Assembly (NCBI RefSeq): GCF_022834715.1
Contig: NZ_BQKC01000001.1
Coordinates: forward strand, 718,501-782,500
DNA: 64,000 nt
Direction of reading: 5' to 3'
Source of the DNA: Granulimonas faecalis
Lineage (GTDB): Bacteria; Actinomycetota; Coriobacteriia; Coriobacteriales; Atopobiaceae
Part shown: positions 1 through 64,000 of the stretch, piece by piece
Layout of the letters: each line of letters starts with the position of its first letter
Position numbering within the stretch: position 1 is the stretch's first letter
Program-made: the position numbers and the translations under genes
The notes under the pieces: generated by a model
The model's input: only the letters and a program-made list of their open reading frames with translations
Database searches by the model: none
What the model was told of the DNA's origin: nothing

Positions 1-204
<204 letters not shown>

Positions 205-230
205 GCCCCTCCTCTATCCCGGCCCATGGA

Positions 231-271
231 GAACGGGGGCGCCGGCCACTGCAAGGCCGGCGCCCCCGTTC
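231..271. terminator. Bidirectional terminator hairpin
   Basis: A perfect 17-bp inverted repeat with a 7-nt loop (left arm GAACGGGGGCGCCGGCC) lies between the convergent HAD and KUP genes. There is little U-tract on either side, so it may act as a convergent transcription block. Seen directly in the sequence. Confidence 0.75.
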
Positions 272-299
272 TCGTAAGGTCGCACAGGGCGGTCGCGGT

Positions 300-2561
300 C
301 TAGTTCCTGCCGCGGCCGTGACGGTGTCCGCGGTGGCCCGGGCGCTCGATGCGCACGGGGCGGCCCTCCTCGTCGAAGACCACCTTGGGGTGCACGCCGG
401 TGCGGTCGGCCGACTCCTCGCCGCCGATGACGTTGGCCTCGGTGTCGGCGATGACGTCGGCCATCTCGTCGGCAAGGTCGAGGGAGAGGATGTCGTCCTC
501 GTCGTCGCCCTCCTCGGCCGCAAGGTCGGAGGAGAGGGAGAGGGGAACCCGCTCGAGCACTGTCACCGGCGCCATGCGGCTGAACAGGGGCACGTACTCG
601 AAGAGCACGCCGGAGGTGGCCAGGCCGTACCACTGGGCCGGGCTGCCGCAGATGCGCCTGATGGCGTACTTGACGCTCATGACGGTGCGGTCCTCACCGG
701 ACAGCTCGGTCTCGGGGGTGAGGAGCTTGCGCAGCATCACGAAGCGGAAGTCGCCGATGGAGCCCGGGTCGCGGTAGATGGAGTAGCGGATGGGCTGGGG
801 GGCCATCTCCTCGCTGCGGACAAGGTCGCCCACTACCTGACGGAGGTACGCGTTCACGCGCTGGTTGACCTTGAAGCCCAGGTGCAGGGTGCACTTGAAG
901 ACGAAGTCGGTGCCGAAGTCGTTGACGGTGTAGGCGTGGGTGAAGGGCTCGTCGGTCACCCGCACGGTCACGAAGAAGTAGCAGCGGGCACGCTTGGGGC
1001 GCTTGTCGAGGATCGAGTAGAGGATGTCTCGGTCGAGCATGTCGGAGCTGGCGTCGTTGGTGAGGAAGACCAGGTTGTCGGCGAGCATGGGGATGGTGTC
1101 GTCGTCGGACAGGCGCCTGAGCTGCGGGATGTAGCGGGCTACAGGCAGGAAGACCGACTGCGAGCGCTCGATGGCGCTGCCGCGGCGCCAGACGAACATG
1201 ATGAAGAAGATGACGGCCGCCATGAGGATGGTGACGTAGCCGCCATGGAAGAACTTGGAGAGCGACGAGAGGAAGAAGGCGCCCTCGAGGGCCATGAAGA
1301 AGCAGGCGAAGATCACGGCGAGGCCGGTGTGGCGGCGCACCCTGGACAGGTAGACGGTGAGCAGCAGGGTGGTCATGAGCATGGTGAGGGTGATGGCCAG
1401 GCCGTAGGCGGCCTCCATGTTGTAGGAGGTCTTGAACAGCAGCACCACGCCGATGCAGCCGATCCACATGACGGTGTTGACCATGGGGATGTAGAGCTGG
1501 CCCTTGGTCTGGGAGGGGTAGGTGACGCGCAGGTGGGGCAGGAGGTTCAGGCGCGTGGCCTCGGAGACCAGGGTGAAGGAGCCGGTGATGAGGGCCTGGG
1601 ACGCGATGAGGCCGGCCACGGCCGACAGCACCACGGCGAAGGCGCGGATGTCCACGGGCATCATCTCGAAGAAGGGGTTGAGCTCGGCCGTGGCAGCCAG
1701 CTCGGCGTTGCCGGCGTTGGCCACGATCCAGGCGCCCTGGCCGAGGTAGTTCAGGAACAGGCAGAACACCACGAAGGGCCAGGACGCGTAGATGTTGGAG
1801 CGGCCCACGTGGCCCATGTCGGAGTAGAGGGCCTCCGCGCCGGTGGTGGCCAGGAACACGAAGCCGAGCACGGCGAAGCCGGCCTTGTTGAGGGGGCCGA
1901 ACAGGAACATGACGCCGCGCAGGGGGTTGAGGGCGCGGAGCATGTCGAGGTTGCCGACGAGGTTGATCGCGCCGGTGACGGCCAGGAAGAGGAACCACAC
2001 GCACATGACCGGGCCGAACATCCTGCCGATGGAGCTCGTGCCGGCGCGCTGCAGGAGGAAGAGGGCGCAGAGGATGACGATGGTGATGAGCACCACGATG
2101 GTGGGGGTGTCGCCGAGGAAGGAGTGGCCCACCTCGATGGTGCGGAGGCCCTCGATGGCCGTGGTGACCGTGACGGCGGGGGTGAGGATGCCGTCGGCGA
2201 GGAGCGCCGCGCCGCCGATCATGGCCGGCAGGATCAGCCACTTGCCGCACCGGCGCACGAGGGAGTAGAGGGCGAAGATGCCGCCCTCGTTGTGGTTGTC
2301 GGCACGCATGGCTACCAGCACGTACTTGACCGTGGTGATGAGCATCACGGTCCACATGATCAGCGACACCGCGCCGATGATCATGTCCTGTGAGACGCTC
2401 GCGAGGCCGCCGTTGCCCGCGACGATGGCCTTCATCACGTAGAGGGGGCTCGTGCCGATGTCGCCGTAGACGACGCCCAAGGTCACGAGGGACATGCCCA
2501 GGGAGAAGGGGATGGCGCCGTGGCCCGCCTTCTTGGCGACGGCCGGGACGGTTGATGCCAT
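300..2561 (-). CDS. kup: KUP-family potassium uptake protein
   Basis: A 753-residue polytopic membrane protein of the KUP/HAK/KT family, which takes up K+ probably by proton symport. The hallmark GVVYGDIGTSPLYV lies near residue 30 and RADNHNEGGIFALYSL near residue 85, followed by about twelve membrane segments and a cytoplasmic C-terminal domain. The ATG at 2561 is chosen because GGAG sits 5 nt upstream; the frame stays open further upstream but has no ribosome site there. It is longer than E. coli Kup (about 620 residues) because of a C-terminal extension, first highly acidic and then His/Arg/Gly-rich. It is monocistronic and convergent with the HAD gene. K+ transporters in this phylum are often under c-di-AMP control, but I did not recognise a ydaO riboswitch upstream. 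Confidence 0.95.
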   Translation of the reverse strand: MASTVPAVAKKAGHGAIPFSLGMSLVTLGVVYGDIGTSPLYVMKAIVAGNGGLASVSQDMIIGAVSLIMWTVMLITTVKYVLVAMRADNHNEGGIFALYSLVRRCGKWLILPAMIGGAALLADGILTPAVTVTTAIEGLRTIEVGHSFLGDTPTIVVLITIVILCALFLLQRAGTSSIGRMFGPVMCVWFLFLAVTGAINLVGNLDMLRALNPLRGVMFLFGPLNKAGFAVLGFVFLATTGAEALYSDMGHVGRSNIYASWPFVVFCLFLNYLGQGAWIVANAGNAELAATAELNPFFEMMPVDIRAFAVVLSAVAGLIASQALITGSFTLVSEATRLNLLPHLRVTYPSQTKGQLYIPMVNTVMWIGCIGVVLLFKTSYNMEAAYGLAITLTMLMTTLLLTVYLSRVRRHTGLAVIFACFFMALEGAFFLSSLSKFFHGGYVTILMAAVIFFIMFVWRRGSAIERSQSVFLPVARYIPQLRRLSDDDTIPMLADNLVFLTNDASSDMLDRDILYSILDKRPKRARCYFFVTVRVTDEPFTHAYTVNDFGTDFVFKCTLHLGFKVNQRVNAYLRQVVGDLVRSEEMAPQPIRYSIYRDPGSIGDFRFVMLRKLLTPETELSGEDRTVMSVKYAIRRICGSPAQWYGLATSGVLFEYVPLFSRMAPVTVLERVPLSLSSDLAAEEGDDEDDILSLDLADEMADVIADTEANVIGGEESADRTGVHPKVVFDEEGRPVRIERPGHRGHRHGRGRN

Positions 2562-2687
2562 GGTGACTCCAATCGAGGGATGGCAGGTGGAAAACTCACC
2601 TAGTCTAGCGTTGTTCCGCTGAGGTGGAAGTCCCTTTGTGCTGGGAAAACATCCATGGTTTCTACCCGGGACCGGTTGTTGCAAATC

Positions 2688-2706
2688 TGTGGCATTCGTG
2701 TGGCAT
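2688..2706 (+). promoter_or_regulatory. Direct repeat TGTGGCAT x2 (candidate response-regulator operator)
   Basis: TGTGGCAT occurs at 2688-2695 and again at 2699-2706, an 11-bp centre-to-centre spacing. That is one helical turn, as expected for dimeric OmpR/PhoB-type winged-helix regulators. It lies about 60 bp upstream of the membrane-protein gene that opens the low-GC island, which itself encodes an OmpR-type regulator. The repeat is seen; its role is inferred. Confidence 0.45.
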
Positions 2707-2766
2707 AGGCCGTGAACATATCCGGGGATTACATGCGAGACTTAAAGCCAGCCAAAGGAGGTTCTT

Positions 2767-3906
2767 ATGGAAAGGTTTTACATAGTATGGAAAATCGTAG
2801 CCCGTGACAGGAAGCTGCCTCTTGTGACTATGGCTGTGGCTTTGGCCCTCTTGATGCCTGCGATTGCTTCTGTTCCTGTGTTTGGCACTCCGTTTCTGCG
2901 TATGCAGGCAGAGAATCAGCTGAGGCAGGTAGAGGAGGAATGGTCGAATGGTTTCTACGATGGGATGACGCCAGAAGAGGAAGAGCCTTTCAAGGAGTTG
3001 CGGGCTGCCTTGAAGGAGGCGGTTTTCTCCCAAAGCGATGCGGTATTTTACTCATCGATGCAAAGGGCGAATGCCGTTGAGAGGGATCTGGCCGCGCAGG
3101 GAGCTCTTGTTTCAAGCGCAGGGCTGTTGGAGGGCTATCAGCTATTCTATGAGGCAATGGCGCAGGCCGGAGGGCCCCAGTCTTTTGATGTTGCGTCGAA
3201 AATGCCGGCGTTTGAATATGCGTCCTACGTATTCGGGACGACCCCGGCAATTATCCTCTGTATGCCGGTCTTAACGTGTGCGGCCGTTGCGGTTGGATCT
3301 TACAGGCAGGGCATTGTGTCCCTGCAGGCGCCCCGGCCTGTTTTGAATCTCTTTGTTTGCACTTTCGCCCCATGGGCTTTGTCCGTCGTAAGCCTCATTG
3401 TTTCCTTCCTCCCCGCTATGGTATGGATGGCCGCTTGCAATGGGTTGGGCGACCTTTCATATCCCATTGCTTTCATGCAGGGTGACCAGGCCATTTCCAC
3501 GACAGTCGGGGAGTCCCTCTTCGTATCCGCGACCCTTGTACTGCTCGGTTCCCTCTGCCTGTCGGCCCTCATGGCCCTCCTTGGCATGTGGTCGAGTGTT
3601 TTCGTTGGTTGCTTGGTGGCCGGTGCGATTGGGCTGCTCCCTAACATTGGGCTGTACGGGGGTGCAGTGCCTGAGGACATCCTTGCTCTGTGCGTCAGCA
3701 CATATCTTGCTCCCGGGATCTTGTGCGGATATGCGGGGTGCTTTAGCGCTGCCGATTCCGTCTTATCAGAAGCACTGTCTCCTTTTCCTTTGTGTTTTGT
3801 GGCATTTGCGCTGCTGATTGTTGCAGCTTCTCTTGTGGGGGCAGCGGCATGGGCACTACGTCGCGTCTATAGGCTATGGCTGACCGAAAGGTGGACCCAT
3901 GCTTGA
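2767..3906 (+). CDS. ABC-2-like transporter membrane subunit
   Basis: A 379-residue integral membrane protein I cannot assign to a named family. A first membrane segment lies at residues 17-38, followed by a roughly 115-residue extracytoplasmic region rich in Glu/Gln/Ala, then about six membrane segments from residue 155 to near the C-terminus, ending in an Arg/Trp-rich tail. This layout matches ABC-2 permeases of peptide or bacteriocin-immunity exporters. The ATG is preceded by AAAGGAGG at good spacing. The ATPase gene starts 8 nt inside its 3' end, so the two are translationally coupled. Codon usage and GC are visibly lower than in flanking genes, which suggests acquisition by transfer. Confidence 0.75.
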   Translation: MERFYIVWKIVARDRKLPLVTMAVALALLMPAIASVPVFGTPFLRMQAENQLRQVEEEWSNGFYDGMTPEEEEPFKELRAALKEAVFSQSDAVFYSSMQRANAVERDLAAQGALVSSAGLLEGYQLFYEAMAQAGGPQSFDVASKMPAFEYASYVFGTTPAIILCMPVLTCAAVAVGSYRQGIVSLQAPRPVLNLFVCTFAPWALSVVSLIVSFLPAMVWMAACNGLGDLSYPIAFMQGDQAISTTVGESLFVSATLVLLGSLCLSALMALLGMWSSVFVGCLVAGAIGLLPNIGLYGGAVPEDILALCVSTYLAPGILCGYAGCFSAADSVLSEALSPFPLCFVAFALLIVAASLVGAAAWALRRVYRLWLTERWTHA

Positions 3907-4585
3907 GGTTTCTAATCTTGCGGCTGGTTATGGATGGAGCCCTGTTTTCCGCAATATCTCATTTCGCCTGCGTCGAGGTGAGGTGGTTGGCCTTGCCGCG
4001 CCTAATGGAGTGGGAAAGACGACGCTTATGCGTGCCCTTGCAGGGGATGTGCCCGCTGGGAAAGGCTCCGTCGTTGAAGCGGATGGACAAAAGCGGCTCC
4101 CAGGGCGCTCTCGGCGCTGGCCCGTGTACTACTCGGGATGGCAGCAGGTGACTCAGCGGTGCCCGTTGAGCGCCTTTGAGCTTATGGGCCATGCGGCGGG
4201 GTGTTGGGGTTCGGATGCGTGCACTGAAGCGATTGGAGACCGATTGGGCGTCCTCTCGTTTTGGAAGAGGCCGCTTCGCTCCTACTCGCAGGGCATGATT
4301 CAACAAACACTCCTTGCGATGGCATCGGCAACGGAAGCGCCCTACACGCTCCTCGATGAGCCGATGAACGCCTTGGATCCCCTGCGAACGAAGCAGGCTG
4401 AGCTTGAAGTGCGTGCTATGGCACGTGCGGGAAGGACCGTCCTCATTTCCTCCCATTTGCTCGAGGGGCTGCAGCGCATATGCGATCGCGTCCTCTTTCT
4501 CCATTGCGATGCCGTTGAGGAGGTGAAGGGAAATGTGGACTTGAGGGAAGGATTTTTCAGTTGCTATGAGACGAGCAGAGAGTAA
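3899..4585 (+). CDS. ABC transporter ATP-binding protein
   Basis: A compact 228-residue nucleotide-binding subunit. It has Walker A APNGVGKTT (about residue 35), a divergent signature SYSQGMIQQ (about 132), Walker B TLLDEPMNALD (about 152) and an H-loop in ISSHLLEG. It resembles ATPases of ABC-2 exporters for peptides or antibiotics. It overlaps the membrane-subunit gene by 8 nt and is followed 10 nt later by the small secreted-protein gene, so exporter and peptide are probably co-expressed. The transported substrate is unknown; the neighbouring secreted protein could be the cargo or the agent resisted. GC is lower than in the window's housekeeping genes. Confidence 0.88.
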   Translation: MLEVSNLAAGYGWSPVFRNISFRLRRGEVVGLAAPNGVGKTTLMRALAGDVPAGKGSVVEADGQKRLPGRSRRWPVYYSGWQQVTQRCPLSAFELMGHAAGCWGSDACTEAIGDRLGVLSFWKRPLRSYSQGMIQQTLLAMASATEAPYTLLDEPMNALDPLRTKQAELEVRAMARAGRTVLISSHLLEGLQRICDRVLFLHCDAVEEVKGNVDLREGFFSCYETSRE

Positions 4586-4595
4586 GGGGTTGGAC

Positions 4596-4916
4596 ATGCG
4601 GATGAGTAAGAGGGGCATCGGCCTGCTGGTGGCCTTGTTGGCAGTCGCGATCTTGGGTTTGGGCGCCCCGGCCCAGGCCCAGGCGGCCGTGAAGCAGCCC
4701 GATCAGGTGCAGACCTATACTGATGAGGTGATTGACACCTTTAAGGAGTTCACCTGTGGCCTTTTTCGCGTTGATCGGTATGATATTAAATATAAAAGGA
4801 TAACATACCAGCGCACATACTCCTCTAAGGACACGGTGATCGATTATTACAACGGATGGTATAACGGCTATCAGGGTCAGATTTCTCAGCACAAGCTAAT
4901 CTATACGTTGAGGTAG
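4596..4916 (+). CDS. Small secreted protein of unknown family
   Basis: A 106-residue protein. The ATG at 4596 is chosen because AAGGGG lies 6 nt upstream and the ATPase stop is only 10 nt away; an upstream in-frame ATG at 4566 lacks a site. The N-terminus is a clear Sec signal peptide (KRG, a hydrophobic stretch, then APAQAQA) with predicted cleavage near residue 31. The mature part of about 75 residues is rich in Tyr and charged residues, has a single Cys (FTCGLF) and ends in ...KLIYTLR. It lacks the features of lactococcin-972, lanthipeptide or double-glycine bacteriocins. Its place between an ABC exporter and a two-component system suggests a bacteriocin, pheromone or sensed envelope protein, but I do not recognise it. 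Confidence 0.7.
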   Translation: MRMSKRGIGLLVALLAVAILGLGAPAQAQAAVKQPDQVQTYTDEVIDTFKEFTCGLFRVDRYDIKYKRITYQRTYSSKDTVIDYYNGWYNGYQGQISQHKLIYTLR

Positions 4917-4932
4917 TGCTGATCGTTTAGTT

Positions 4933-4958
4933 AGGTAGGGGGCGAACGCCCCCTACCT
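4933..4958 (+). terminator. Hairpin after the secreted-protein gene
   Basis: AGGTAGGGGGC pairs with GCCCCCTACCT across a GAAC tetraloop, 17 nt after the stop codon. The T-run is short (TTG), so termination may be partial, separating an abundant exporter/peptide transcript from lower expression of the two-component genes downstream. Confidence 0.6.
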
Positions 4959-4978
4959 TGTGCGCGAAGGGAAGCGCA

Positions 4979-5680
4979 GTGGCACTGATTTATCTCGCAG
5001 ATGACGAGCGTGAGGTGCGCGAGATTCTCAATCGCTTTCTTGCTGCAGATGGCCACGAGGTTCTTGCTTTCGGTTCCGGCTCCGAGTTTTGGGACGTGTT
5101 CTCCAGAACGCCTTGCGATCTTGCAATACTCGATATAATGATGCCCGGGATAGACGGCATCGAGCTGCTGGCTCGCATCAGAGGCTCGTCTCAGGTGCCT
5201 GTTGTCATGGTCAGCGCCAAAGATTCGGACGAAGACTATTGCCGTGGCCTGGTATTTGGTGCCGACGATTACATTACGAAGCCGTTCAAGCCAACGCTCC
5301 TGGTGGCAAAGGTGCGTTCGATACTCCATCGGATCGATGTGAGGTCACGGGATCTTGGTGGAATGCCTAAAAGGTGGGGCAACCTCGAATACTGCGCTCG
5401 GACGAGAACCTTTTCTGTGGACGGTATGGAGCTTGCCCTGACGGCTCAAGAGCATCAGCTCCTTCTCTTCTACTTCAAAAAATTTAACGTACCGGTCTCT
5501 CGGGACGAGTTGTCCCGAGAGGTCTGGGGCTCTGAGCCTCTTCCTGCAAGTCGTGCCATCGACGAGGCTAATCGCAGGCTCAGGCGCCGTCTCTTAGCGG
5601 CTGGTAGCACCGTGTACAACCAGACGGTGTGGGGACGCGGCTACCGTCTGACCTATCGGGAAGGGGAGGGGCGGCTGTGA
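4979..5680 (+). CDS. OmpR/PhoB-family response regulator
   Basis: A 233-residue regulator. The receiver domain (1-115) has the acidic pair DDE near the start, the phospho-acceptor Asp in LAILDIMMPG (about residue 52) and the Lys of TKPFKP. A winged-helix DNA-binding domain covers about 130-230, ending VWGRGYRLTYR. The GTG at 4979 is preferred: GAAGG is 8 nt upstream, while the alternative TTG at 4958 lies inside the preceding hairpin. The kinase gene starts in a GTGA overlap with its stop, so it pairs with that kinase. It probably controls the exporter/secreted-protein genes upstream, perhaps through the direct repeats at 2688. Confidence 0.92.
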   Translation: MALIYLADDEREVREILNRFLAADGHEVLAFGSGSEFWDVFSRTPCDLAILDIMMPGIDGIELLARIRGSSQVPVVMVSAKDSDEDYCRGLVFGADDYITKPFKPTLLVAKVRSILHRIDVRSRDLGGMPKRWGNLEYCARTRTFSVDGMELALTAQEHQLLLFYFKKFNVPVSRDELSREVWGSEPLPASRAIDEANRRLRRRLLAAGSTVYNQTVWGRGYRLTYREGEGRL

Positions 5681-6879
5681 CCGTGCCGAGCAACCATCCG
5701 GGCCTGCTTAACCGTGCGGGCATGGTGCTGGGGGTCGTTGTGGCGCTCATTCCCTTCCTGTTTGTGGCTGCCCAGTGGTGCATGCTGCAGGACCTTGCTC
5801 GCCGTGCCCTTTCGTCGGGAAACATCGGTTTTTTTCACAATGGACCGGTCGCTCCCGAAGTGTGGCTCATCTCTCTCGACCCGTCTCTTCAGCCGTCATC
5901 GAAGCCCGAGGGGTACGTGGGCGTGCTCTCGGCTGACCTGCTGGAGCATGTTCGAAGTGAGGCACATCGACTTGAGCCAGGCGAGATGTCCTCATATGTC
6001 AGGGGCGACGAATGCTTTTTCTTTACGCCCGAGAAGTCCGCCAATCCCAGTGAGACGGACTATAAGCCTGCTGGTGTTCTTGTGGCAGACGCGAGCGTGG
6101 CATGGGCGCTTGCGAGGTTTTCCGGAGGGGTCATTGCTTTCCTTTGTTTTGGCGTTGACGTCTTGCTCTGGATGGGCGTTCGATATATGAAGTCTCAGTT
6201 GCAAAGAGCTGAGTTGGCAAAGAGGGACTTCTTTGCCAATGCTTCGCATGAACTTAAGACGCCCCTCATGGTTATCGGAGCGCACATCGATGCCGTACGT
6301 GCCCAGCATGAGAGCTTTGACGATGCGGCCGCCGGTATCGACAGGGAACTGTCGCGGTCAGAGCGGCTCGTGGGCGACATCCTCCTCCTCTCCAAGGCGG
6401 ATGCCGGAATGGTTGATGTTTCAATCGCATCTTTCGATGTCCGGGAGACGCTCTTCGACGTAGTGCGCTCATTGGGCCCAGAGGCTCGTTCTCGCGGAAT
6501 CGAGCTTTCCCCTGTGAATCCCACGCCTCTTGTCCTGGGTTCTGACGAGGATAAAGTTGCGACCATTCTGTTTAACGCAGCTGTAAACGCGCTCCGTCAT
6601 GCGGCGAGCGTGGTGAGGGTAGGAATGACGGTCCAAGAGGAACAGATCGAGCTTTTCGTTGAGAACGACGGGGCAGCTCTCGGGAACCAAGAGAGGGAGC
6701 ATCTGTTTGATCGTTTTTACAGTTGCGATGCGGGAGGTACCGGCATTGGTATGGCGCTTGCAGCTGACTATGCCGAACGGTTGGGCGCGAAGCTGACCGC
6801 TGACTCAAGCAAAGGTGGGACTCGTGTGAGCCTTTGGTTACCAAGAACATGGGCCTCAGAGCACCTCCGCGCGCCCTGA
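5677..6879 (+). CDS. Sensor histidine kinase
   Basis: A 400-residue membrane kinase. There is one membrane segment at about 15-35, an extracytoplasmic sensor region of about 100 residues, a second membrane segment at about 150-170, and then the dimerisation H-box FANASHELKTPL with phospho-acceptor His near residue 192. The ATPase domain has an N-box (LFNAAVNALRHAA), the FDRFY motif and a short G-box (GGTGIGMALA). The GTG start overlaps the regulator's TGA by 3 nt, with GGAGGGG upstream. The sensed signal is unknown; co-location with an exporter and a secreted protein suggests a peptide or envelope stress. The 3' end overlaps a hairpin facing rlmKL. Confidence 0.92.
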   Translation: MTVPSNHPGLLNRAGMVLGVVVALIPFLFVAAQWCMLQDLARRALSSGNIGFFHNGPVAPEVWLISLDPSLQPSSKPEGYVGVLSADLLEHVRSEAHRLEPGEMSSYVRGDECFFFTPEKSANPSETDYKPAGVLVADASVAWALARFSGGVIAFLCFGVDVLLWMGVRYMKSQLQRAELAKRDFFANASHELKTPLMVIGAHIDAVRAQHESFDDAAAGIDRELSRSERLVGDILLLSKADAGMVDVSIASFDVRETLFDVVRSLGPEARSRGIELSPVNPTPLVLGSDEDKVATILFNAAVNALRHAASVVRVGMTVQEEQIELFVENDGAALGNQEREHLFDRFYSCDAGGTGIGMALAADYAERLGAKLTADSSKGGTRVSLWLPRTWASEHLRAP

Positions 6880-6884
6880 GGCCC
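6850..6884. terminator. Convergent hairpin at the kinase/rlmKL junction
   Basis: TGGGCCTCAG (6850-6859) pairs with CTGAGGCCCA (6875-6884). It overlaps the last kinase codons and the 11-bp gap before the convergent rlmKL. No T-run is visible on the plus side. Confidence 0.45.
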
Positions 6885-6890
6885 ACTGCA

Positions 6891-9587
6891 TCAGTGGCGG
6901 TTGCCGCCCTCGCGGCCCTGGCCGCGGCGGTTGTTGCCCGAGGGGCCTGCGCCGCGCGGGCCGCGGCGGTCGCCGCCCTTGAACCCGCCGCGGTCCGATC
7001 CGGGCCTGCCGCCCTTGAACCCGCCGCGGCGGTCGTCCTTGCCGCCATGGCCGCCGCCCCGCCGGTCGTTGTCGCGCCCGTCGCGCCCGCGGAAGCCGCC
7101 GGGCCTGCGGTCCGTGCGGCCGTCTGAGCCGTGACGGCCGTCCCGCCGGTTGCCGCGCCCGTGACCGTCCCTGCCGCCGCCAAAGCCGCCGGGCCTGCGG
7201 TCGCCGCGGTACCGGCTGTCGGGGGCCCGCTTGCCGGCGTGGTCGCCGCGGGCCTTGCGGGCCTCGATCTCGGCACGCTTCTCCTCGCTCATGGGCTTGC
7301 GGCGCACGATGTAGACATGGTGCACCTTGGAGTTGCGCTCGAAGTCGTGGGGGATGGTGCGCTCGGTGACATCCTCGACGGTCACGCCGCAGCGGTCGAG
7401 CTTCTCGACGTCGGGCGTGAAGTCGCGCAGGTTGCAGCTGAACAGGCACACGCCGTCGCGGGTGAGCAGGCGGGAGATGCCGATGAGCAGCTCGGAGTGG
7501 TCGCGCTGGACGTCGAAGCTGCGCTCGCCCATGGAGCTGGAGTTGGAGAAGGTGGGCGGGTCGCAGAAGACGAGGTCCCAGCGGTTGCGGGTCTTGCGCT
7601 GCTCGTCCACCCAGCGCAGGACGTCGGCCTTCACGTACTCGTGCTCCTCGCCGTCGAAGCCGTTGCGCTGCATGTTGCGGCGGGCCCAGTCGATGTAGGT
7701 GTAGGAGAGGTCCACCGTGGTGGTGTAGCCCGCGCCGCCGTCGGCTGCGTAGACGGTGCCGGTGCCGGTGTAGGCGAACAGGTTGAGGAAGCGCTTGGAC
7801 CCCCTCATCTGCTTGGCCATCTCGCGGATCTCTGCGCGCACGTCGCGATGGTCGAGGAACAGGCCGCAGTCCAGGCGGTCGACGAGGTTGATCTCGAAGG
7901 TGAGGCCGCCCTCCTCCACGAGCTTGCAGCCCTCGGGCAGCTCCACGCCGTCCACGTAGCGGGCCTTGGGCTTGCGGGCCGGGCGGCCGGGGACGTTGCG
8001 GGCGAGCTCGCGGGCCTTGATGGTGCGGGTGATGTCCTCGGGTGCCGCGTACTGCGAGCCGCCCTTGGCCTTGTGGCGCACGCGCAGGGCCACGTCGCGG
8101 CCGCGCACGCCGAGCACCCGGGGCGCCACGGTGAGCACGTCGATGAGGCGGCGGCGGGCCTTCTCGGGGTCGATCTCGGACGGCGCGGCGTACTCGGAGA
8201 CCACGAGCCAACGGCCCGGCGTCTGGGGCGCGCCGCGGAAGAGGTCGATGGCCACGTTGTAGTCGGGGAGGTCCTGGTCGTAGACGCGGTAGCAGGTGAC
8301 GTCCTCGGCCTCGGCCCACTTGGAGCGCTCCTTGGCGTCCTTCTCCAGGCGGGCGGCGAACTGGTCGGTCACCGGCACGAGCACCGGCACCTCGGAGCCA
8401 TCCTTAAGGGTGACCGCCGCCGGGGGATCCATGGCGATGTCGGCGTAGCCGCGCAGGTAGACGTTGTTCTTGCCCATGAGCGACTCCACCTCGTCCTCGG
8501 GCTCGATGCCGAGGAGGGCGTCCAGAGCGCCGTCGCGGGCCAGGGTGCAGGCGGGCGTGCCCTCGGGCAGGCCGGAGCAGAGCCCGGTGAGGTAGGAGAG
8601 GGCTTCGGCCTCGCGGGCGGCCTCGTCGGCGTGCAGCCAGGCGAGGTCCACGGCCACGAGACGGTCTTCGGTGAGCTCGGCCCCGGCGCGGGAGACCTCG
8701 CGGGCGGGCACGACCACCGGCTCGCGGTCGATGCCGGCGGAGTTGAGCAGGGCGCGGCAGTCGGCGCCGAAGCCCTCGCGGGTGTCGCTCACCACGAGCA
8801 CGAGGGGGTTCTTGGCGCCTGCGGCGGCGCGGCGCTCGGCCTCGTTGCGCACCTGCGACCAGCTGCGCTCCGAGTGGCCGAGCCACCGGGAGAAGCCCCA
8901 GCGCACGCGGAGGAGCCCCGGGGCGCGGTCGAGGGCCACCGATGCGGCCTCGACGGCCAGGGTACCGCCGCCGGAGAAGGCCACGCAGACGGAGGGCATG
9001 GGGCGGCGCACGGTGCGCCACCAGCCGGCGAGCTCGAGCACGGCCGCGGCGTAGTCGGGGCGCTGGGGCGGGATGGCGGCGCGGCGGGCGGCCTTCTCGT
9101 AGCCGCGGCGGAACAGGGGCTCGCCGCTCATGTCGATCCCCATGGTGGCGTGGCCCTCGCGGATGCGCACGCGGATGCGGAGGTCGGGGTCGTCGGTGTC
9201 GACGTTGGGACGGGTGCCCTTGGCCGCGAGCATGCGGTCGACGACGGCGTCCTTGACCTTCTGGCTGGTGAAGAGGGTGTTGTCGAGGCCCTCCATGGTG
9301 CCGGAGGTGTACACGGCGAACGTGGCGCCCACGGGGAGGTGGTCCTCCCACGGGATGGCGGCGGCGAGGTCGTAGAGGGTCTCGGCACCGGTCACGGGGC
9401 CGGACTCCACGACGGCGACGACGGAGCTGGCGATGCGGCTCCATAGGCAGGCGACGTATGCCCACTTGAGGGGACCCTCGAAGCCCACCTGACCCTGGAG
9501 CGGGCGCACGGAGGGCACGCCCAGGCTCTCGAGCTCTTGGGCGAGGAGGTGTTCCAGACCGGTGGGGCAGGTCGCGTAGAATCTCAT
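6891..9587 (-). CDS. rlmKL: Bifunctional 23S rRNA guanine methyltransferase RlmKL with RGG-like tail
   Basis: An 898-residue protein. The N-terminus (MRFYATCPTGLEHLLAQEL) plus THUMP region binds rRNA. A RlmL-like methyltransferase domain (m2G2445 in E. coli) covers about 160-380, and a RlmK-like domain (m7G2069) about 480-740 with LNLFAYTGTGTVYAA and the catalytic CDPPTFSNSSSM. The ATG at 9587 has GAGAGG 6 nt upstream. Two features are odd. The RlmL half keeps a glycine-rich loop (FSGGGTLAVEAA), but I cannot find its NPPY motif. The last 130 or so residues are an Arg/Gly/Asp-rich tail with many RGG/GGF steps, absent from E. coli RlmL. The RlmK activity is the safer assignment. Confidence 0.9.
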   Translation of the reverse strand: MRFYATCPTGLEHLLAQELESLGVPSVRPLQGQVGFEGPLKWAYVACLWSRIASSVVAVVESGPVTGAETLYDLAAAIPWEDHLPVGATFAVYTSGTMEGLDNTLFTSQKVKDAVVDRMLAAKGTRPNVDTDDPDLRIRVRIREGHATMGIDMSGEPLFRRGYEKAARRAAIPPQRPDYAAAVLELAGWWRTVRRPMPSVCVAFSGGGTLAVEAASVALDRAPGLLRVRWGFSRWLGHSERSWSQVRNEAERRAAAGAKNPLVLVVSDTREGFGADCRALLNSAGIDREPVVVPAREVSRAGAELTEDRLVAVDLAWLHADEAAREAEALSYLTGLCSGLPEGTPACTLARDGALDALLGIEPEDEVESLMGKNNVYLRGYADIAMDPPAAVTLKDGSEVPVLVPVTDQFAARLEKDAKERSKWAEAEDVTCYRVYDQDLPDYNVAIDLFRGAPQTPGRWLVVSEYAAPSEIDPEKARRRLIDVLTVAPRVLGVRGRDVALRVRHKAKGGSQYAAPEDITRTIKARELARNVPGRPARKPKARYVDGVELPEGCKLVEEGGLTFEINLVDRLDCGLFLDHRDVRAEIREMAKQMRGSKRFLNLFAYTGTGTVYAADGGAGYTTTVDLSYTYIDWARRNMQRNGFDGEEHEYVKADVLRWVDEQRKTRNRWDLVFCDPPTFSNSSSMGERSFDVQRDHSELLIGISRLLTRDGVCLFSCNLRDFTPDVEKLDRCGVTVEDVTERTIPHDFERNSKVHHVYIVRRKPMSEEKRAEIEARKARGDHAGKRAPDSRYRGDRRPGGFGGGRDGHGRGNRRDGRHGSDGRTDRRPGGFRGRDGRDNDRRGGGHGGKDDRRGGFKGGRPGSDRGGFKGGDRRGPRGAGPSGNNRRGQGREGGNRH

Positions 9588-9771
9588 GGTGCGCCTCTCT
9601 TGGGTTGTCAAGCAAAGTCAACCCATGCTACCGCTTGCGGCGTCCCGGGTGGGGGCGGGGCGGCGCGACCCCATGAAATAAGGCGGGACCCAAAGGCAGC
9701 GGAAAGCACGGGCGCCGGGCGCCCGGTACCCGCGCTCAGCGCGCCCAGGGGTGCCGACGAACGTCAAACCT

Positions 9772-9821
9772 ACCGACACAGAGGGGGCGGCACGTGTGGG
9801 TGCCGGCCCCTCTGTGTCGGT
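9772..9821. terminator. Terminator hairpin downstream of the 58-residue gene
   Basis: ACCGACACAGAGGGG pairs perfectly with CCCCTCTGTGTCGGT, a 15-bp stem with further pairing inside. It lies 19 nt past the stop of the minus-strand small gene and upstream of rlmKL. Flanking T-runs are short (GGTTTGA, GGCTTTGA). Confidence 0.6.
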
Positions 9822-9839
9822 GGCTTTGACTGTCCGCCG

Positions 9840-10016
9840 CTACTCCGAGGCGGCCTCGAGCCCTTCCTGCACCTGGCGGCGGAACTCCTCCCCGCACTTG
9901 ACGAAGGTCTCGTAGCCCAGACCCTCGGACATCTCGCTCTCGATGGCGATCGAGGGGTCGTCCTTCTTCCTCATCACGAGCGTGTAGGTCCACTCCTCTG
10001 GGCAAATGATCTCCAT
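9840..10016 (-). CDS. Small hypothetical protein, 58 residues
   Basis: A short gene starting ATG at 10016, with GAGGAG 5 nt upstream, and ending TAG at 9840. It encodes a charged soluble peptide beginning MEIICPEEWTYTLVMRKK and ending RRQVQEGLEAASE, with two Cys and no signal peptide or membrane segment. A good ribosome site, an upstream A+T-rich stretch and a downstream hairpin support a real gene. I do not recognise the family; the mix of hydrophobic strands and a terminal helix suggests a small alpha/beta cytoplasmic protein. It sits alone between rlmKL and cysK, all on the minus strand. Confidence 0.7.
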   Translation of the reverse strand: MEIICPEEWTYTLVMRKKDDPSIAIESEMSEGLGYETFVKCGEEFRRQVQEGLEAASE

Positions 10017-10112
10017 GGCTGCTCCTCAGCAAAAACTAGAAATATATGAATACAATTAAATCACGTGATTACCAAAACGCGGTCCCGGGGCGTGGCTTTT
10101 CGGACCGACAAC

Positions 10113-10166
10113 GAGCCCAAGGGGCCGTATTGGAGTGTGGAATCTCCAGGACGGCCCCTTGGGCTC
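10113..10166. terminator. Long hairpin 3' of cysK
   Basis: GAGCCCAAGGGGCCGT (10113-10128) pairs perfectly with ACGGCCCCTTGGGCTC (10151-10166). The loop holds an inner GGAG/CTCC pair. No long T-run follows on either strand. Confidence 0.55.
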
Positions 10167-10193
10167 ACTGCGGTCTTTCGATGAGTGCCGGGA

Positions 10194-10296
10194 GGCCCCT
10201 CGGTGAGCGGTATGGGCACGCACGAAGCTTCCGTGTGCGAGAATCCGCGCACCGAGGGGCTCGAGGCCGCTCGCCGAAGCCGCTCATCGAGGGGCC
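10194..10296 (-). other. Alternative-pairing structured element in the cysK 3' flank
   Basis: The arm at 10194-10210 can pair over 17 positions (one G-U) with 10280-10296. Alternatively its core GCCCCTCGGTG (10195-10205) can pair perfectly over 11 bp with CACCGAGGGGC (10250-10260). The two structures exclude each other. It could be a 3' UTR element, a decayed palindromic repeat or a terminator; the function is not known. Confidence 0.4.
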
Positions 10297-10320
10297 AGGG
10301 GGTCCGGCTGGCTCCCGGCC

Positions 10321-11235
10321 CTACGCCTCGATGAGGGAGAGGTAGCGCTCGCCGGTGTCGGGCAGGACGGCCACGATGACGGCGCCCTCCATGTCCTCGC
10401 GGTTGGCGAGCTCCACGGCGGCGGACACCGCGGCGCCGGCGGAGATGCCCACGAGCAGCCCGAGCTGCTCGGCCAGGCGGTCCTTCATGGCGATGGCGTC
10501 GTCGCCGGTCACGGCGAGCACCTTGTCGACCACCTCGGCGTCGTAGTTGTCCGGCACGAAGTTGGCGCCGATGCCCTGGATCTTGTGGGGGCCGGCCTGG
10601 CCGCCCTCGAGGACGGGGGACTCGGCGGGCTCCACGGCAAAGACCTGGGCGGAGGGCTTCATCTCCTTGAGGAAGCGGCCGGTGCCGCTCACCGTGCCGC
10701 CGGTGCCCACGCCGGCCACCAAGGCGTCCACGGCGCCGTCGGTGTCGCGCCAGATCTCGGGCCCGGTGGTGCGGTAGTGGGCCAGGGGGTTCTCGGGGTT
10801 GGAGAACTGGCCCATCATCACGGCCCCGGGGGTCTCGGCCACGATCTGCTCGGCGCGCTCCACGGCCCCGGCCATGCCGGTGGCGCCGGGTGTGAGCTCG
10901 ATCCTGGCGCCGTAGGCCGCGGCGAGCTTGCGGCGCTCCACGCTCATGGTCTCGGGCATGACGAGGACCATGCCGTAGCCGCGCTCGGCGGCCACCATGG
11001 CCAGGCCCACGCCGGTGTTGCCGCTGGTGGGCTCCACGATGGTGCCGCCCTCCTCCAGGGTGCCGTCGTTCTCGGCGGCGTCCACCATGGCCCGGGCCAC
11101 GCGGTCCTTCACGGAGCCGCCGGGGTTGGCGGCCTCGTACTTGCCGAGCAGGGTCACGTCGCCGTCGCAGAGGAACGACAGGTCGATCAGGGGGGTGTCG
11201 CCGATGGCGGCGCTGACGCTGGTTGCGATACGCAT
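10321..11235 (-). CDS. cysK: Cysteine synthase (O-acetylserine sulfhydrylase)
   Basis: A 304-residue PLP enzyme that makes cysteine from O-acetylserine and sulfide in the cytoplasm. PLP forms a Schiff base with Lys43 in GGSVKDRVAR. The substrate loop PTSGNTG is at about 69-75, and the phosphate-binding GTGGTVSGTGRF at about 175. The ATG at 11235 has GGAGGAAAGC upstream; the longer frame would need TTG. Length and motifs fit CysK rather than cystathionine beta-synthase. It is monocistronic, with structured non-coding DNA downstream. No serine acetyltransferase gene is in the window. Confidence 0.95.
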   Translation of the reverse strand: MRIATSVSAAIGDTPLIDLSFLCDGDVTLLGKYEAANPGGSVKDRVARAMVDAAENDGTLEEGGTIVEPTSGNTGVGLAMVAAERGYGMVLVMPETMSVERRKLAAAYGARIELTPGATGMAGAVERAEQIVAETPGAVMMGQFSNPENPLAHYRTTGPEIWRDTDGAVDALVAGVGTGGTVSGTGRFLKEMKPSAQVFAVEPAESPVLEGGQAGPHKIQGIGANFVPDNYDAEVVDKVLAVTGDDAIAMKDRLAEQLGLLVGISAGAAVSAAVELANREDMEGAVIVAVLPDTGERYLSLIEA

Positions 11236-11340
11236 GCTTTCCTCCAAAGCCGGTGCAAGGTGGCCGGTCGGCCATGGCTATAATCCTACCCCTTCTCAGG
11301 TATTAAATCCCGCCGGGAGCGGACTCCATGGTAGACCGCC

Positions 11341-11368
11341 AAAAGAAAGGGCCCCGCGGACGGGGCCC
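11341..11368 (-). terminator. Rho-independent terminator of hcp
   Basis: On the minus strand GGGCCCCG-tccg-CGGGGCCC is followed by TTTCTTTT, about 35 nt past the hcp stop. This is a canonical stem with a T-rich tail. Confidence 0.8.
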
Positions 11369-11403
11369 GGATGGGGGGCTGGACGGCCCGTGGGCGTCGA
11401 AGG

Positions 11404-13056
11404 CTACGCCAGCATCTCCGCCATGTCGGCCTCGGGCGTGGTGATGCCGCGGATGCCGAACCGCTCCTGCAGGATGCCGAGGACGTTGGGGCTCACGAAG
11501 GCCGGCAGGTCGGGGCCGAGGTAGATGTCCTCGACGCCCAGGGCGAGCAGGGTGAGCAGCACGCAGACGGCCTTCTGCTCGTACCAGGAGAGGACGAAGG
11601 ACAGCGGGAGCTCGTTGACCGAGCAGCCGAAGGCCTCCGCGAGGGCGAGGGCCACCTGGATGGCGCCGTAGGCGTCGTTGCACTGGCCCATGTCGAGGAT
11701 GCGGGGCAGCCCGGCCACCTCGCCGAGGTCGAGGTCGTTGAAGCGGTACTTGCCGCAGGCGAGGGTGAGCACCACGCTGTCGGCAGGGGTCTCCTCGACG
11801 AAGCGGGTGTAGTAGTTGCGGCCCGGCTTGGCGCCGTCGCAGCCGCCCACGAGGAAGAAGTGGCCGATGGCACCGTCCTTCACGGCCTGCACGATGGCGC
11901 CGGCGTTGTCGAGGACGGTCTTGCGGCCGAAGCCGCAGGTGACCTGGGTGCCCCCGTTGACGCCGGTCATCCCGTGGCGCTCGGGGTAGCCCCCGAGCTC
12001 GATGGCGCGCTCGATGACGGGGGTGAAGTCCTTGCGGCCGCCCCCGTCGGCGTCGATGTGGGTGCAGCCGGGGTAGGCCACGACCTCCGTGGTGAAGACG
12101 CGGTCTGCGTAGGAGTCCTTGGGGGGCATGAGGCAGTTGGTGGTCCAGACGATGGGCGCGGGGATGTCCCTGAACTCGCGCTGCTGGTTCTGCCACGCGG
12201 TGCCGAAGTTGCCCTTGAGCTGCGGGTGCTCCTTGAGCCTGGGGTAGGCGTGGGCGGGGAGCATCTCGCCGTGGGTATAGACGTTGACGCCGCGGCCGTC
12301 GGTCTGCTCGAGGATCTGCTCGAGGTCGCGGAGGTCGTGGCCGGTCACCACGATGAAGGGCCCGGGCTCGACGGCGAGGTCCACGGTGGTGGGCACGGGG
12401 TCGCCGTAGGTGGAGGTGTTGGCCTCGTCGAGCATGGCCATGCACTCCAGGTTCACGCGGCCGCACTCCAGCACGAGGTCGAGGAGGGCCTGCCGGTCGT
12501 CGGTGGCCGAGAGCCCGTAGAGGGCGCGGAAGAAGAAGCCGTCCACGGCCTGGGACCGGGCGCCGAGCATGGCGGCGTGGTAGGCGTAGGCCGCCATGCC
12601 CTGCAGGCCGAAGAGCAGGAGGCTCTTGAGGGAGCGGACGTCCTCGTCGGCGTTCCAGACGAGACCCATGTCGTAGGCGGGGTAGTCGGCGGCGTCCAGG
12701 CCGTGGCGGGCGCTCACATGGTCGATGCGCTCACGGATGGAGGCGATGAGGGCGTGCACGGCGTCGTCGTCGAAGCACACGTTGGTGATGCAGCAGAACA
12801 GCCCCTCGACCATGGGCAGCGAGGCGTGGGCGCAGGGGGAGGCCACACCGGCGTCGTGGACGCAGCGGGCGTAGGCGACGAGGTAGCCGGTGAGCTCGTC
12901 CTCGAGGTTTGAGGTGGTGGCGTGCTTGCCGCACACCCCCTGGTGCCATCGGCAGCCGGTGCCCCCGGCGGTCTGCTCGCATTGGAAGCAGAACATCTCG
13001 TGGGGCAGGGCGGCGGCGAGCTCAGCCTGGATCTCCTCGGTCTCCTGGGTGGTCAT
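11404..13056 (-). CDS. hcp: Hybrid cluster protein (hydroxylamine reductase / NO-stress enzyme)
   Basis: A 550-residue cytoplasmic Fe-S protein of the Hcp (prismane) family, reported to reduce hydroxylamine and nitric oxide and to mediate S-nitrosylation in E. coli. The N-terminal cubane ligands are spaced C-X2-C-X8-C-X6-C (FCFQCEQTAGGTGC...GVCGK). Hybrid-cluster ligand regions are visible: VYTHGEMLPAH, TTNCLMPP, YPGCTHID, GGCDGAKPG and LACGKYRFND. The ATG at 13056 has AAAGGAG 4 nt upstream. It is transcribed divergently from a Crp/Fnr regulator, with a perfect palindrome between the two, which implies regulation by that protein under nitrosative or anaerobic conditions. No hcr reductase gene is adjacent. 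Confidence 0.96.
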   Translation of the reverse strand: MTTQETEEIQAELAAALPHEMFCFQCEQTAGGTGCRWHQGVCGKHATTSNLEDELTGYLVAYARCVHDAGVASPCAHASLPMVEGLFCCITNVCFDDDAVHALIASIRERIDHVSARHGLDAADYPAYDMGLVWNADEDVRSLKSLLLFGLQGMAAYAYHAAMLGARSQAVDGFFFRALYGLSATDDRQALLDLVLECGRVNLECMAMLDEANTSTYGDPVPTTVDLAVEPGPFIVVTGHDLRDLEQILEQTDGRGVNVYTHGEMLPAHAYPRLKEHPQLKGNFGTAWQNQQREFRDIPAPIVWTTNCLMPPKDSYADRVFTTEVVAYPGCTHIDADGGGRKDFTPVIERAIELGGYPERHGMTGVNGGTQVTCGFGRKTVLDNAGAIVQAVKDGAIGHFFLVGGCDGAKPGRNYYTRFVEETPADSVVLTLACGKYRFNDLDLGEVAGLPRILDMGQCNDAYGAIQVALALAEAFGCSVNELPLSFVLSWYEQKAVCVLLTLLALGVEDIYLGPDLPAFVSPNVLGILQERFGIRGITTPEADMAEMLA

Positions 13057-13116
13057 GGGGCTCCTTTCGGGGTGGGTGCCTGATGGGCCATACCCTAGGC
13101 CGTCGGCCGGCCATGG

Positions 13117-13136
13117 TATGTTGCGATTGCAACATA
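13117..13136. promoter_or_regulatory. Crp/Fnr-type operator (perfect 20-bp palindrome)
   Basis: TATGTTGC-GATT-GCAACATA is a perfect inverted repeat. It lies 61 bp upstream of hcp and 26 bp upstream of the divergent Crp/Fnr gene. Half-site length and 4-bp spacer match Crp/Fnr/HcpR operators. It is probably bound by the product of the adjacent gene and could control both promoters. Confidence 0.75.
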
Positions 13137-13161
13137 ACGAGAAGGCTGAGGGGGACCCAAA

Positions 13162-13806
13162 ATGGTTGAGAGCCGGCTGCTGGCGGGGGTGGGGGAGGGG
13201 GACCTCGACCGTCTGGCCCAGATGGTGGGCTTCTCCCTCAGGGGGTGCGCGCAGGGGGAGCGCCTCCTGTCGCGGGGGGACGTCGGGGTGTGGGCGGGCC
13301 TCGTGGTGGAGGGGCGCGTGCGCATGGAGGCCGCGGACGGCCTGGGTCAGACCGCGGTGATCGGCTGGGCCGCCCCGGGCGAGGTCTTCGCCGAGGCCTA
13401 CGCGGTCCTTGGGGACGAGCCGCTCATGGTCGACGTGGTGGCCGACACCGACGGCCGTGTGCTGTGGTTCGACGCCGCCCGCCTCCTCGAGCTCTCCGGC
13501 GACCCCGTCTGTGCCCCCGTGGCCCGCAACCTCTCGGAGATCCTGGCCCGGCGCAACGTGGGCCTGTCGAGGCGGGCCCTCCATACGGCGCCCCGCACCA
13601 TCCGGGGGAAGGTCATGGCCTACCTGACCGCCGCCCGGGAGGCGCGGGGGGTCGGGGAGGGGGAGTGGTTCGAGGTGCCCGTGGGCCGCCAGCAGCTCGC
13701 CGACTACCTCGGGGTCGACCGCAGCGCCCTCTCCCGGGAGCTGGGGCGCATGGCCAGGGAGGGGCTGGTGGCGGTGGCGGGCCGGAGGTTCAGGATAGGG
13801 GGCTGA
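13162..13806 (+). CDS. Crp/Fnr-family transcriptional regulator, HcpR-like
   Basis: A 214-residue regulator with an N-terminal cyclic-nucleotide-binding-like beta-roll (about 1-125), a long dimer helix and a C-terminal winged HTH (about 150-210) containing LADYLGVDRSALSRELGRM. It lacks the N-terminal Cys cluster of Fnr, so it may sense a ligand or heme as HcpR proteins do. The ATG at 13162 follows GAGGGGG. It is divergent from hcp across a shared palindromic operator, so its likely role is induction of hcp by NO or nitrite. It is convergent with engB. Confidence 0.9.
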   Translation: MVESRLLAGVGEGDLDRLAQMVGFSLRGCAQGERLLSRGDVGVWAGLVVEGRVRMEAADGLGQTAVIGWAAPGEVFAEAYAVLGDEPLMVDVVADTDGRVLWFDAARLLELSGDPVCAPVARNLSEILARRNVGLSRRALHTAPRTIRGKVMAYLTAAREARGVGEGEWFEVPVGRQQLADYLGVDRSALSRELGRMAREGLVAVAGRRFRIGG

Positions 13807-13820
13807 GGGGCGAGGGATCC

Positions 13821-14438
13821 CTAGACGCAGGCCGCCGAGATGGCGTCCTTGAGCTCGTCGATGCCCTGGCCCTTCTCGGCCGAGGTGACCAGGACCGTCT
13901 CCGGGTCGATGTCGAGCTCCCGGGCGATGAGGGCCCGCTGGCGCTGCTGCTGGGCGCGGCTGAGCTTGTCGGCCTTGGTGAGCACCACCACGAAGGGGAA
14001 GCCGCCCTCCTTGAGGAAGCCCACCATCTCGTGGTCGAGCTTCTGGGGCTCGTGGCGGATGTCCACGAGCGAGACCACGAGGTTGAAGCTGCGCTCCTGG
14101 TCGAAGTAGCCGCCGATGAGGTCGGCCCAGCGTCTCTTCTCCGCGGCGCTCACCTTGGCGAAGCCGTAGCCCGGCAGGTCCACGAGGTAGATGCCGTCCA
14201 CGTCGTAGAAGTTCACCGTGGCCGTCTTGCCCGGCTTGGAGCTCACCTTGGCGAGGGCCTTGCGGCCCACGAGGCGGTTGATGAGCGACGACTTGCCCAC
14301 GTTGGAGCGCCCCACCACGGAGACCTCGGGTCGCTTGGCCTCGGGGATCTGATCTGGGGTGCCATAGGCCGCGCAGAACCGCGCGTGGGTGAAGTCGATC
14401 TTTTCCAAGGGTCCTCCCGGGTCGTCGCCTTGGGCCAT
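13821..14438 (-). CDS. engB: Ribosome biogenesis GTPase EngB/YsxC
   Basis: A 205-residue TRAFAC GTPase needed for 50S subunit assembly. G1 is GRSNVGKSS (43-51), switch I contains the PGKT Thr, G3 is DLPGYG (about 83), G4 is TKAD (about 137) and G5 is TSAEKGQG. The length is typical. The ATG at 14438 gives a slightly long N-terminus (MAQGDDPGG); a shorter start near LEKIDF is possible. It is convergent with the Crp/Fnr gene, only 14 bp between stops, and divergent from phosphoglucomutase. Confidence 0.95.
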   Translation of the reverse strand: MAQGDDPGGPLEKIDFTHARFCAAYGTPDQIPEAKRPEVSVVGRSNVGKSSLINRLVGRKALAKVSSKPGKTATVNFYDVDGIYLVDLPGYGFAKVSAAEKRRWADLIGGYFDQERSFNLVVSLVDIRHEPQKLDHEMVGFLKEGGFPFVVVLTKADKLSRAQQQRQRALIARELDIDPETVLVTSAEKGQGIDELKDAISAACV

Positions 14439-14645
14439 GATACCCGCTCGGCCGCCTCAGGCGGTGCGGCCGCCCCCCCCCGAAGGCCCTGCAAATGCCG
14501 GACTCTTCTGTAAAAAAGGTGCGCGACCCTGAAGAGTGCCCAAAGCGGCAACAATCCATCTTGATAAACATAGAATGGGGCCAACCAGACGGCTGAACCG
14601 GGTTTGAACGCCCGTTCGTGACCCCTCAAACGGAAAGAGGTTTCC

Positions 14646-16373
14646 ATGGACACCAAGATCCAGGAGCGCGCGCAGCTCTGGAAGGAGAACGTCGACGAGC
14701 CCGAGCTCGCCGCCGAGCTTGCCGACCTGCTTGCCAAGGACGACGACTCCATCGTCGACGCCTTCTACCGCGACCTCGAGTTCGGCACCGCCGGCCTCCG
14801 CGGCGTGCTGGGCGTGGGCACCAACCGCATGAACGTCTACACCGTCTCCCAGGCCACCCAGGGCCTGGCCGACTACCTCAACGCCCATTGCGAGAACCCC
14901 ACCGTCGCCATCATGCGCGACTCCCGCAACAAGGGCGACGAGTTCGTGAAGGCCGCTGCCGGCGTGCTCGCGGCCAACGGCATCAAGAGCTTCGTTGCCC
15001 CGCGCATCGAGCCGGTCCCCGTGCTCTCCTTTACCACCCGCCACCTGGGCTGCGACGCCGGCATCGTGATCACCGCCTCCCACAACCCCGCGCCCTACAA
15101 CGGCTACAAGGTCTATGGCCCCGACGGCTGCCAGATCGCAAACGAGGCCGCCGACGAGATCCAGGCCTCCATCGACGGTACCGATATCTTCGCCGGCGTC
15201 CGGTCCATGGACTTCGGCGAGGCGCAGGAGAAGGGCCTTGTCGAGTGGGTCGGCGACGACGTCATCGACGCCTACCTCGACGCCATCCAGACCGTCTCCG
15301 TGCCCGGCTGCGTGGCCGAGGACGGCTCCTTCAAGGTGGTCTACACCCCGCTCAACGGCAGCGGCCTCGAGTGCGTCACCAAGATCCTGTCGCGCGTTGG
15401 CATCGACAACGTCGTCGTGGTGCCCGAGCAGAGGGAGCCTAACGGCGACTTCCCCACGTGCCCCTACCCCAACCCCGAGATCCGCGAGGCGCTGCAGAAG
15501 GGCCTGGAGCTCTGCGACGAGGTCAAGCCCGACCTCCTGCTGGCCACCGACCCCGACGCCGACCGCGTGGGCATCGCCGTGCCCCACGACGGCGACTACA
15601 AGCTGCTCTCCGGCAACGAGGTGGGCGTCCTGCTCGTCGACTGGCTCGCCCGCCTGAAGCAGGAGGCCGGCGAGGACGTCTCCCGTAAGGTCGTCGTCTC
15701 CACCATCGTCTCCTCCGCCATGCCCGACGCTTTGGCCGGCAAGTACGGCTTCGAGATGCGCCGCGTGCTCACCGGCTTCAAGTACATCGGCGGCCAGATC
15801 GACATGCTCACCTCCAAGGGTGAGGGCGACCGCTACCTGCTGGGCTTCGAGGAGTCCTACGGCTACCTGGCCGGGACCCATGCTCGCGACAAGGACGCCG
15901 TGGTCACCTCCATGCTCATCTGCGAGATGGCCGGCTGGTACGCCAGGCAGGGCAAGGACCTCTACGAGGCCATGGACGGGCTCTACCGCGAGCTCGGCTT
16001 CTACCTCAACGGCGTGGTCAACGTCACCTTCGAGGGCGCTGCCGGCGCCGACAAGATGGCCCGGATCATGAAGGGCCTCCGTGCCCAGCAGCCGCTGACC
16101 ATCGCCGGCTACGACGTCGAGGGCTGCACCGACTACGCGGGGTGCGTTGAGATGCCCATCCTCAACAAGGACCCCGAGGACCCCGCGCAGACCCTGCCCG
16201 CGGCCAACGTGCTCGAGTACCGCCTCGCCGGCGGCCACAAGGTCATCGTGCGCCCCTCCGGCACCGAGCCCAAGATCAAGGCCTACCTGTTCACCACCGG
16301 CGCCACCCGCGAGGACGCCGAGGCCGTCCAGGACAAGCTGGCCGTCGCCGCCAAGGAGAGCCTGTTGGCCTAG
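14646..16373 (+). CDS. Phosphoglucomutase/phosphomannomutase family (alpha-D-phosphohexomutase)
   Basis: A 575-residue cytoplasmic enzyme interconverting hexose 1- and 6-phosphates. The catalytic phosphoserine loop ASHNPAPYNGYK is at about 144-155, the Mg2+ loop ATDPDADRVG at about 300, the sugar-specificity loop FEESYGY near 404 and the phosphate-binding RPSGTEPK at about 536. It resembles Firmicute PgcA-type phosphoglucomutases in length and order. The ATG at 14646 has AAAGAGG 5 nt upstream. It is monocistronic and ends in a strong hairpin. Glucose-1-phosphate made here would feed envelope polysaccharide or glycogen synthesis. Confidence 0.93.
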   Translation: MDTKIQERAQLWKENVDEPELAAELADLLAKDDDSIVDAFYRDLEFGTAGLRGVLGVGTNRMNVYTVSQATQGLADYLNAHCENPTVAIMRDSRNKGDEFVKAAAGVLAANGIKSFVAPRIEPVPVLSFTTRHLGCDAGIVITASHNPAPYNGYKVYGPDGCQIANEAADEIQASIDGTDIFAGVRSMDFGEAQEKGLVEWVGDDVIDAYLDAIQTVSVPGCVAEDGSFKVVYTPLNGSGLECVTKILSRVGIDNVVVVPEQREPNGDFPTCPYPNPEIREALQKGLELCDEVKPDLLLATDPDADRVGIAVPHDGDYKLLSGNEVGVLLVDWLARLKQEAGEDVSRKVVVSTIVSSAMPDALAGKYGFEMRRVLTGFKYIGGQIDMLTSKGEGDRYLLGFEESYGYLAGTHARDKDAVVTSMLICEMAGWYARQGKDLYEAMDGLYRELGFYLNGVVNVTFEGAAGADKMARIMKGLRAQQPLTIAGYDVEGCTDYAGCVEMPILNKDPEDPAQTLPAANVLEYRLAGGHKVIVRPSGTEPKIKAYLFTTGATREDAEAVQDKLAVAAKESLLA

Positions 16374-16400
16374 GAATCCCTCCTTCATCTGCATCAAGCG

Positions 16401-16462
16401 CACCTGAAAAAGGCTGAGGGCGACCTGGTACACGCCGGGCCGCCCTCAGTCGTTTTCAGGTG
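16401..16462. terminator. Bidirectional terminator with nested stems
   Basis: An outer inverted repeat CACCTGAAAA / TTTTCAGGTG encloses CTGAGGGCG / CGCCCTCAG. The A-run on the left arm and T-run on the right give termination signals in both directions, between phosphoglucomutase and the convergent C39-like gene. Confidence 0.85.
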
Positions 16463-16484
16463 CAGGGGGGGAGATGATGAGGTG

Positions 16485-17627
16485 CTACGCCTTGGCGGGC
16501 TGCACCGTCAGGGCCGTCGCGACGTCGGACGCCACGGTGGCGGGGTCCCACTGGTGCGAGGAGTTCCCGCTCGACGTGGGGTCGTGCACCGTGACGGCAC
16601 CGTTGTCGCCCGGGGTCACGAGCACCCAGTGCGGCGTCGCGCCGAGAGCGCCGCCGCCGGTCTGTGCCAGCACGTAGGTGTCGTCGCCGAGGGCCTTCGC
16701 CAGGGCGTCGCCCGTGGCCGCGGTACCCGGCGCGGCTGCCTGGTCGGGGCCGTCGCCCTCGGGGGAGTCCTGGCCCGCGTCCTGCCCGGGGGCCGCGGTG
16801 CCGGCGAGGTCGAGTGCCGCCACGGCGAGCCCGAGGTCGCCGCCCTTCTCGGTGAAGAACGAGGCGTCGGTGCCCGAGTCGCCGGAGGCCTTGCCGGCGT
16901 CGGTAGCCGCCTGGGCGATGGTCGCGGGGGTCTGGTCGGCGTTCCCAAGGAGGGCGATGCGGGCCATGGCGCAGGCGATGGGGCCCGAGCCGGTCACGGC
17001 GAGCGGGGAGCCGCCGTAGTCGAGGTAGCCCCAGCGGGCGTCCCAGCCGTAGAGCGCTGGGACCTCGCCTTGGGCCACGGCGTCGTCGTAGGGCTGGGCG
17101 GTGTCGTGGTCTGAGGACGTCCAGCCGTAGACGAAGCCCACGGCGCCGGGCTCGGCGAGGGCGAGCCGGATGAGGGGCTCGGGGTACTCGGAGCCGCGCT
17201 CCGCGATCTCGGCCAGCTGGGAGTCGCGGGAGAGGGCCTGCCTGAGCGAGTTCTGGAGGTCGTCGGGCAGGTCCTGGGACACCGCGGGGCCTTGGTCCCG
17301 CGAGGGCGCCGACGACACGCACGAGACCACCGAGGAGACGACGAGCACCACCGCCACGAGGACGACGGCCACAAGGACGATGAGGCGCGGGTCGAGCGCG
17401 CCCAGGCGCCCGCGGCGCCCGGCGAAGTTGATGGGGTGGCGCTGGAGCTGGTAGCCGCTCGCGTTGCGGCGGCGTTGGGCCGGGGTCTGGTAGCCGCGGC
17501 CGTGCAGCTGCGGCGGCTGGCCCTGGGCACGTCTCCGCGAGGAGGACCGGCTGCCGTGGCTTGAGCGACGCCCGGACCCGTTGCCCAGGGGCGGACGCCC
17601 GTTTCCCATCTGCGGACTCTCGTTCAC
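16485..17627 (-). CDS. Membrane-anchored C39-like (papain-fold) protein with Cys-to-Ser change
   Basis: A 380-residue protein. A basic, Ser/Arg/Gly-rich cytoplasmic N-terminus of about 75 residues precedes one membrane segment (LIVLVAVVLVAVVLVVSSVV), leaving the rest outside. The extracellular part resembles a C39_2 peptidase: YGWDARWGYLDYGG, VTGSGPIACAMARIALLG and C-terminal HWVLVTPGDNGAVTVHDPTS. In active relatives the motif is SGCGPxxxAM; here the nucleophile position reads Ser (TGSGPI), so it may be inactive or use Ser. A Gly/Asp/Ala-rich insert sits near the His. The GTG at 17627 has GGGAGG 4 nt upstream. It is divergent from argR. Confidence 0.75.
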   Translation of the reverse strand: MNESPQMGNGRPPLGNGSGRRSSHGSRSSSRRRAQGQPPQLHGRGYQTPAQRRRNASGYQLQRHPINFAGRRGRLGALDPRLIVLVAVVLVAVVLVVSSVVSCVSSAPSRDQGPAVSQDLPDDLQNSLRQALSRDSQLAEIAERGSEYPEPLIRLALAEPGAVGFVYGWTSSDHDTAQPYDDAVAQGEVPALYGWDARWGYLDYGGSPLAVTGSGPIACAMARIALLGNADQTPATIAQAATDAGKASGDSGTDASFFTEKGGDLGLAVAALDLAGTAAPGQDAGQDSPEGDGPDQAAAPGTAATGDALAKALGDDTYVLAQTGGGALGATPHWVLVTPGDNGAVTVHDPTSSGNSSHQWDPATVASDVATALTVQPAKA

Positions 17628-17883
17628 GGGACCTCCCGTATCATTTACGAATCTTGTTCCTCGGGTAACCAATCATAAACCCTCGGCCGGCGAGGACGCC
17701 TTTGTCAGGGACCCTGCAAAAGGGCCGACGGCGCCGATCCAGCCGTCCGCCGACGCTTTGGTACCGTCCGCCGGACATGTTTTGTTACGAAGTCGATAAT
17801 TGAGGGGAAATACTGCCCTCAAAAGGTCCAGACAGGGGCAAACTGCCTGCAAGCCGACCAGCTCGACCGAGCGGCCCCGGTTC

Positions 17884-18369
17884 ATGCGCCACGATGAATG
17901 GCGCGCCGAGGAAACCAAGGCAAAGGTGATTTTTTTGGTCAAGGGACGCAACAACAGGCAGGATGCCATCCGCGAGATCGTGCGCGGCAAGAGCATTCGC
18001 ACCCAGCGCGTCCTTGTCCAAGAGCTTGAGGACGCCGGCTATGCCTGCACCCAGGCCACGGTCTCCCGCGACATCGCCGACATGGGCCTGCGCAAGCTGC
18101 CCGAGGGCGTGTACGTCCTCGCCGAGGACCTCCACCTCCAGCGCATGGTCTCCGAGCTCGTGACCGACGTCAACCACTCCGGCAACCTCGTGCTCGTCAA
18201 GGCGCAGCCCGGCACCGCGTCGGGCATCGCCGCGGCCATCGACGCCGCGGACCTCCCAGAGGTCGTCGGGACCCTCGCCGGCAACGACACCATCCTGGTG
18301 GTCGCGACCTCCCCCGAGAGCGCGGAGGCGTTCGAGGGCCACATCAACAAGCTCCGCAACTTCCGATGA
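17884..18369 (+). CDS. argR: Arginine repressor
   Basis: A 161-residue regulator if read from ATG at 17884. An N-terminal winged HTH with NNRQDAIREIV and QATVSRDIADMGLRKLPEG is followed by a C-terminal oligomerisation and arginine-binding domain (AQPGTASGIAAAIDAADLPEVVGTLAGNDTILV). It represses arginine biosynthesis when bound to arginine. The start is uncertain: no strong Shine-Dalgarno precedes 17884, and a GTG about 14 codons later also fits. A 7-bp inverted repeat TTGAGGG/CCCTCAA (17800-17822) lies in the leader. It is followed by argG and argH in the same direction; the 214-bp gap to argG holds no clear gene, and I could not confirm an ARG box in it. Confidence 0.92.
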   Translation: MRHDEWRAEETKAKVIFLVKGRNNRQDAIREIVRGKSIRTQRVLVQELEDAGYACTQATVSRDIADMGLRKLPEGVYVLAEDLHLQRMVSELVTDVNHSGNLVLVKAQPGTASGIAAAIDAADLPEVVGTLAGNDTILVVATSPESAEAFEGHINKLRNFR

Positions 18370-18583
18370 TGGCGGCCATCCGGTAGGCCTCGAGCCTCCG
18401 GGTGTCCGCGCCCCAGACCCCAGGCGACGCCTGTCCGGCGCCCGTCTGGCCGCGCATGCCCCGCCGAGGCGGTGCGTGCGTCTGTCTTCAAGCAAAGACC
18501 CGCTCACACAACAGAACAGCCTGGGACGGCCCCTCCTCGCGGGGGACCGTCGTCGACGGCACCCATCGTCAAGGAGCAGAGCC

Positions 18584-19930
18584 ATGACCGCTACCGCCAC
18601 CGCTACCGCCACCGCCAACACCGCCGCCCCCAAGGGAAAGGTCGTCCTCGCCTATTCCGGCGGTCTCGACACCTCCTGCCTCATCCCCTGGCTCCAAGAC
18701 CAGGGCTTTGAGGTCGTCACCGCCATCGCCGCCCTCGGACAGCCCGGCTCCTCGGACATCGACCACATCGCCCAGAAGGCCGTCTCCCTCGGCGCCACCG
18801 CCTCCTACGCCGTCGACATGCGCGAGGAGTTCTGCGAGGACGTCTGCGCCTGTGCCATCAAGGCCAACGGCATGTACGAGAACCGCTACCCGCTCCTCTC
18901 CGCCCTGTCCCGCCCCGTCATCTGCAAGCACCTCGTGGACATCGCCCACAAGGAGGGTGCCGTGGCCATCGCCCACGGCTGCACCGGGAAGGGCAACGAC
19001 CAGGTACGCTTCGAGCTGGAGTGCAAGGCCCTGGACCCCGACCTCGAGATCCTCGGGCCCGTGCGCGACTGGGACCTCCTCACCCGCTCCCAGGAGATCG
19101 AGTACTGCGCCGACCACGGCATCTTCATCGAGGTGACCAAGTCCTCGCCCTACTCCATCGACGAGAACGTGTGGGGCCGCGCCATCGAGTGCGGTGTGCT
19201 CGAGAACCCCTGGAACGAGCCGCCCTGCGACGCCTGGGTCATGACCGTCGACCCCATCGAGGCCCCCGACCAGCCCTGCGACGTCGTGGTCTCGTTCGAG
19301 TCGGGCAGGCCCGTGGCCCTCAACGGCGAGCCCATGGCCATGCTCGCCCTCATCGGCAAGCTCAACAACATCGCCGGCGGCAACGGCTTCGGGCGCATCG
19401 ACATGATCGAGGACCGCGTCATCGGCATCAAGAGCCGCGAGTGCTACGAGCAGCCCGCCGCCCTCGCCCTCATCACCGCTCACAAGCACCTCGAGTCGCT
19501 CTGCCTGCCCGGCGACGTCCTGGCCGTCAAGCTGCAGCTCGAGCACGAGTGGGCCAAGCAGGTCTACGGCGGCCTCTGGTTCAGCCCCCTCAAGGACGCC
19601 CTCGACTCCTTCTTCGAGTCCACCCAGCAGACCGTCACCGGCGACGTGCGCCTGCGCTTCTACAAGGGTTCCTGCACCGTCACCGGCGTCAAGAGCGACA
19701 GCTCCATGTACGACTTCGGCCTCGCCACCTACGACGAGGGCGACACCTACGACCGCTCCGCCGCCAAGGGCTTCATGGATCTCTACGGCTTGCCCAACAA
19801 GGTGTGGGCCCAGCGCACCCTGGGCCAGGGAGCTCCCTGCGACGCCCCTGCGGCCGCCTGCGACCCCAAGCCTCTCGTGGTGAGCGTGGAGCCCTCCGGC
19901 GCCGCCGCCAAGGTCACCCTGTACAAGTAG
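18584..19930 (+). CDS. argG: Argininosuccinate synthase
   Basis: A 448-residue enzyme joining citrulline and aspartate with ATP, the penultimate step of arginine synthesis. The P-loop-like PPi motif AYSGGLDTSC begins near residue 24, with HGCTGKGNDQVRFE near 130 and SPYSIDENVWGR near 190. The ATG at 18584 has AAGGAG 7 nt upstream. The N-terminus carries a short Thr/Ala repeat (TATATATATA) before the core, which makes it longer than the usual 400 or so residues. It lies 24 nt before argH, in an operon probably controlled by the ArgR just upstream. Confidence 0.97.
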   Translation: MTATATATATANTAAPKGKVVLAYSGGLDTSCLIPWLQDQGFEVVTAIAALGQPGSSDIDHIAQKAVSLGATASYAVDMREEFCEDVCACAIKANGMYENRYPLLSALSRPVICKHLVDIAHKEGAVAIAHGCTGKGNDQVRFELECKALDPDLEILGPVRDWDLLTRSQEIEYCADHGIFIEVTKSSPYSIDENVWGRAIECGVLENPWNEPPCDAWVMTVDPIEAPDQPCDVVVSFESGRPVALNGEPMAMLALIGKLNNIAGGNGFGRIDMIEDRVIGIKSRECYEQPAALALITAHKHLESLCLPGDVLAVKLQLEHEWAKQVYGGLWFSPLKDALDSFFESTQQTVTGDVRLRFYKGSCTVTGVKSDSSMYDFGLATYDEGDTYDRSAAKGFMDLYGLPNKVWAQRTLGQGAPCDAPAAACDPKPLVVSVEPSGAAAKVTLYK

Positions 19931-19954
19931 ACGAAAATCCGAGGTGGACGACCC

Positions 19955-21367
19955 ATGGAAAGCCAGCAGAACCAAGCCCCGAAGCCCCTCTGGTCAGGCC
20001 GCTTCGACGCCACGCCCTCGGGCGAGCTTGAGCTCTTCGGGGCGTCGCTGACGTTCGACCGGCGCCTGTGGCGCGAGGACATCGCCGGATCCGTCGCCCA
20101 CGCCACGATGCTCGGCCGTCAGGGCGTGCTCGACGAGGCCGACGTGGACGCCATCCGCGCCGGGCTCGCCCGGATTGCCGACGAGATCGAGGCCGGCACG
20201 TTCGTCTTCGACCCCACGGTGGACGAGGACGTGCACATGGCCATCGAGCGCGTGCTCACCGAGCGCATCGGCCCGGCGGGCGGGCGGCTCCACACCGGGC
20301 GGTCGCGCAACGACCAGACCGTCACCGACGGCCGCCTCGCGGCCAAGGGCTTCGCGGCCTCGTTGCATGACGCCGCCCTCGACCTCGTGGCCGCCCTCGC
20401 GGAGCGGGCGGAGGGGGAGTCCGGCGTCGTGATGCCCGGATACACGCACCTCCAGCCCGCCCAGCCGGTCCTCCTGTCCCACCACCTGCTGGCCTACGCG
20501 TGGATGCTCCTGCGCGACTGCCGCCGCTTCGACGCGGCCCTCGACGCCGCGGACGCCTCGCCGCTCGGCTCGGCGGCCCTGGCCGGCACCACCTACCCGC
20601 TGGACCGCGCCATGACGGCCGGGGCCATGGGCTTCTCCTCGGTCATCCCCAACTCCATGGACGCCGTGGCCGACCGCGACTTCGTGTGCGACCTCGTCTA
20701 CGCCTGCTCCATGTGTCAGATGCACCTCTCGCGCCTCTGCGAGGAGCTCATCGTCTGGTCCACGGCGGAGTTCGGCTTCGTGGAGATGGACGACGCCCAC
20801 TCCACGGGGTCGTCCATCATGCCGCAGAAGAAGAACCCCGACTTCTGTGAGCTTGTGCGCGGCAAGACCGGCCGCGTCTACGGCGACCTCGTCTCCATCC
20901 TCACGGTCCTCAAGGGCATCCCGCTCACCTACGACAAGGACCTCCAGGAGGACAAGGAGCCCATGTTCGACGCCTTCGACACCGTGCTGGGCTCGCTCCA
21001 TGCCGTCACGGGCATGGTGCGCACCATGAGGGTGAGGTCCGACCGCATGGCCGAGGCGGCCCACGAGGGCTTCATGGCGGCCACGGACCTCGCCGACTAC
21101 CTCGTGGGCAAGGGCATGCCGTTCCGGGAGGCCCACGGCGTGGTGGGCCGCGTGGTGGCCGACTGCGTCAAGGCCGGCGTGACGCTCCAGGATCTCACGG
21201 CCGAGGAGCTCCGCAGCTGGTCGCCGCTCTTCGGCGACGATGCCCCCGATGCCGTGGCCATCGACGCCGTGGTCTCGCGGCGCACCACGTTCGGAGGCAC
21301 CGCCCCCGACGCCGTGGCCGAGCAGCTCGCCCTCCTCAAGGAGGCTGTTGCGGGGGAGGCGCGCTAG
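19955..21367 (+). CDS. argH: Argininosuccinate lyase
   Basis: A 470-residue enzyme of the fumarase/aspartase superfamily that splits argininosuccinate into arginine and fumarate. It has the substrate-binding LHTGRSRNDQ near 115, the catalytic GSSIMPQKKNPDFCELVRGK signature loop near 287 and PGYTHLQPAQP near 160. The ATG at 19955 has GAGGTGG upstream. It is the last gene of argR-argG-argH and ends at a strong hairpin. The earlier steps (argCJBDF) are not in the window, so citrulline must come from elsewhere. Confidence 0.97.
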   Translation: MESQQNQAPKPLWSGRFDATPSGELELFGASLTFDRRLWREDIAGSVAHATMLGRQGVLDEADVDAIRAGLARIADEIEAGTFVFDPTVDEDVHMAIERVLTERIGPAGGRLHTGRSRNDQTVTDGRLAAKGFAASLHDAALDLVAALAERAEGESGVVMPGYTHLQPAQPVLLSHHLLAYAWMLLRDCRRFDAALDAADASPLGSAALAGTTYPLDRAMTAGAMGFSSVIPNSMDAVADRDFVCDLVYACSMCQMHLSRLCEELIVWSTAEFGFVEMDDAHSTGSSIMPQKKNPDFCELVRGKTGRVYGDLVSILTVLKGIPLTYDKDLQEDKEPMFDAFDTVLGSLHAVTGMVRTMRVRSDRMAEAAHEGFMAATDLADYLVGKGMPFREAHGVVGRVVADCVKAGVTLQDLTAEELRSWSPLFGDDAPDAVAIDAVVSRRTTFGGTAPDAVAEQLALLKEAVAGEAR

Positions 21368-21448
21368 GGGTCCGCGGCCCGCGCGGCTGGGGTCGTCCTC
21401 CAGATGGACCGCCCCCTGATGGGGGGCACTTAGGGGTTCCCAAAGAAG

Positions 21449-21484
21449 AGGGGCCCGGCGACCGTCTCGATCGCCGGGCCCCTT
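21449..21484. terminator. Bidirectional terminator between argH and the PBP gene
   Basis: AGGGGCCCGGCGA pairs with TCGCCGGGCCCCT across a 9-nt loop and is followed by TTGTT on the plus strand. On the minus strand the same stem is followed by CTTCTTTGG, so both converging genes can use it. Confidence 0.8.
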
Positions 21485-21526
21485 GTTCGGTTCCCTGTGG
21501 GGGTGCCGGGCAGGGCGCCCGCGGCG

Positions 21527-23794
21527 TCAGCCCGTCGGGGTCGTGCCGCCCGCGGTATCGCCTCCGGCCCCGCCGTTGCCGCCGGCGCCACCGCCCGTAT
21601 CTCCGCCGGTGCCTGTGCCGCCGTTGCCGCCCGTGCCTCCGGTGCCGGTGCCTCCCGCTGCATCGCCGCCGGTGGCCCCGCCCTGGGAGGGCGTCGTGGG
21701 TGTCGTGGCGCCGCCCTGGCCCTGCCCGTTGTCGGTGGGTGCCGTGGGCTGCTCGGTCGTCGTGGTGGTCGTGGTCTCCTCTGTCACCGTGGTCTCCTCA
21801 GGGGGCGTCTGGGCGGCGCGGGACGACGACCTGGAGCCGCCGTTCGAGGAGGACCCGGTGTTCTTGGCAAACGACCAGGTGCTGTTGGCCTTGTAGGTGG
21901 GCCTGGCGTCGGCGTCGGGGAACTCTGCCCTGGGGGTGTCTCCCAGGTAGGCCTTCACGAACTGGCCGAAGATGGGGCACGAGCTGTTGGAGGGGTGGCC
22001 GTCGGAGCCGTCGATGAAGACGGTCTTGGAGGAGTCGGGGTAGCCCGTCCACACCGCCACGGCGATCTGGGGCGTGTAACCGCAGAACCACAGGTTGTCG
22101 GCGTACTCGGTGGTGCCCGTCTTGCCGGCGATGGGCTGGTCGATGCCGTAGGACGACACCACCTTGGCCGTGCCGCTCCCGGAGGTGACCACGCCCTCGA
22201 GGACGTCGGTGGCCGCCGCCGCCACTGCGGGGTCGAGGGCCTGGGTGGGCGTGTCCTTGTGCTCGTAGACCTGGTTGCCGTTGCGGTCCTCGATCTTGGT
22301 GATGGCCACGGCGTCGCGGTGCACGCCGCCGGAGGCCAGGGTCGAGTAGGCCTCGGCCATCTGGATGACGGGGACGGGGATGGTGCCCAGGGTGATGGAG
22401 TCGTAGGCGGGGAGGTCCTCGGTGATGCCCATGTCCTTGGCGCACTTGACGATGCTCTGGCCGCCGACGGCCTGGGCCACCTGGACGTAGCCGGTGTTGG
22501 AGGAGAGCTCGGTGGCTTTCCTCAGCGTGATGGTGCCGTATGAGACGCCGCCGTAGTTCTTGACGGTCCAATTGGACGAGACTTTGAGCGGTGAGTTGCA
22601 GTTGAGGTAGACGTCGGGGTCCATGCCGTCTCGAATGGCCGCCACGAGCGTAAAGGCCTTGAACGAGGAGCCCGGCTGGCGCATGCCCTGGGTGGCCAGG
22701 TTCACCTGGTTCTTGGAGAAGTCGCTGCCGCCCACCATGGCCTTGATGTAGCCCGTGGAGGGGTCCACGGCCACGAGGGCGCTCTCGAGGCCCTCCTGGC
22801 CGATGGCCTCCAGGCGGTCGGACACGGCCTTCTGCGCCTCCTGCTGGGCGTCGGGGTCGATGGTGGTGTAGACCTTGAGGCCGCCCTTCATGACGGTGTC
22901 GCTGGAGAAGTCCTCCGACAGCACTTCCTTGATGTACTGCGTCCAGTAGGGGTAGACGCCGGTATTCGACATGGTGTTGGACCCCGGGTTGAGCTCCAAA
23001 GGCGTGTTGTGGGCCTCGTCGTACTCCTCTTGCGAGATGTCGCCGGCGTCCAGCATGCGCTTGAGCACGAGGTTGCGGCGCTTGACGGAGGCCTCGGGGT
23101 TTTGGGTGGGGTCGAACATGGTGGGGGAGTTGGGGATGCCCACGAGAAGGGCGGCCTGGGCCAGGGTGAGGTCCTTGGCCGTGGTGTTGAAGTAGGTCTT
23201 GGCCGCAGCCTCGATGCCGTAGGCGCCGTTGCCGTAGTAAATGGTGTTCAAGTACATGTTGAGGATCTGGTCCTTGGAGTACTTCTTCTCCATCTCCACG
23301 GCGATGTAGGCCTCGCGCACCTTGCGCTTGAGGGTGCGGTCGAACTGCTCGTCGGAGAGCACTGTGTTGCGCACGAGCTGCTGGTCGATGGTGGAGGCGC
23401 CCTCGGAACCGCCGACAAGCGTCACAAGCGCCGCGCGGGCGATGCCTTGGGGGTCGACGCCGTTGTGCTGGTAGAAGCGGATGTCCTCGGTGTCGACGGT
23501 GCCCGTGAGCACGTAGGGCGAGATCTCGGAGAGCTCAACGTTGCGCCGGTTCTCGGCCATGAACTCCGCGATGACGTTGCCCTTGGAGTCGTAGACCGTG
23601 GTGGGCTCCGACACCACGTAGGCGTCTGGCGAGTCGAAGTCGGGAAGGTCTTGGAGCCACCCCTCCACGATGGAGCCGACGGAAAAGGCAAGGGCGATGA
23701 CGACGAGGGCTATGAAACCAAAGAGTCCGGCTGCGCCGAACCCAGCGATGTGGGTGCGTGAGTGCTTGCGGGCACGTCGCGTCCTGATTCCCAT
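21527..23794 (-). CDS. Class A penicillin-binding protein (transglycosylase/transpeptidase)
   Basis: A 755-residue PBP1A-like enzyme that polymerises and cross-links peptidoglycan outside the membrane. It has a basic cytoplasmic N-terminus and one membrane segment (about 20-45). The GT51 glycosyltransferase domain shows catalytic Glu in TEDIRFYQHNG and GASTIDQQLVRN. The transpeptidase domain has SSFK (in QPGSSFKAFT), SSNTG and KTGTTE. The C-terminus is a roughly 110-residue Gly/Thr/Pro-rich tail. The ATG at 23794 is chosen because AAAGGAGG lies 7 nt upstream. It is divergent from the amidase gene, so wall synthesis and hydrolysis genes share a control region. Confidence 0.95.
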   Translation of the reverse strand: MGIRTRRARKHSRTHIAGFGAAGLFGFIALVVIALAFSVGSIVEGWLQDLPDFDSPDAYVVSEPTTVYDSKGNVIAEFMAENRRNVELSEISPYVLTGTVDTEDIRFYQHNGVDPQGIARAALVTLVGGSEGASTIDQQLVRNTVLSDEQFDRTLKRKVREAYIAVEMEKKYSKDQILNMYLNTIYYGNGAYGIEAAAKTYFNTTAKDLTLAQAALLVGIPNSPTMFDPTQNPEASVKRRNLVLKRMLDAGDISQEEYDEAHNTPLELNPGSNTMSNTGVYPYWTQYIKEVLSEDFSSDTVMKGGLKVYTTIDPDAQQEAQKAVSDRLEAIGQEGLESALVAVDPSTGYIKAMVGGSDFSKNQVNLATQGMRQPGSSFKAFTLVAAIRDGMDPDVYLNCNSPLKVSSNWTVKNYGGVSYGTITLRKATELSSNTGYVQVAQAVGGQSIVKCAKDMGITEDLPAYDSITLGTIPVPVIQMAEAYSTLASGGVHRDAVAITKIEDRNGNQVYEHKDTPTQALDPAVAAAATDVLEGVVTSGSGTAKVVSSYGIDQPIAGKTGTTEYADNLWFCGYTPQIAVAVWTGYPDSSKTVFIDGSDGHPSNSSCPIFGQFVKAYLGDTPRAEFPDADARPTYKANSTWSFAKNTGSSSNGGSRSSSRAAQTPPEETTVTEETTTTTTTEQPTAPTDNGQGQGGATTPTTPSQGGATGGDAAGGTGTGGTGGNGGTGTGGDTGGGAGGNGGAGGDTAGGTTPTG

Positions 23795-23945
23795 GTAGCG
23801 ACCTCCTTTGGGGGCTTGGTCGCTAGTCATTATCAAGGAACCGAGGGCCGAAGGGGCCTGCTTGTGCGTGTCTCCACGGCATTTTGGAAACGGTGGGGGT
23901 TCTCGGAGCCGATGCGCAGAAAATGGCCCCTCGTTCGTCAGGCTG

Positions 23946-23974
23946 TTTTCAGTGGTTTTGATAGCGGTTATACT
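23946..23974 (+). promoter_or_regulatory. Candidate sigma-70 promoter of the amidase gene
   Basis: A TTTTCA -35-like hexamer (23946-23951) is 17 bp from TATACT (23969-23974), about 43 bp before the amidase ATG. The match is moderate and the assignment is inferred from spacing. Confidence 0.5.
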
Positions 23975-24016
23975 TCGGCCCATATGAAACGACGCAACGA
24001 AACAGGAGGGGCTTGA

Positions 24017-26776
24017 ATGAAGGAGAAACGCGAGGTCCGCAGCAAGAACCCCGGCCTCAAGCGCGCCTTTAAAAGAGCCGCCGTCTCCGCCTGTGCGGCC
24101 GCTGCGGTCTCGTTGGCCTTGGCGGTGCCGGCCTTTGCCGCCTGCGGTCCGGTGGTGCTCGACGCGGGCCACGGCGGCGGCGATTCTGGCGCGGTGGGAA
24201 ACGGCCTCACGGAGAGCAACCTCACGTGGAGGATCACCAAGTACGCCGAGGAGCGCCTTAAGCAGCTGGGCATCCCCACGGTCATGGCGCGCGCCTCGGA
24301 GAACTCAAATCCGTCGCTCTACCAGCGCAACAAGGTGGCGCAGGATGTGAAGGCGCGAGCCATCGTCTCGTTTCACATCAACAGCGGCGGCGGCACCGGC
24401 GCCGAGGTGCTCGTGGCCAACAACGCCGCATACAACAATTTCTGCGCCTCTGAGACCCAGTCGTTCGGCCGCGACGTGCTGTCGCGACTCTCGTCTCTGG
24501 GCCTCTACAATCGCGGGAACAAGCCGCGCGACTACCCGTCGGGCTCCACGGTGTCGCTCTATGCGAGCGCCCAGTCGTCCGACTATTACGCCATCGTGCG
24601 CAATGCCCGCGCTTCGGGCTTTTCGGGCGCCATCATCGAGCACGGCTTCATCGACAGGGGCGACGACGCCCTCAAGTTCAAGAGCGATGCCTTTTTGAAG
24701 CAGCTTGGCTATGCCGACGCCGAGGCCATCGCCCGTCAGTGGCCCAACAGCTACAGCCGGCCTGCCGCCAGCTCCTATAGCAGCCGTTGGGTGGCGTCTG
24801 GAAGCCGTTGGCGCTGGTTCGACGTCTCCGGGGCCTACGGCTCCTATGCCGCTGGCAGGTGGGTCGACTCCGGCGGTAGCCGCTACTACATCGGCGGCGA
24901 CACCTACATGGTGACCGGTTGGGCGAAGATATCCAACCAGTGGTACTACTTCAACGCCCCTAACGGCGACATGGCCAAGGGCTGGAAACAGGTCGGCGGC
25001 CAGTGGTACTGGCTGCGCCCGTCCGGCAACGGCTACGGCCCTGTCGGTTCCATGGGCACGGGCTGGCTCCAGCTTGACGGTCAGTGGTACTACCTTGACG
25101 GCTCGGGCGCCCGCGTCGAGGGCTGGCGCGACATCGACGGCAAGCGCTACTACTTCATGCCCGGGTCCGGTCGGATGGTCACCGGCGTCCAGACGATCAA
25201 TGGCGTCCAGTATCGGTTCGACGGCTCCGGGGCCTGCCAGGGGCAGGTGAACAAGACCGGATGGAGCTTTGAGAACGGCGCTTGGTATTACTACGAGAAC
25301 GGCAAGAAGGCCACGGGCTGGAAGGACGTCTCCGGCCAGCGCTACTATCTCGATCCCGCCAACGGCGTCATGGCGCAGGGCTGGAAGAAGGTCTCGGGCA
25401 CGTGGTACTGGTTCCGTACGTCCTCCGGGAGCGGTCCTGCCGGCTCGCTCGGGCGCGGCTGGCTCTCCGACGGCGGGCAGTGGTACTTCCTCGACCGCTC
25501 AAGCGGCGCCATGCGCACCGGCTGGGTCGACGACGGCGGCGCGCGCTACTGGCTGCGCGTCGACTCCTCGAGTGGCCCCGAGGGCTCCATGGGCAAGGGC
25601 TGGCTCGCCCGCGACGGCCACTGGTACTTCCTCGACCGCTCGAGCGGCGCCATGGCGCGCGGTTGGCGCGACATCGACGGCAAGCGCTACTGGTTCGACA
25701 CGAGCGGCGCCATGGCCACGGGTACCCGGACCATCGACGGCAAGACCTGCGTCTTCGACGCCAGCGGTGCCCTTGTGTCCCAAAGCGTTGTGAAGAGCGG
25801 CTGGCAGACCGAGGGCAGCGCCCGCTACTACTACGAGAACGGCCGCAAGGTCACCGGGTGGATGTCCCTCGACGGCCACTGGTTCTTCTTCGACCGCTCC
25901 TCCGGCGCTATGCGCACCGGCTGGATCTCCGACGGCGGCAAGCGCTACTATCTGCGCACCAGCTCCGCGTACGGCCCCGTGGGCTCCATGGGGACCGGCT
26001 GGCTCTCCGACGGAGGCAAGCGCTACTTCCTCGACCGCTCGAGCGGCGCGGCCGCGACCGGCGTGCGCGTGGTGGACGGCAGGGTCTGCAACTTCGCCTC
26101 CGACGGCGCCCTCGCCTCCGACGGCCCCCTGAACGCTTGGTACGACGCCTCGTGGCGCCCGTCGAGCTCCTCGGTGTCGGGCTCCAAGGTCCACTTCTTC
26201 GACGCGAGCGGCAAGGAGGCCTGCACCCGCACCACCAACACCCCTGTCATGGGCTCCTCCTCCATGGGCAAGGACGCCTTCGTGAAGGTCTTCGCCGCCA
26301 AGATCCAGGGCAACTACCCGCAGGTCTATCGCTCCGACGCCAAGTACGGCGCCACCACGCCCGAGGCCTTTGCCGCCGCTGCGTGGAACGCCGCCACCTC
26401 CGAGGGCGTGCGCCCCGAGGTCCTGGCCGCCCAGGTGGGCAACGAGACCGGCTGGCTGCGCTTCGGCGGCATCGTCAACGCCAACCAGTGCAACTTCGGC
26501 GGCCTGGGCGCCCTCGACGGCAACGCCAACGGCAACGCCGCCACGTTCAAGAACGTGCAGGAGGGCCTGCTGGCCCAGGCCCAGCACCTCAAGGCCTACT
26601 CCTCCAAGGCGGCGCTCAGCCAAGCGTGCGTCGACCCCCGGTTCCACCTTGTGAACCGTGGCATCGCGCCCTACCTGGAGGACTACGGTGCCGACGGTCA
26701 CGGCGGCCTCGTGTGGGCGAGCAACCGCCTCTACGGCCGCGACCTCTTGTCCGCCATGAGGTCTATCACCGGCTAG
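24017..26776 (+). CDS. Secreted autolysin: amidase_3, cell-wall-binding repeats, glucosaminidase-like domain
   Basis: A 919-residue secreted peptidoglycan hydrolase. After a signal peptide (to about residue 45) comes an amidase_3 N-acetylmuramoyl-L-alanine amidase (about 46-240). Its zinc-site residues are visible in LDAGHGGG, LTESN and SFHIN, with catalytic Glu in IIEHGFID. Residues 258-705 are tandem GW/WYY cell-wall-binding repeats (GWK..GGQWYW). The last 170 residues look like a glucosaminidase/lysozyme domain (QVGNETGWLRFGG, NFGGLGALDG, VQEGLLAQAQHLKAY). The ATG has AGGAGGGG upstream. It can cut both glycan and stem peptide while bound to the wall, so it is likely a daughter-cell-separation enzyme. 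Confidence 0.93.
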   Translation: MKEKREVRSKNPGLKRAFKRAAVSACAAAAVSLALAVPAFAACGPVVLDAGHGGGDSGAVGNGLTESNLTWRITKYAEERLKQLGIPTVMARASENSNPSLYQRNKVAQDVKARAIVSFHINSGGGTGAEVLVANNAAYNNFCASETQSFGRDVLSRLSSLGLYNRGNKPRDYPSGSTVSLYASAQSSDYYAIVRNARASGFSGAIIEHGFIDRGDDALKFKSDAFLKQLGYADAEAIARQWPNSYSRPAASSYSSRWVASGSRWRWFDVSGAYGSYAAGRWVDSGGSRYYIGGDTYMVTGWAKISNQWYYFNAPNGDMAKGWKQVGGQWYWLRPSGNGYGPVGSMGTGWLQLDGQWYYLDGSGARVEGWRDIDGKRYYFMPGSGRMVTGVQTINGVQYRFDGSGACQGQVNKTGWSFENGAWYYYENGKKATGWKDVSGQRYYLDPANGVMAQGWKKVSGTWYWFRTSSGSGPAGSLGRGWLSDGGQWYFLDRSSGAMRTGWVDDGGARYWLRVDSSSGPEGSMGKGWLARDGHWYFLDRSSGAMARGWRDIDGKRYWFDTSGAMATGTRTIDGKTCVFDASGALVSQSVVKSGWQTEGSARYYYENGRKVTGWMSLDGHWFFFDRSSGAMRTGWISDGGKRYYLRTSSAYGPVGSMGTGWLSDGGKRYFLDRSSGAAATGVRVVDGRVCNFASDGALASDGPLNAWYDASWRPSSSSVSGSKVHFFDASGKEACTRTTNTPVMGSSSMGKDAFVKVFAAKIQGNYPQVYRSDAKYGATTPEAFAAAAWNAATSEGVRPEVLAAQVGNETGWLRFGGIVNANQCNFGGLGALDGNANGNAATFKNVQEGLLAQAQHLKAYSSKAALSQACVDPRFHLVNRGIAPYLEDYGADGHGGLVWASNRLYGRDLLSAMRSITG
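24787..26130 (+). repeat. In-gene tandem cell-wall-binding repeats (autolysin)
   Basis: Units of about 20 residues built on G-W-x-x-x-x-G-x-W-Y-(Y/W) and paired into 40-residue blocks, with recurring GPxGSMGTGWL linkers. Nucleotide similarity between units makes them likely recombination sites. Seen directly. Confidence 0.85.
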
Positions 26777-26802
26777 GGCGTCGCGCCGAGCGCGTTTGTA
26801 AG

Positions 26803-26840
26803 AGGGCCGCATCCGGGAGTGCCGGGTGCGGCCCTTCTTT
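26803..26840 (+). terminator. Terminator of the autolysin gene
   Basis: AGGGCCGCATCCGG pairs with CCGGGTGCGGCCCT with one A-G mismatch and is followed by TCTTT. It lies 27 nt after the stop and before tyrS. Confidence 0.85.
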
Positions 26841-26901
26841 GGGGTAGCATGGCTAGGCACACGCAACGACCCGGGCCACCGGGCAGAACGAAGGGATCGC
26901 C

Positions 26902-28110
26902 ATGCTCAGCGCCGAGGAGCAGTTGAAGGTCATCGAGAGCGGCACGATGCAGATCGTGCCCTTGGCGGGGCTTAAGAAGAAGCTCGCCGAGGGACGCCCT
27001 CTCACCATCAAGCTGGGCGTGGATCCCACAAGTCCCGACCTGCACCTCGGCCATGCGGTGCCCCTGCGCAAGATGCGCCAGTTCCAGGACCTCGGCCACA
27101 ACGTGGTGCTTATCATCGGCAGCGGCACCGCCCTTATCGGCGACCCGTCGGGGCGCGACTCCACCCGCCCGCCCCTCACCGAGGAGCAGGTGGAGGCCAA
27201 CGCCGCCACCTACGTGGAGCAGGCCATGAAGGTGCTCGACCCCGAGCGCACCCGTGTGGTGTTCAACGGCGAGTGGTTGAAGCCCCTGGACCTCGCCCGG
27301 ATGCTCGGCCTCATGGGCAAGTTCACCGTGGCCCGCATCCTGGAGCGCGAGGACTTCTCCAACCGCTACAAGAACCAGCAGCCCATCGCCTTGCACGAGT
27401 TCCTCTACCCGGTGCTGCAGGCCTACGATTCCGTGGTCGTGGAGGCCGACGTGGAGATGGGTGGCAACGACCAGATATTCAACCTTCTGGCCGGCCGCGA
27501 CCTCATGGAGAAAAGCGGCATGGAGCCGCAGGTGGCCCTCACGATGCCGCTGCTGGTTGGCACGGACGGCGCCAAGAAGATGTCCAAGAGCTACGGCAAC
27601 TACGTGGGCCTCACCGACGACGCGGCCGACATGTACGGCAAGCTCATGTCCATCCCCGACGAGCTCATCGCCACGTACTACCGCCTGGCCTCCACCCTTC
27701 CCGTGGACGAGGTGGACGCCATTGAGGCCGGGCTTTCCGACGGCACGGCCGACCCCTACCGCCTCAAGCGCGAGCTGGCCGCCAACATCTGCGACCTCTA
27801 CCACGGCGAGGGGGCGGGCGAGAAGGCCGCGGCGGCTTTCGACGCCCTGTTCAAGGAGCACAAGCGCCCCGACGCGCCCGAAGTGGCCGTGGAGCTTGTC
27901 CCCAACGACGAGGGCTGCATCTACCTGCCGCCCGTGCTCGTGGCCTGCGGCCTGGCAAAGTCTGCCGGCGAGGCCCGGCGCCTCATCGACGGCGGCGCCG
28001 TGCGCCTGAACGACGAGCCGGTGGCGCCCAAGGACTACAACGTCGACCCGGCCCGCGTCGCGGGCGCCTTCGTCCAGGTGGGCAAGCGCCACGCCGCACA
28101 GCTGGTCTAG
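26902..28110 (+). CDS. tyrS: Tyrosyl-tRNA synthetase
   Basis: A 402-residue class I aminoacyl-tRNA synthetase. The HIGH-equivalent LHLGHA is near residue 47, VEMGGNDQIFN near 185, the KMSKS loop KKMSKSYGN near 226, and a C-terminal S4 RNA-binding domain (SAGEARRLIDGGAVRLNDEP). It is the shorter TyrRS type. The ATG at 26902 has AAGGGA upstream. No T-box leader is recognisable in the short gap after the autolysin terminator. The next gene starts 3 nt after its stop, so they are co-transcribed. Confidence 0.97.
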   Translation: MLSAEEQLKVIESGTMQIVPLAGLKKKLAEGRPLTIKLGVDPTSPDLHLGHAVPLRKMRQFQDLGHNVVLIIGSGTALIGDPSGRDSTRPPLTEEQVEANAATYVEQAMKVLDPERTRVVFNGEWLKPLDLARMLGLMGKFTVARILEREDFSNRYKNQQPIALHEFLYPVLQAYDSVVVEADVEMGGNDQIFNLLAGRDLMEKSGMEPQVALTMPLLVGTDGAKKMSKSYGNYVGLTDDAADMYGKLMSIPDELIATYYRLASTLPVDEVDAIEAGLSDGTADPYRLKRELAANICDLYHGEGAGEKAAAAFDALFKEHKRPDAPEVAVELVPNDEGCIYLPPVLVACGLAKSAGEARRLIDGGAVRLNDEPVAPKDYNVDPARVAGAFVQVGKRHAAQLV

Positions 28111-28113
28111 GCC

Positions 28114-30591
28114 GTGGGGAAGCGCTTTTTGGAGCTGTTGGCGCCGGCCGGCACAAAAGACGCCTTCTGGGCCGCCTTGGCAGGCGGTGCCGACGCCGTC
28201 TACTGCGGCTTGGGCAACGACTTCAACGCCCGCCGTGGCGCCGACAATTTTGACGACGAGACGTTCGCCACATGCTGCCGTGCCGCGCACGTGGCCGGCG
28301 CTCGGGTGTTCGTGACGTTCAACGTGGTCATCCAAGACGACGAGATGCCCCGCGCCCTGGCGAGCGTGGCCAGGGCCGTGCGCTTGGGCGCGGACGCCCT
28401 CATCGTCCAAGACTGGGGCCTCGCCGCCGAGGCCAAGCGCCGGTGGCCTGAGGTGGAGGTGCATGTCTCCACCCAGGCCAACGTGCAGGACCCTCACGGC
28501 GTGGCCTGGTGCGGCCAACAGGGTTTTGAACGCGTGACCCTGTCGCGCGAGCTCGCGCTTGACGAGATCGCCGCATGCTGCGCCACGGGAGTGGAGTGCG
28601 AGGTCTTTGGCCATGGGGCGCTGTGCTTTTGCTACTCCGGCCTCTGTCAGATGAGCTCGCTGCGCGGGCCTCGGTCGGCCAACCGCGGACTGTGCGCACA
28701 GCCCTGCCGGCTGCCCCACACCCTCGAGGACGCCTCGGGCAGAAGGCTCGGCCCCGTTTCGTGGGAGCGGGGCCTTTGTCCCAAAGACGCGCTCTCGCTG
28801 AGCCACTTGGCCGAGCTCGTGGACGCGGGCGCCGGCTCTCTCAAAGTGGAGGGCCGCATGAAGGCACCTGAGTACGTGCTCTCCGTGGTCTCCGCCTATC
28901 GAGAGGCCGTCGACGCCGCGGTGGGCGATGCCAAAGGGCCAGTCGACCCCGATGGGGCGCTTTACCGCCGGCTCAAGCGGGCCTTCAACCGCGACTTCAC
29001 CGACGCCTATCTCATGGGCCGCTCGGGAAACGACATGATGAGCTACGAGCGCTCCAACAACCGCGGCGAGACCGTGGGCACGGTCATGGCCTGCTCTGCG
29101 TCCGAGGCGTCCGTGGCCTTGGACGCGCCCGTGGGCAAGGGCGACCTGCTCGAGTTTCGGCCGGTGGATGCCCCCGACACGTTCTTCTGCGTCACGGCCC
29201 AGGCAGACGCTGCCGCCGGTGCGCGCTTTGCCTGCCCCGTGCGGCGCCGAGTGCCTACGGGCACCCCGGTAAGGGTGCTGAGGAGCCAAGCGGCCCTTGA
29301 CGCCGTCTCTGCCGTGGAGGGGCGCGCCTGGCCGAGACGTAGGCCCGTGGACGTGGCCGTGCGCTGCGTCCTCGGCGAGCCGCTGCGGGTGCGCCTGTCG
29401 TGCGCGGACGGCAGCGCTTGCGCCGAGGCCGTGGGCCCTGTGGTGGAGGCCGCGCGTACGAAGGAGCTGGTCGAGCAAGACGTCGCCGCCCATGTGGGCC
29501 GCATGGGGGAGACCCCTTTTGAGGCCGCCTCCATGGATGTGGAGCTCTCGCCCGGCTGCGGCATGGGCTTTTCTGTGCTGCACCGCGTGCGCGCCGAGGC
29601 GGCCTGCGCCCTGGTGGCCGCCATCGAGGCACCTTACGAGGAGCGTGCCGCTGCAGCGGCCGCGCCCCCGTCGTGGGAGGTATGGGGCGAGCAGTGCGCC
29701 GAGCGTCGCACACGGCGGGCAGGTAGCGCCCGACGCCGCGTTCCACGGGACGCCAAGGACCGTGAAGGGGCCCTGCGACAAGCGGCCCTTCGCGCCGAAG
29801 TTTGCTGCTTGGCGCCCTCGCCCGAGGTAGCCCATACCGCTTTTGAGGCCGGGGCAGGGCGCGTCTATGTGCCGGGAGACGAGCTTCTGGCCGCGCCCGA
29901 GGCCTTTCCGGCCGGCTGCATCCCCGTTTTGGACGAGGTCTGCCGCGAGCCCGACCACAGCCGCATCGACCCGCTCGTTGTGGCCGATGCCCCCGTCGCC
30001 GTGGGAAACGTGAGCGAGCTTGCCCTGGCGGCCGAGCGCGGGGCCGCCCCGGAGGTGCGCGGCTGCATTCCGGTGCACAACCGCAGCTGCGTGGAGGCCC
30101 TGGAGGAGGCGGGCGCCGCGGCGTTCTGGCTCTCTCCGGAGCTCACCGTGGCGCAGATGGCCCCGGTGTGCCGCGCCGCCTCGGTGCCTGTGGGGGTCAC
30201 GGTGTACGGGGCCGTGCGCGCCATGACGAGCGAGCACTGCGTGCTCCAGATGGCCGACGCCTGCATCCATGACTGCGTTTGCTGCCGCCTGCGCGAGCGC
30301 GACCTTTACCTGCGAAACATCGACGACCGCAGGCTGCCCGTGCGCACCGACCGCCAGGGCCGCTCGCGCATTTGGTGGGACGAGCCCGCAGACTCCGTGC
30401 CCAAGGTGCGCGAGCTCTTGCTGGCAGGGGTGGAGCGCCTTTTGGTGGACGCCACCCTGCTCGACGCCGACGGTGCGGCCCGTCAGGTGCGTCGCGCCGC
30501 CGACGCCCTGACGGCCGTGGCGGCAGGAGAGGCCCTGCCCGCGCCGGAGCCCGGCAGCACCTTGGGCCATCTCTTCTCCAAGGTGGACTGA
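28114..30591 (+). CDS. U32-family protein (peptidase/tRNA-hydroxylation type) with C-terminal extension
   Basis: An 825-residue cytoplasmic protein beginning with the U32 TIM-barrel (MGKRFLELLAPAGTKDAFWAAL). The Cys-rich signature GALCFCYSGLCQMSS followed by NRGLCAQPCR (about 170-200) probably binds Fe-S. U32 proteins include tRNA 5-hydroxyuridine synthases (TrhP) and ubiquinone or molybdopterin-linked hydroxylation factors; the longer forms carry a DUF3656-like middle and a second barrel-like C-terminal part with more Cys (CIHDCVCCRLRERD). The GTG start is 3 nt after tyrS with no good Shine-Dalgarno, implying translational coupling. Pairing with tyrS fits a tRNA-modification role, but this is inference. 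Confidence 0.85.
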   Translation: MGKRFLELLAPAGTKDAFWAALAGGADAVYCGLGNDFNARRGADNFDDETFATCCRAAHVAGARVFVTFNVVIQDDEMPRALASVARAVRLGADALIVQDWGLAAEAKRRWPEVEVHVSTQANVQDPHGVAWCGQQGFERVTLSRELALDEIAACCATGVECEVFGHGALCFCYSGLCQMSSLRGPRSANRGLCAQPCRLPHTLEDASGRRLGPVSWERGLCPKDALSLSHLAELVDAGAGSLKVEGRMKAPEYVLSVVSAYREAVDAAVGDAKGPVDPDGALYRRLKRAFNRDFTDAYLMGRSGNDMMSYERSNNRGETVGTVMACSASEASVALDAPVGKGDLLEFRPVDAPDTFFCVTAQADAAAGARFACPVRRRVPTGTPVRVLRSQAALDAVSAVEGRAWPRRRPVDVAVRCVLGEPLRVRLSCADGSACAEAVGPVVEAARTKELVEQDVAAHVGRMGETPFEAASMDVELSPGCGMGFSVLHRVRAEAACALVAAIEAPYEERAAAAAAPPSWEVWGEQCAERRTRRAGSARRRVPRDAKDREGALRQAALRAEVCCLAPSPEVAHTAFEAGAGRVYVPGDELLAAPEAFPAGCIPVLDEVCREPDHSRIDPLVVADAPVAVGNVSELALAAERGAAPEVRGCIPVHNRSCVEALEEAGAAAFWLSPELTVAQMAPVCRAASVPVGVTVYGAVRAMTSEHCVLQMADACIHDCVCCRLRERDLYLRNIDDRRLPVRTDRQGRSRIWWDEPADSVPKVRELLLAGVERLLVDATLLDADGAARQVRRAADALTAVAAGEALPAPEPGSTLGHLFSKVD

Positions 30592-30643
30592 GGCGGGGTG
30601 CTTCGACGAATTTAGCTCTGTCGCTGTACAGGCGCCCCTGTTG

Positions 30644-30680
30644 GCCGGAATGGTCCGTTCGGACAACGACACATTCCGGC
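30644..30680. promoter_or_regulatory. Inverted repeat upstream of the membrane-anchored small protein
   Basis: GCCGGAATG (30644-30652) is the perfect inverse of CATTCCGGC (30672-30680). Inside it GTCCG/CGGAC (30653-30664) forms a second stem. It ends 14 nt before the start codon, so it may be an operator or a leader hairpin that affects translation. Confidence 0.45.
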
Positions 30681-30694
30681 AAAAGGAGAGGGCC

Positions 30695-31117
30695 ATGGCC
30701 GACGACGCCCAGAGCCATCGGGAAAGCCCCGCGAGACCCCAGCCTCCCGAGGCGATGCCGCCGTCCGGGAGTTCCGGCTCTCAGGGTGCGCTGGGCCACG
30801 GCCGGCGCACCCTGGCGATCGTGGCGTGCGTGACCGCCCTTGCGGGCCCGTGCCTGGGCGTGTGGGCCTTCTCGGCCGGCGCGGCGTCCGTAAACCGGCA
30901 GACATCGGCCCAGCAGCCGCAGGCCGCTTCCTCCTCGTCCTCAGGCACGGTTTCGGACGGCGCCGATGCCGGTGGGGGCGCCGTCACGTCTGTGGACGGC
31001 CTGGCATCCGGTGGCCGGGGCTATTGGCAGCTCGAGGTCAACGACCGCCCTGCCGCGGCCAGCACGCCGGTGGCCGCAGGCGACCGGGTGGAGTGCGACT
31101 TCGAGGACTTCAACTAG
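30695..31117 (+). CDS. Small membrane-anchored protein, DUF4430-like C-terminus
   Basis: A 140-residue protein with a Pro/Ser-rich cytoplasmic N-terminus, one membrane segment (about 38-60, LAIVACVTALAGPCLGVWAF), a Ser/Gln linker, and an extracellular end GYWQLEVNDRPAAAST...AAGDRVECDFEDFN. That end resembles the last strand-turn of DUF4430/transcobalamin-like domains (W-x-x-x-V-N-G ... GD-x-V), but it is only about a third of that domain. The ATG has AAAAGGAG upstream. It sits between the U32 gene and a NifU-like gene. Cobalamin-like or adhesion-linked binding is speculative. Confidence 0.7.
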   Translation: MADDAQSHRESPARPQPPEAMPPSGSSGSQGALGHGRRTLAIVACVTALAGPCLGVWAFSAGAASVNRQTSAQQPQAASSSSSGTVSDGADAGGGAVTSVDGLASGGRGYWQLEVNDRPAAASTPVAAGDRVECDFEDFN

Positions 31118-31252
31118 GACGTCCGGCGGGCGCCGGCGCCCGGCTCTTCTCAGGGCCTTCACCTATCGACGTCATGAAGCTGGTACCATGCCGAAAGAAA
31201 ACACCTGCGCCTCGCCGGGATTTCGCGAGGCGCCGACCCAAAGGAGGCCCCT

Positions 31253-31483
31253 ATGGCCGTTGACGAAGAGCTGCTCGAGAAGGTGCTCGATGCCGTGCGC
31301 CCCAGCCTGCAGGCTGACGGCGGCGACTGCGAGCTTGTGGGCGTGGACGAGAACGGCGTCGTCTCCCTCGAGCTCAACGGCGCATGCGCCGGCTGTGCCC
31401 TTTCGGGCATGACCCTTTCCATGGGTATCGAGCGCGTTCTCAAGGAGCACGTCCCCGGTGTCACCGCCGTCCGCGCCGTCTAG
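31253..31483 (+). CDS. NifU-like Fe-S scaffold protein (Nfu domain)
   Basis: A 76-residue stand-alone Nfu domain that carries and transfers an Fe-S cluster. It starts MAVDEELLEKVLDAVRPSLQ and has the paired Cys of GACAGCALSGMT (Cys45 and Cys48). The length matches single-domain Nfu proteins of Gram-positives. The ATG has AAAGGAGG upstream. The flippase gene starts 2 nt after its stop, an unusual partner, so the co-transcription may not reflect shared function. Fe-S clients in this window include Hcp and the U32 protein. Confidence 0.93.
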   Translation: MAVDEELLEKVLDAVRPSLQADGGDCELVGVDENGVVSLELNGACAGCALSGMTLSMGIERVLKEHVPGVTAVRAV

Positions 31484-31485
31484 GG

Positions 31486-32778
31486 GTGAGCACCAGCGGG
31501 TCCGTTGAGGACAGGCGCACCAGGCCGCTTTCCATAAAACAAAACATGGCGTGGAACAGCGCGGGCTCGTTTTTCAACCTGCTCTGCCAGTGGCTTATCA
31601 CCGTGCTTGTGCTGCGCCTCTCCGTGGGCTACGACGCAGCGGGCGTCTACTCCTATGTGATGAGCGTCTATCTCATCTTTGCGCCCGTGGTGGACTACCG
31701 CCTGTATGTCTATCAGATCAGCGACCTTCACGGCGAGCATACCCTGGGAGAGTACCTGGGGCTGCGGCTGATCACAGGGGGCCTGGGCATCGTCTTGCTC
31801 ATGGCCTACTCCCTGGTCACAAGCGCTTCCGACCTGCTGCTTCCCATCTTTTGCTATGCCCTCTATAAAGTGGCCGCCACCACGCTCGATGCCGTGCACG
31901 GCTTTGAGCAGGTGCGCGGCCGCATGGACTACATCGGCATCTCCTACGCCCTCCAGGGCCTTGTGACCATCGTGGTGTTCGCCGGGGTCTTCGCGGCAAC
32001 CCAGAACCTCACCCTCGCCCTGTTCTGCCTCTTTCTGGGCATGTGCGCCGTGGGCGTCTTCTACGACCTGCCCCATGGGCGCTACTTCACCGAGTTCAAG
32101 GTGGGCATTTCCTGGCCCAAGACCAAGCGCATGCTCGTGCGCTGCGCCCCTGCCGTGATCGCTTTCGTCACCATTTCGGGTGCCACGTCCGTTCCGCGCC
32201 AGTACCTGATGGTCGCCATGGGCGAGGCGGCCCTTGGCGCCTACGGGACCATGGCGGCCCCCATGGCCATCGTGCAGACCGGGGCGGCCTATATCTACAA
32301 CCCGCTGCTGGGCTACTTCACCGACGCCTACGAGCGCGGCGACGGCGCCCGCTTCTGGAGGCTCATGGGCCTTGTGGCGGCAGGCATCGCGGCCATCGGC
32401 GTCGTGTGCATTGCGGGCGTGGAGCTGTTCGGCGAGTTTCTCTACACCCTCGTGTACGGCTCGCGCGTTGCAGACTATGTCTACCTCCTGCCGCCGCTCG
32501 TGGGGGCCTCGCTCGCCATTGCCTTTTTGAGCTTTATGGACAGCCTCGCCGCCGCGGTGCGCCTGTTCAAGATCAACCTTGCAGGCGGCGGCATTGCCCT
32601 GGCGGTCTCCCTTGCGGCCATGGTGCCCCTGGTGGCGGCGTTCCAGCTCAACGGCGTCACGTTTGCCGTCGTCCTCTCCTGCCTGTGCGGGGGCGGCTTT
32701 AACATGCTCGCGCTACGCCGCTCCATGGCAAAACGCTTTAGCCAGGGGGAGGGGAGCGGCCCTGTGGGGCGCCCCTAA
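31486..32778 (+). CDS. Polysaccharide flippase (Wzx/MATE-like)
   Basis: A 430-residue polytopic membrane protein of the MVF/polysaccharide-transport superfamily, with about twelve membrane segments starting at [23 protein letters not shown]. It probably moves lipid-linked oligosaccharides across the membrane for capsule or wall-polymer assembly. The start is taken as GTG at 31486, 3 nt after the Nfu stop; ATG at 31546 is possible but would trim the hydrophilic N-terminus. No polysaccharide cluster surrounds it, but two GT2 glycosyltransferases lie 23 kb downstream. Confidence 0.8.
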
Positions 32779-32815
32779 TCGAAAAAAGACCTTATCCGCT
32801 CGAAAGGAGCCTGCC

Positions 32816-33373
32816 ATGGTCTTGTCGGACCGAGACATCAAACGAAAGCTTGCCGAGGGCCGCATCGTCATCGAGCCCTTGCTCGACCGCGACGTGCAAC
32901 CGGCCTCCGTCGACGTCCGCTTGGGCGCCAACTTCAGGATCTTCCGCAACTCCACCCACGCCTTCATCGACCCCATGGCCGACCAGCCCGACCTCACGGA
33001 GGAGGTCGTGGTGGAGCCGGGCGAGGCCTTCATCCTGCACCCGGGCCAGTTCGCCCTCGGCACCACCCGGGAGCGCATCGTGCTCCCCGACGACGTCCTC
33101 GGCAAGCTCGAGGGCAAGTCGACCCTGGGGCGCCTGGGCCTCATGATCCACTCCACCGCCGGCTACGTCGACCCCGGCTGGGACGGCGAGCTCACGCTCG
33201 AGCTCTCCAACGTGGCCACGCTGCCCATCATGCTGCGCCCCGGCATGCGCATCGGCCAGTTGAGCTTCGAGCGCATGAGCAGCCCCGTGGAGCGGCCCTA
33301 TGGGTCGGCGGCCTTGGGCAGCCACTACCAGGGGCAGATGGGCGCAACCGCCTCCCGGGTGCTCACCGACTGA
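32816..33373 (+). CDS. dcd: dCTP deaminase (possibly bifunctional, dUMP-forming)
   Basis: A 185-residue homohexameric/trimeric nucleotide enzyme of the Dcd/dUTPase fold. It begins [21 protein letters not shown] and has [17 protein letters not shown] (about 101-117) with catalytic Glu downstream of [14 protein letters not shown]. It converts dCTP to dUTP; actinobacterial homologues such as the M. tuberculosis enzyme also hydrolyse it to dUMP. The ATG at 32816 has AAAGGAG 6 nt upstream. It ends at a canonical terminator. Confidence 0.95.
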
Positions 33374-33461
33374 GATGCGGCCCACGATTTAAGCTTGATG
33401 TGAAACAATGCAATATGATGAGGATTACGCCTTTGCTCGATTGAAGGCGTAGCCTAGTGTG

Positions 33462-33487
33462 CCGGCCGCAACGGCGGTCGGTTTTTT
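33462..33487 (+). terminator. Rho-independent terminator after dcd
   Basis: CCGGCCGC-AACG-GCGGTCGG (one G-U pair) is followed by six T. It is one of the most canonical terminators in the window, although it lies about 90 nt after the dcd stop and 30 nt before the next start. Confidence 0.85.
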
Positions 33488-33517
33488 ATCTGCCGAGCTG
33501 AGGGGAAGGGAAGGACC

Positions 33518-35641
33518 TTGAACAAGCGGGCCTTTCTTTTTCTGGGGGCGCTCCTCTGCGGCGCCGTGGCGTTTGGTGCGCCCACGGCCGCGCGGGCCGA
33601 GGCGCTTCCGTCAAATTACGCGAAAATCTATGTTGTGTCGGGTGCCGACACCGACGCCATCGTCTTGGAGAGCGTGCGCGACGGCCAAAAGGTCTTTGGC
33701 GTCGTGGACGCCGGCGAGGACGACGACGCCCCCGACGGCAGCGACCCGCGCTACCCTGCGCGCCCGGGCATTACCCGCGGGTCCGGCATCACCGACCGCG
33801 TGTTCGCGCTGCTCGACGGCTTGGGCGCCACCGCTGACAACGTGGAGTTCTTTATCGGCACGCATCCCCACAGCGACCACATCGGCGGCGCCGACGAGCT
33901 GATAGAGCGCTACCGCCCTGAGCGCGTGTACCTGATGCCCTACAACGACGACTGCGTCTCGACACCCTCCCGCCTGTGGGACAACCTGTACGTCTACGAC
34001 CAGGCCGTTGCCGCCGTCGAGTCTTGCGGGGCCGTGCTCGTCCAGTCGTTCGACCCTGCCGCGCCCGTCAATCCCGGCGTGACCACCGATGGGGACGGCA
34101 ACGTGGTGGTGGACCCATCTCCGCAGGTGGGGAACCCGAGGTTCTCGCTGGGCGCCATGGAGCTCGAGGTGGTCAACTACGACCAGGACTACCTCTCCCA
34201 GCCCAAGTGGGACGCCAACGAGTTCTCGCTGGGCGTTGTCGTGTCCGCCAACGGGCACAGGGCCTTTCTGGCCGGCGACATCGACAACGTGGACGGCGAC
34301 GAGGACCGCCTGGCCAGACAGGTGGGCAACGTGGACGTCATGAAGGTCGCCCACCACGGTTGGGCCAAGTCCAACACCTCGGCCCTCATGGAGGCCTTGG
34401 ACCCCGACATGTGCGTGATGACCGCTCCCATGCGCACCGTCACCCCTTCGGACGCGCTGCTCGGCTGGCTTGCCGGTCGCAGACCCCTGGTCCAGTTCAT
34501 GGATACCGGCACGGCGCGGCGTGCGGGCCTCGACTCCATCATCATCGACCTCACGGGCGCCGTCATCACCAACAACTGGCCGGAAGACGCCGACGCCACC
34601 TACGTGCGCAACGAGTCGCCCCACTGCGTGTCGATCGTGGGCGGCCACCTCAAGCCCTTGGTCGGCTGGCACACGGACCCGGCCGGGAACCGCCGTTATT
34701 TCGACGACAGCTGCTTTGCGGCGGAGAGCCGCTGGGTGAGCGCCGACGGCGGGCGCTATTGGGTGGACGCCGAGGGCCTGGTGGCCAGCGGCGGCACCGC
34801 CAAGATGGACGACGGCTCCATGCGCCTTTTTGATGCGGGCGGGAAGCTGGTGGAGGGCAGCGGCTGGAAGCTGTTGTCCGGCCGCTACTACCTGCTCGAC
34901 CGAGACTCCCGGGTTCTCATCGGCTGGCAGAGAGTGGGTGGCGACACCTACTACCTCGACCCCCAGACCGGCGTTATGGCCACGGGTTGGACCAAGGCGG
35001 GCGATGACTGGTACTGGCTGCGTCCCAACGGCGCCAGGGGGTCCGGCTGGCTCAACGACCGCGGCGCCTGGTACTTCCTCGACCGCTCCTCGGGCGCCAT
35101 GCAGGTCGGATGGCTCAACGTGGACGGCTCGCGCTACTTCTTTGACAGGGGAACGGGCGTCATGGCCACCGGCTGGACCAAGGTCGACGGCACGTGGTAC
35201 TGGCTGCGCCCCACGGGCTCCTCATGGGGCCCGCAAGGGTCGGTGGGCACAGGATGGCTCCAGGACGGCGGCCGGTGGTACTACCTCTCGGGCTCCGGCG
35301 CCATGACCACGGGGTGGCAGCGCGTCGGCGGCGCCTGGTACTGGCTGCGCCCCACGAGCTCCCCGTACGGCCCGGAGGGTTCTATGGGCACAGGCTGGCT
35401 CGACGACGGCGGCACGTGGTACCACCTGTCTGGCTCCGGCGCCATGGACACCGGCTGGCTCAAGAAGGGCGGCTCCTGGTATTGGCTGGCAAGCTCCGGC
35501 GCCATGCAGGTCGGCTGGCAGCGAGTGGGCGGCACGTGGTACTACCTCGACCCCAAAACGGGCGGGGCCATGGTCACGGGCACTGTGGTCATCGACGGGC
35601 GGCAGGAGCGGTTCTCGTCGTCCGGTGCCTGGTTGGGCTAG
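33518..35641 (+). CDS. Secreted metallo-beta-lactamase-fold protein with cell-wall-binding repeats
   Basis: A 707-residue secreted protein. It has a signal peptide (ends near ARA, residue 27) and a metallo-beta-lactamase fold (about 30-365) with THPHSDHIGG (HxHxDH, about 114-121), LAGDIDN and VAHHGW. It is closest in pattern to ComEC-type MBL domains, whose members act on nucleic acids or other phosphodiesters. Residues from about 385 to the end are GW/WYY cell-wall-binding repeats. The start is TTG with GGGAAGG 7 nt upstream. An extracellular, wall-tethered MBL enzyme is an uncommon combination: phosphodiester hydrolysis (extracellular DNA, teichoic acid or phosphocholine) is an inference. 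Confidence 0.85.
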   Translation: MNKRAFLFLGALLCGAVAFGAPTAARAEALPSNYAKIYVVSGADTDAIVLESVRDGQKVFGVVDAGEDDDAPDGSDPRYPARPGITRGSGITDRVFALLDGLGATADNVEFFIGTHPHSDHIGGADELIERYRPERVYLMPYNDDCVSTPSRLWDNLYVYDQAVAAVESCGAVLVQSFDPAAPVNPGVTTDGDGNVVVDPSPQVGNPRFSLGAMELEVVNYDQDYLSQPKWDANEFSLGVVVSANGHRAFLAGDIDNVDGDEDRLARQVGNVDVMKVAHHGWAKSNTSALMEALDPDMCVMTAPMRTVTPSDALLGWLAGRRPLVQFMDTGTARRAGLDSIIIDLTGAVITNNWPEDADATYVRNESPHCVSIVGGHLKPLVGWHTDPAGNRRYFDDSCFAAESRWVSADGGRYWVDAEGLVASGGTAKMDDGSMRLFDAGGKLVEGSGWKLLSGRYYLLDRDSRVLIGWQRVGGDTYYLDPQTGVMATGWTKAGDDWYWLRPNGARGSGWLNDRGAWYFLDRSSGAMQVGWLNVDGSRYFFDRGTGVMATGWTKVDGTWYWLRPTGSSWGPQGSVGTGWLQDGGRWYYLSGSGAMTTGWQRVGGAWYWLRPTSSPYGPEGSMGTGWLDDGGTWYHLSGSGAMDTGWLKKGGSWYWLASSGAMQVGWQRVGGTWYYLDPKTGGAMVTGTVVIDGRQERFSSSGAWLG
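34669..35635 (+). repeat. In-gene tandem cell-wall-binding repeats (MBL protein)
   Basis: GW/WYY units, including GWLDDGGTWYHLSGSGAMDTGW, nearly identical to a block in the L,D-transpeptidase protein 4.6 kb away. Seen directly. Confidence 0.85.
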
Positions 35642-35681
35642 GCCGTCTTAGGTCACGTCCCCCATCTCGGTTTGGATCCTT

Positions 35682-36527
35682 ATGCTCAACGAGCTCTACC
35701 ATAGCCTCAGCCCTGTCGCCTTCGAGCTGGGGCCCCTCGTGGTGCGCTGGTACGGCCTTGCCTACCTCGCGGCCTTCGTTGTGGGCGGCCTCGTCATCGG
35801 GCGCATCGTCAAGCGCTGGTCGCTCGACCTGTCGGCAGACGACATCATGACCGGCGTCATCGGCGTGGCCTTCGGCGCCATCATCGGCGGCCGCCTGGGC
35901 TACGTCCTGTTCTACGGCGCCGGCTACTATTGGGCGCACCCGCTGGAGATCCTCGCCTTCTCCCAAGGGGGCATGAGCTTCCATGGCGGCCTTGTGGGTG
36001 CCATTTTGGGAGGCATCATTGCGTGCCGCCCGTTTCACATCTCCGTGGCAACCTTTTGCGACCTCGGCGTCATTGTGGCCCCCATCGGCCTGTTCTTCGG
36101 TCGCCTGGCCAACTTCGTCAACGGCGAGCTCTGGGGCAAGCCCACCGACCTTCCTTGGGGCGTGGTGTTCGAGACAGGCGGTGCCGTGGCGCGCCACCCC
36201 TCCCAGCTCTACGAGGCGTTTCTCGAGGGAATCGTGCTCTTTGCCATCCTCTACGCCCTGTCGCGCAAGCTCCCGCCCAGGCCCCAGGGCACGTTTCTCG
36301 GCTGGTTTCTCGTGCTTTACGGGTGTTTTCGCATCCTTGTGGAGTTCGTTCGCGTGCCCGACGCCCAGCTCGGCTACCTTTTTGGCCCCATCACCATGGG
36401 GCAGGTGCTGAGCTTGCCTTTGGTGGCCGCAGGTGTTGCCGTGCTGGTATGGGCCCACAAGACCAGGCGTCCCCAGCGGGGCCACACCTACGACACGACC
36501 CAAGGTGCGGACCGCCCCGTTGATTAG
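35682..36527 (+). CDS. lgt: Prolipoprotein diacylglyceryl transferase
   Basis: A 281-residue membrane enzyme that transfers diacylglycerol from phosphatidylglycerol to the lipobox Cys of prolipoproteins. It shows the Lgt signature GRLANFVNGELWGKPTD (about 142-158), HPSQLYEA (about 180), GGMSFHGGL and about seven membrane segments. The ATG at 35682 lacks a strong Shine-Dalgarno. It is 40 nt downstream of the MBL gene. A likely client in this window is the ThiY lipoprotein. Confidence 0.96.
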   Translation: MLNELYHSLSPVAFELGPLVVRWYGLAYLAAFVVGGLVIGRIVKRWSLDLSADDIMTGVIGVAFGAIIGGRLGYVLFYGAGYYWAHPLEILAFSQGGMSFHGGLVGAILGGIIACRPFHISVATFCDLGVIVAPIGLFFGRLANFVNGELWGKPTDLPWGVVFETGGAVARHPSQLYEAFLEGIVLFAILYALSRKLPPRPQGTFLGWFLVLYGCFRILVEFVRVPDAQLGYLFGPITMGQVLSLPLVAAGVAVLVWAHKTRRPQRGHTYDTTQGADRPVD

Positions 36528-36612
36528 GGGCAAAACGGAATAGTCCAGTATTCGTTTCTTGTGATACCTTGATAGATGCTGATACGCGCATTCGGAAGGG
36601 GCGGGAAGCGCT

Positions 36613-38664
36613 GTGGATATGGGCAGGAAGAGGACTGCCGCAGCAGCCACTGCGGCTTTGGCTTTGGTCTGGGGTCTGGGGTCGGCTGCCCCCGCCGTTG
36701 CCGAGGATGCCTCCGACCTTTCCCTGACGACCGCCCCGGCCGCCCCCTTCAGGTCAGACGGGGCTTCGGCGGCCGTGCCCGCCCCCAGCGTCCCCTCGGC
36801 CGCTGGGGGCCCCACGACTCCGGCGGTCCCCGATGCCGGCGGCTCCGACCCCGGTTCTGCCCCCGACCCAAAGCCGTCGTCGGTCTCGCTTTCCGCCTCG
36901 GTCGCGCTGCCGGACGGCGCTCCCGCTGTCGGGACCGCGTCCGTGACCCTCTCGCGCGACGGCTCGCCGGTCCAGACCGTGGCCGTCGGCCCGGATGGCG
37001 TCGCGACCTTTGCCCTCCAGGGCTTTGACGCCCCGGGCAGCTATGCCTACACGCTTGCCATGGCCCCCGCTTCCGATTCCGCGGTGGCTGTGGACCCACG
37101 CACGGTGGCCGTGGTCGTCACCGTGTCCGTGTCGGACGATGGCTCTTCGCTTGTGGCGTCGATCACCTACGACGGGTCCGACCGGACCCCGGTCTTTCGC
37201 TGCACCTACGTGCCCGGTTGGGAGGGGGAGGGCGCTTCTCGCCGCTACCGGCTTTCCGATGGCACCTACGCCGTCTCTCGCTGGCTCGACGTCGACGGGA
37301 GCCGCTTTGCCTTTGACGCCGCGGGGCACGTGCGCCGCGGCTGGTACGACGACGGCGGCAAGCGCTACTTCCTCGACGCGGCCACGGGGGCCATGCGCAC
37401 GGGATGGCTCGACGAGGCCGGTCAGCGCTACTACCTTGACCCATCCACGGGGGCCATGGCATCTGGCTGGGTCTCCGTGGGCGGCAAGCGCTACTTCATG
37501 CGTACCGCGAACACCTGGGGCCCCGTCGGCTCCATGGGGAAGGGCTGGCTTGTCGACGGCGGCAAGCGCTACTTCCTCGACCGTGCGAGCGGTGCGGCTG
37601 CCACCGGATGGCAGGCCGACGGCGGTCATCGCTATTTCTTTGACAGGACCACGGGCGCCATGGCCACGGGTTGGCTCGATGACGGAGGCCAGCGCTATTG
37701 GCTCCGCACGTCCGACAGTGCCTGGGGTCCGGCGGGAACCATAGGCTCCGGTTGGCTTCATGAGGGCGGCCACTGGTACTTCTTGCGCCGCGTCGGAAGC
37801 GCTTGGGGACCTCAAGGGTCCCTGGGAACGGGCTGGCTCACGGACAGCGGCCAGACTTACTTTCTGCGCCGTGAGGACAACCAGTGGGGCCCCAAGGGCT
37901 CCATGGGCGTGGGCTGGCTCAACGAGGGCGGGCGTTACTACTTCTTGCGCCGCGCCGGCAGCGCTTGGGGGCCGCAGGGCTCCATGGGCCGCGGCTGGCT
38001 CTCTGATGGCGGCAAGGACTACCTGCTCGACCGCTCCTCCGGCGCCATGTGCGTGGGCTGGGCCCGCGACCGCGGCGCGTGGTACTACCTGGGTGGCTCG
38101 GGCGCCCTCGACCCGTCCCATCCCGGCAAAGAGGGGTGGCAGAACCCTGCCGGCTACTACCAGGTCTCCTGTCGCAACGTGAATCTGGGCCTCTCGGCAT
38201 CGGTGGCGCGGGGCTATTACGTGACCCCGTCAAGGATCTCTCCCTACGCGTCCAGGGCCGACTGCGTAAACGCCTTCGTGCAGCGGGCCAACGAGTATGT
38301 CGGCACGCCCTATATGTGGAACTACTCCGACCGCCCCGGCGTGGGCGTGGACTGCATCGGCTTGGTCTATCAGTGTGCCTATGCCACCGGCATGTCCATG
38401 GGGGAGTACAACCCCTACAACCACTGGATTACCGGCCCCAACGGCTGGCACAGCCATGACGCCAACAACGTTTGGGCCAATGGGAAGATGCAGCGTCTGC
38501 CCATTGGGTCCCGCCAGCGCGGCGACCTGGTGTTCTGGCCCGGACACGTGGCCATCTACATCGGCGGCGACCGCATCATAGAGGCGTGGCCCGGCACCGG
38601 TGTGCGCGTTGCGAGCCTGTGGGCCCACAGCACGCCCCGCGGCGTGGGCAGGCTCTACATCTAG
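36613..38664 (+). CDS. Secreted NlpC/P60 hydrolase with pilin-like domain and cell-wall-binding repeats
   Basis: A 683-residue secreted protein. After a signal peptide (to about 36) and a Ser/Pro/Ala-rich linker comes a roughly 115-residue beta domain (about 85-200; SLSASVALPDGAPAV, PGSYAYTLAMAP) resembling the Spy0128/pilin isopeptide-linkage family. Residues about 210-505 are cell-wall-binding repeats. The C-terminal NlpC/P60 domain has Cys in GVDCIGLVYQ (about 580) and His in WPGHVAIYIGG (about 645), as in gamma-D-Glu-diaminoacid endopeptidases. Starts at GTG 36613 or ATG 36619 are both plausible. It is followed 101 nt later by a similarly built L,D-transpeptidase gene, so the two probably arose by duplication and head swap. 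Confidence 0.9.
   Translation: MDMGRKRTAAAATAALALVWGLGSAAPAVAEDASDLSLTTAPAAPFRSDGASAAVPAPSVPSAAGGPTTPAVPDAGGSDPGSAPDPKPSSVSLSASVALPDGAPAVGTASVTLSRDGSPVQTVAVGPDGVATFALQGFDAPGSYAYTLAMAPASDSAVAVDPRTVAVVVTVSVSDDGSSLVASITYDGSDRTPVFRCTYVPGWEGEGASRRYRLSDGTYAVSRWLDVDGSRFAFDAAGHVRRGWYDDGGKRYFLDAATGAMRTGWLDEAGQRYYLDPSTGAMASGWVSVGGKRYFMRTANTWGPVGSMGKGWLVDGGKRYFLDRASGAAATGWQADGGHRYFFDRTTGAMATGWLDDGGQRYWLRTSDSAWGPAGTIGSGWLHEGGHWYFLRRVGSAWGPQGSLGTGWLTDSGQTYFLRREDNQWGPKGSMGVGWLNEGGRYYFLRRAGSAWGPQGSMGRGWLSDGGKDYLLDRSSGAMCVGWARDRGAWYYLGGSGALDPSHPGKEGWQNPAGYYQVSCRNVNLGLSASVARGYYVTPSRISPYASRADCVNAFVQRANEYVGTPYMWNYSDRPGVGVDCIGLVYQCAYATGMSMGEYNPYNHWITGPNGWHSHDANNVWANGKMQRLPIGSRQRGDLVFWPGHVAIYIGGDRIIEAWPGTGVRVASLWAHSTPRGVGRLYI
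37243..38130 (+). repeat. In-gene tandem cell-wall-binding repeats (NlpC/P60 protein)
   Basis: About 14 GW/RYF units, many joined by AWGPxGSMGxGWL linkers, with long near-identical DNA stretches. Seen directly. Confidence 0.85.
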
Positions 38665-38765
38665 CGGGCGCTTTTGCCCGGAGGGCCAAAGATGTCCCTC
38701 ATTTGCAGGCGCGCTGCAGCTTTTGGTCTAAAGTGAGGACAACCGCAGGAGACGAGAGGAGTCCC

Positions 38766-40634
38766 ATGGATGTGCGCACGTCGCCGCGCCGGGTCGCGGC
38801 ACTGGTCGCTTCGGCCCTTTTCGTTCTTGGATGCGTGGCCCCGTCTGCGGCCTTGGCACTTGACGTCCCGGCCGCAGCTGAGAAGCCGGCGGCAACCGAG
38901 CCTGACGGCGAGAGCGGCGGAGCCCTTCCCGGCGCCGGAGCCGGTACCGATGTGTCCGGCGGCACCTCTCAAGAGCCCCCTGCGGCCGTGACGCCCGATC
39001 CGGTCTCGGTGTCGCTTTCGGCCCGTGTGACCCTGTCGGGGCGCGCCCTTGCGGCAGGGGAGCTTTCCGTTGAGCTCCTTCGCGACGGCACCGTCGTTCA
39101 GAAGGCCCCGTGCGCCGCTGACGGCACTGTGGTCTTTGCGCCCGTCGTCTTTACCGAGAAGGGGACGGCAGCCTTTGCCCTTCGCATGGCTCCTGCCACC
39201 GTTGCCGGTGTCACGGTGGACGACAAGACCGTGCCTGTGGATGTGGCCGTGGAAGAGGCTTCCGGCGCCTTGGTTGCAAGCGTTGCCTACGACGGGTCCG
39301 CCGACGCCCCGGTGTTCTCCAACGTGTATCGGCACCCGGCCGGCTGGGAGGGCCAGGGGCAGTCGCGCCGCTACTACCTCGCCGACGGCACCTATGTGGT
39401 AGACGCTTGGCACACCGTCGACGGTCTGCGCTACCGCTTTGACGGCGATGGGCACCCTCGCACCGGTTGGTACGACGAGGGCGGCAACCGCTACTATCTC
39501 GACCCTTCCACCGGGGCCGCCCGCACCGGCTGGCTCGACCTTGCCGGCCAGCGCTTCTACCTCGACCCTGCGTCGGGCGCCCTGAAGGTGGGCTGGGCGG
39601 ACGTGGACGGCCAACGCTTCTGGCTGCGCCGTTCGGACAACGCCTGGGGCCCCAAGGGCTCTGTCGGCTCCGGTTGGCTCACCGAGAACGGCCAGACCTA
39701 CTTCCTGCGCCGCGCCAACAGCCCGTGGGGCCCCAGAGGCTCCATCGGAACAGGCTGGCTCACGGAGGGCGGCCAGACCTACTTCCTGCGCCGCGCCGAC
39801 AGCCAGTGGGGTCCCAAGGGCTCCATCGGCTCTGGGTGGCTCTCTGATGGCGGCCACTGGTACTTCCTGCGCCGCGCCAACAGCCCGTGGGGGCCGCGAG
39901 GGTCCATGGGCCGCGGCTGGCTCAACGACGGCGGCACGTGGTACCACCTGTCCGGCTCCGGCGCCATGGACACCGGATGGCTTGCTAGCGGTGGTCGCTG
40001 GTACTGGCTCTCTGCATCGGGCGCTATGGCTACCGGCTGGGCGAAAGTGGGCGGCTCTTGGTACTATCTCGATTGGCCTAGCGGCGCCATGTGGGCCAAC
40101 CGCTGGGTCTCGGGCATCTATTGGGTGGGCTCGTCGGGCTCCATGGCCACCAACGCGTGGGTGGACGGCGGCCGCTACTGGGTGGATGGCTCCGGTCGCT
40201 GGACGCGCGGGGGCGCCCCCGGCTCCATGGGCGGCCGGGCCCAGGGCTACTCGAGCCCCACTCCCTACCTCATCCTCGTGGACAACGGCGCCAACCGCGT
40301 GGGCGTCTACCGCGGCGGCCGCGGCAGCTGGACCGAGGTGCGCTCCATGGCGTGCAGCTGCGGCAAGCGCTCCACGCCCACGGTGAGGGGCACGTTCTCG
40401 GTGGGCTCGCGCGGCTACTCCTTCGGCGAGAACAAGGGCTACAGCTGCTACTACTGGACGCAGTTCTATGGCGACTATCTGTTCCACTCCATCCTGTACA
40501 ACCCCTACTCCCACGTGGTGCAGGACGGCCGGCTGGGCGCCGGCCTCAGCCACGGGTGCGTGCGCTTGGCCATCGGCGACGCCAAGTGGATATACGACAC
40601 CATCCCCCGGGGAACCACGGTGGTCTCCTACTAG
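38766..40634 (+). CDS. Secreted L,D-transpeptidase (YkuD) with pilin-like domain and cell-wall-binding repeats
   Basis: A 622-residue secreted protein. It has a signal peptide (to about 35), a pilin isopeptide-like beta domain (about 78-190, VSLSARVTLSGRALAAGELS), cell-wall-binding repeats (about 200-485) and a C-terminal YkuD domain with the catalytic LSHGCVRLAIGDAKW (Cys near 598). YkuD enzymes form 3-3 cross-links or attach proteins to peptidoglycan. The ATG at 38766 has GAGGAG 4 nt upstream. It shares architecture and repeat sequence with the upstream NlpC/P60 gene. A YkuD head could covalently anchor the protein or remodel cross-links. Confidence 0.92.
   Translation: MDVRTSPRRVAALVASALFVLGCVAPSAALALDVPAAAEKPAATEPDGESGGALPGAGAGTDVSGGTSQEPPAAVTPDPVSVSLSARVTLSGRALAAGELSVELLRDGTVVQKAPCAADGTVVFAPVVFTEKGTAAFALRMAPATVAGVTVDDKTVPVDVAVEEASGALVASVAYDGSADAPVFSNVYRHPAGWEGQGQSRRYYLADGTYVVDAWHTVDGLRYRFDGDGHPRTGWYDEGGNRYYLDPSTGAARTGWLDLAGQRFYLDPASGALKVGWADVDGQRFWLRRSDNAWGPKGSVGSGWLTENGQTYFLRRANSPWGPRGSIGTGWLTEGGQTYFLRRADSQWGPKGSIGSGWLSDGGHWYFLRRANSPWGPRGSMGRGWLNDGGTWYHLSGSGAMDTGWLASGGRWYWLSASGAMATGWAKVGGSWYYLDWPSGAMWANRWVSGIYWVGSSGSMATNAWVDGGRYWVDGSGRWTRGGAPGSMGGRAQGYSSPTPYLILVDNGANRVGVYRGGRGSWTEVRSMACSCGKRSTPTVRGTFSVGSRGYSFGENKGYSCYYWTQFYGDYLFHSILYNPYSHVVQDGRLGAGLSHGCVRLAIGDAKWIYDTIPRGTTVVSY
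39364..40215 (+). repeat. In-gene tandem cell-wall-binding repeats (L,D-transpeptidase protein)
   Basis: GW/TYF units with SxWGPxGSIGTGWL linkers. Several 60-nt blocks look nearly identical to each other and to the upstream genes. Seen directly. Confidence 0.85.
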
Positions 40635-40977
40635 GAGGGGACAAGGGGAGACAAGGTACCAGGTTGTTTTGTCATCCCAAAGGTGTAGGGGCTTTCTGCC
40701 GTAGCGGGCTTCCTGGAAAGGTTTCTGGGAAGCAGGGGTTTGCCTGTTGGTGGGGGCTCCCCGCTGTCGCCCTCGGGGAGAGGGGGCTTCCCGATGCGCT
40801 TGTCGGGAAGGGATGGGCCCCTTGGGACCTCCCCGAAACCGTTGCTGGGGATTCGTCGGTGAAAGGGGCTGCCGGCGAGGGGGGTACCGCAGATTGCGAA
40901 AAGGGTGACAAAACAACCTGGTATCTTGTCTGGGCGTAGCTGCTACCCTAGGGTCTCGACGGAAACGGGGAGGCTTT
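40635..40977. other. 343-bp intergenic region occupied by a MITE-like element
   Basis: No gene is supported. Nearly the whole gap is the inverted-repeat element described separately. The ribosome site GGGGAGG of the ECF T-component gene lies at its right edge. Confidence 0.6.
40650..40930. mobile_element. Candidate MITE with 25-bp terminal inverted repeats
   Basis: Positions 40650-40674 and 40906-40930 are inverted copies matching at 24 of 25 bases (left end GACAAGGTACCAGGTTGTTT). The 231 bp between them have no ORF and hold smaller stems such as CTTCCCGA/TCGGGAAG. Size, end structure and lack of coding capacity fit a non-autonomous miniature transposable element. No clear target-site duplication is visible, and no transposase is in the window. 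Confidence 0.5.
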
Positions 40978-41865
40978 GTGGCAGGCGCAGGAGCAAGGAT
41001 CGTTGCGGGCCCTCGGCCTCACCCTGCCGTTCGCGCCCTCTGGGCCGCCTGCTGCCTCGCTGCGGCCATGGGCACGTTCGAGCCCGTGGTGCTGGGCCTT
41101 TCCCTAGGCTTTGCTGTCCTGTCCTCCTTTGTCTGGCGTGGAGTGCGGGCCACAGGCCGCACGTTGGCGACAGCCGTGCCCCTCATGGTGCTGGTGGCCG
41201 CAGTGAACCCGCTGCTGTCCCAGACGGGGCAGACAACCCTTTTTTCCTTTGGCCCCGTGGCGGTGCGCCTTGAGGCGGTGGCCTGGGGCGTTGCCATGGG
41301 GGCCATGCTGGCAGGCGCGCTGACCTGGTTTGCGGTGTGCTCCGCCATCCTGCCTGCCGACGACCTCCGCGACCTGCTCGGCAACGTCGTGCCCACCTTG
41401 GCCCTTGCCGTCTCCATGGTCATGCGGCTCGTGCCCGAGCTTTTGGGTCGGGCCCGCGCCTCTCGCGATGCCCGGGGCGCTTGCACGTGTGCAGGGTCGC
41501 CCAGCGCTGCGTCGAGCTTCAGCCGCGGCGTGGAGCAGGTGGGCGCCATGGTCATGTGGGCCCTGGGCGAGTCGGTGGAGAGGGCCTCGTCCATGGCGTC
41601 GCGCGGCTGGGGGGCAGGGCGGCGCACCCATTGGCGCCGCGCGCGCTGGACCGTCGGTGACTGGCCCTCCCTGATTACCGTGGCCGCCATCTCGGCGGCA
41701 GGAGTGGGCTACGCTTTGTGGCTCGGCTCACTTTGGACCTATGCGCCGCGGATGTCTGTGCCGGGGCCTGCCGCGGCCTACGGGCCCGTGGCGCTTCTCT
41801 TTGCATGGCCGTGTCTTGCGGCCGCGGCAGAGGTCTTTCTGTCAAGGAAGGAAGGCGGGAGATGA
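40978..41865 (+). CDS. ECF transporter T component (EcfT-like)
   Basis: A 295-residue membrane protein coupling the ECF ATPases to a substrate-binding S component. It has about five to six membrane segments, and the cytoplasmic coupling helix carries SRDARGA, the Ala-Arg-Gly motif that grips the ATPases. The GTG at 40978 has GGGGAGG upstream. The ATPase gene starts in an ATGA overlap with its stop. The likely S component is 2.8 kb downstream. The vitamin or metal transported is not evident. Confidence 0.85.
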   Translation: MAGAGARIVAGPRPHPAVRALWAACCLAAAMGTFEPVVLGLSLGFAVLSSFVWRGVRATGRTLATAVPLMVLVAAVNPLLSQTGQTTLFSFGPVAVRLEAVAWGVAMGAMLAGALTWFAVCSAILPADDLRDLLGNVVPTLALAVSMVMRLVPELLGRARASRDARGACTCAGSPSAASSFSRGVEQVGAMVMWALGESVERASSMASRGWGAGRRTHWRRARWTVGDWPSLITVAAISAAGVGYALWLGSLWTYAPRMSVPGPAAAYGPVALLFAWPCLAAAAEVFLSRKEGGR

Positions 41866-43304
41866 CCGAGCTTGACGAGACGGGCGTCCCGGCCGTGGAG
41901 TGGGCAGACGTCGCGTTCTCCTATCCCGCAGACGACCCCGCAGGCGGCGTGGCCCCTCTCGGCTCCTGGGGCGAGCCAGTGCTGCGCGAAGCCTCGCTCT
42001 CGGTGCCCCAAGGCGCCTTCTGCCTTTTGTCGGGCGCCACGGGCTCGGGCAAGTCGACGCTTCTGCGGCTGGCAAAGCCCGAAGTCGCCCCGGTGGGCCG
42101 GCTGTCCGGGTCCGTGGAGGTGCTGGGCCGACCGGTGGGCAGTCTTTCGGTGCGCCAGTCTGCCTGCGCCCTCGGCCTTGTGACGCAGGACGCCTCTGCG
42201 CAACTCGTGTGCGACACCGTGGGAGACGAGCTTGCCTTTGCTCTGGAGAACCTCTCCATGGCGCCCGGCGCCATCGGTCGGCGCATGGCTGAGGCGTGCT
42301 GCTTCTTTGGCATCGACGGCTGGCTGCACACGCCGATCTCCGAGCTTTCCGGCGGCCAGCGACAGCTGGCCGTGCTCGCCGCTGCCATGGTGCTGCGGCC
42401 CCGGGTGCTTTTGCTCGACGAGCCCACGGCCCAGCTGGACCCGGTGGCCGAGCGCGCGTTCCTTCACGGGCTGTTCCGCGTGAACCGGGAGCTGGGCGTC
42501 ACCGTGGTGGTGGCCACGCATCATGCCGCCCCTATGACGCCCTATGCGACCATGGCCGTGGAGGTGGTTGCGGGAGAGGTGCGCCCGGTGCCCGTGGACG
42601 CCCTGGCCGAGGAGCCTTCCACCCCCTGCGAACTGTCGCTGCCCGGGGAGCCGGCCCTCGTGGTCCGGGACCTGTGGGCCCGCTACGACGCTCGATGCCC
42701 CTGGGTGCTTTCAGGCTGCGGGCTGGAGGTGCGCTCCGGGGAGGTCAGGGCTCTCGTGGGCGGCAACGGCAGCGGTAAGTCGACGCTGATAAAGGCGCTG
42801 GCGGGCATCGTGCGGCTCCGGCGGGGAAAGGTGGCGGACGCCGGGGCCGACCGGCGAGGCTACGTGCCCCAGGACCCGAGGGAGGTGCTGGGCTCAGGCA
42901 CCGTGGGCCAGGAGCTCATGGCCTGGGCGCCCGGGGCGGGCTTCTCGGAAGCAGACGCCCGCGCCATGGCGGTGTCCACAGGCCTTCTCGGTTTGTGGGA
43001 CCGAGATGCCGCAGAGCTTTCCGGTGGCCAGCGCCAGCTGTTGGCCGTGGCAAAAGTGCTTCTGTGCCGGCCGCGCACGCTGCTTCTGGACGAGCCCGTG
43101 AAAGGGCTCGACGCCGCGGCCCGCGCCACGGTGGCGCGGCTTGTGGCCCTGGCGGCCCGCGAAGGCGCAGCGGTGGTGGTGGCCACCCACGACCTGGCCT
43201 ATGCCCGCGATTGCTGCACCACGGTGTCCATGGTCTTCGACGGCGCCCTGACCGGCACGGCCCCGGCATCGGAGTTCTTCGCCGAGTCGGTCTTCTTCTC
43301 CTGA
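41862..43304 (+). CDS. ECF transporter ATPase, fused A-A' domains
   Basis: A 480-residue protein with two ABC ATPase domains in one chain. The first (about 10-240) has GATGSGKST, LSGGQRQLAVLAAAM and LLLDEPTAQLD. The second (about 262-478) has GGNGSGKST, LSGGQRQLLAVAKVLL and LLLDEPVKGLD. Most ECF systems encode two separate ATPases (EcfA1/A2); a fusion guarantees a 1:1 pair. The ATG at 41862 overlaps the T-component stop by 4 nt and is preceded by GGCGGGAG. Confidence 0.92.
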   Translation: MTELDETGVPAVEWADVAFSYPADDPAGGVAPLGSWGEPVLREASLSVPQGAFCLLSGATGSGKSTLLRLAKPEVAPVGRLSGSVEVLGRPVGSLSVRQSACALGLVTQDASAQLVCDTVGDELAFALENLSMAPGAIGRRMAEACCFFGIDGWLHTPISELSGGQRQLAVLAAAMVLRPRVLLLDEPTAQLDPVAERAFLHGLFRVNRELGVTVVVATHHAAPMTPYATMAVEVVAGEVRPVPVDALAEEPSTPCELSLPGEPALVVRDLWARYDARCPWVLSGCGLEVRSGEVRALVGGNGSGKSTLIKALAGIVRLRRGKVADAGADRRGYVPQDPREVLGSGTVGQELMAWAPGAGFSEADARAMAVSTGLLGLWDRDAAELSGGQRQLLAVAKVLLCRPRTLLLDEPVKGLDAAARATVARLVALAAREGAAVVVATHDLAYARDCCTTVSMVFDGALTGTAPASEFFAESVFFS

Positions 43305-43324
43305 CGGGCGCCTTACGGGGCCGG

Positions 43325-44548
43325 TCACGCCTCCGTGTCGTTCGTGGCGCTCGCGGCCTTTCCCTCCACGGCCGCCTCGCCGTCCACCCGGCCGATGAGG
43401 CGCGTCACGACGGGCACGGCCACCGTGGTGAGGGCGGCGGCGAACACGAGCACGTTGGCCATGTGGTGCGTCATGTCGCCGGCCTCCACGGCCACCGACG
43501 TCATGGCCACGACGGTGGACATGGCGGTGCAGGAGTAGACGGCCACGTTGACGCGGCGCAGCGGCGCCATGGACCGCGTCTCGGGCGCCAGCGAGAGCGA
43601 CACGAGGCAGGGCACGCCGCGCACGAGGATGAGCAGGCAGATGAAGCCCAGGATCACGAGGGGCTCCGAGCCGCCCTCGAAGATGTCGATGGAGGCGCCC
43701 GACATCACGAAGCAGACCGGGATGAAGAATCCGTTGACCACGGCCTGGACCATGGGCATCACGGTCGTGTCGCCCTCGCCCACGAGCTGCCGCAGGATGA
43801 AGCCGGCGGCAAAGCCGGCCACGATCATGTCGGCGCCGAGGATGACGCCCAGGGCCACGAACCCCACGAGCACGCAGATCACGAGGCGCAGCATCATCTG
43901 ACCGGAGCCGCTGCCGTCGCGCACGAAGGAGTCCAGGCGCGTGCGGCGCTCCTCCTCGTGGCGCGCGAGCCGGGCGCTGACCAGCGCCAGCACCACGAAG
44001 AGCCCGATGATGCCCAGCTCCACGAGGGGGGAGCGCTCCTCCAGGAGCAGGGCCACGGCCATGACGGGCAGCAGCTCGCCGGTGGCGCCGTAGGACTCCA
44101 CGATGCGGCCCATGGGGGTGTCGAGGGCGCGGCGCTCCTTGAGGATGCCCTCCACCTTGGAGAAGGCCGTGGACGTGAGCGAGATGGCGAACGCCACGAG
44201 GGCCCTCCAGGAGAAGTCGAACGGCAGCGCCCAGGCCACGAGCAGGCCGAGGGCGAGGCTCGCCAGCCAGGAGAGGGCCGCATGGCGCCCGGTGGTGCCG
44301 AGCACCTCCTCGGGGGCGAGGCCGTAGCCGCCGATGAGGAACAGGAACGCGAGGCCCAGCTGGCGCAGGAGCGGCAGCCCCGGCGCCGCGGGGTCGATGA
44401 GGTGCGCCCCGTGGGGGCCGAGGAGCGCGCCCAGGATGAGGATGAACGCGCTCGCCTGCAGCCACCTTCCGGGGACGAGGTCGGCCAGGAAGGGGCCGAC
44501 GAACGCCACGAGGCAGATGACGGCCAATGAGAAGAGCGACGTTGCCAT
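43325..44548 (-). CDS. Cation:proton antiporter (CPA2/KefB-like membrane domain)
   Basis: A roughly 407-residue membrane protein with about twelve segments and no soluble regulatory (RCK) domain. It begins MATSLFSLAVICLVAFVGPFLADLVPG and contains LLFLIGGYGLAPEEVL-type CPA2 sequence. It exchanges Na+ or K+ for protons across the membrane. ATG at 44548 is preferred (AAGG 7 nt upstream); ATG at 44554 is also in frame. It lies on the minus strand inside the ECF module, with its promoter facing the S-component gene. A functional link to the ECF genes is not apparent. Confidence 0.87.
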   Translation of the reverse strand: MATSLFSLAVICLVAFVGPFLADLVPGRWLQASAFILILGALLGPHGAHLIDPAAPGLPLLRQLGLAFLFLIGGYGLAPEEVLGTTGRHAALSWLASLALGLLVAWALPFDFSWRALVAFAISLTSTAFSKVEGILKERRALDTPMGRIVESYGATGELLPVMAVALLLEERSPLVELGIIGLFVVLALVSARLARHEEERRTRLDSFVRDGSGSGQMMLRLVICVLVGFVALGVILGADMIVAGFAAGFILRQLVGEGDTTVMPMVQAVVNGFFIPVCFVMSGASIDIFEGGSEPLVILGFICLLILVRGVPCLVSLSLAPETRSMAPLRRVNVAVYSCTAMSTVVAMTSVAVEAGDMTHHMANVLVFAAALTTVAVPVVTRLIGRVDGEAAVEGKAASATNDTEA

Positions 44549-44632
44549 GGACATGCCTTAGGACTCGGTGTGGTTTCATGGGGCGGGGCCCCGATGGGCT
44601 CCGACGGTCTGTACCCAGGGAAGGGGGTCGCC

Positions 44633-45361
44633 ATGGTCATGGACGGCGAGGGCGCGGCGCCGGGAGGCCCCGCGGGCGCCCGCCGTGCCCGGGGGCGCGC
44701 CCTGGAGGCCGCCTGCCTCGCGGCGCCCCCGGCGGTGCTCGTGGCCGCCGTGCTCGCCGGCGGGGCGTGGGCCGTTCCCGCCCTGGCGGTGGCCGCCGCG
44801 TCGGTGGGCCTGGTGCTTGCCGGCTGGGAGCGCTCGGTGCCGGCGCTCCGCCAGCTCCTGCCCGCGGTCACGCTCGCGGCCGCCGCCACGGCGGGCCGCA
44901 TCCTCCTCGCCGCCGTGCCCGACGTGAAGCCCGTCTCCGCCGTCGTAATCCTCTGCGGGGCGTGCCTGGGGCGGCGCCCGGGGTTCCTCTGCGGGGCGCT
45001 CGCCGCCCTGGCCTCCAACCTCTTCTTTGGCCAGGGCATGTGGACCCCCTGGCAGATGTACGCCTGGGGCCTCATGGGCTACGTCGCCGGCGCCCTGGCG
45101 GACCGCGGGCTCCTCGCCCGCCGGGGGGCGCTCTGCGCCTACGGGTTCCTCTCGTGCATGGCCTACGGGGCGGTCCTCGACGCCTACACCGCCGTGGGGT
45201 TCGTGCGACCGCTCACCGCGGCGTCGCTCCTCGGCTGCTGGGCGGCCAGCATCCCGTTCGACGTGGTCCACGGCCTGTCCACCGTGGCCTTCCTCCTGGC
45301 CGTGTGGGTGCCGTGGGGGCGCGCCATCCGCCGCACCGTGACGCGCTACGGCCTCCGCTAG
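44633..45361 (+). CDS. ECF transporter S component (substrate-binding)
   Basis: A 242-residue membrane protein with about six segments. The stretch SNLFFGQGMWTPWQMYAWGL followed by MGYVAGALA is typical of a clade of ECF S components annotated near CbrT (cobalamin) in other Gram-positives; the substrate is unproven. The ATG at 44633 is chosen because AAGGGGG lies 5 nt upstream; the frame is open earlier without a good site. It probably works with the T component and fused ATPases 1.3 kb upstream, although the antiporter interrupts the cluster. Confidence 0.82.
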   Translation: MVMDGEGAAPGGPAGARRARGRALEAACLAAPPAVLVAAVLAGGAWAVPALAVAAASVGLVLAGWERSVPALRQLLPAVTLAAAATAGRILLAAVPDVKPVSAVVILCGACLGRRPGFLCGALAALASNLFFGQGMWTPWQMYAWGLMGYVAGALADRGLLARRGALCAYGFLSCMAYGAVLDAYTAVGFVRPLTAASLLGCWAASIPFDVVHGLSTVAFLLAVWVPWGRAIRRTVTRYGLR

Positions 45362-45522
45362 GGCCGCCCGGGGCAGGGTCCCCATGTGATGGGGGAGTGC
45401 ACGGCGGTTAGGCTGCGCGGGCCCGTGGTATCCTTCGTAAGGTTATGCGTCACCGTCGTGCCGGCGGGACGCGGACGTTCGATCATGTGGCGCAGCGGTG
45501 CGCCCGTCGAGAAGGAGTTTGC

Positions 45523-46320
45523 ATGTCCGGACACTCTAAGTGGGCCACCACCAAGCACAAGAAGGCCGCCATCGACGCCAAGCGCTCGGCGCTCTTCTCC
45601 AAGCTCTCGCGCAACATCACCGTTGCCGCCAAGCTCGGTGGCGACCCCAACCCGGACAACAACGCGTCGCTCGCCGCCGCCGTCGCCCGCGCCCGCATGG
45701 TCTCCATGCCCAACGCCAAGATCAAGGCCGCCATCGACAAGGCCTTCGGCGCCGGCGCCGACGCCGCCGTCTACGAGAACGTGACCTACGAGGGTTACGG
45801 CCCCGCCGGCGTCGCCGTCTACGTGGAGTGCCTCACCGACAACCGCAACCGCACCGCGGCCGACGTCCGCTCCGCCTTCTCCCACGCCGGCGGCAACCTG
45901 GGCACCTCCGGCTCCGTGGCCTTCCAGTTCGAGCGCAAGGGCTCCATCGCCGTGGACAAGGTCATCAAGAGCGAGGAGAAGAAGGTCGCCGACCGCGAGA
46001 ACGCGGTGGACGAGGACGAGTTCATGATGGCCGTGGCCGAGGCCGGCGGCGACGACTACGAGGACGCCGGCGAGCAGTGGATCGTCTGGACCGCCTACGA
46101 CAAGATGCAGGACGTCCAGAAGGCCCTCGAGGCCCAGGGCATCGAGGTCAAGGGCTCCGAGCTCACCATGGTGCCCACCACCCCCACCCAGGTGACCGTG
46201 GCCGACGCCAAGAAGGTCCAGCGCCTCGTCGACCGCCTCGACGAGCTGGAGGACGTGCAGAACGTCTACAACACCATGGAGATGACCGACGAGATCGTCG
46301 CCGCCCTCGACGAGGAGTAG
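45523..46320 (+). CDS. YebC/PmpR-family protein
   Basis: A 265-residue cytoplasmic protein of the YebC/TACO1 family, described as a DNA-binding regulator and, more recently, as a translation factor helping ribosomes through proline stretches. It starts MSGHSKWATTKHKKAAIDAKR with the typical GGDPxxN, MPNAKIKAAIDKA and YEGYGPAGVAVYVE motifs. It is slightly longer than the usual 245 or so residues owing to an insert and an acidic C-terminus. The ATG at 45523 has AAGGAG 5 nt upstream. The next gene follows 73 nt later. Confidence 0.96.
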   Translation: MSGHSKWATTKHKKAAIDAKRSALFSKLSRNITVAAKLGGDPNPDNNASLAAAVARARMVSMPNAKIKAAIDKAFGAGADAAVYENVTYEGYGPAGVAVYVECLTDNRNRTAADVRSAFSHAGGNLGTSGSVAFQFERKGSIAVDKVIKSEEKKVADRENAVDEDEFMMAVAEAGGDDYEDAGEQWIVWTAYDKMQDVQKALEAQGIEVKGSELTMVPTTPTQVTVADAKKVQRLVDRLDELEDVQNVYNTMEMTDEIVAALDEE

Positions 46321-46393
46321 CGCGGCCGGTCCCGCACCGGCCCCGGCGGCCCGCGGCCGTCGGGGCCTTCCTGCACCCGTCGAGGAGGGCGCG

Positions 46394-47170
46394 ATGAACG
46401 GATTCAAACGGTTCTGCCTGGTCGTGTTCGCCGTCTGCGGGACGCTCGCCCTGGCGGCGCTGCTCCTGCCGTGGGTCGGTCCCTGGACCGTCGAGGCCGC
46501 GGGCCTCATCTCGCTCGACTGGTACCTCTTCCTCGTCGAGCTCTTCGCGCTGGTCTGCGCCGTCGGCTTCGTGTGCGCCGTCGTGGTGGCCGTGCGCTCC
46601 AAGCGCCCCTCCGACATCGAGGTCTTGGACGGCGACGGCGGCCGCGTCTCCATCGCCCGCTCCGCCGTGGCGAGCCAGGCCACCTATCTCGTGGAGGCCG
46701 ACGGCACCTGCGTGGCCGCCAAGGTCGTCGTCGACGTGCGTCACGACACCGTGGACGTCGCTGTGTGGGTGGAGCCCTACCGCTCCCTGGACGTGCGTGC
46801 CGAGGCCGAGAGCCTGCAGGGGCGCCTGCGCCAGGGGCTCGAGGTGCTCGTGGGCGACCGCCTGGGCGACATCACGCTGCGGTTCCTGGAGCCCCGCCAG
46901 ACCTCCGACATCACGCCGGGCCGGGATGTGCACGACGCCCGCGGCGCCGACGGCGCCTACGTTCCCACCGCCGTCCACGAGGCCGACCGCGCCGCACGCC
47001 ACGCGTCCGGCGCCGCCCCCGAACGCCCGCAGGACTTCGGCGTGGCCGTGCCCATGAAGGGCCACGGCGCGCCCGTGCAGCCCTCGGCGGCCGACGACGA
47101 CGCCCCGTCCGCCGTGTCCGTGAGGGTGGAGCCCTCCGGGTCCCGGAAGGGGGTCGAGACCGATGGCTGA
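46394..47170 (+). CDS. amaP: Alkaline shock response membrane anchor protein (AmaP-like)
   Basis: A 258-residue protein with two N-terminal membrane segments (about 5-28 and 42-70) and a cytoplasmic domain (RVSIARSAVASQATYLVE..., about 80-180) like AmaP, which anchors Asp23 to the membrane in staphylococci. The C-terminal 80 residues are His/Ala/Pro-rich and probably disordered. The ATG has GAGGAGGG upstream. The next gene overlaps its end by 8 nt; DUF2273 and Asp23 genes follow, the standard order of this envelope-stress module. Confidence 0.87.
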   Translation: MNGFKRFCLVVFAVCGTLALAALLLPWVGPWTVEAAGLISLDWYLFLVELFALVCAVGFVCAVVVAVRSKRPSDIEVLDGDGGRVSIARSAVASQATYLVEADGTCVAAKVVVDVRHDTVDVAVWVEPYRSLDVRAEAESLQGRLRQGLEVLVGDRLGDITLRFLEPRQTSDITPGRDVHDARGADGAYVPTAVHEADRAARHASGAAPERPQDFGVAVPMKGHGAPVQPSAADDDAPSAVSVRVEPSGSRKGVETDG

Positions 47171-47528
47171 CAAGAACGCCGCCCCGCGCGTCACCGTGGA
47201 GGTCGACGGCGTCGACGTCGACGTCAGGGACGCCCCCACGTCCGATCCGCGCGCCTCCGGCGCCGAGGCGCGCCGCCGCGCCGCGGCCGCCCGCGACGCC
47301 GCCGCCACCTGGGTGGACGGAGCGTTCCCCGGGCACCGCAACGCGGTGCTCTTCGGCGTCCTGGGCTTCGTCTGCGCCCTGCTCATCTTCTGGATCGGGT
47401 TCTTCCAGGCGCTGCTCGTGGCCGTCTTCGTGGTGTGCGGCGTGGCCTTCGGGCAGTGGCTCGACGGCGACCCCCGCATCGTGAACGGCGTCAAGCGCCT
47501 GCTCGGACCCGGCAACGACCCCCGCTGA
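47163..47528 (+). CDS. DUF2273 small membrane protein
   Basis: A 121-residue protein. The cytoplasmic N-terminus is acidic then Ala/Arg-rich, and two membrane segments (about 62-80 and 83-102) end in GQWLDGDPRIVNGVKRLLG, the DUF2273 pattern. These proteins accompany Asp23 and AmaP and are thought to help attach the complex to the membrane. It overlaps the amaP-like gene by 8 nt and lies 31 nt before asp23. Confidence 0.87.
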   Translation: MADKNAAPRVTVEVDGVDVDVRDAPTSDPRASGAEARRRAAAARDAAATWVDGAFPGHRNAVLFGVLGFVCALLIFWIGFFQALLVAVFVVCGVAFGQWLDGDPRIVNGVKRLLGPGNDPR

Positions 47529-47559
47529 CCCGTCCCCGGCAGAGACAAGGAGCTAGATC

Positions 47560-48081
47560 ATGGCAACCAAGAAGAGCCAGGTACCCACCGACGCTGCCGG
47601 GACCGACGCCCGCACTGCCGCGCCGGCCCCCGCGGACTCCTCGATCATGCGCGTCGAGGTGGCCCCCCTGGCCGAGACCGACGCGGACGACGACCTCGTG
47701 GAGGACGTGGACTCCGAGGACTCCCTCACCTTCTCCAACGGCGTCATCGAGAAGATCGTGGCCATCGCCTGCCGCGACGTCCCGGGCGTCTGCGGCATGA
47801 AGGGCGGCTTCTTCAAGCGCGTGCAGGAGACCTTCACCGGCACGGACCCCACCAAGGGCGTCTCCGTGGAGGTCATGCAGGACAACTCGGTGCGTGTGAA
47901 CATCTCCATCCTCATGGAGTACGGCGCCTACGCCCCGCAGGTGTTCGAGGACGTCAAGAAGGCCGTCATCCGCGAGCTCTCGTCCATGACGGGGCTCGAG
48001 GTCTCCGGCGTGAACCTGCGCATCGAGGACGTCATCGCCCCCGGCGAGCTCGAGGCCGCCGAGGCCCAGGAGAGGGACTAG
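47560..48081 (+). CDS. Asp23/Gls24-family envelope stress protein
   Basis: A 173-residue cytoplasmic protein. A variable N-terminus of about 55 residues precedes the Asp23 domain (LTFSNGVIEKIVAIACRDVP, then VSVEVMQDNSVRVNISILMEYG). Asp23 proteins form a membrane-associated network that buffers envelope stress. The ATG has AAGGAG 7 nt upstream. It is the third gene of the module and lies 4 nt before murT, which couples the stress module to lipid II amidation. Confidence 0.93.
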   Translation: MATKKSQVPTDAAGTDARTAAPAPADSSIMRVEVAPLAETDADDDLVEDVDSEDSLTFSNGVIEKIVAIACRDVPGVCGMKGGFFKRVQETFTGTDPTKGVSVEVMQDNSVRVNISILMEYGAYAPQVFEDVKKAVIRELSSMTGLEVSGVNLRIEDVIAPGELEAAEAQERD

Positions 48082-48085
48082 GGCC

Positions 48086-49435
48086 ATGACCCTGCGCTCC
48101 TCCGTCGCCCGGGCGGCCGGCCGCGCCACCGCCTGGGGCCTGCGCTCCGTGCTGCACCGGAGCGCCTCCCAGCTGCCGGGCCGCGTGGGCCTGGCCATCG
48201 ACCCCAACCTGCTCTCGGAGCTCTCCGCCAAGCTCTCGGACGGCGCCATCGTGGTCTGCGGCACCAACGGCAAGACCACCACCAACAACGTGCTCGCCGC
48301 CGCCGTGGAGGAGTCCGGCGCCACGGTGCTCTGCAACCGCGCCGGCGCCAACATGGAACCCGGCGTCACGGCCGCGCTGCTGCCCGGAAGGGGTGCCGAC
48401 TGGGCCGTCATGGAGGCCGACGAGCTCTCCTGCGTGCGCATCCTGCCGGCGCTCAAGCCGCGCTACCTCGTGCTGCTCAACCTCTTCCGCGACCAGCTCG
48501 ACCGCGCGGGCGAGATCGACCGCGTGCAGGACTCCATCGCCCGTGCGCTGGCGTCGTCCCCCGGCACGACGCTCGTGGCCTGCGGCGACGACCCGCTCTG
48601 CGCGGGCGTGGCCGAACGGCTCCACGGCTCCAACCCCTGCCTGTTCTTCGGCATCGACGAGGTCCTGGGGCTTCCCACCGACCGTGTGCCCGAGGCCCGG
48701 TTCTGCCAGGTGTGCGGCGCCGAGCTCGACTACGCCTACCGGCACTACGCCCAGCTGGGCGACTTCGCCTGCCCCAACGGCGACTTCTCCCGGCCGGAGC
48801 TCGCCTGGCGGGCCACCGGCGTAGAGGTGGGCCGCGAGGGGGTGGCCTTCGACGTCTCCGGCAGGGGCATCGACGGCTCCGTGCGCGTGCACGCGGGCTT
48901 CGGCGGCGTGTACATGGTCTACAACCTGCTGGCGGCCCTGGCCGGCGCCGTGCTTTGCGGCGTTGACCCGGCCACGTTCCAGCGGGCCCTCGACGGCTAC
49001 CGCCCCGAGAACGGCCGCCTGCAGCACTTCTCCGTGGACGGCCGCGAGGTGGTGCTCAACCTCGCCAAGAACCCCACGGGCTTCAACCAGAACATCTCCC
49101 TCATGCTCGCCGACCCCCGGCCCAAGGCCGCGTTCTTCGTCGTCAACGACGACTACAACGACGGCAAGGACATCTCCTGGATCTGGGACGTGGACTTCGA
49201 GCGCCTGGGCGCGGAGGAGGCGCTCTCCCTCGTGGTCGGCGGCCACCGCGCCAACGACCTCCAGGTGCGCATGAAGTACGCCGGGCTGCCGGCGCCCATC
49301 GCCCTGACCGTGGCCGACGCCCTCGCCGCCCTCGGCGACCTCCCTGAGGGCCGACCCCTGTACGTGCTCACCAACTACTCGGCCCTCTGGCCCGCCAAGG
49401 CCGAGCTCGAGAGGATCGGTGAGCGCCGTGGTTAG
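48086..49435 (+). CDS. murT: Lipid II isoglutaminyl synthase, Mur-ligase-like subunit
   Basis: A 449-residue Mur ligase-fold enzyme. With GatD it amidates D-glutamate in lipid II to D-isoglutamine. ATP binds at CGTNGKTTTNN (about 57-67). A Cys4 zinc ribbon inserts in the middle domain (CQVCGAELDYAY...CPNGD), a hallmark of MurT. The C-terminal DUF1727 domain includes NPTGFNQNISLM and NDDYNDGKDISWIWD with the key Asp. The ATG is 4 nt after asp23. The gatD gene overlaps its end by 17 nt, as expected for subunits of one complex. Confidence 0.96.
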   Translation: MTLRSSVARAAGRATAWGLRSVLHRSASQLPGRVGLAIDPNLLSELSAKLSDGAIVVCGTNGKTTTNNVLAAAVEESGATVLCNRAGANMEPGVTAALLPGRGADWAVMEADELSCVRILPALKPRYLVLLNLFRDQLDRAGEIDRVQDSIARALASSPGTTLVACGDDPLCAGVAERLHGSNPCLFFGIDEVLGLPTDRVPEARFCQVCGAELDYAYRHYAQLGDFACPNGDFSRPELAWRATGVEVGREGVAFDVSGRGIDGSVRVHAGFGGVYMVYNLLAALAGAVLCGVDPATFQRALDGYRPENGRLQHFSVDGREVVLNLAKNPTGFNQNISLMLADPRPKAAFFVVNDDYNDGKDISWIWDVDFERLGAEEALSLVVGGHRANDLQVRMKYAGLPAPIALTVADALAALGDLPEGRPLYVLTNYSALWPAKAELERIGERRG

Positions 49436-50168
49436 GTCGCTGAACATCGTCCACCTGTACCCGGAGCTGCTCAACCTCTACGGCGACGGCGGCAACATCA
49501 TCACGCTGACCAAGCGCCTGGAGTGGCGCGGCCTCGGGGCCTGTGTGGCCGAGGTGGCCATCTCCGACACCCCCACGTTCGCCGACGCCGACATCGTCTT
49601 CATCGGCGGCGGCTCCGACCGCGAGCAGGCCATCGTGTGCGAGCACCTCCTGGAGCGCAGGGCCGAGCTCTCGTCCTTCGTGGAGGACGGCGGCGTGCTC
49701 CTGGCCGTCTGTGGCGGCTACCAGCTGCTGGGCCACTCCTACGCCATGGGCGACGACGTGCTCGAGGGCCTGGGCCTCGTCGACATGGAGACCCGCCGCG
49801 GCGCCCCGCGCCTCATCGGCAACGTGGCGGTGGAGAGCCCCGTGTCGCCCCAGCCCGTGGTGGGCTACGAGAACCACGGCGGCCGCACGACCCTCGGCGA
49901 GGGCGTGGAGCCCCTGGGCCGCGTGGTCTTCGGTCACGGCAACGACGGCGAGTCGGGGAAGGAGGGCTGCCTCTACCGGAACGTGCTGGGCACCTACGTC
50001 CACGGCCCGCTGCTGCCCAAGAACCCCGGCGTGGCCGACTGGCTGCTGTCCCGCGCCTTGGACAGGCGCTGCGGCGACGGCTCGCTGGACCCCCTGGACG
50101 ACGCCGTGGAGCTGGCCGCCAACAAGGTCATGGTGGACAGGCTGCTCAGTGGCGAGGAGAAGGAGTAG
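49419..50168 (+). CDS. gatD: Lipid II isoglutaminyl synthase, glutamine amidotransferase subunit
   Basis: A 249-residue class I glutaminase that releases ammonia from glutamine for MurT. It has the nucleophile Cys in AVCGGYQLLGHSY (near 98), GGGSDREQ upstream and the catalytic His in GTYVHGPLLPKNP (near 194). The GTG at 49419 has GAGAGG 4 nt upstream and sits inside murT; a GTG at 49428 is an alternative. Amidated lipid II is needed for efficient PBP cross-linking, linking it to the PBP gene in this window. A dispersed repeat starts 4 nt past the stop. Confidence 0.96.
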   Translation: MSAVVRSLNIVHLYPELLNLYGDGGNIITLTKRLEWRGLGACVAEVAISDTPTFADADIVFIGGGSDREQAIVCEHLLERRAELSSFVEDGGVLLAVCGGYQLLGHSYAMGDDVLEGLGLVDMETRRGAPRLIGNVAVESPVSPQPVVGYENHGGRTTLGEGVEPLGRVVFGHGNDGESGKEGCLYRNVLGTYVHGPLLPKNPGVADWLLSRALDRRCGDGSLDPLDDAVELAANKVMVDRLLSGEEKE

Positions 50169-50171
50169 CCG

Positions 50172-50221
50172 TCCCACCACCCGGACACTTTTGTCCCAAT
50201 GGTCGGGCACTTTTGTCCCAA
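50172..50221 (+). repeat. Dispersed 50-bp repeat, copy 1
   Basis: It matches 58938-58987 at 46 of 50 positions, in the same orientation. It is built from two tandem units, CCGGACACTTTTGTCCCAA and TCGGGCACTTTTGTCCCAA, each able to form a small hairpin (GGACA-CTTT-TGTCC). This resembles a REP-like element or decayed insertion-sequence end. Confidence 0.65.
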
Positions 50222-50351
50222 CTTGACGCGTGGCGGGCCACGGCGGCCTCGTCGGTCTGTCCTGCCCTGCAGGAGGGCGCCCCAGAGGAGCGCCCCAAGG
50301 GCATCATCCCCCTATAGGGGCACCCTGTGCGGGGGACTTGCCCCGACACCC

Positions 50352-50381
50352 CGTTGAAGGGTGCCGCCTCACCCTTCAACG
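50352..50381 (+). terminator. Hairpin with T-run
   Basis: CGTTGAAGGGTG pairs perfectly with CACCCTTCAACG across a 6-nt loop and is followed by CCCTTTTG. It is about 180 nt after gatD and may end the yebC-gatD transcript. Confidence 0.7.
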
Positions 50382-50613
50382 CCCTTTTGCGTGCGAGAAG
50401 TCCCCCTCCAGCTGGTCTTTGGTCCGACAGCGCGCTGGTGTGTGCCCTGCATCGGGCCCTTGTCGCAAGGGGCCGTCGTAGGGGGGCGCTTGAAGGGTGA
50501 CCGAGCCCCCGGGGCCGCCTGTGGAGGGCCGTCGAGCCCGCAGGGCCGCCCGTGACGCCCCCGCCCGGCATGCGCGCGGGCACCTGACAGCCACGCCCCG
50601 CCGCCGGCGGCCG

Positions 50614-51894
50614 TCACCCCGCCAGGAAGTCCACCGCGAACTGCGCCGCCAGCCTCACGCCGTCCGCCAGCACCCTCTCGTCGGGGTTGTAGTGGCAGGA
50701 GTGCTGCGGCCAGCAGTGGTCGGTCCCCGTGGTGGAGCAGCCCAGGAACACGAAGCACCCGGGCACCTCGAACAGGTACTCCGAGAAGTCCTCGCCGGGC
50801 ATGGACCCGCGGTACGAGACCAATGCCTCCTCGCCCAGCATCTCCCGGGCCGCCCGCCGGGCCACCTCGGTCACCGCCGGGTCGTTCACCACGGCCCAGC
50901 TTCCCAGGGTGTAGTCGGTCACGCGGGCCGAGCACCCGAAGGCCTCGGCCGTGTCCTCCACGATGCGCTTCATGAGCAGAGGCACCCGCGCGTGGACCTC
51001 GGGGTCGAACGTACGCACCGTGCCCTCGAGCCAGGCGCTCCCGGCGATGACGTTCCGGGCCGTGCCGCCGTGGAACTGCCCCACGGTGACCACCACGGGC
51101 TCGAACGGCGACACCTGCCGGCTCACCACGGTCTGCAGCTGCTCAACGATGGCGGCGCCGGCCACCACGGCGTCGGCCCCGCGGTGGGGGAGCGCGCCGT
51201 GGGCCGAGGTGCCGGTGACCTCCACGCGCCACCAGTCGGCGTTTGCCATGCGGGCCCCGGGCTCCACCGAGACCGTGCCGCTCGGTAGCTCGCTCCAGAT
51301 GTGGCAGCCCCACGCCGCGTCAACGCCGTCGCACACGCCGGCCTCCACCAGCATGCGGGCTCCCTGGGAGCACTCCTCGGCGGGCTGGAACACCAGACGC
51401 ACCTCCCCGGCGAGGAGGTCGCGGTTGGCCTGGAGCACGGTGGCGGCGCCCAGGAGCATGGCGGCGTGGCAGTCGTGGCCGCAGGCATGCATGAGGCCGG
51501 GGGAGAGCGAGGAGAACGGCAGCCCGGTGTCCTCGGCCACGGGCAGTGCGTCGATGTCGGCCCGGAGCAGCACGCGTCTGCGGGCCGTGCCGTCCTGCCC
51601 GTAGGCGCCGGGCGCCGTGCCCCGCACCGTGGCCACCACGGCGTTGGGGAGCGGCATGGCGTGCTCCACGCCCAGGGCCGCGAGCTGGGCCGCGACGGCC
51701 GCGGCGGTGCCGGTCTCCTCCAGGGAGGCCTCCGGGTGCGCGTGGAACCAGCGGCGCAGCCCGATCACCGCCCCCTCCACGGCGTCAGCGGCGGCCGTCA
51801 CGCGGGCGGCGCCCCCACGGCCGGGGTCGGTGCCCGCTGGCGCGGCGGCGAGCGGGGCGGTGTCCAGGACGTCAGCGAGCGGGTCTGCGGCCAT
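50614..51894 (-). CDS. M20-family amidohydrolase (N-acyl amino acid / hippurate hydrolase type)
   Basis: A 426-residue cytoplasmic metallohydrolase. The metal-binding ACGHDCHAAMLLG and catalytic Glu pair in QPAEECSQGA are visible, along with HAHPEASLEE near the N-terminus. It has a dimerisation domain and the closing HSCHYNPDERVL-type segment with a conserved His. Family members remove N-acyl groups from amino acids or related amides; the exact substrate is unknown. The ATG at 51894 has GAGGAGG 4 nt upstream. The N-terminus has about 35 extra Ala/Gly-rich residues. It is divergent from the thiamine riboswitch operon. Confidence 0.88.
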   Translation of the reverse strand: MAADPLADVLDTAPLAAAPAGTDPGRGGAARVTAAADAVEGAVIGLRRWFHAHPEASLEETGTAAAVAAQLAALGVEHAMPLPNAVVATVRGTAPGAYGQDGTARRRVLLRADIDALPVAEDTGLPFSSLSPGLMHACGHDCHAAMLLGAATVLQANRDLLAGEVRLVFQPAEECSQGARMLVEAGVCDGVDAAWGCHIWSELPSGTVSVEPGARMANADWWRVEVTGTSAHGALPHRGADAVVAGAAIVEQLQTVVSRQVSPFEPVVVTVGQFHGGTARNVIAGSAWLEGTVRTFDPEVHARVPLLMKRIVEDTAEAFGCSARVTDYTLGSWAVVNDPAVTEVARRAAREMLGEEALVSYRGSMPGEDFSEYLFEVPGCFVFLGCSTTGTDHCWPQHSCHYNPDERVLADGVRLAAQFAVDFLAG

Positions 51895-51967
51895 GGGTCC
51901 TCCTCGGGGTCGTGATGTCCCTAGGATAGCGCCCCCACGGCCGGCCGGCTGGGCTATACTCCAACCG

Positions 51968-52055
51968 AACGGGGGGCTGGCGCACGCCGGCTGAGATTGG
52001 GCCCATCGCGGCCCTGACCCGCAACCTGATCTGGGTAATGCCAGCGTAGGGACCA
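51968..52055 (+). ncRNA. TPP (THI-box) riboswitch
   Basis: The aptamer core is plain: GGGGGG then CTGAGAT (51991-51997), TGACCC, ACCTGATCTGG (52024-52034) and GTAATGCCAGCGTAGGGA (52035-52052). It binds thiamine pyrophosphate. It lies 70 nt before the thiamine-binding protein gene and has a terminator with competing pairings just downstream, so excess TPP should stop transcription of the four-gene operon. Confidence 0.96.
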
Positions 52056-52072
52056 CAGCGCTCGTGACACGA

Positions 52073-52100
52073 GGGTCCCGGTCGAGGCGGGGCCCTTTTT
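52073..52100 (+). terminator. Riboswitch-controlled terminator
   Basis: GGGTCCCG (52073-52080) pairs with CGGGGCCC (52088-52095, one G-U) and is followed by five T. The same GGGTCCC can pair instead with GGGACC at 52050-52055 at the aptamer's 3' end, giving an antiterminator when TPP is absent. Seen as pairings; the switching is inferred. Confidence 0.8.
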
Positions 52101-52123
52101 CTCCCCGCCGGAGAGGAGCGCGT

Positions 52124-52453
52124 ATGCAGTGTGCCGTAGCCATCCAGGTCCTTCCCATGGACGCCGTCTCCGACGACGAGGTGGTGCGCATCGTCGACGA
52201 GGTCATCGACTACCTCAGGGCCCAGCCCGTGAGCCTGTTCGTGGGGCCGTTCGAGTCCACCGTCGAGGGCGACTACGACCTCTGCATGGACATCCTGAAG
52301 GCCTGCCAGGAGATCGCCGTCAAGGCCGGCGCCGGCAAGGTCATGACCTACGCCAAGATCGACGTCCGCGCCGAGGAGCCCATGCTCACCACGGAGCGCA
52401 AGGTGGGCAAGTACGCCGGCATCAACGCGCGCTTCGACGCCGACCATGCCTGA
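52124..52453 (+). CDS. Thiamine-binding protein (YkoF/MTH1187 fold)
   Basis: A 109-residue single-domain cytoplasmic protein. It begins MQCAVAIQVLPMDAVSDDEV and has VSLFVGPFESTVEGDYD and KVMTYAKIDVRAEEPML, matching the MTH1187/YkoF-like thiamine-binding family. B. subtilis YkoF carries two such domains; here there is one, so it probably dimerises. The ATG at 52124 has GAGAGGAG upstream. It is the first gene of the TPP-riboswitch operon and overlaps the permease gene by 8 nt, suggesting it captures or senses the imported thiamine or pyrimidine. Confidence 0.92.
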   Translation: MQCAVAIQVLPMDAVSDDEVVRIVDEVIDYLRAQPVSLFVGPFESTVEGDYDLCMDILKACQEIAVKAGAGKVMTYAKIDVRAEEPMLTTERKVGKYAGINARFDADHA

Positions 52454-53285
52454 TTCCCCCGCCCGTCGGGCCGCCGCCCCCGCCCGTGCCGAGAGGCCCG
52501 CGCCCGCCCACGCCACCGCCCGCCCGCGCCGCCGCTGGGTGGCGCCCACGATGGCCGTGGCCGTGCTGCTCGTCGCCTGGCAGGCCGTGGTGTCGCTGGG
52601 CGTCGTGCCGTCGTTCCTGCTGCCCGGGCCTGTGGACGTCGCCCGCGCCCTTGTGGACGACGCGCCGCTGCTCGCCTCCCACGCGCTCGTGACCATGGCC
52701 GAGGCCCTCGCCGGCCTCGCCCTGGGCGTGGCCGCGGGCTTCCTCATCGCCTGCGCCATGGAGCGCTTCGGCCCCCTCAGGCGCGCCCTCCGGCCCCTGG
52801 TCACCGTGAGCCAGACCATCCCCACCGTGGCCATCGCGCCGCTCCTCGTGCTCTGGCTGGGCTACGGCATGCTGCCCAAGGTGCTGCTCGTGGCCCTCAC
52901 CACGTTCTTCCCGGTGACCGTGGCCCTGGCCGAGGGCTTCGCCTCGGCCGACCCCGACGCCTGCGACCTGCTCCGCACCATGGGCGCCTCGCGCCTCCAG
53001 GTGTTCCGCTACGCCAAGCTGCCGGCGGCCATGGGGTCGTTCTTCGGCGGCCTGCGCATCAGCGTTACCTACGCCGTGGTGGGCGCCGTGGTGGCCGAGT
53101 GGCTCGGCGGCTTCGACGGCCTGGGCGTCTACATGACGCGCGTGCGCAAGTCCTACTCCTACGACCAGATGTTCGCGGTCATCGCGATCATCTCAGCCCT
53201 GTCCCTCGCGCTCATGGCGGCCGTCGACGCGCTCGCGCGCCTGGCCATGCCCTGGCGCCGCCACGGAAGGAACCCCCAGCCATGA
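52446..53285 (+). CDS. thiX: ABC transporter permease for thiamine precursor (ThiX-like)
   Basis: A 279-residue inner-membrane permease of the BPD family with about six segments. The N-terminus is Ala/Arg/Pro-rich before the first segment (WVAPTMAVAVLLVAWQAVV). The coupling loop includes DLLRTMGASRLQVFRYAKLP, the EAA-like motif of SsuC/ThiX permeases. It is paired with a THI5/NMT1-like binding protein (next gene, ATGA overlap) and an ATPase. The TPP riboswitch upstream points to import of thiamine or its pyrimidine precursor. Confidence 0.92.
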   Translation: MPDSPARRAAAPARAERPAPAHATARPRRRWVAPTMAVAVLLVAWQAVVSLGVVPSFLLPGPVDVARALVDDAPLLASHALVTMAEALAGLALGVAAGFLIACAMERFGPLRRALRPLVTVSQTIPTVAIAPLLVLWLGYGMLPKVLLVALTTFFPVTVALAEGFASADPDACDLLRTMGASRLQVFRYAKLPAAMGSFFGGLRISVTYAVVGAVVAEWLGGFDGLGVYMTRVRKSYSYDQMFAVIAIISALSLALMAAVDALARLAMPWRRHGRNPQP

Positions 53286-54310
53286 CCGGCATCCCCCGTC
53301 GAACCCTGATCGAGACCGCCCTCCTCGCCCCCGCCGCCTGCGCCCTGGCCGCGTGCGCCGGTACGGGTGGCACTTCCGGCTCCGGCACCCCCGAGGACCC
53401 CGAGAAACTCACCTTCGTGCTCGACTACACCCCCAACACCAACCACACCGGCATCTACGTGGCCATGGAGAAGGGCTGGTACAGGGAGCAGGGCATCGAG
53501 CTGGAGGTCGTGCAGCCGCCCGAGGACGGCGCCGACGCCCTCGTGGGCTCCGGACGCGCCCAGCTGGGCATGGGCTACCAGGACGTCATGGCCAACTACC
53601 TGGGCAGCGACGACCCGCTGCCGGTGACCGCGGTCGCGGCCGTGGTGCAGCACAACACGAGCGGCATCATCTCCCGCAAGGGCGACGGCGTCACGCGGCC
53701 GGCGGCCCTGGCGGGTAGGCGCTACGGCACGTGGGACCAGGACGTGGAGAAGGCCATCGTGAGGAGCGTGGTGGAGACGGACGGCGGCGACTGGTCCCAG
53801 GTGGAGCTCGTGCCCGCCAACTCCACCGACGAGGTCACCGGCCTCAGGGCCGACCAGTTCGACGCCATCTGGTGCTTCGAGGCCTGGGCCGGGCAGAACG
53901 CCAAGGTCCAGGACTACCCCGTGGACTACTTCGCCTTCCGCGACATCGACCCGCGGTTCGACTACTACACGCCGGTCATCGTCGCCAACGACACCTTCCT
54001 CGCCGAGCAGCCGGACACCGTGCGGAGGTTCCTCGATGCCACGGCCAGGGGTTACCTCTACGCCTCCGAGCACGTGGACGAGGCCGCCGACATCCTCGTG
54101 GAGGCCGCCCCCGAGGTGGACCCCGAGCTCGCCCGCGCCTCCCAGGAGTACCTTGCCGACAAGTACGTGGCCGACGCCCCCCGCTGGGGCTACATCGACC
54201 CGGAGCGCTGGGCCTCGTTCTACACGTGGATGAACGACCAGGGCCTTACGGCGGAGAGGCTGGACCCCGAGGGCGGCTTCACGAACGACTACCTGCCCGG
54301 CGGTGAGTGA
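53282..54310 (+). CDS. thiY: THI5/NMT1-like substrate-binding lipoprotein (ThiY-like)
   Basis: A 342-residue lipoprotein. Its signal peptide carries a lipobox LAAC with the modified Cys near residue 25, after an RR pair. The binding domain begins KLTFVLDYTPNTNHTGIYVA, the typical ThiY/NMT1 opening, and includes DGADALVGSGRAQLGMGYQD. Relatives bind N-formyl-4-amino-5-aminomethyl-2-methylpyrimidine or HMP. It would be lipidated by the Lgt encoded at 35682 and deliver ligand to ThiX. It overlaps thiX by 4 nt and thiZ by 8 nt. Confidence 0.95.
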   Translation: MTGIPRRTLIETALLAPAACALAACAGTGGTSGSGTPEDPEKLTFVLDYTPNTNHTGIYVAMEKGWYREQGIELEVVQPPEDGADALVGSGRAQLGMGYQDVMANYLGSDDPLPVTAVAAVVQHNTSGIISRKGDGVTRPAALAGRRYGTWDQDVEKAIVRSVVETDGGDWSQVELVPANSTDEVTGLRADQFDAIWCFEAWAGQNAKVQDYPVDYFAFRDIDPRFDYYTPVIVANDTFLAEQPDTVRRFLDATARGYLYASEHVDEAADILVEAAPEVDPELARASQEYLADKYVADAPRWGYIDPERWASFYTWMNDQGLTAERLDPEGGFTNDYLPGGE

Positions 54311-55064
54311 CGTGGCGCCGGTCCTCGAGGCGCGCGGCCTCACGGTCTCCTGGGAGGGCATGGGGGTGCTGGACGACGTCTCGCTCTCCGTGGGCGCCGG
54401 CCAGCTCGTGTGCCTCGTGGGCCGTTCCGGCTCCGGCAAGTCGACGCTGTTCCACGCGCTGGCCGGGCTCTCGGTGCCCGACGCCGGCACCGTGCTCCTG
54501 GAGGGGGAGGACGTCACCGGGCACCCCGGCTCCGTGGCCTACATGCTGCAGAAGGACCTGCTCCTGCCCGAGCGCACCGTGCTCGACAACACCGCCCTGC
54601 CGCTCCTGCTCAAGGGCGTGCCCAAGGCCGAGGCCCGCACCCGGGCGTCGGGGAGGTTCGCCCGGTTTGGCCTCGAGGGCAGCCAGGGTCTCTACCCGGA
54701 CCAGCTCTCCGGCGGCATGCGCCAGCGGGCCGCGCTCCTGCGCACCTGCCTCATGGACGACCCCGTGGTCCTCATGGACGAGCCCTTCAGCGCGCTGGAC
54801 GCCCTCACGCGGCAGGACATGCGCGCATGGCTCCTCGACCTCGTGGACGCCGTCGGGCTCACGGTGCTGCTCGTCACCCACGACGTCGACGAGGCCGTGG
54901 CCCTGGCCGACCGCATCCTCGTGCTCCGGGGCGACCCCGCGGCCGGCGTGCCCTCCTCCGTCGCGGGCGAGGTGGACGTGGACTGTCCCCGGGCCGATCG
55001 CGCGGGGTTCGTGCTCACAGAGGCCGCCCTCGAGGTCAAGCGGGCGGTGCTCGCGCTGCTCTGA
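54303..55064 (+). CDS. thiZ: ABC transporter ATP-binding protein (ThiZ-like)
   Basis: A 253-residue ATPase. It has Walker A VGRSGSGKSTL (about 39-49), a Q-loop in MLQKDLLLPERT, signature LSGGMRQRAALLRT (about 136) and Walker B VVLMDEPFSALD (about 153), with H-loop THDVDEAVALADR. It belongs to the nitrate/sulfonate/taurine-type ATPases that pair with ThiX/ThiY. GTG start with 8-nt overlap. It is the last gene of the riboswitch operon. A GC-rich hairpin (55105-55134) lies between it and the convergent glycosyltransferase gene. Confidence 0.94.
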   Translation: MSDVAPVLEARGLTVSWEGMGVLDDVSLSVGAGQLVCLVGRSGSGKSTLFHALAGLSVPDAGTVLLEGEDVTGHPGSVAYMLQKDLLLPERTVLDNTALPLLLKGVPKAEARTRASGRFARFGLEGSQGLYPDQLSGGMRQRAALLRTCLMDDPVVLMDEPFSALDALTRQDMRAWLLDLVDAVGLTVLLVTHDVDEAVALADRILVLRGDPAAGVPSSVAGEVDVDCPRADRAGFVLTEAALEVKRAVLALL

Positions 55065-55104
55065 GGGCCGGGTGCGGCGGATGCGGGCGAGGGGCGTGGC
55101 GACG

Positions 55105-55134
55105 GCCGGGGCCGCCCCCCCGCGGCGCCCCGGC
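55105..55134. terminator. GC-rich convergent hairpin
   Basis: GCCGGGGC pairs perfectly with GCCCCGGC, 41 nt after thiZ and touching the end of the convergent glycosyltransferase gene. There is no T-run, so termination is uncertain. Confidence 0.4.
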
Positions 55135-56990
55135 TACCCCTTGGCCCCGCGGTGGAAGATGCCGCCGCGGAAGCCCCGCTGCGAGCTGCGGTCGAGCGCG
55201 TCGTGGAGCTCGTCGTTCTCGGCGCAGGCCTCCTCGAGGCGCCGCTCGAGGTCGGCCACACGGTCGCGCAGGCCGGCGTTCTCGGTCTCCAGGCGGTCGT
55301 GGCCGTCGATGGCCACGGCGCAGGCCTCCTTGAGGCGGTCGCAGGTCTCCTCGAAGGTCCGGGCGCTCCTCACCAGGCGGATGGCCAGCACGCGGGAGTC
55401 GAGGTCGCGCCGGGTGGGCGTGCCCAGGGAGAGCGCTGAGACGAGCCCGTTCTCCCGGGTCACGCGCACGCTGCCAATGGACCACAGCTCGCCGTCCACG
55501 TTGTCGGCCGGCACGACGCAGGTGGCGAGGGCCACCTGCGCGGCGCAGCGCCGGTAGGCGGCCGTGCCCTCAAGGGGCTCGGAGGCCACCACGGCCACGG
55601 GCAGGCCGGCGGCGCGGGCCACGAGGGCGTCGTAGGCGCAGCGCTCGTCGCCGGCGAGCATCACGAGGGCGTCGGCCTCTGCGTCGGCGAGGGCCTTCTC
55701 GAGCGCTCGGGCGCGGTCGAGCACGCGGTCCTGGGGCGGGAGCGCCGCGTTGCCCGAGAGGCCCGAGGGGAGCGGACCGGCGGCGTCGCTCAGCACGGTG
55801 GGGGAGGAGCGCCTGGCGCCCAGGGCGTCGATGACATGCTTGGCGCGGGCCACGTCGTCCCCCGCGTGGAGCAGGAACGCCGGTCGGTGCACGCGGCCCC
55901 CCTCGAGGGCGAGGCCTTGGGCGGAGGCCAGCGCCACGGCGTAGGCCGCCACGTCGGCGTCGCCGCCGGCCACGGCGCCGCACACGTAGGGCGCGCCCCA
56001 GCTCTCGAGGAGGGCGTCGGCCGCCGCGGGCCAGTCCTCCACGCCCACGCGGTCGGGGAAGCACGCCACGGCCTCGCCGGCGAGCATGAGGGCCATGCCC
56101 TCCCAGTCGTCGTAGTAGCGCTCCCAGCGCTCGGTGCGGTTGAGGTACTCCACCACGACCTCGGCCGTGGCGCGGTTGGCGCACACCTGGCGGAATTCCT
56201 CGAGCGAGAGCGTGCCGCCCCCGTCGTCGGTGCAGATGGTGACCGAGCGGAGGTCGGGGCGCACGGTGAGGCGGGGGCAGAGGGTGGCCGCGAGGAAGCT
56301 CAGCACGGCCTCGTCACGGCTGGCCACGGCGCCGATGCCGATCTCCGCGAAGGCGCGGCGCACGAGCTCCGCTGAGAAGAGCCGGCCGCGGATCTGCACG
56401 GGCACCTGGCGCGTCACGAACATGGCGTCCACCACGTCGCGGCCCTCGAGGGTCTGCATGAGCGGGGAGACCACGCGGGCCACGGAGCCGGTGGTGCGGT
56501 CGTCGAAGACGTCGTCCGGGGTCACGCGGGCGGCGGAGAGGTCGCCGGTGTCGCCGGTGCGGGAGAGGGCGTCGGCCACGGTGGGGACGTCTGCGGGCAC
56601 GGGCGCCGGCGCGCGGCCGGCGACGTACTCGACGGAAGGGACCACCACCTGGGCCTGGGCCTCATCGGCGGCCTCCACGAGGGAGGCGAGCGAGCGCGGC
56701 TCCAGGCGGTCGCCAGCGTCGGTGAAGACGATCCACCGGCCGCGGGACGCGCGCTGGCCCGAGCGGTACGACTCGAGGCGGCCGAGGGTGTCCGCGTGGC
56801 TCACCACGCGGACGGACGGGTCCTCGATGGCGGCCTCGGCCGCCACGCGGGCGGTGCCGTCGGTGGAGGCGTCGTCGACCACCACCACCTCGACGGTGGA
56901 CGGGGCCTGGTCGAGGGCCGCCTTGACGGCGCGGCGGAGCGTGCGCTCGGCGTTGTGGGCACGGATGACCACGGAGACGTCGGGTTCCAT
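55134..56990 (-). CDS. GT2 glycosyltransferase with second domain and C-terminal coiled coil
   Basis: A 618-residue cytoplasmic protein. The N-terminus is a GT-A fold (SVVIRAHNAERTLRRAVKAA, VVVVDDASTDGTARV, IVFTDAGDRLEP), transferring a sugar from a nucleotide donor. The middle (about 400-560) looks like a separate alpha/beta domain (DALVMLAGDERCAYDALVAR). The end (about 565-600) is a coiled coil (LETENAGLRDRVADLERRLE). No membrane segments. The ATG at 56990 has GAGGAGG upstream. It is paralogous in layout to the preceding gene, 141 nt upstream. Substrate unknown. Confidence 0.82.
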   Translation of the reverse strand: MEPDVSVVIRAHNAERTLRRAVKAALDQAPSTVEVVVVDDASTDGTARVAAEAAIEDPSVRVVSHADTLGRLESYRSGQRASRGRWIVFTDAGDRLEPRSLASLVEAADEAQAQVVVPSVEYVAGRAPAPVPADVPTVADALSRTGDTGDLSAARVTPDDVFDDRTTGSVARVVSPLMQTLEGRDVVDAMFVTRQVPVQIRGRLFSAELVRRAFAEIGIGAVASRDEAVLSFLAATLCPRLTVRPDLRSVTICTDDGGGTLSLEEFRQVCANRATAEVVVEYLNRTERWERYYDDWEGMALMLAGEAVACFPDRVGVEDWPAAADALLESWGAPYVCGAVAGGDADVAAYAVALASAQGLALEGGRVHRPAFLLHAGDDVARAKHVIDALGARRSSPTVLSDAAGPLPSGLSGNAALPPQDRVLDRARALEKALADAEADALVMLAGDERCAYDALVARAAGLPVAVVASEPLEGTAAYRRCAAQVALATCVVPADNVDGELWSIGSVRVTRENGLVSALSLGTPTRRDLDSRVLAIRLVRSARTFEETCDRLKEACAVAIDGHDRLETENAGLRDRVADLERRLEEACAENDELHDALDRSSQRGFRGGIFHRGAKG

Positions 56991-57131
56991 GGGAGAGCCT
57001 CCTCGCTGGGTGTGTTTGGGGTGCGGGTGCGGGACGCCGGCCCTATCGTACCCCAGCGGGGAGGGGGAGCCGCCACCTCGGCGGCCCAGGGGACCCAAAA
57101 CCCGGTGCGCCGGGCCGGGGAGCCCCATGGG

Positions 57132-58838
57132 TCACTCCTCGGCGGCCGGGTTCCAGGGTAGGCAGCCGGAGGCCACGAGCTGCCTGCGGAGCGCGCGGGC
57201 CTCCCCCTGGGCGGAGGCCAGGCGCGCCTGGAGGATGCTCACCTGCTCGCGCAGGCGCGCCACCTCGTCGGCGTCGGAGGCACGGGGCCCCATGGAGGAG
57301 TCGTCGTTGAGGCGCGGGTCGAAGAGCGGCAGCAGCGGTCCCTCCACCGCCGGTGCGGCGTCGCGGGGCGCGCCCTGCTCGAGGGCGTCGAGGAGTCGCG
57401 CGAGCCACGAGTCGCAGGTCTCGGACCCCTGGCGGGGCATCACGGCACCGCCGGTCGCGGCGCGCCAGAAGGGGGCGTCGACGGCCCTTGGGGGCGCGAG
57501 CACCGTGGCGGCTTGGGCGACGGCCACGAGGTCGTGCACACGGCCCGTCTCGCCGAGCGCCCACGCCAGCGAGGCGGGGACGCGCACGAGCACGGGGCGT
57601 CCGGACAGGCGGGCGACCATGAGGTCGAGGGGAAGCGCCGGGTCGCAGCAGAGCGTGCAGGCCACGGCGTCGGCGTCGTGCTCGTTGAGGACGGTGAGGA
57701 GGCGCCGTGCGCGCGGGAGGTACGACTCGCCGGGCTGCCAGTGCGGGAGCTCGAGCGTGGGTGCCACGGCGGCCCGATCGCGGTCGGCCAGGGGGACGGC
57801 CCTCACGGTCGAGTTGGCGAGGGCCAGCTCCATGGCCGGCCCCTCCGAGGCGGGCTCGTCGCCGGGGCCGATCAGCACCGCCAGGGCGCCCAGGGGCTCC
57901 GCGGGCCGCGGCTCGAGGGAGGATGAGCCCTGCACGGCGTCGAGGACGGCCGCGAGCGAGTCGGCGCACCAGGCCCCCACGGCATCTACGGCCTCGGCCA
58001 CGGGGAAGGCCGAGCAGAGCGCGTCGAAGGCCGCGGCACGGGCGCGGGGCTCCACGTTGGCGGGGAACCCGTCGAGCAGGGGTCTCGTGAGGCGAAGCGA
58101 GAGGGCGCGGTACGTGCGTCTCCGCTCGTCCCAGGCGTCGTGGCGGGAGATGACCCGTCCGGCCGCCCGCAGGGCCTCGGCGGCGGTGCAGAGCTCGGTG
58201 AAGGCCCGGACGTCCATGGCGGCGTCCCAGGGGCACCCGGCCTCGGGCGGGGCCACGGGAGGGGTGTCGAGCGACGCCATGGCGGGCGCCTCGAGCGCCA
58301 TGGAGAAGAGCGCGAGCGTGCCGCCGGCCCGGCAGGGGCCCGTGGTCGGCAGGCCGTCGAAGGAGCGGCGGGCGAGGCCCGTCTCGCAGAAGACGCCGTT
58401 GAGCTCCAGGGGCTGGCACGGGTCGTCGAAGAGCCGCGAGCAGGGGTCGGACGCACCCGCGGTCTCTGGCGAGAGGAGCGACGAGGGCACCACGAGGGGG
58501 GCGCCGGTACGGTCGGCGCAGCGGAGGGCCATGAGGCAGGCGTCCCGCTCGAGCCGGCGGTCGGCGTCGAGGAAACAGGCCCAGGGGGAGGCGGCCTCGG
58601 CGAGGCCCGCGGCACGCGCGGCCACGGACCCGCGGCGCCCCTCGAGCGTGACGACCGTCACCCGGGGGTCGAAGGAGAAGAGCAGGCACACGAGGCCCGT
58701 GGCGTCGTCGGAGGCGTCGTCGACGACGACCACCTGCACGGCGACGCCGGTCTGGGAGAGCGCGCTCTGGATGGAGCCGGCGAGGGTCTCTCCGGCGTTG
58801 TGGGCGGGAATCACGACGGTAATACGGGGCTTGTCCAT
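57132..58838 (-). CDS. GT2 glycosyltransferase, paralogue with C-terminal coiled coil
   Basis: A 568-residue cytoplasmic protein. It has a GT-A domain with ITVVIPAHNAGETLAGSIQS, VVVVDDASDDATG and the DxD-like CFLDADRRLERD. A second domain follows (DADAVACTLCCDPALPLDLM), with a terminal coiled coil (ADEVARLREQVSILQARLAS). The ATG at 58838 has GAGG upstream. It is the first gene of a two-gene minus-strand unit with the other GT2. Both probably decorate a surface polymer or protein; the distant flippase at 31486 could act in the same pathway, which is inference. Confidence 0.85.
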   Translation of the reverse strand: MDKPRITVVIPAHNAGETLAGSIQSALSQTGVAVQVVVVDDASDDATGLVCLLFSFDPRVTVVTLEGRRGSVAARAAGLAEAASPWACFLDADRRLERDACLMALRCADRTGAPLVVPSSLLSPETAGASDPCSRLFDDPCQPLELNGVFCETGLARRSFDGLPTTGPCRAGGTLALFSMALEAPAMASLDTPPVAPPEAGCPWDAAMDVRAFTELCTAAEALRAAGRVISRHDAWDERRRTYRALSLRLTRPLLDGFPANVEPRARAAAFDALCSAFPVAEAVDAVGAWCADSLAAVLDAVQGSSSLEPRPAEPLGALAVLIGPGDEPASEGPAMELALANSTVRAVPLADRDRAAVAPTLELPHWQPGESYLPRARRLLTVLNEHDADAVACTLCCDPALPLDLMVARLSGRPVLVRVPASLAWALGETGRVHDLVAVAQAATVLAPPRAVDAPFWRAATGGAVMPRQGSETCDSWLARLLDALEQGAPRDAAPAVEGPLLPLFDPRLNDDSSMGPRASDADEVARLREQVSILQARLASAQGEARALRRQLVASGCLPWNPAAEE

Positions 58839-58937
58839 GGTGCCTCGATTCCGGGGATGTCTTTCAATGCCGTTTCAGCATACCAGTTGAAGTCGATATG
58901 AAAAACAGGGACTTCAGCTCCGCCCCACCGAGGCCCT

Positions 58938-58987
58938 GTCCCATCACCCGGACACTTTTGTCCCAACGGTCGGGCACCTCTGTCCCA
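58938..58987 (+). repeat. Dispersed 50-bp repeat, copy 2
   Basis: It matches 50172-50221 at 46 of 50 positions in the same orientation. Its right half is also the left arm of the perfect palindrome at 58967-59016, so part of the repeat has been duplicated in inverted form here. It lies 100 bp upstream of the GT2 gene start. Confidence 0.65.
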
Positions 58988-59016
58988 CGGCGCCGTGGGA
59001 CAGAGGTGCCCGACCG
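58967..59016. repeat. Perfect 50-bp palindrome
   Basis: Every base from 58967 to 59016 pairs with its mirror base about the centre 58991/58992. The left arm begins CGGTCGGGCACCTCTGTCCC. It can form a 21-bp-plus hairpin with essentially no unpaired loop beyond CGGCGCCG. It lies between divergent promoters' region of the GT2 pair and the end of the next minus-strand gene, so it may serve as terminator, cruciform or mobile-element end. Confidence 0.8.
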
Positions 59017-59049
59017 GGGCGAAGTCCCGGCGCCCGCCGCGGGGGGGGG

Positions 59050-60135
59050 CTAGGAGGCGCTCGCCGCGGGCGCGCCCTGGGAGGCGCCGTCCGACTGGGC
59101 CGACGCGCCGCCACCGGAGCCGGAGCCGCCGCCCGAGGTCCCCGCACCGGAGCCCGTGCCGGTGCCGGAGCCTGTGGAGCCGGACGTGCCGCCCGTCCCC
59201 GTTCCGCTCCCCGAGGCGTCCGTGCCGGTGCCGCCGCCGGTCGAGCCCGAGGTGCCGTCGGCGCCGGTCCCGCTGCCGGTGTTGCCGCCGCCGCCCGTGG
59301 CGGTCCCGGGGCCCGTGCCGTCGGAGGCACCCCCGCTCCCGGAGCCTGTGGAGCCGGACGTGCCGTCGGTGGTCGCGGCTCCGTTCGCGTCCGTCGGGGA
59401 GCCTGTGCCCGTCCCGGAGCCCGTGCCCGTGGACGGGGAGCCGTCGCCCGCCGCGCCCTTGTCGCCGGGGGCGTCGTCGGCGCCCTTGTCGGCGTCCGCG
59501 GCGTCGCTGCGGGACGTGCGGACGATCGAGACCTTCTCGCCCAGCCCCTGGCCGGCCGTGGCCAGGGTCACGAAGCCCGCCGAGAGCCACACGCCCACGA
59601 TGGCGGCGACCACGGCCACGGCCAGCACGCCCATGGTGACGCGCTTCTGCACCGTGCGGTCGTGCCGCGCGCGGGCGCGCTCGCGCAGGCCCTCGGGGGC
59701 GATGCGCGTGCCGTCCGGCGTGACGGTGCCGGACTCGTCCCCGGCGTCGCCCGCCGCCCCGGGCACCTGCCCGGCCGCCATGCCCGCCGCCCCGGCCCCG
59801 CCGCCGACCTGGGGCTCCTCGCCGGGCACCACGATCTTCTCCTTGATGCGGTCGGCGCCGCGGGCGATGGCGCGCTTGTACAGGGAGCTAGCCACCGTGG
59901 ACACCACGGAACCCACGGCCACGCCGATCACCGAGCCCGCGATGCCGATCTGGTTGGAGAGCAGCATGGACGTCACGGCCGCCAGGGCGCCGGCAGCGAC
60001 CTGGGGCACGGACAGGTCGCTGAAGAGCCCCTGCCCTCTGCCGCCGTCCGCCGCCGGGGCGGCCGGCCGCCGGGGCGCCGCCTCCCTCGGGGGCCGCTCG
60101 TCGTGGTTTGCGTGGTTCATGGGACCGTGCTGCAA
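59050..60135 (-). CDS. Membrane protein with Gly/Ser/Thr-rich tail
   Basis: A roughly 361-residue protein of no family I recognise. A hydrophobic region at about 45-85 (VAAGALAAVTSMLLSN, GIAGSVIGVAVGSVV) and a membrane segment at about 180-205 (VTMGVLAVAVVAAIVGVWL) flank an Arg-rich cytoplasmic stretch (RERARARHDRTVQKR). The last 140 residues are a low-complexity GTGSGTG/STGSG tail, probably extracellular. A TTG start at 60135 is preferred because AGGAGG lies 6 nt upstream; ATG at 60120 has none nearby. It is divergent from luxS. Confidence 0.72.
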   Translation of the reverse strand: MQHGPMNHANHDERPPREAAPRRPAAPAADGGRGQGLFSDLSVPQVAAGALAAVTSMLLSNQIGIAGSVIGVAVGSVVSTVASSLYKRAIARGADRIKEKIVVPGEEPQVGGGAGAAGMAAGQVPGAAGDAGDESGTVTPDGTRIAPEGLRERARARHDRTVQKRVTMGVLAVAVVAAIVGVWLSAGFVTLATAGQGLGEKVSIVRTSRSDAADADKGADDAPGDKGAAGDGSPSTGTGSGTGTGSPTDANGAATTDGTSGSTGSGSGGASDGTGPGTATGGGGNTGSGTGADGTSGSTGGGTGTDASGSGTGTGGTSGSTGSGTGTGSGAGTSGGGSGSGGGASAQSDGASQGAPAASAS

Positions 60136-60296
60136 GGCGCTCCTCCTTCTCCCTCGGCTCTCCCGGAACGTACCCGCCATGCGCCGTCCCCTGGCCCCGT
60201 CGCGCCGCGTGTCGCCCGGACTTCACGGGCCCTTCTCACAACGGGTGCGCGGCTGTGACAGACTCGGGTGGACCGCCCGTTCGAGAGGAGCCCCCA

Positions 60297-60775
60297 TGGA
60301 GAAGATCGCCAGCTTCACCGTGAACCACATCGACCTGGAGCCCGGCGTCTACGTGTCGCGCCGCGACACGGTGGGCAGCGAGCCCGTCACCACCTTCGAT
60401 ATCCGCATGACCTCGCCCAACGACGAGCCCGTCATGGACACCGCCGCCGTGCACTGCCTGGAGCACCTGGGCGCCACGTTCCTGCGCAACGACCCCGAGT
60501 GGGGCCCGCGTACGGTGTACTTCGGCCCCATGGGCTGCCGCACGGGCTTCTACCTCGTGGCGGCGGGGGAGCTGGGGCCCGCCGACGTCCTGGACGTTCT
60601 CACGCGGCTCTTCACCTGGGCCGCCTCCTACGACGGTCCCGTGCCCGGCGCGGCGCCCCGCGACTGCGGCAACTACCTCGACATCAACCTGCCCATGGCC
60701 CGCTGGGAGGCCCGGCGCTACCTCGACCGCTGCCTCACGGGCATCGACGAGGCGCACACCGTCTACCCGGCCTAG
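60297..60775 (+). CDS. luxS: S-ribosylhomocysteine lyase
   Basis: A 159-residue metalloenzyme that cleaves S-ribosylhomocysteine to homocysteine and DPD, the precursor of AI-2. Metal ligands are His53 and His57 (VHCLEHLGA) and Cys124 (DCGNYLDINL), with the catalytic Cys81 in GPMGCRTGFY. The HTLEH and SCGNYRDHN motifs of characterised enzymes are altered here (HCLEH, DCGNYLDIN) but keep the ligands. The ATG at 60297 has GAGAGGAG upstream. Its partner MtnN, which makes the substrate, is 1.2 kb downstream. Confidence 0.93.
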
Positions 60776-60816
60776 CGCGTCCGGGCGCGGGCCGGCGCCG
60801 GGCGGCCCGGCGCCCC

Positions 60817-61887
60817 TCAGCGCGCCTGGGCGCGGCTCAGGGGCGCCGTGAGCTCGCCGCGCATGGAGACCTGCATGTAGGAGGTCACCTGCTCGGGGGA
60901 GAGCCCTCGGCCGAAGAGGTGCATGAGCTTGGTGAGCGCGGCCTCGCCGGTCATGTCGTAGCCCGAGACCACGCCGGCCCTGGCCAGCGCGTCGCCGGTG
61001 GCGTAGCGCTTCTCCTCCACGCCGCCGGCGGGGCACTGCGTCACGTTGACGACCACCTTGCCGGCCTTCACGGCGTCGGCCAGGGCGTCCACGAACCAGT
61101 CCTCGGTGGGGGCGTTGCCGGCGCCGTAGGTCCGCAGCACGAACGCCTTGACGCCGTCGATGGAGAGGGTGCCGCGCAGCACGCGCTCCGAGATGCCCGG
61201 GTAGACCACGAGCTCGGTGACGGCGTCGTCCATGGCGAAGCACGGGTTCAGCGGCGTGTCGCCCGCGGGGCGCCACAGGCGGTCGCGGTTGAAGTCGATG
61301 TGCAGGTCGGAGCGGCCGAGGGGCGGGTAGTTAAATGTCTTGAACGCGCCGAAGTTCGTGGAGCTGGCCTTGGTGGCGCGGTTGCCGCGCAGGATGTCAC
61401 GGCCGAACGAGATGACGACCTCCCGCACCATGGGGCCGCCGTCGCGGGGGTCGCGGGCCGCGGCAACCTGGAGGGCGGTGATCAGGTTCTCGGTGCCGTC
61501 CTCGCGGATTTCTCCGATGGGCAGCTGGGAGCCGGTGAGCACCACGGGCTTGGCCAGCGCGCCGAGCATGAACGAGAGGGCCGACGCCGTGTAGGCCATG
61601 GTGTCGGTGCCGTGGAGGATGACGAAGCCGTCGTAGGAGTCGTAGACGTCGGCCACCATGTGGCAGACCTTGGCCCAGAGGGCCGGGTTCATGTTGGAGG
61701 AGTCGATGGGCGGGTCGAGCTCCACGTGGTCCAGCCGGTAGCCCAGGCGGCCGATCTTGGGGACGTTCTCCATGAGGTGCGAGAAGTCGAACGGCACCAG
61801 GGTGCCGGTGGCGTGGTCCTCGGTCATCCCGATGGTGCCGCCGGTGTAGATGAGCAGGATACGCGGGGCGTCGGCCGTGGTGGTCAT
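60817..61887 (-). CDS. ansA: L-asparaginase, type I-like
   Basis: A 356-residue cytoplasmic enzyme hydrolysing asparagine to aspartate and ammonia. The nucleophile Thr lies in YTGGTIGM (Thr15), with the second active-site motif GFVILHGTDTMAYTAS (about 90-105) and SQLPIGEIREDG. No signal peptide, which fits the cytoplasmic type. It is slightly longer than E. coli AnsA (338). The ATG at 61887 has AGGAGG upstream. It is transcribed against luxS and mtnN, so it is probably an unrelated insertion into that metabolic pair. Confidence 0.94.
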   Translation of the reverse strand: MTTTADAPRILLIYTGGTIGMTEDHATGTLVPFDFSHLMENVPKIGRLGYRLDHVELDPPIDSSNMNPALWAKVCHMVADVYDSYDGFVILHGTDTMAYTASALSFMLGALAKPVVLTGSQLPIGEIREDGTENLITALQVAAARDPRDGGPMVREVVISFGRDILRGNRATKASSTNFGAFKTFNYPPLGRSDLHIDFNRDRLWRPAGDTPLNPCFAMDDAVTELVVYPGISERVLRGTLSIDGVKAFVLRTYGAGNAPTEDWFVDALADAVKAGKVVVNVTQCPAGGVEEKRYATGDALARAGVVSGYDMTGEAALTKLMHLFGRGLSPEQVTSYMQVSMRGELTAPLSRAQAR

Positions 61888-61999
61888 GGTTCCTCCTGAC
61901 GTAGGGAAGCTGCAGCAAAGGTACCCCTCCGGGCGGCCCCGGTGGCGTGCGGGGGCGTAGGATGGAGGGGAGAGAACGGACTCCCGAGGAAGGACCTTC

Positions 62000-62707
62000 A
62001 TGAAGATCGGTATCGTCGGCGCCATGGACAACGAGGTGCGCGACCTCGTCGCCCACATCGAGGGGGACAAGGTCACCGAGCGCAGCCACCTGGAGTTCCA
62101 CGAGGGCACCATCGAGGGGGTGCCCGTGGTGGTGGTGAAGTCGGGTATCGGCAAGGTGTCCATGGCCGCGTGCGCCCAGCAGCTGTGCGACCTGTTCGCC
62201 GTGACGCACCTCGTGAACACCGGCGTCGCCGGGGCCGTGGACGACCGCGTGGACATCGGCGACGTCGTGGTCTCCACCGCGGCCGTGCACCACGACATGG
62301 ACGTCACGGCGCTGGGCTACCCCCTCGGCCAGGTGCCGGGCTATCCCACGCTGTTCGAGGCCGACCCCGCGCTCGTGGACGACTTCTGCGCCGCCGTGGC
62401 CGAGGTGGCCCCCGGGGTCTCCGTGTTCAAGGGCGTCGTGGCCTCCGGCGAGCGGTTCGTGGCCGGCGGCGAGGACCGCGGGCGCATCCGCGGGGCGTTC
62501 GATGCGCTGTGCTCCGAGATGGAGGGCGCCGCTCTGGCCCAGGTGGCGTGGCTGAACGACGTGCCGTTCGTGGTGCTCCGCGCCATGAGCGACAAGGCCG
62601 ACGGCACCGGCGCCGAGTCCTACCAGCGGTTCGAGGACGAGGCCGCCTCCGTGATGGCCCACGCCCTGATGGCGGCGCTGCCCCGCATCGCAGGCCAGCC
62701 CGCGTGA
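62000..62707 (+). CDS. mtnN: 5'-methylthioadenosine/S-adenosylhomocysteine nucleosidase
   Basis: A 235-residue cytoplasmic enzyme removing adenine from methylthioadenosine and S-adenosylhomocysteine. It starts MKIGIVGAMDNEV with the general-acid Glu12, has GIGKVSMAACAQ, the phosphate/ribose motif MEGAALAQV near 173, and the catalytic Asp in LRAMSDKADG near 197. The product S-ribosylhomocysteine is the LuxS substrate, so the two complete the recycling route. The ATG has GAGGAAGG upstream, and a strong terminator follows. Confidence 0.96.
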   Translation: MKIGIVGAMDNEVRDLVAHIEGDKVTERSHLEFHEGTIEGVPVVVVKSGIGKVSMAACAQQLCDLFAVTHLVNTGVAGAVDDRVDIGDVVVSTAAVHHDMDVTALGYPLGQVPGYPTLFEADPALVDDFCAAVAEVAPGVSVFKGVVASGERFVAGGEDRGRIRGAFDALCSEMEGAALAQVAWLNDVPFVVLRAMSDKADGTGAESYQRFEDEAASVMAHALMAALPRIAGQPA

Positions 62708-62785
62708 CGGCGGTGCCGGCCGCTGTCGTCGTGTGACAGCGGCGCCTGGCCCATCTGTCACTCTCCCTATTGCGACAATGATATG

Positions 62786-62822
62786 AAGGGGCGCCCGTCG
62801 CCGTGGTACGGACGCCCCTTTT
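62786..62822 (+). terminator. Terminator after mtnN
   Basis: GAAGGGGCGCCCGT pairs with ACGGACGCCCCTT with one mismatch and is followed by TT. It lies about 80 nt after mtnN and may also serve the convergent phospholipase-like gene. Confidence 0.75.
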
Positions 62823-62871
62823 CCCGGGCATGACGGCGGTGCCAGGCCGCCGGGGGCCAAAGGCCGCGCTG

Positions 62872-63795
62872 CTATCGCTTCCCGCTGTAGTTGAGCCCGC
62901 CCACGGCGGTCTCGATGGCGTCGCCGCCGCGGCAGAAGGCCTCGGCCACCACGGGGAAGCCGTCCACGGCCCCGTCGAAGAGGTCCATGAACGAGGCGTG
63001 GGACACCCTGCCGGTGAAGGGGTCGGTCCAGGGCAGGCGCCGTGGGTTGGCCAGCGGGCACACGTCCTCGCGCAGCACCTCGTGGGCCATGGCCTCCACC
63101 TGGGAGAACGTGCCGCGCAGGCGCTCCTCCACCAGGGCCACGGCCTCGCCGCGGGGCGACCCGGCCGGCTCGATCAGGCGGTAGACGGCCTGCATGTCGT
63201 CGACCGCGGCGCCGAACTCCTCGCAGGAGATGGAGATCCCGAACACCTGCCAGGCCACCTGCGAGAAGATCGCGCCGGCCACGCGGTCGATGCGCGGCGT
63301 GCGGCAGAGCTCCAGCGCCGGGTGGCAGGTGAGCACGGTGCTGTGGCGCTCCTTCCAGAGCATCCAGGAGTCGATGCGCCCCTCGATGATGGCGTGCACC
63401 TGACTGCCGCAGCCCTCGAGCTCGCCGTCGGAGGCGTCGATGATCTCGTCCTGTTCGGCGAAGATGAAGGGGTGCACGGAGCGGTCGAGCTGGTAATGGG
63501 CCACCAGGCCCAGGCAGAACGCGCGGCCGAGGCCCTGCTCGTCCTCGGGAAGGCGCCCCACGCTCTCGTGGGCTGCGGTGAAGGCGGGGGCCACGCGCGT
63601 GGAGTGCATGGAGGTGGCCAGCCGGTGGCAGGCCTTGAGCTCGGCGGGGAGCGCCCTGAAGCGGAAGAAGAAGGGATCGGGGCCCTGGTTGCCGAGGAGG
63701 AAGGCCAGGAGCTGCTCCTGGTCCTCCACGAGGCCCTCGGGAAGCTCCGGGGCGCATTTCTCGCCGAAGATGTGATGGGTTATCAAGGCAGGCAT
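62872..63795 (-). CDS. Zinc-dependent phospholipase C-like protein
   Basis: A 307-residue protein of the zn_dep_PLPC family. It begins MPALITHHIFGEKCAPEL with likely zinc His residues at 7-8, followed by FLLGNQGPDPFFF, HSTRVAPAFTAAHES, LGLVAHYQLDRSVHPFIF and SQVHAIIEGRIDSWML, all rich in His/Asp metal ligands. There is no signal peptide, so it may be cytoplasmic and the phospholipase label only a family name. The ATG at 63795 has AAGGAG upstream. The motif TTTGGGTCCC lies 39 nt before the start. Confidence 0.85.
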   Translation of the reverse strand: MPALITHHIFGEKCAPELPEGLVEDQEQLLAFLLGNQGPDPFFFRFRALPAELKACHRLATSMHSTRVAPAFTAAHESVGRLPEDEQGLGRAFCLGLVAHYQLDRSVHPFIFAEQDEIIDASDGELEGCGSQVHAIIEGRIDSWMLWKERHSTVLTCHPALELCRTPRIDRVAGAIFSQVAWQVFGISISCEEFGAAVDDMQAVYRLIEPAGSPRGEAVALVEERLRGTFSQVEAMAHEVLREDVCPLANPRRLPWTDPFTGRVSHASFMDLFDGAVDGFPVVAEAFCRGGDAIETAVGGLNYSGKR

Positions 63796-63867
63796 CTGAT
63801 GGCTCCTTGTCGGTGTCGTCGGGCCGCTGGGGCGGGACCCAAAGTCTAGCGCACGGGAGGGTGTACC

Positions 63868-63902
63868 GTCCCTCTCCCCGCGGTCTATGGTCCGTGGGGA
63901 GA
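63868..63902. other. Inverted repeat upstream of the phospholipase-like gene
   Basis: CTCCCC...GGGGAG (with inner GG/CC) is a weak hairpin in the last 200 bp of the window. No gene start is visible from here to 64000. Confidence 0.35.
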
Positions 63903-64000
63903 TTCAGCACCGTTTCAACACCGAGGCGTATCTGGTTGCCTTTGTAGTCTATCGTGTGCCCGACGGGGCGGAGTGGCCCCCGCGGATAAAGGATATTGAT

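What the first reader, a model, noticed from the sequence alone, without database searches (positions are those of the whole stretch)
2688..6879. Low-GC island: ABC exporter, orphan secreted protein and two-component system
Seen: five co-directional genes with overlaps or short gaps, visibly lower GC than the flanking genes, flanked by ordinary housekeeping genes (kup, rlmKL). Established: ABC-2 exporters beside OmpR-type two-component pairs often sense and resist, or secrete, antimicrobial peptides. Inference: this is a horizontally acquired peptide secretion, immunity or signalling system whose small secreted protein belongs to no family I know. It is the best candidate in the window for an undescribed system.
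Basis: partly seen in the sequence, partly recalled or inferred. Interest (0 to 1): 0.72.

Follow-up and report, generated by a model that had tools for sequence, protein, structure and literature searches.

The report
Putative bacteriocin operon in Coriobacteriales
A gut-type actinobacterium carries two versions of a five-gene cassette that makes a small secreted beta-sheet protein of no known family beside a membrane pump and a sensor that probably switches the cassette on, which looks like an undescribed kind of bacterial peptide weapon with its own protection.

Summary
Five co-directional genes (2767-6879) have GC 51-58% and GC3 0.60-0.68, against GC 66-73% and GC3 about 0.95 in the flanking kup and rlmKL. 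In seven relatives kup and rlmKL are direct neighbours; in the two closest, a different gene occupies the slot. The cassette is therefore an insertion.

It is not unique. A second complete five-gene copy, only 27-44% identical, lies elsewhere in the same genome. The 106-aa secreted protein founds an undescribed family (26 sequences aligned) found in Coriobacteriales, including Collinsella. Fifteen of about 20 distinct loci carry it beside the same permease family; the others are mostly tandem pairs. AlphaFold2 gives four long beta-strands (pLDDT 93.6) with no known match. The permease has an ABC-2 exporter fold (NosY Z 16.5, PmtD Z 14.5). Sister loci keep pump and sensor but lack the secreted protein.

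A TGTGGCA-N4-TGWGGCA direct repeat occurs exactly twice in the 2.23-Mb genome, upstream of each copy, and precedes homologous operons in relatives.

Best reading: a Sec-secreted bacteriocin-like effector with dedicated ABC self-protection under an autoregulated two-component system. It works like lactococcin 972 operons but is not detectably related. Antimicrobial activity is inferred, not shown.

The parts
2677..2705 (+). Three tandem TGTKGCA half-sites with 11-bp period (TGTTGCA-AATC-TGTGGCA-TTCG-TGTGGCA); predicted binding site of the response regulator
   Evidence: exact pattern TGTGGCANNNNTGWGGCA occurs twice in 2.23 Mb, once before each five-gene operon; also upstream of RR/HK-bearing operons in G027, G028 (L057, L058, L100), weak in G021 (L060)
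2767..3906 (+). ABC-2-type permease, 379 aa, with extracellular helical insert (about residues 41-133) between TM1 and TM2 and a conserved NGxGDxxYP hairpin
   Evidence: AF2 pLDDT 86.2; VIA-align Z 16.5 to NosY, 14.5 to PmtD; no Pfam or NCBIfam model
3899..4585 (+). ABC ATPase, 228 aa
   Evidence: Pfam ABC_tran 1.3e-17; PDB relatives PmtC 6xjh and NosF
4596..4916 (+). Small secreted protein (SEC): precursor 106 aa, predicted mature about 75 aa after an AQA-A type signal peptide; Tyr/Trp-rich all-beta protein
   Evidence: Family alignment A1/A2/A4; homologues; AF2 pLDDT 93.6, four strands; no curated family
4933..4958 (+). Perfect GC-rich hairpin between SEC and RR (11-bp stem, no U-tract): possible attenuator or RNA-stabilising element
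   Evidence: -34.4 kcal/mol for 4917-4980, z -5.1, 0 of 200 shuffles as stable
4979..5680 (+). OmpR-family response regulator
   Evidence: Pfam Response_reg 2.7e-28, Trans_reg_C 6.1e-14
5677..6879 (+). Sensor histidine kinase with an extracellular sensor region of about 110 aa
   Evidence: Pfam HisKA 5.6e-13, HATPase_c 4.8e-16; 30% identical to the paralogue and related to kinases of sister loci

Best explanation
A horizontally acquired, self-regulated bacteriocin-like operon. Steps with direct computational support: (1) the small protein carries an N-terminal hydrophobic signal and folds as a compact four-stranded beta protein; (2) it is encoded with an ABC-2-fold permease and ATPase; (3) an 11-bp-period direct repeat, found in this genome only upstream of the two copies, marks the promoter as a likely target of the encoded response regulator. 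Inferred steps: the Sec pathway exports the protein, signal peptidase removes about 31 residues, and the mature 9-kDa protein acts on the envelope of competing bacteria. The ABC pump, with its extracellular helical domain, removes the protein (or the complex it forms) from the producer's own membrane, giving immunity. The kinase senses the protein or the envelope damage, and the response regulator raises transcription of the whole operon. The hairpin after the secreted gene would let that gene be expressed above the regulator genes.
For: Recurrence and linkage: 15 distinct loci with SEC next to a permease of the same family in either order, with permease and ATPase separate or fused. Second five-gene copy in the same genome. 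Sister loci with pump + TCS but no SEC (L057, L058, L060), as expected of immunity/resistance-only loci. Tandem SEC pairs without the pump, in some cases next to a 123-169-aa hydrophobic protein (L040, L101, L107, L108), and once followed by RR-HK (L100). Scattered presence (32 of 397 order genomes) and insertion between kup and rlmKL. Shared cis-element. Permease fold is that of exporters including PmtD, which exports membrane-active peptides (function of PmtCD from established knowledge). Genuine lactococcin 972-type operons (Sec-secreted beta-sandwich bacteriocin + permease + ATPase) are organised alike (PMC11796350). SEC-permease distance matrices correlate weakly (Mantel rho 0.25, p 0.028).
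Against: No activity data of any kind. SEC has no detectable sequence or fold relation to a known bacteriocin. Within Collinsella aerofaciens SEC is conserved, not diversifying. One SEC-family locus (L100) has a TCS but no ABC, which fits a signal role equally well. The signal peptide was judged by eye; no predictor was available. Mature proteins are only mildly basic and a few are acidic.
Confidence: 0.5

Rival explanations
1. Signalling module: the secreted beta protein is an autoinducer or accessory ligand for the kinase, and the ABC pump modulates its level or protects from a foreign peptide; no killing is involved.
For: Two SEC genes directly precede RR-HK without an ABC in G028 (L100), with the same direct repeat upstream. 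SEC lies directly before RR in both own-genome copies.
Against: Most SEC loci (Collinsella and others) have the ABC but no TCS, and sister TCS+ABC loci exist without SEC (L057, L058, L060). A 75-aa folded protein is large for a pheromone.
Confidence: 0.22
2. Antimicrobial-peptide resistance cassette: the TCS senses a foreign membrane or cell-wall-active peptide, the ABC detoxifies it, and SEC is a secreted decoy or scavenger that binds the drug or its target.
For: TCS beside ABC transporters commonly sense and resist peptide antibiotics (established for BceRS-BceAB and LanRK-LanFEG). SEC-less versions exist.
Against: Does not explain tandem SEC pairs without the pump, nor the orphan SEC at G000:C1:1309861.
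Confidence: 0.18
3. The ABC pump itself exports the small protein, as PmtCD exports phenol-soluble modulins.
For: Permease fold match to PmtD Z 14.5 and ATPase match to PmtC 6xjh.
Against: SEC has a Sec-type signal sequence with an AQA-A cleavage motif, so it needs no dedicated exporter (read from sequence). PmtCD substrates lack such leaders (established knowledge).
Confidence: 0.07

Closest known systems
Lactococcin 972 / streptococcin B operons (PF09683 + long permease + ATPase)
   Same: Sec-type secreted small aromatic-rich beta protein encoded with an ABC permease and ATPase thought to give immunity (PMC11796350)
   Different: No profile match of SEC to the Lcn972 family (hhalign probability 0.1%); permease 379 aa ABC-2 type instead of about 700 aa; TCS in the operon. 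True Lcn972-type operons occur separately in this same genome.
BceRS-BceAB and LanRK-LanFEG detoxification modules
   Same: Two-component system beside an ABC pump
   Different: The permease is a single 379-aa ABC-2 protein of an unmodelled family, and the operon includes a secreted protein.
PmtCD (phenol-soluble modulin exporter)
   Same: ABC-2 fold permease (Z 14.5) and similar ATPase (6xjh)
   Different: The window permease has an added extracellular helical insert; the operon protein has a Sec signal; a TCS is encoded alongside.
NosFY ABC transporter
   Same: Closest permease fold (Z 16.5, 237 residues aligned)
   Different: 12% identity; biology unrelated as far as the operon shows.

Membership tests
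Lactococcin 972 family bacteriocins | Match to PF09683 or profile similarity to the family | tested here: not met
   Pfam scans of all 26 members gave no PF09683 hit; hhalign A2 vs A3 probability 0.1%. A3 itself finds 9hkj at 2.6e-11 and 2lgn at 1.8e-4, so the test works.
Lactococcin 972 family bacteriocins | Two three-stranded sheets forming a beta-sandwich | tested here: inconclusive
   SEC model has four long strands; Foldseek and VIA list no Lcn972 structure, which does not exclude a relation.
Lactococcin 972-type operon | Permease of about 650-750 aa plus an ATPase | tested here: not met
   Permease is 379 aa with an ABC-2 fold; genuine Lcn972 loci in the order have 669-749-aa permeases.
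ABC-2 (type V) exporters | Permease with ABC-2 transmembrane fold | tested here: met
   The best-ranked VIA rows shown are ABC-2 transporters (NosY, PmtD, ABCG, CcmB, KpsM; Z 10.7-16.5); one family member hits PF12698 at 3.2e-4.
OmpR-type two-component system | Receiver + winged-helix RR with HisKA/HATPase_c kinase | tested here: met
Bacteriocin | Inhibits growth of other bacteria | not testable with these tools
   Needs an assay.
Bacteriocin | Dedicated immunity gene linked to the structural gene | tested here: inconclusive
   Constant linkage of an ABC pair at 15 type-A loci, and small hydrophobic proteins at four tandem loci; immunity function untested.

The most novel reading that the evidence does not exclude
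The secreted proteins are a new, fold-distinct family of Sec-exported beta-sheet bacteriocins of Coriobacteriales. They come as single proteins protected by an ABC-2 pump and as tandem pairs, possibly two-component bacteriocins with small membrane immunity proteins. A shared TGTGGCA direct repeat may let one response regulator cross-induce both cassettes of a genome.
Probability: 0.4. Interest if true: 0.75.

Novelty: new variant of a known kind. Interest (0 to 1): 0.58.

Why it matters
Searches of the held paper library found no bacteriocin of this kind described from Collinsella or Olsenella (titles and abstracts read, most full texts not). If true, this gives a family of small secreted antibacterial proteins with no known fold relative in common human gut actinobacteria, ready-made pump/effector pairs for testing immunity specificity, and a defined two-component operator with only two sites in the genome.

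Tried and rejected
Lactococcin 972 membership: rejected at sequence level. DUF5626 hit of SEC (E 0.03-0.08, one member only): treated as chance. Matches to SEC in L063 and L064 (441-445-aa proteins) and in L065: judged chance signal-peptide matches, since the profile search did not retain those genomes. Foldseek and VIA matches of SEC (E above 0.5, Z 3.6 or less, mostly ribosomal proteins): no informative neighbour. Collection scan with the permease: no relatives. Plasmid collection: no SEC relatives. Homology among the small membrane proteins of tandem loci: none found. Faster evolution of SEC than of the rest: not supported. Mechanism as dedicated exporter of SEC: disfavoured by the Sec signal. 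Presence of the family outside Actinomycetota was not tested beyond plasmids; within the phylum sample all five positive genomes are Coriobacteriales.

Full report
Observation. The five genes are present as described and run in one operon-like array with overlaps or gaps of 10-62 bp. GC and GC3 are far below those of the neighbours: GC3 0.60-0.68 against 0.95-0.98. Kup and RlmKL are direct neighbours in several relatives where both could be placed, with 93-411 bp between the protein matches in G019, G021, G044, G058, G059, G086 and G113. In the two closest genomes (Kup 86% identical) a serine-carboxypeptidase-like gene occupies the slot. The window cassette is therefore an insertion at a site that takes different cargo. 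No integrase was looked for beyond the gene list.

Host. The order is identified because loci of family f3/genus g39 are the same contigs as named Collinsella records: contig lengths 13,733, 668,965 and 78,748 recur. The window lies in another family (f1) of the same order, which I infer to be Atopobiaceae.

Not a singleton. A second complete cassette (permease, ATPase, SEC, RR, HK in the same order) lies at G000:C1:50,616-54,762. Its proteins are 27, 38, 31, 44 and 30% identical to the window's, and its GC is higher (57-65%). A third SEC gene with a stop-interrupted tandem neighbour lies at G000:C1:1,309,454-1,310,247 without a pump.

The family. A profile of SEC found members in 32 of 397 genomes of the order at E up to 0.01. 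Only 5 of 396 genomes sampled over the phylum were positive, all in the same order. Hits weaker than about 1e-4 are probably chance. The mature family reads V-x-D-T-Y-x-x-F ... Y-x-x-T-Y-K-x-L-x-Y ... G ... K-C-x-Y-x-x-W; it is 73-89 aa, 13-24% aromatic, and mostly pI 8-9. No Pfam or NCBIfam model covers it. AlphaFold2 on 26 sequences gave mean pLDDT 93.6 and four strands of 13-15 residues. Neither PDB nor BFVD has a significant match.

Two locus types. Type A: SEC next to the ABC pair. All 15 distinct type-A loci carry a permease of the same family (profile scores 74-471). The permease is separate from the ATPase, fused to it, or duplicated, and SEC lies before or after. Type B: tandem pairs of two SEC subtypes without the pump (L100, L101, L106/L107, L108, and the decayed L040 pair). 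Four of these lie next to a 123-169-aa hydrophobic protein that is not detectably shared between them, and L100 is followed by RR-HK. Loci with permease, ATPase, RR and HK but no SEC exist in G021, G027 and G028. This pattern, effector plus protector, protector alone and effector pairs, is what bacteriocin systems show. It is an argument by analogy.

The pump. The permease has no family model, but its AlphaFold2 model (pLDDT 86.2) is an ABC-2 transporter: NosY Z 16.5, PmtD Z 14.5, then ABCG, CcmB and KpsM. It has an additional helical extracellular insert after TM1 (residues about 41-133). The ATPase resembles PmtC and NosF.

Regulation. Reading the promoter showed TGTGGCA-TTCG-TGTGGCA at 2688-2705, preceded by a third half-site TGTTGCA at 2677. 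The paralogous operon has TGTGGCA-TTTC-TGAGGCA in the same place. The pattern TGTGGCANNNNTGWGGCA occurs exactly twice in the whole genome, at these two sites; the control pattern occurs zero times. With one mismatch allowed only the third half-site is added, against eight control hits. The same repeat precedes the TCS-bearing operons of G027 and G028, with a degenerate version before SEC-SEC-RR-HK (L100), and a weaker one before that of G021. The pattern was built from four of these sites, so their scores are partly circular; the genome-wide count is the independent test. It is absent before the TCS-less SEC loci tested. An 11-bp direct repeat is the usual OmpR-type operator (established knowledge), so the encoded regulator is the likely ligand, and cross-talk between the two cassettes is possible. 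A strong hairpin separates SEC from RR.

Lactococcin 972. The same genome also has two lactococcin 972-like genes (G000:C1:11,096 and 1,254,495), each next to a 719-734-aa permease and an ATPase. The profile that includes them finds 9hkj and 2lgn in the PDB, whereas SEC does not match it. So SEC works like, but is not shown to be, a lactococcin 972 relative.

Between distant loci SEC (26%) and permease (22%) diverge equally and their distances correlate weakly (rho 0.25, p 0.028). Between Collinsella strains SEC is the more conserved. So there is no sign of rapid effector diversification within a species.

Verdict. A real, recurrent, horizontally distributed system with a previously unmodelled secreted family. 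The most likely role is a bacteriocin with ABC self-immunity under an autoregulated TCS (0.5). A signalling or resistance role without killing remains possible.

Noticed in passing
L117 (G000:C1:11096) and L118 (G000:C1:1254495): Two lactococcin 972-like secreted proteins in the same genome, each beside a permease of about 720-734 aa and an ATPase: putative Lcn972-type bacteriocin operons in Coriobacteriales, below the PF09683 cut-off.
   Followed up: partly
L100, L101, L106/L107, L108, L040: Tandem pairs of SEC-family genes of two subtypes, four of them next to a short hydrophobic membrane protein; possible two-component bacteriocins with immunity proteins. L108 sits within a ribosomal-protein/rpoA operon region.
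   Followed up: partly
L142/L143 (G027, G028), between kup and rlmKL: The kup-rlmKL slot carries a peptidase-S10-like gene of lower GC in the two closest relatives: an insertion site with variable cargo.
   Followed up: partly
window 2560-2684: The listed TTG start of kup (2684) is probably too far upstream: relatives align only from about residue 40, so the intergenic region before the permease is about 200 bp.
   Followed up: no
L103, L104, L111, L114 (Collinsella): SEC loci with a tandem-duplicated permease (about 670-766 aa), a separate ATPase and a permease-ATPase fusion (604 aa), flanked in L104/L111 by two different SEC genes.
   Followed up: partly

Follow-up and report, generated by a model that had tools for sequence, protein, structure and literature searches.

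The question raised by this 64,000-nucleotide stretch of the Granulimonas faecalis genome (the window) is what a small secreted protein, encoded between the genes of a transporter and those of a two-component system, does for its producer. A sequence-only reading had called the gene at 4596 to 4916 an orphan within an exporter operon and had offered three guesses: a new bacteriocin, a pheromone read by the adjacent kinase, or a small immunity protein. The gene is the third in a tight five-gene operon spanning 2767 to 6879 (permease-ATPase-peptide-response regulator-kinase), with the following features:

2677 to 2706, plus strand: direct repeat of three tandem 11-bp units, the proposed binding site of an OmpR-type regulator
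2767 to 3906, plus strand: permease of 379 residues, ABC-2 type, the first transmembrane helix being followed by a helical extracytoplasmic insert
3899 to 4585, plus strand: ABC ATPase of 228 residues, overlapping the permease gene by 8 nt (PF00005, E = 1.3e-17)
4596 to 4916, plus strand: secreted peptide gene, 106 residues (Sec signal 4596 to 4685, mature part 4686 to 4913; four-stranded all-beta model)
4933 to 4958, plus strand: perfect 11-bp hairpin between the peptide and regulator genes (z = -5.0)
4979 to 5680, plus strand: OmpR-family response regulator of 233 residues (PF00072 and PF00486)
5677 to 6879, plus strand: histidine kinase of 400 residues from a GTG at 5677, with an outside domain near the N-terminus (PF00512 and PF02518)

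The 106-residue product begins with MRMSKRGIGLLVALLAVAILGLGAPAQAQA, followed after the cleavage point by AVKQPDQ. Read by eye, it has a Sec signal, recognizable by its basic n-region and hydrophobic core and by AQA/AQAQA cleavage sites, and a signal peptide with a signal peptidase site was read in the same way in its relatives; no lipobox is present in the window product. The mature part of ~76 residues, with 1 Cys and 10 Tyr, agrees with the earlier description of a secreted protein of about 75 residues with one Cys and many Tyr. The ribosome site of its own that had been assigned to the gene is also there, with AAGGGG 6 nt 5′ of the ATG and a 10-nt gap between the ATPase stop (ending at 4585) and the start codon at 4596.

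The description as an orphan did not hold, because the peptide has further copies in its own genome and relatives elsewhere in the order. Homologues found by profile align with the window peptide over its full length, with E values down to 1e-37. A second five-gene operon of identical gene order lies at C1:50.6-54.8 kb of the same 2.23-Mb genome (L004), and its proteins are only ~27 to 43% identical to those of the window operon (43% for the regulator and 29% for the kinase). Upstream of this second operon, a ~170-nt dispersed repeat (L004 615-940 and 2124-2296) flanks a 346-residue ORF, and a 25-nt inverted repeat lies at L004 2121-2299. At a third place in the genome, C1:1309454-1310247, two relatives form a tandem pair, the second of which (L005 5449-5868, minus strand) is broken by an in-frame TGA.

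Profile searches recovered relatives in ~25 of 395 Coriobacteriales genomes; 26 had matched, one of them (G114) over the signal peptide only, and the short matches confined to the signal peptide in G013, G114, and G137 were discarded. In a sample of 396 genomes from the phylum, no relative was found outside Coriobacteriales, all five matching genomes belonging to the order, and a scan of genome contigs with the single peptide as query gave no match. Copies in Collinsella aerofaciens lie on plasmids of 27 and 30 kb and are annotated only as hypothetical proteins. Members share, with variations, V-x-D-T-[YF], then Y-x-x-T-Y-[KR]-x-[LI]-x-[YF]-x-x-x-[YF], then a G, and a C-terminal Y-x-[TV]-[WY].

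No family match was found in Pfam, NCBIfam (both scanned with up to 25 members), or PHROG, and a PDB sequence search gave no match for the peptide. Weak matches to DUF3217, DUF5626, and phrog_8367 involved one member each and were taken as chance; for DUF5626 (PF18540), the window peptide scored 14.1 bits against a gathering threshold of 26.7, and no other member matched. A phage origin was set aside, since neither a credible phage record nor an IMG/VR match was found. The window peptide belongs to a real family of secreted proteins that is new and unannotated and has a conserved transporter.

Relatives of the permease and ATPase directly adjoin the peptide gene in all 16 distinct loci with a single peptide (the window, L004, L011, L012, L013, L015, L060, L061 on a plasmid, L062, L064, L065, two in L066, L067, L070, and L071), bearing out the expectation that the gene is conserved beside exporter genes. 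These loci span nine genera in three families of Coriobacteriales, and among them the gene order varies, several encoding permease and ATPase as one fused protein. At five other loci (L005, L028, L029, L061 at 16.8 to 17.7 kb, and L063), two different peptides, A with a His-containing loop and B with a longer loop, form tandem pairs without an adjacent transporter. In one of these, L028 of genome G022, the pair is followed by a regulator and a kinase. That kinase gene (L028 4047-5222, minus strand) has a HisKA match, no HATPase_c match, and no N-box, and its product may be degenerate or unusual. On a C. aerofaciens plasmid (NZ_OY725718.1; L075 21829-25329), a tandem peptide pair precedes three calcineurin-like phosphoesterase genes, which may act as its partners or provide its immunity.

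The operon also has the marks of an accessory trait. Its GC content is 56% (51% for the peptide gene), compared to 67% and 73% for the flanking kup and rlmL genes, and kup and rlmL are adjacent without an insert in five genomes of other genera (G012, G069, G007, G014, and G004). Together with the plasmid copies and patchy occurrence of the family, this GC-poor insert indicates that the operon is accessory.

Within that accessory distribution, the peptide gene is usually the part that is lost. Nine Collinsella strains carry the same double permease and ATPase beside the first peptide gene, which is intact in three (L066, L109, and L115), stopped by a TAG within its signal peptide in one (L072), and cleanly deleted in five. 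Four of these have one deletion of ~420 bp in common, and the fifth (L108) has different breakpoints; the Collinsella losses may amount to only three independent events. The transporter frames are open in eight of the nine strains. The exception, L066 (G184), has an intact peptide and a frame-shifted permease N-terminus, so loss is not strictly one-way. Elsewhere, a TGA interrupts the peptide of L065 (G196), whose adjoining transporter is fused, intact, and ~650 residues long; in L093 a stop falls within the mature peptide; and the second peptide of the pair is broken in both L005 and L063. In one ortholog pair with few changes, dN/dS was 0.55 for the mature peptide and 0.30 for the transporter; as both values are below 1, no positive selection is shown. 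The same loss of a peptide beside a retained transporter has been described for the lactococcin 972-like locus of streptococcin B: strains with scbABC produce the peptide, and others have retained scbBC alone (PMC11796350).

Structural models were obtained for both the peptide and the permease. AlphaFold2, given a 25-sequence alignment, modeled the mature peptide at pLDDT 94 and pTM 0.75 as four long antiparallel strands (mature residues 11 to 23, 28 to 41, 45 to 59, and 62 to 75), and this confidence, with the full-length homologues and the conserved gene order, places the reading frame far above a chance ORF. Foldseek and VIA-align returned no credible solved or viral relative of the peptide (best E of ~0.6 to 1; Z ≤ 3.5), and weak fold-search hits to pore-forming toxins (E of ~3) were set aside. 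The peptide model is all-beta; the lactococcin 972 beta-sandwich (2LGN) and 9HKJ did not appear among the Foldseek or VIA results, an absence that is no proof. By these searches, the modeled fold appears to have no counterpart among solved structures, which does not by itself prove a new fold.

The permease has no Pfam family match. Its model (pLDDT 83, pTM 0.81) resembles NosY (Z = 16.2, root mean square deviation of 3.4 over 226 residues) and PmtD (Z = 13.6), which identifies it as an ABC-2 (type V) exporter in which the first transmembrane helix is followed by an additional helical domain on the outside; the features of such exporters, the permease fold and a separate ABC ATPase (PF00005), are both found here. 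The name exporter operon is probably a misnomer, since the peptide has its own Sec signal and does not need the transporter for export, and protection is the more likely function. LanFEG transporters have a protective role, and PmtABCD both exports phenol-soluble modulins, which are leaderless amphipathic helices, and protects against them; by analogy with these, the transporter in the window would be protective.

Comparison with known systems showed partial likenesses in each case. The lactococcin 972 systems (PF09683; pBL1, scbABC) also have a Sec-secreted, unmodified peptide with a precursor of ~100 residues beside a membrane protein and an ATPase, are plasmid-borne in places, and lose the peptide while keeping the transporter. 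They differ in their DUF1430-type membrane protein of ~650 to 720 residues, compared to an ABC-2 permease of ~380 residues here, and in that the window operon includes two-component genes and its peptide and permease have no sequence or profile similarity to theirs. No PF09683 match was found among up to 25 members scanned against Pfam and NCBIfam, nor anywhere in the G. faecalis genome, and hhalign gave the peptide a probability of 0.1%. A DUF1430-type membrane protein was rejected on the same grounds (hhalign probability of 0.1% for the permease profile against four such proteins), the permease having a NosY-like fold instead.

PmtABCD and PmtCD share the permease fold and the pairing of an ABC-2 transporter with small secreted peptides, but the phenol-soluble modulins are leaderless and helical, whereas the window peptide starts with a Sec signal and is modeled as all-beta. 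Lantibiotic operons likewise place a transporter of the same general type (LanFEG) next to a regulator/kinase pair (LanRK) and a peptide; they differ in that the window peptide has a Sec signal and its operon includes no modification enzymes or C39-peptidase exporter. Lanthipeptide, sactipeptide, and double-glycine-leader assignments were rejected, as ABC, regulator, and kinase domains are the only ones in the proteins of the operon, and the Pfam/NCBIfam scans and hhalign together bear out the earlier statement that signatures of these classes and of lactococcin 972 are absent. The YxdJKLM-YxeA and other Bce-type clusters also combine a regulator, a kinase, an ABC transporter, and a small secreted protein, but the permease here is NosY-like in fold and the peptide is not of the YxeA family. 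On a Macrococcus plasmid, the DUF1430 and ATPase genes of a lactococcin 972-type operon flank a gene of the YxeA family (L105 2293-2607).

The DNA upstream of the window operon offers a candidate control site. Three units with an 11-bp period, TGTTGCAAATC TGTGGCATTCG TGTGGCAT, lie at 2677 to 2706, and the repeat pattern matches twice in the window, compared to 0.07 expected. Only two exact copies of the pattern TGTGGCATNNNTGWGGCA exist in the 2.23-Mb genome, each 79 to 95 nt before the first gene of a five-gene operon, and all its other occurrences have two mismatches. A related pattern, GTGGCATTTCTGAAGC, occurs once in the G022 genome, upstream of the L028 pair, regulator, and kinase. Since these patterns were derived from the sites themselves, the counts test uniqueness and position rather than discovery. 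The 11-bp repeat was not seen upstream of 12 examined loci without two-component genes, and the three regulators (of the window, L004, and L028 operons) have RAxDExxRRLR in common in the recognition region. We propose that the repeats at 2677 to 2706 are a candidate binding site of the operon's OmpR-type regulator. The hairpin that follows the peptide gene recurs at the same place in L004 (weaker, z = -2.1 compared to shuffles), L012, L013, and L066, and it could allow the peptide to be expressed more strongly than the regulator genes.

Taken together, the transporter linkage, peptide loss, accessory distribution, confident fold, likeness to NosY and PmtD, and upstream repeats support, at somewhat better than even confidence, the reading that the window gene belongs to a new family of Sec-dependent, probably unmodified bacteriocins, which would have an ABC transporter for immunity and, here, a two-component system of their own; antibacterial activity is inferred from these features. 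Signal peptidase would free a folded beta-sheet protein of ~76 residues, which would act on the envelope of related Coriobacteriales, while the ABC-2 transporter would clear it from the membrane or target of the producer and so confer immunity. The kinase and OmpR-type regulator might respond to the peptide itself, or to envelope stress arising from it, by increasing transcription via the direct repeats, with the hairpin 3′ of the peptide gene holding expression of the peptide above that of the regulator genes. The five pair loci without an adjacent transporter count against this reading, since immunity there is unexplained; a shared downstream immunity gene was sought for the L029 and L005 pairs and was not found. 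More tentatively, and with the odds against it, the family may be a new class of folded, all-beta secreted antibacterial proteins in gut Coriobacteriales with a fold not in the PDB, acting singly with ABC-2 immunity or as two-peptide pairs, and in some cases switched by a two-component system via the 11-bp repeat.

Three other readings were weighed. The transporter, together with the two-component system, might resist foreign peptides, with the secreted protein as an accessory (for example, a decoy or delivery factor, as in YxeA-YxdJKLM). The gene content does resemble yxdJKLM-yxeA, and one lactococcin 972-type operon likewise contains a YxeA gene; however, Pfam scans of all 25 members gave no match to the YxeA family (PF06486), tandem peptide pairs occur without a transporter, and it would be the accessory that is lost while the device stays, so we consider this unlikely. 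The pheromone guess becomes an autoinducer that is secreted, read by the neighboring kinase, and switches the operon on via the direct repeats, with killing secondary if it occurs at all. Peptides are joined to a regulator and kinase in the two five-gene operons here and in one G022 locus, that locus (L028) has no transporter, and the direct repeats stand upstream of two-component operons only. The kinase is missing from most loci, though, a folded beta protein of 76 residues would be a large pheromone, and the transporter is retained where the peptide is lost, all of which make this reading quite improbable.

The last reading, a small secreted protein giving immunity to a bacteriocin from another locus, would fit the size of the product and the operon shared with a transporter. 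Yet the product is released by Sec with no lipobox or membrane anchor, the operon has no other candidate toxin gene, and it is the peptide gene that varies, being present in places as divergent tandem pairs. Since losses mostly affect the peptide gene and pairs exist without a transporter, we regard this reading as very improbable. The retention of the transporter where the peptide is lost is our main reason for preferring a bacteriocin with its immunity over either an accessory or an immunity protein. Of the three original guesses, the bacteriocin is therefore now the best supported, a pheromone role is possible on its own or in addition, and the immunity protein has lost ground.

No description of such bacteriocins in Coriobacteriia (Collinsella and Olsenella among them) was found in the open-access literature, subscription papers lying mostly outside the search. 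The family and its candidate self-protection genes, which lie in some cases on plasmids of C. aerofaciens, a human gut species, could explain competition among Coriobacteriia strains, and naturally occurring strains that have the same transporter but differ in the presence of the peptide provide a directly testable system. Next to the operon, on the minus strand, the 906-residue RlmL-type rRNA methyltransferase homologue has a Gly/Arg-rich tail of ~130 residues, encoded at 6891 to 7290 of the window.
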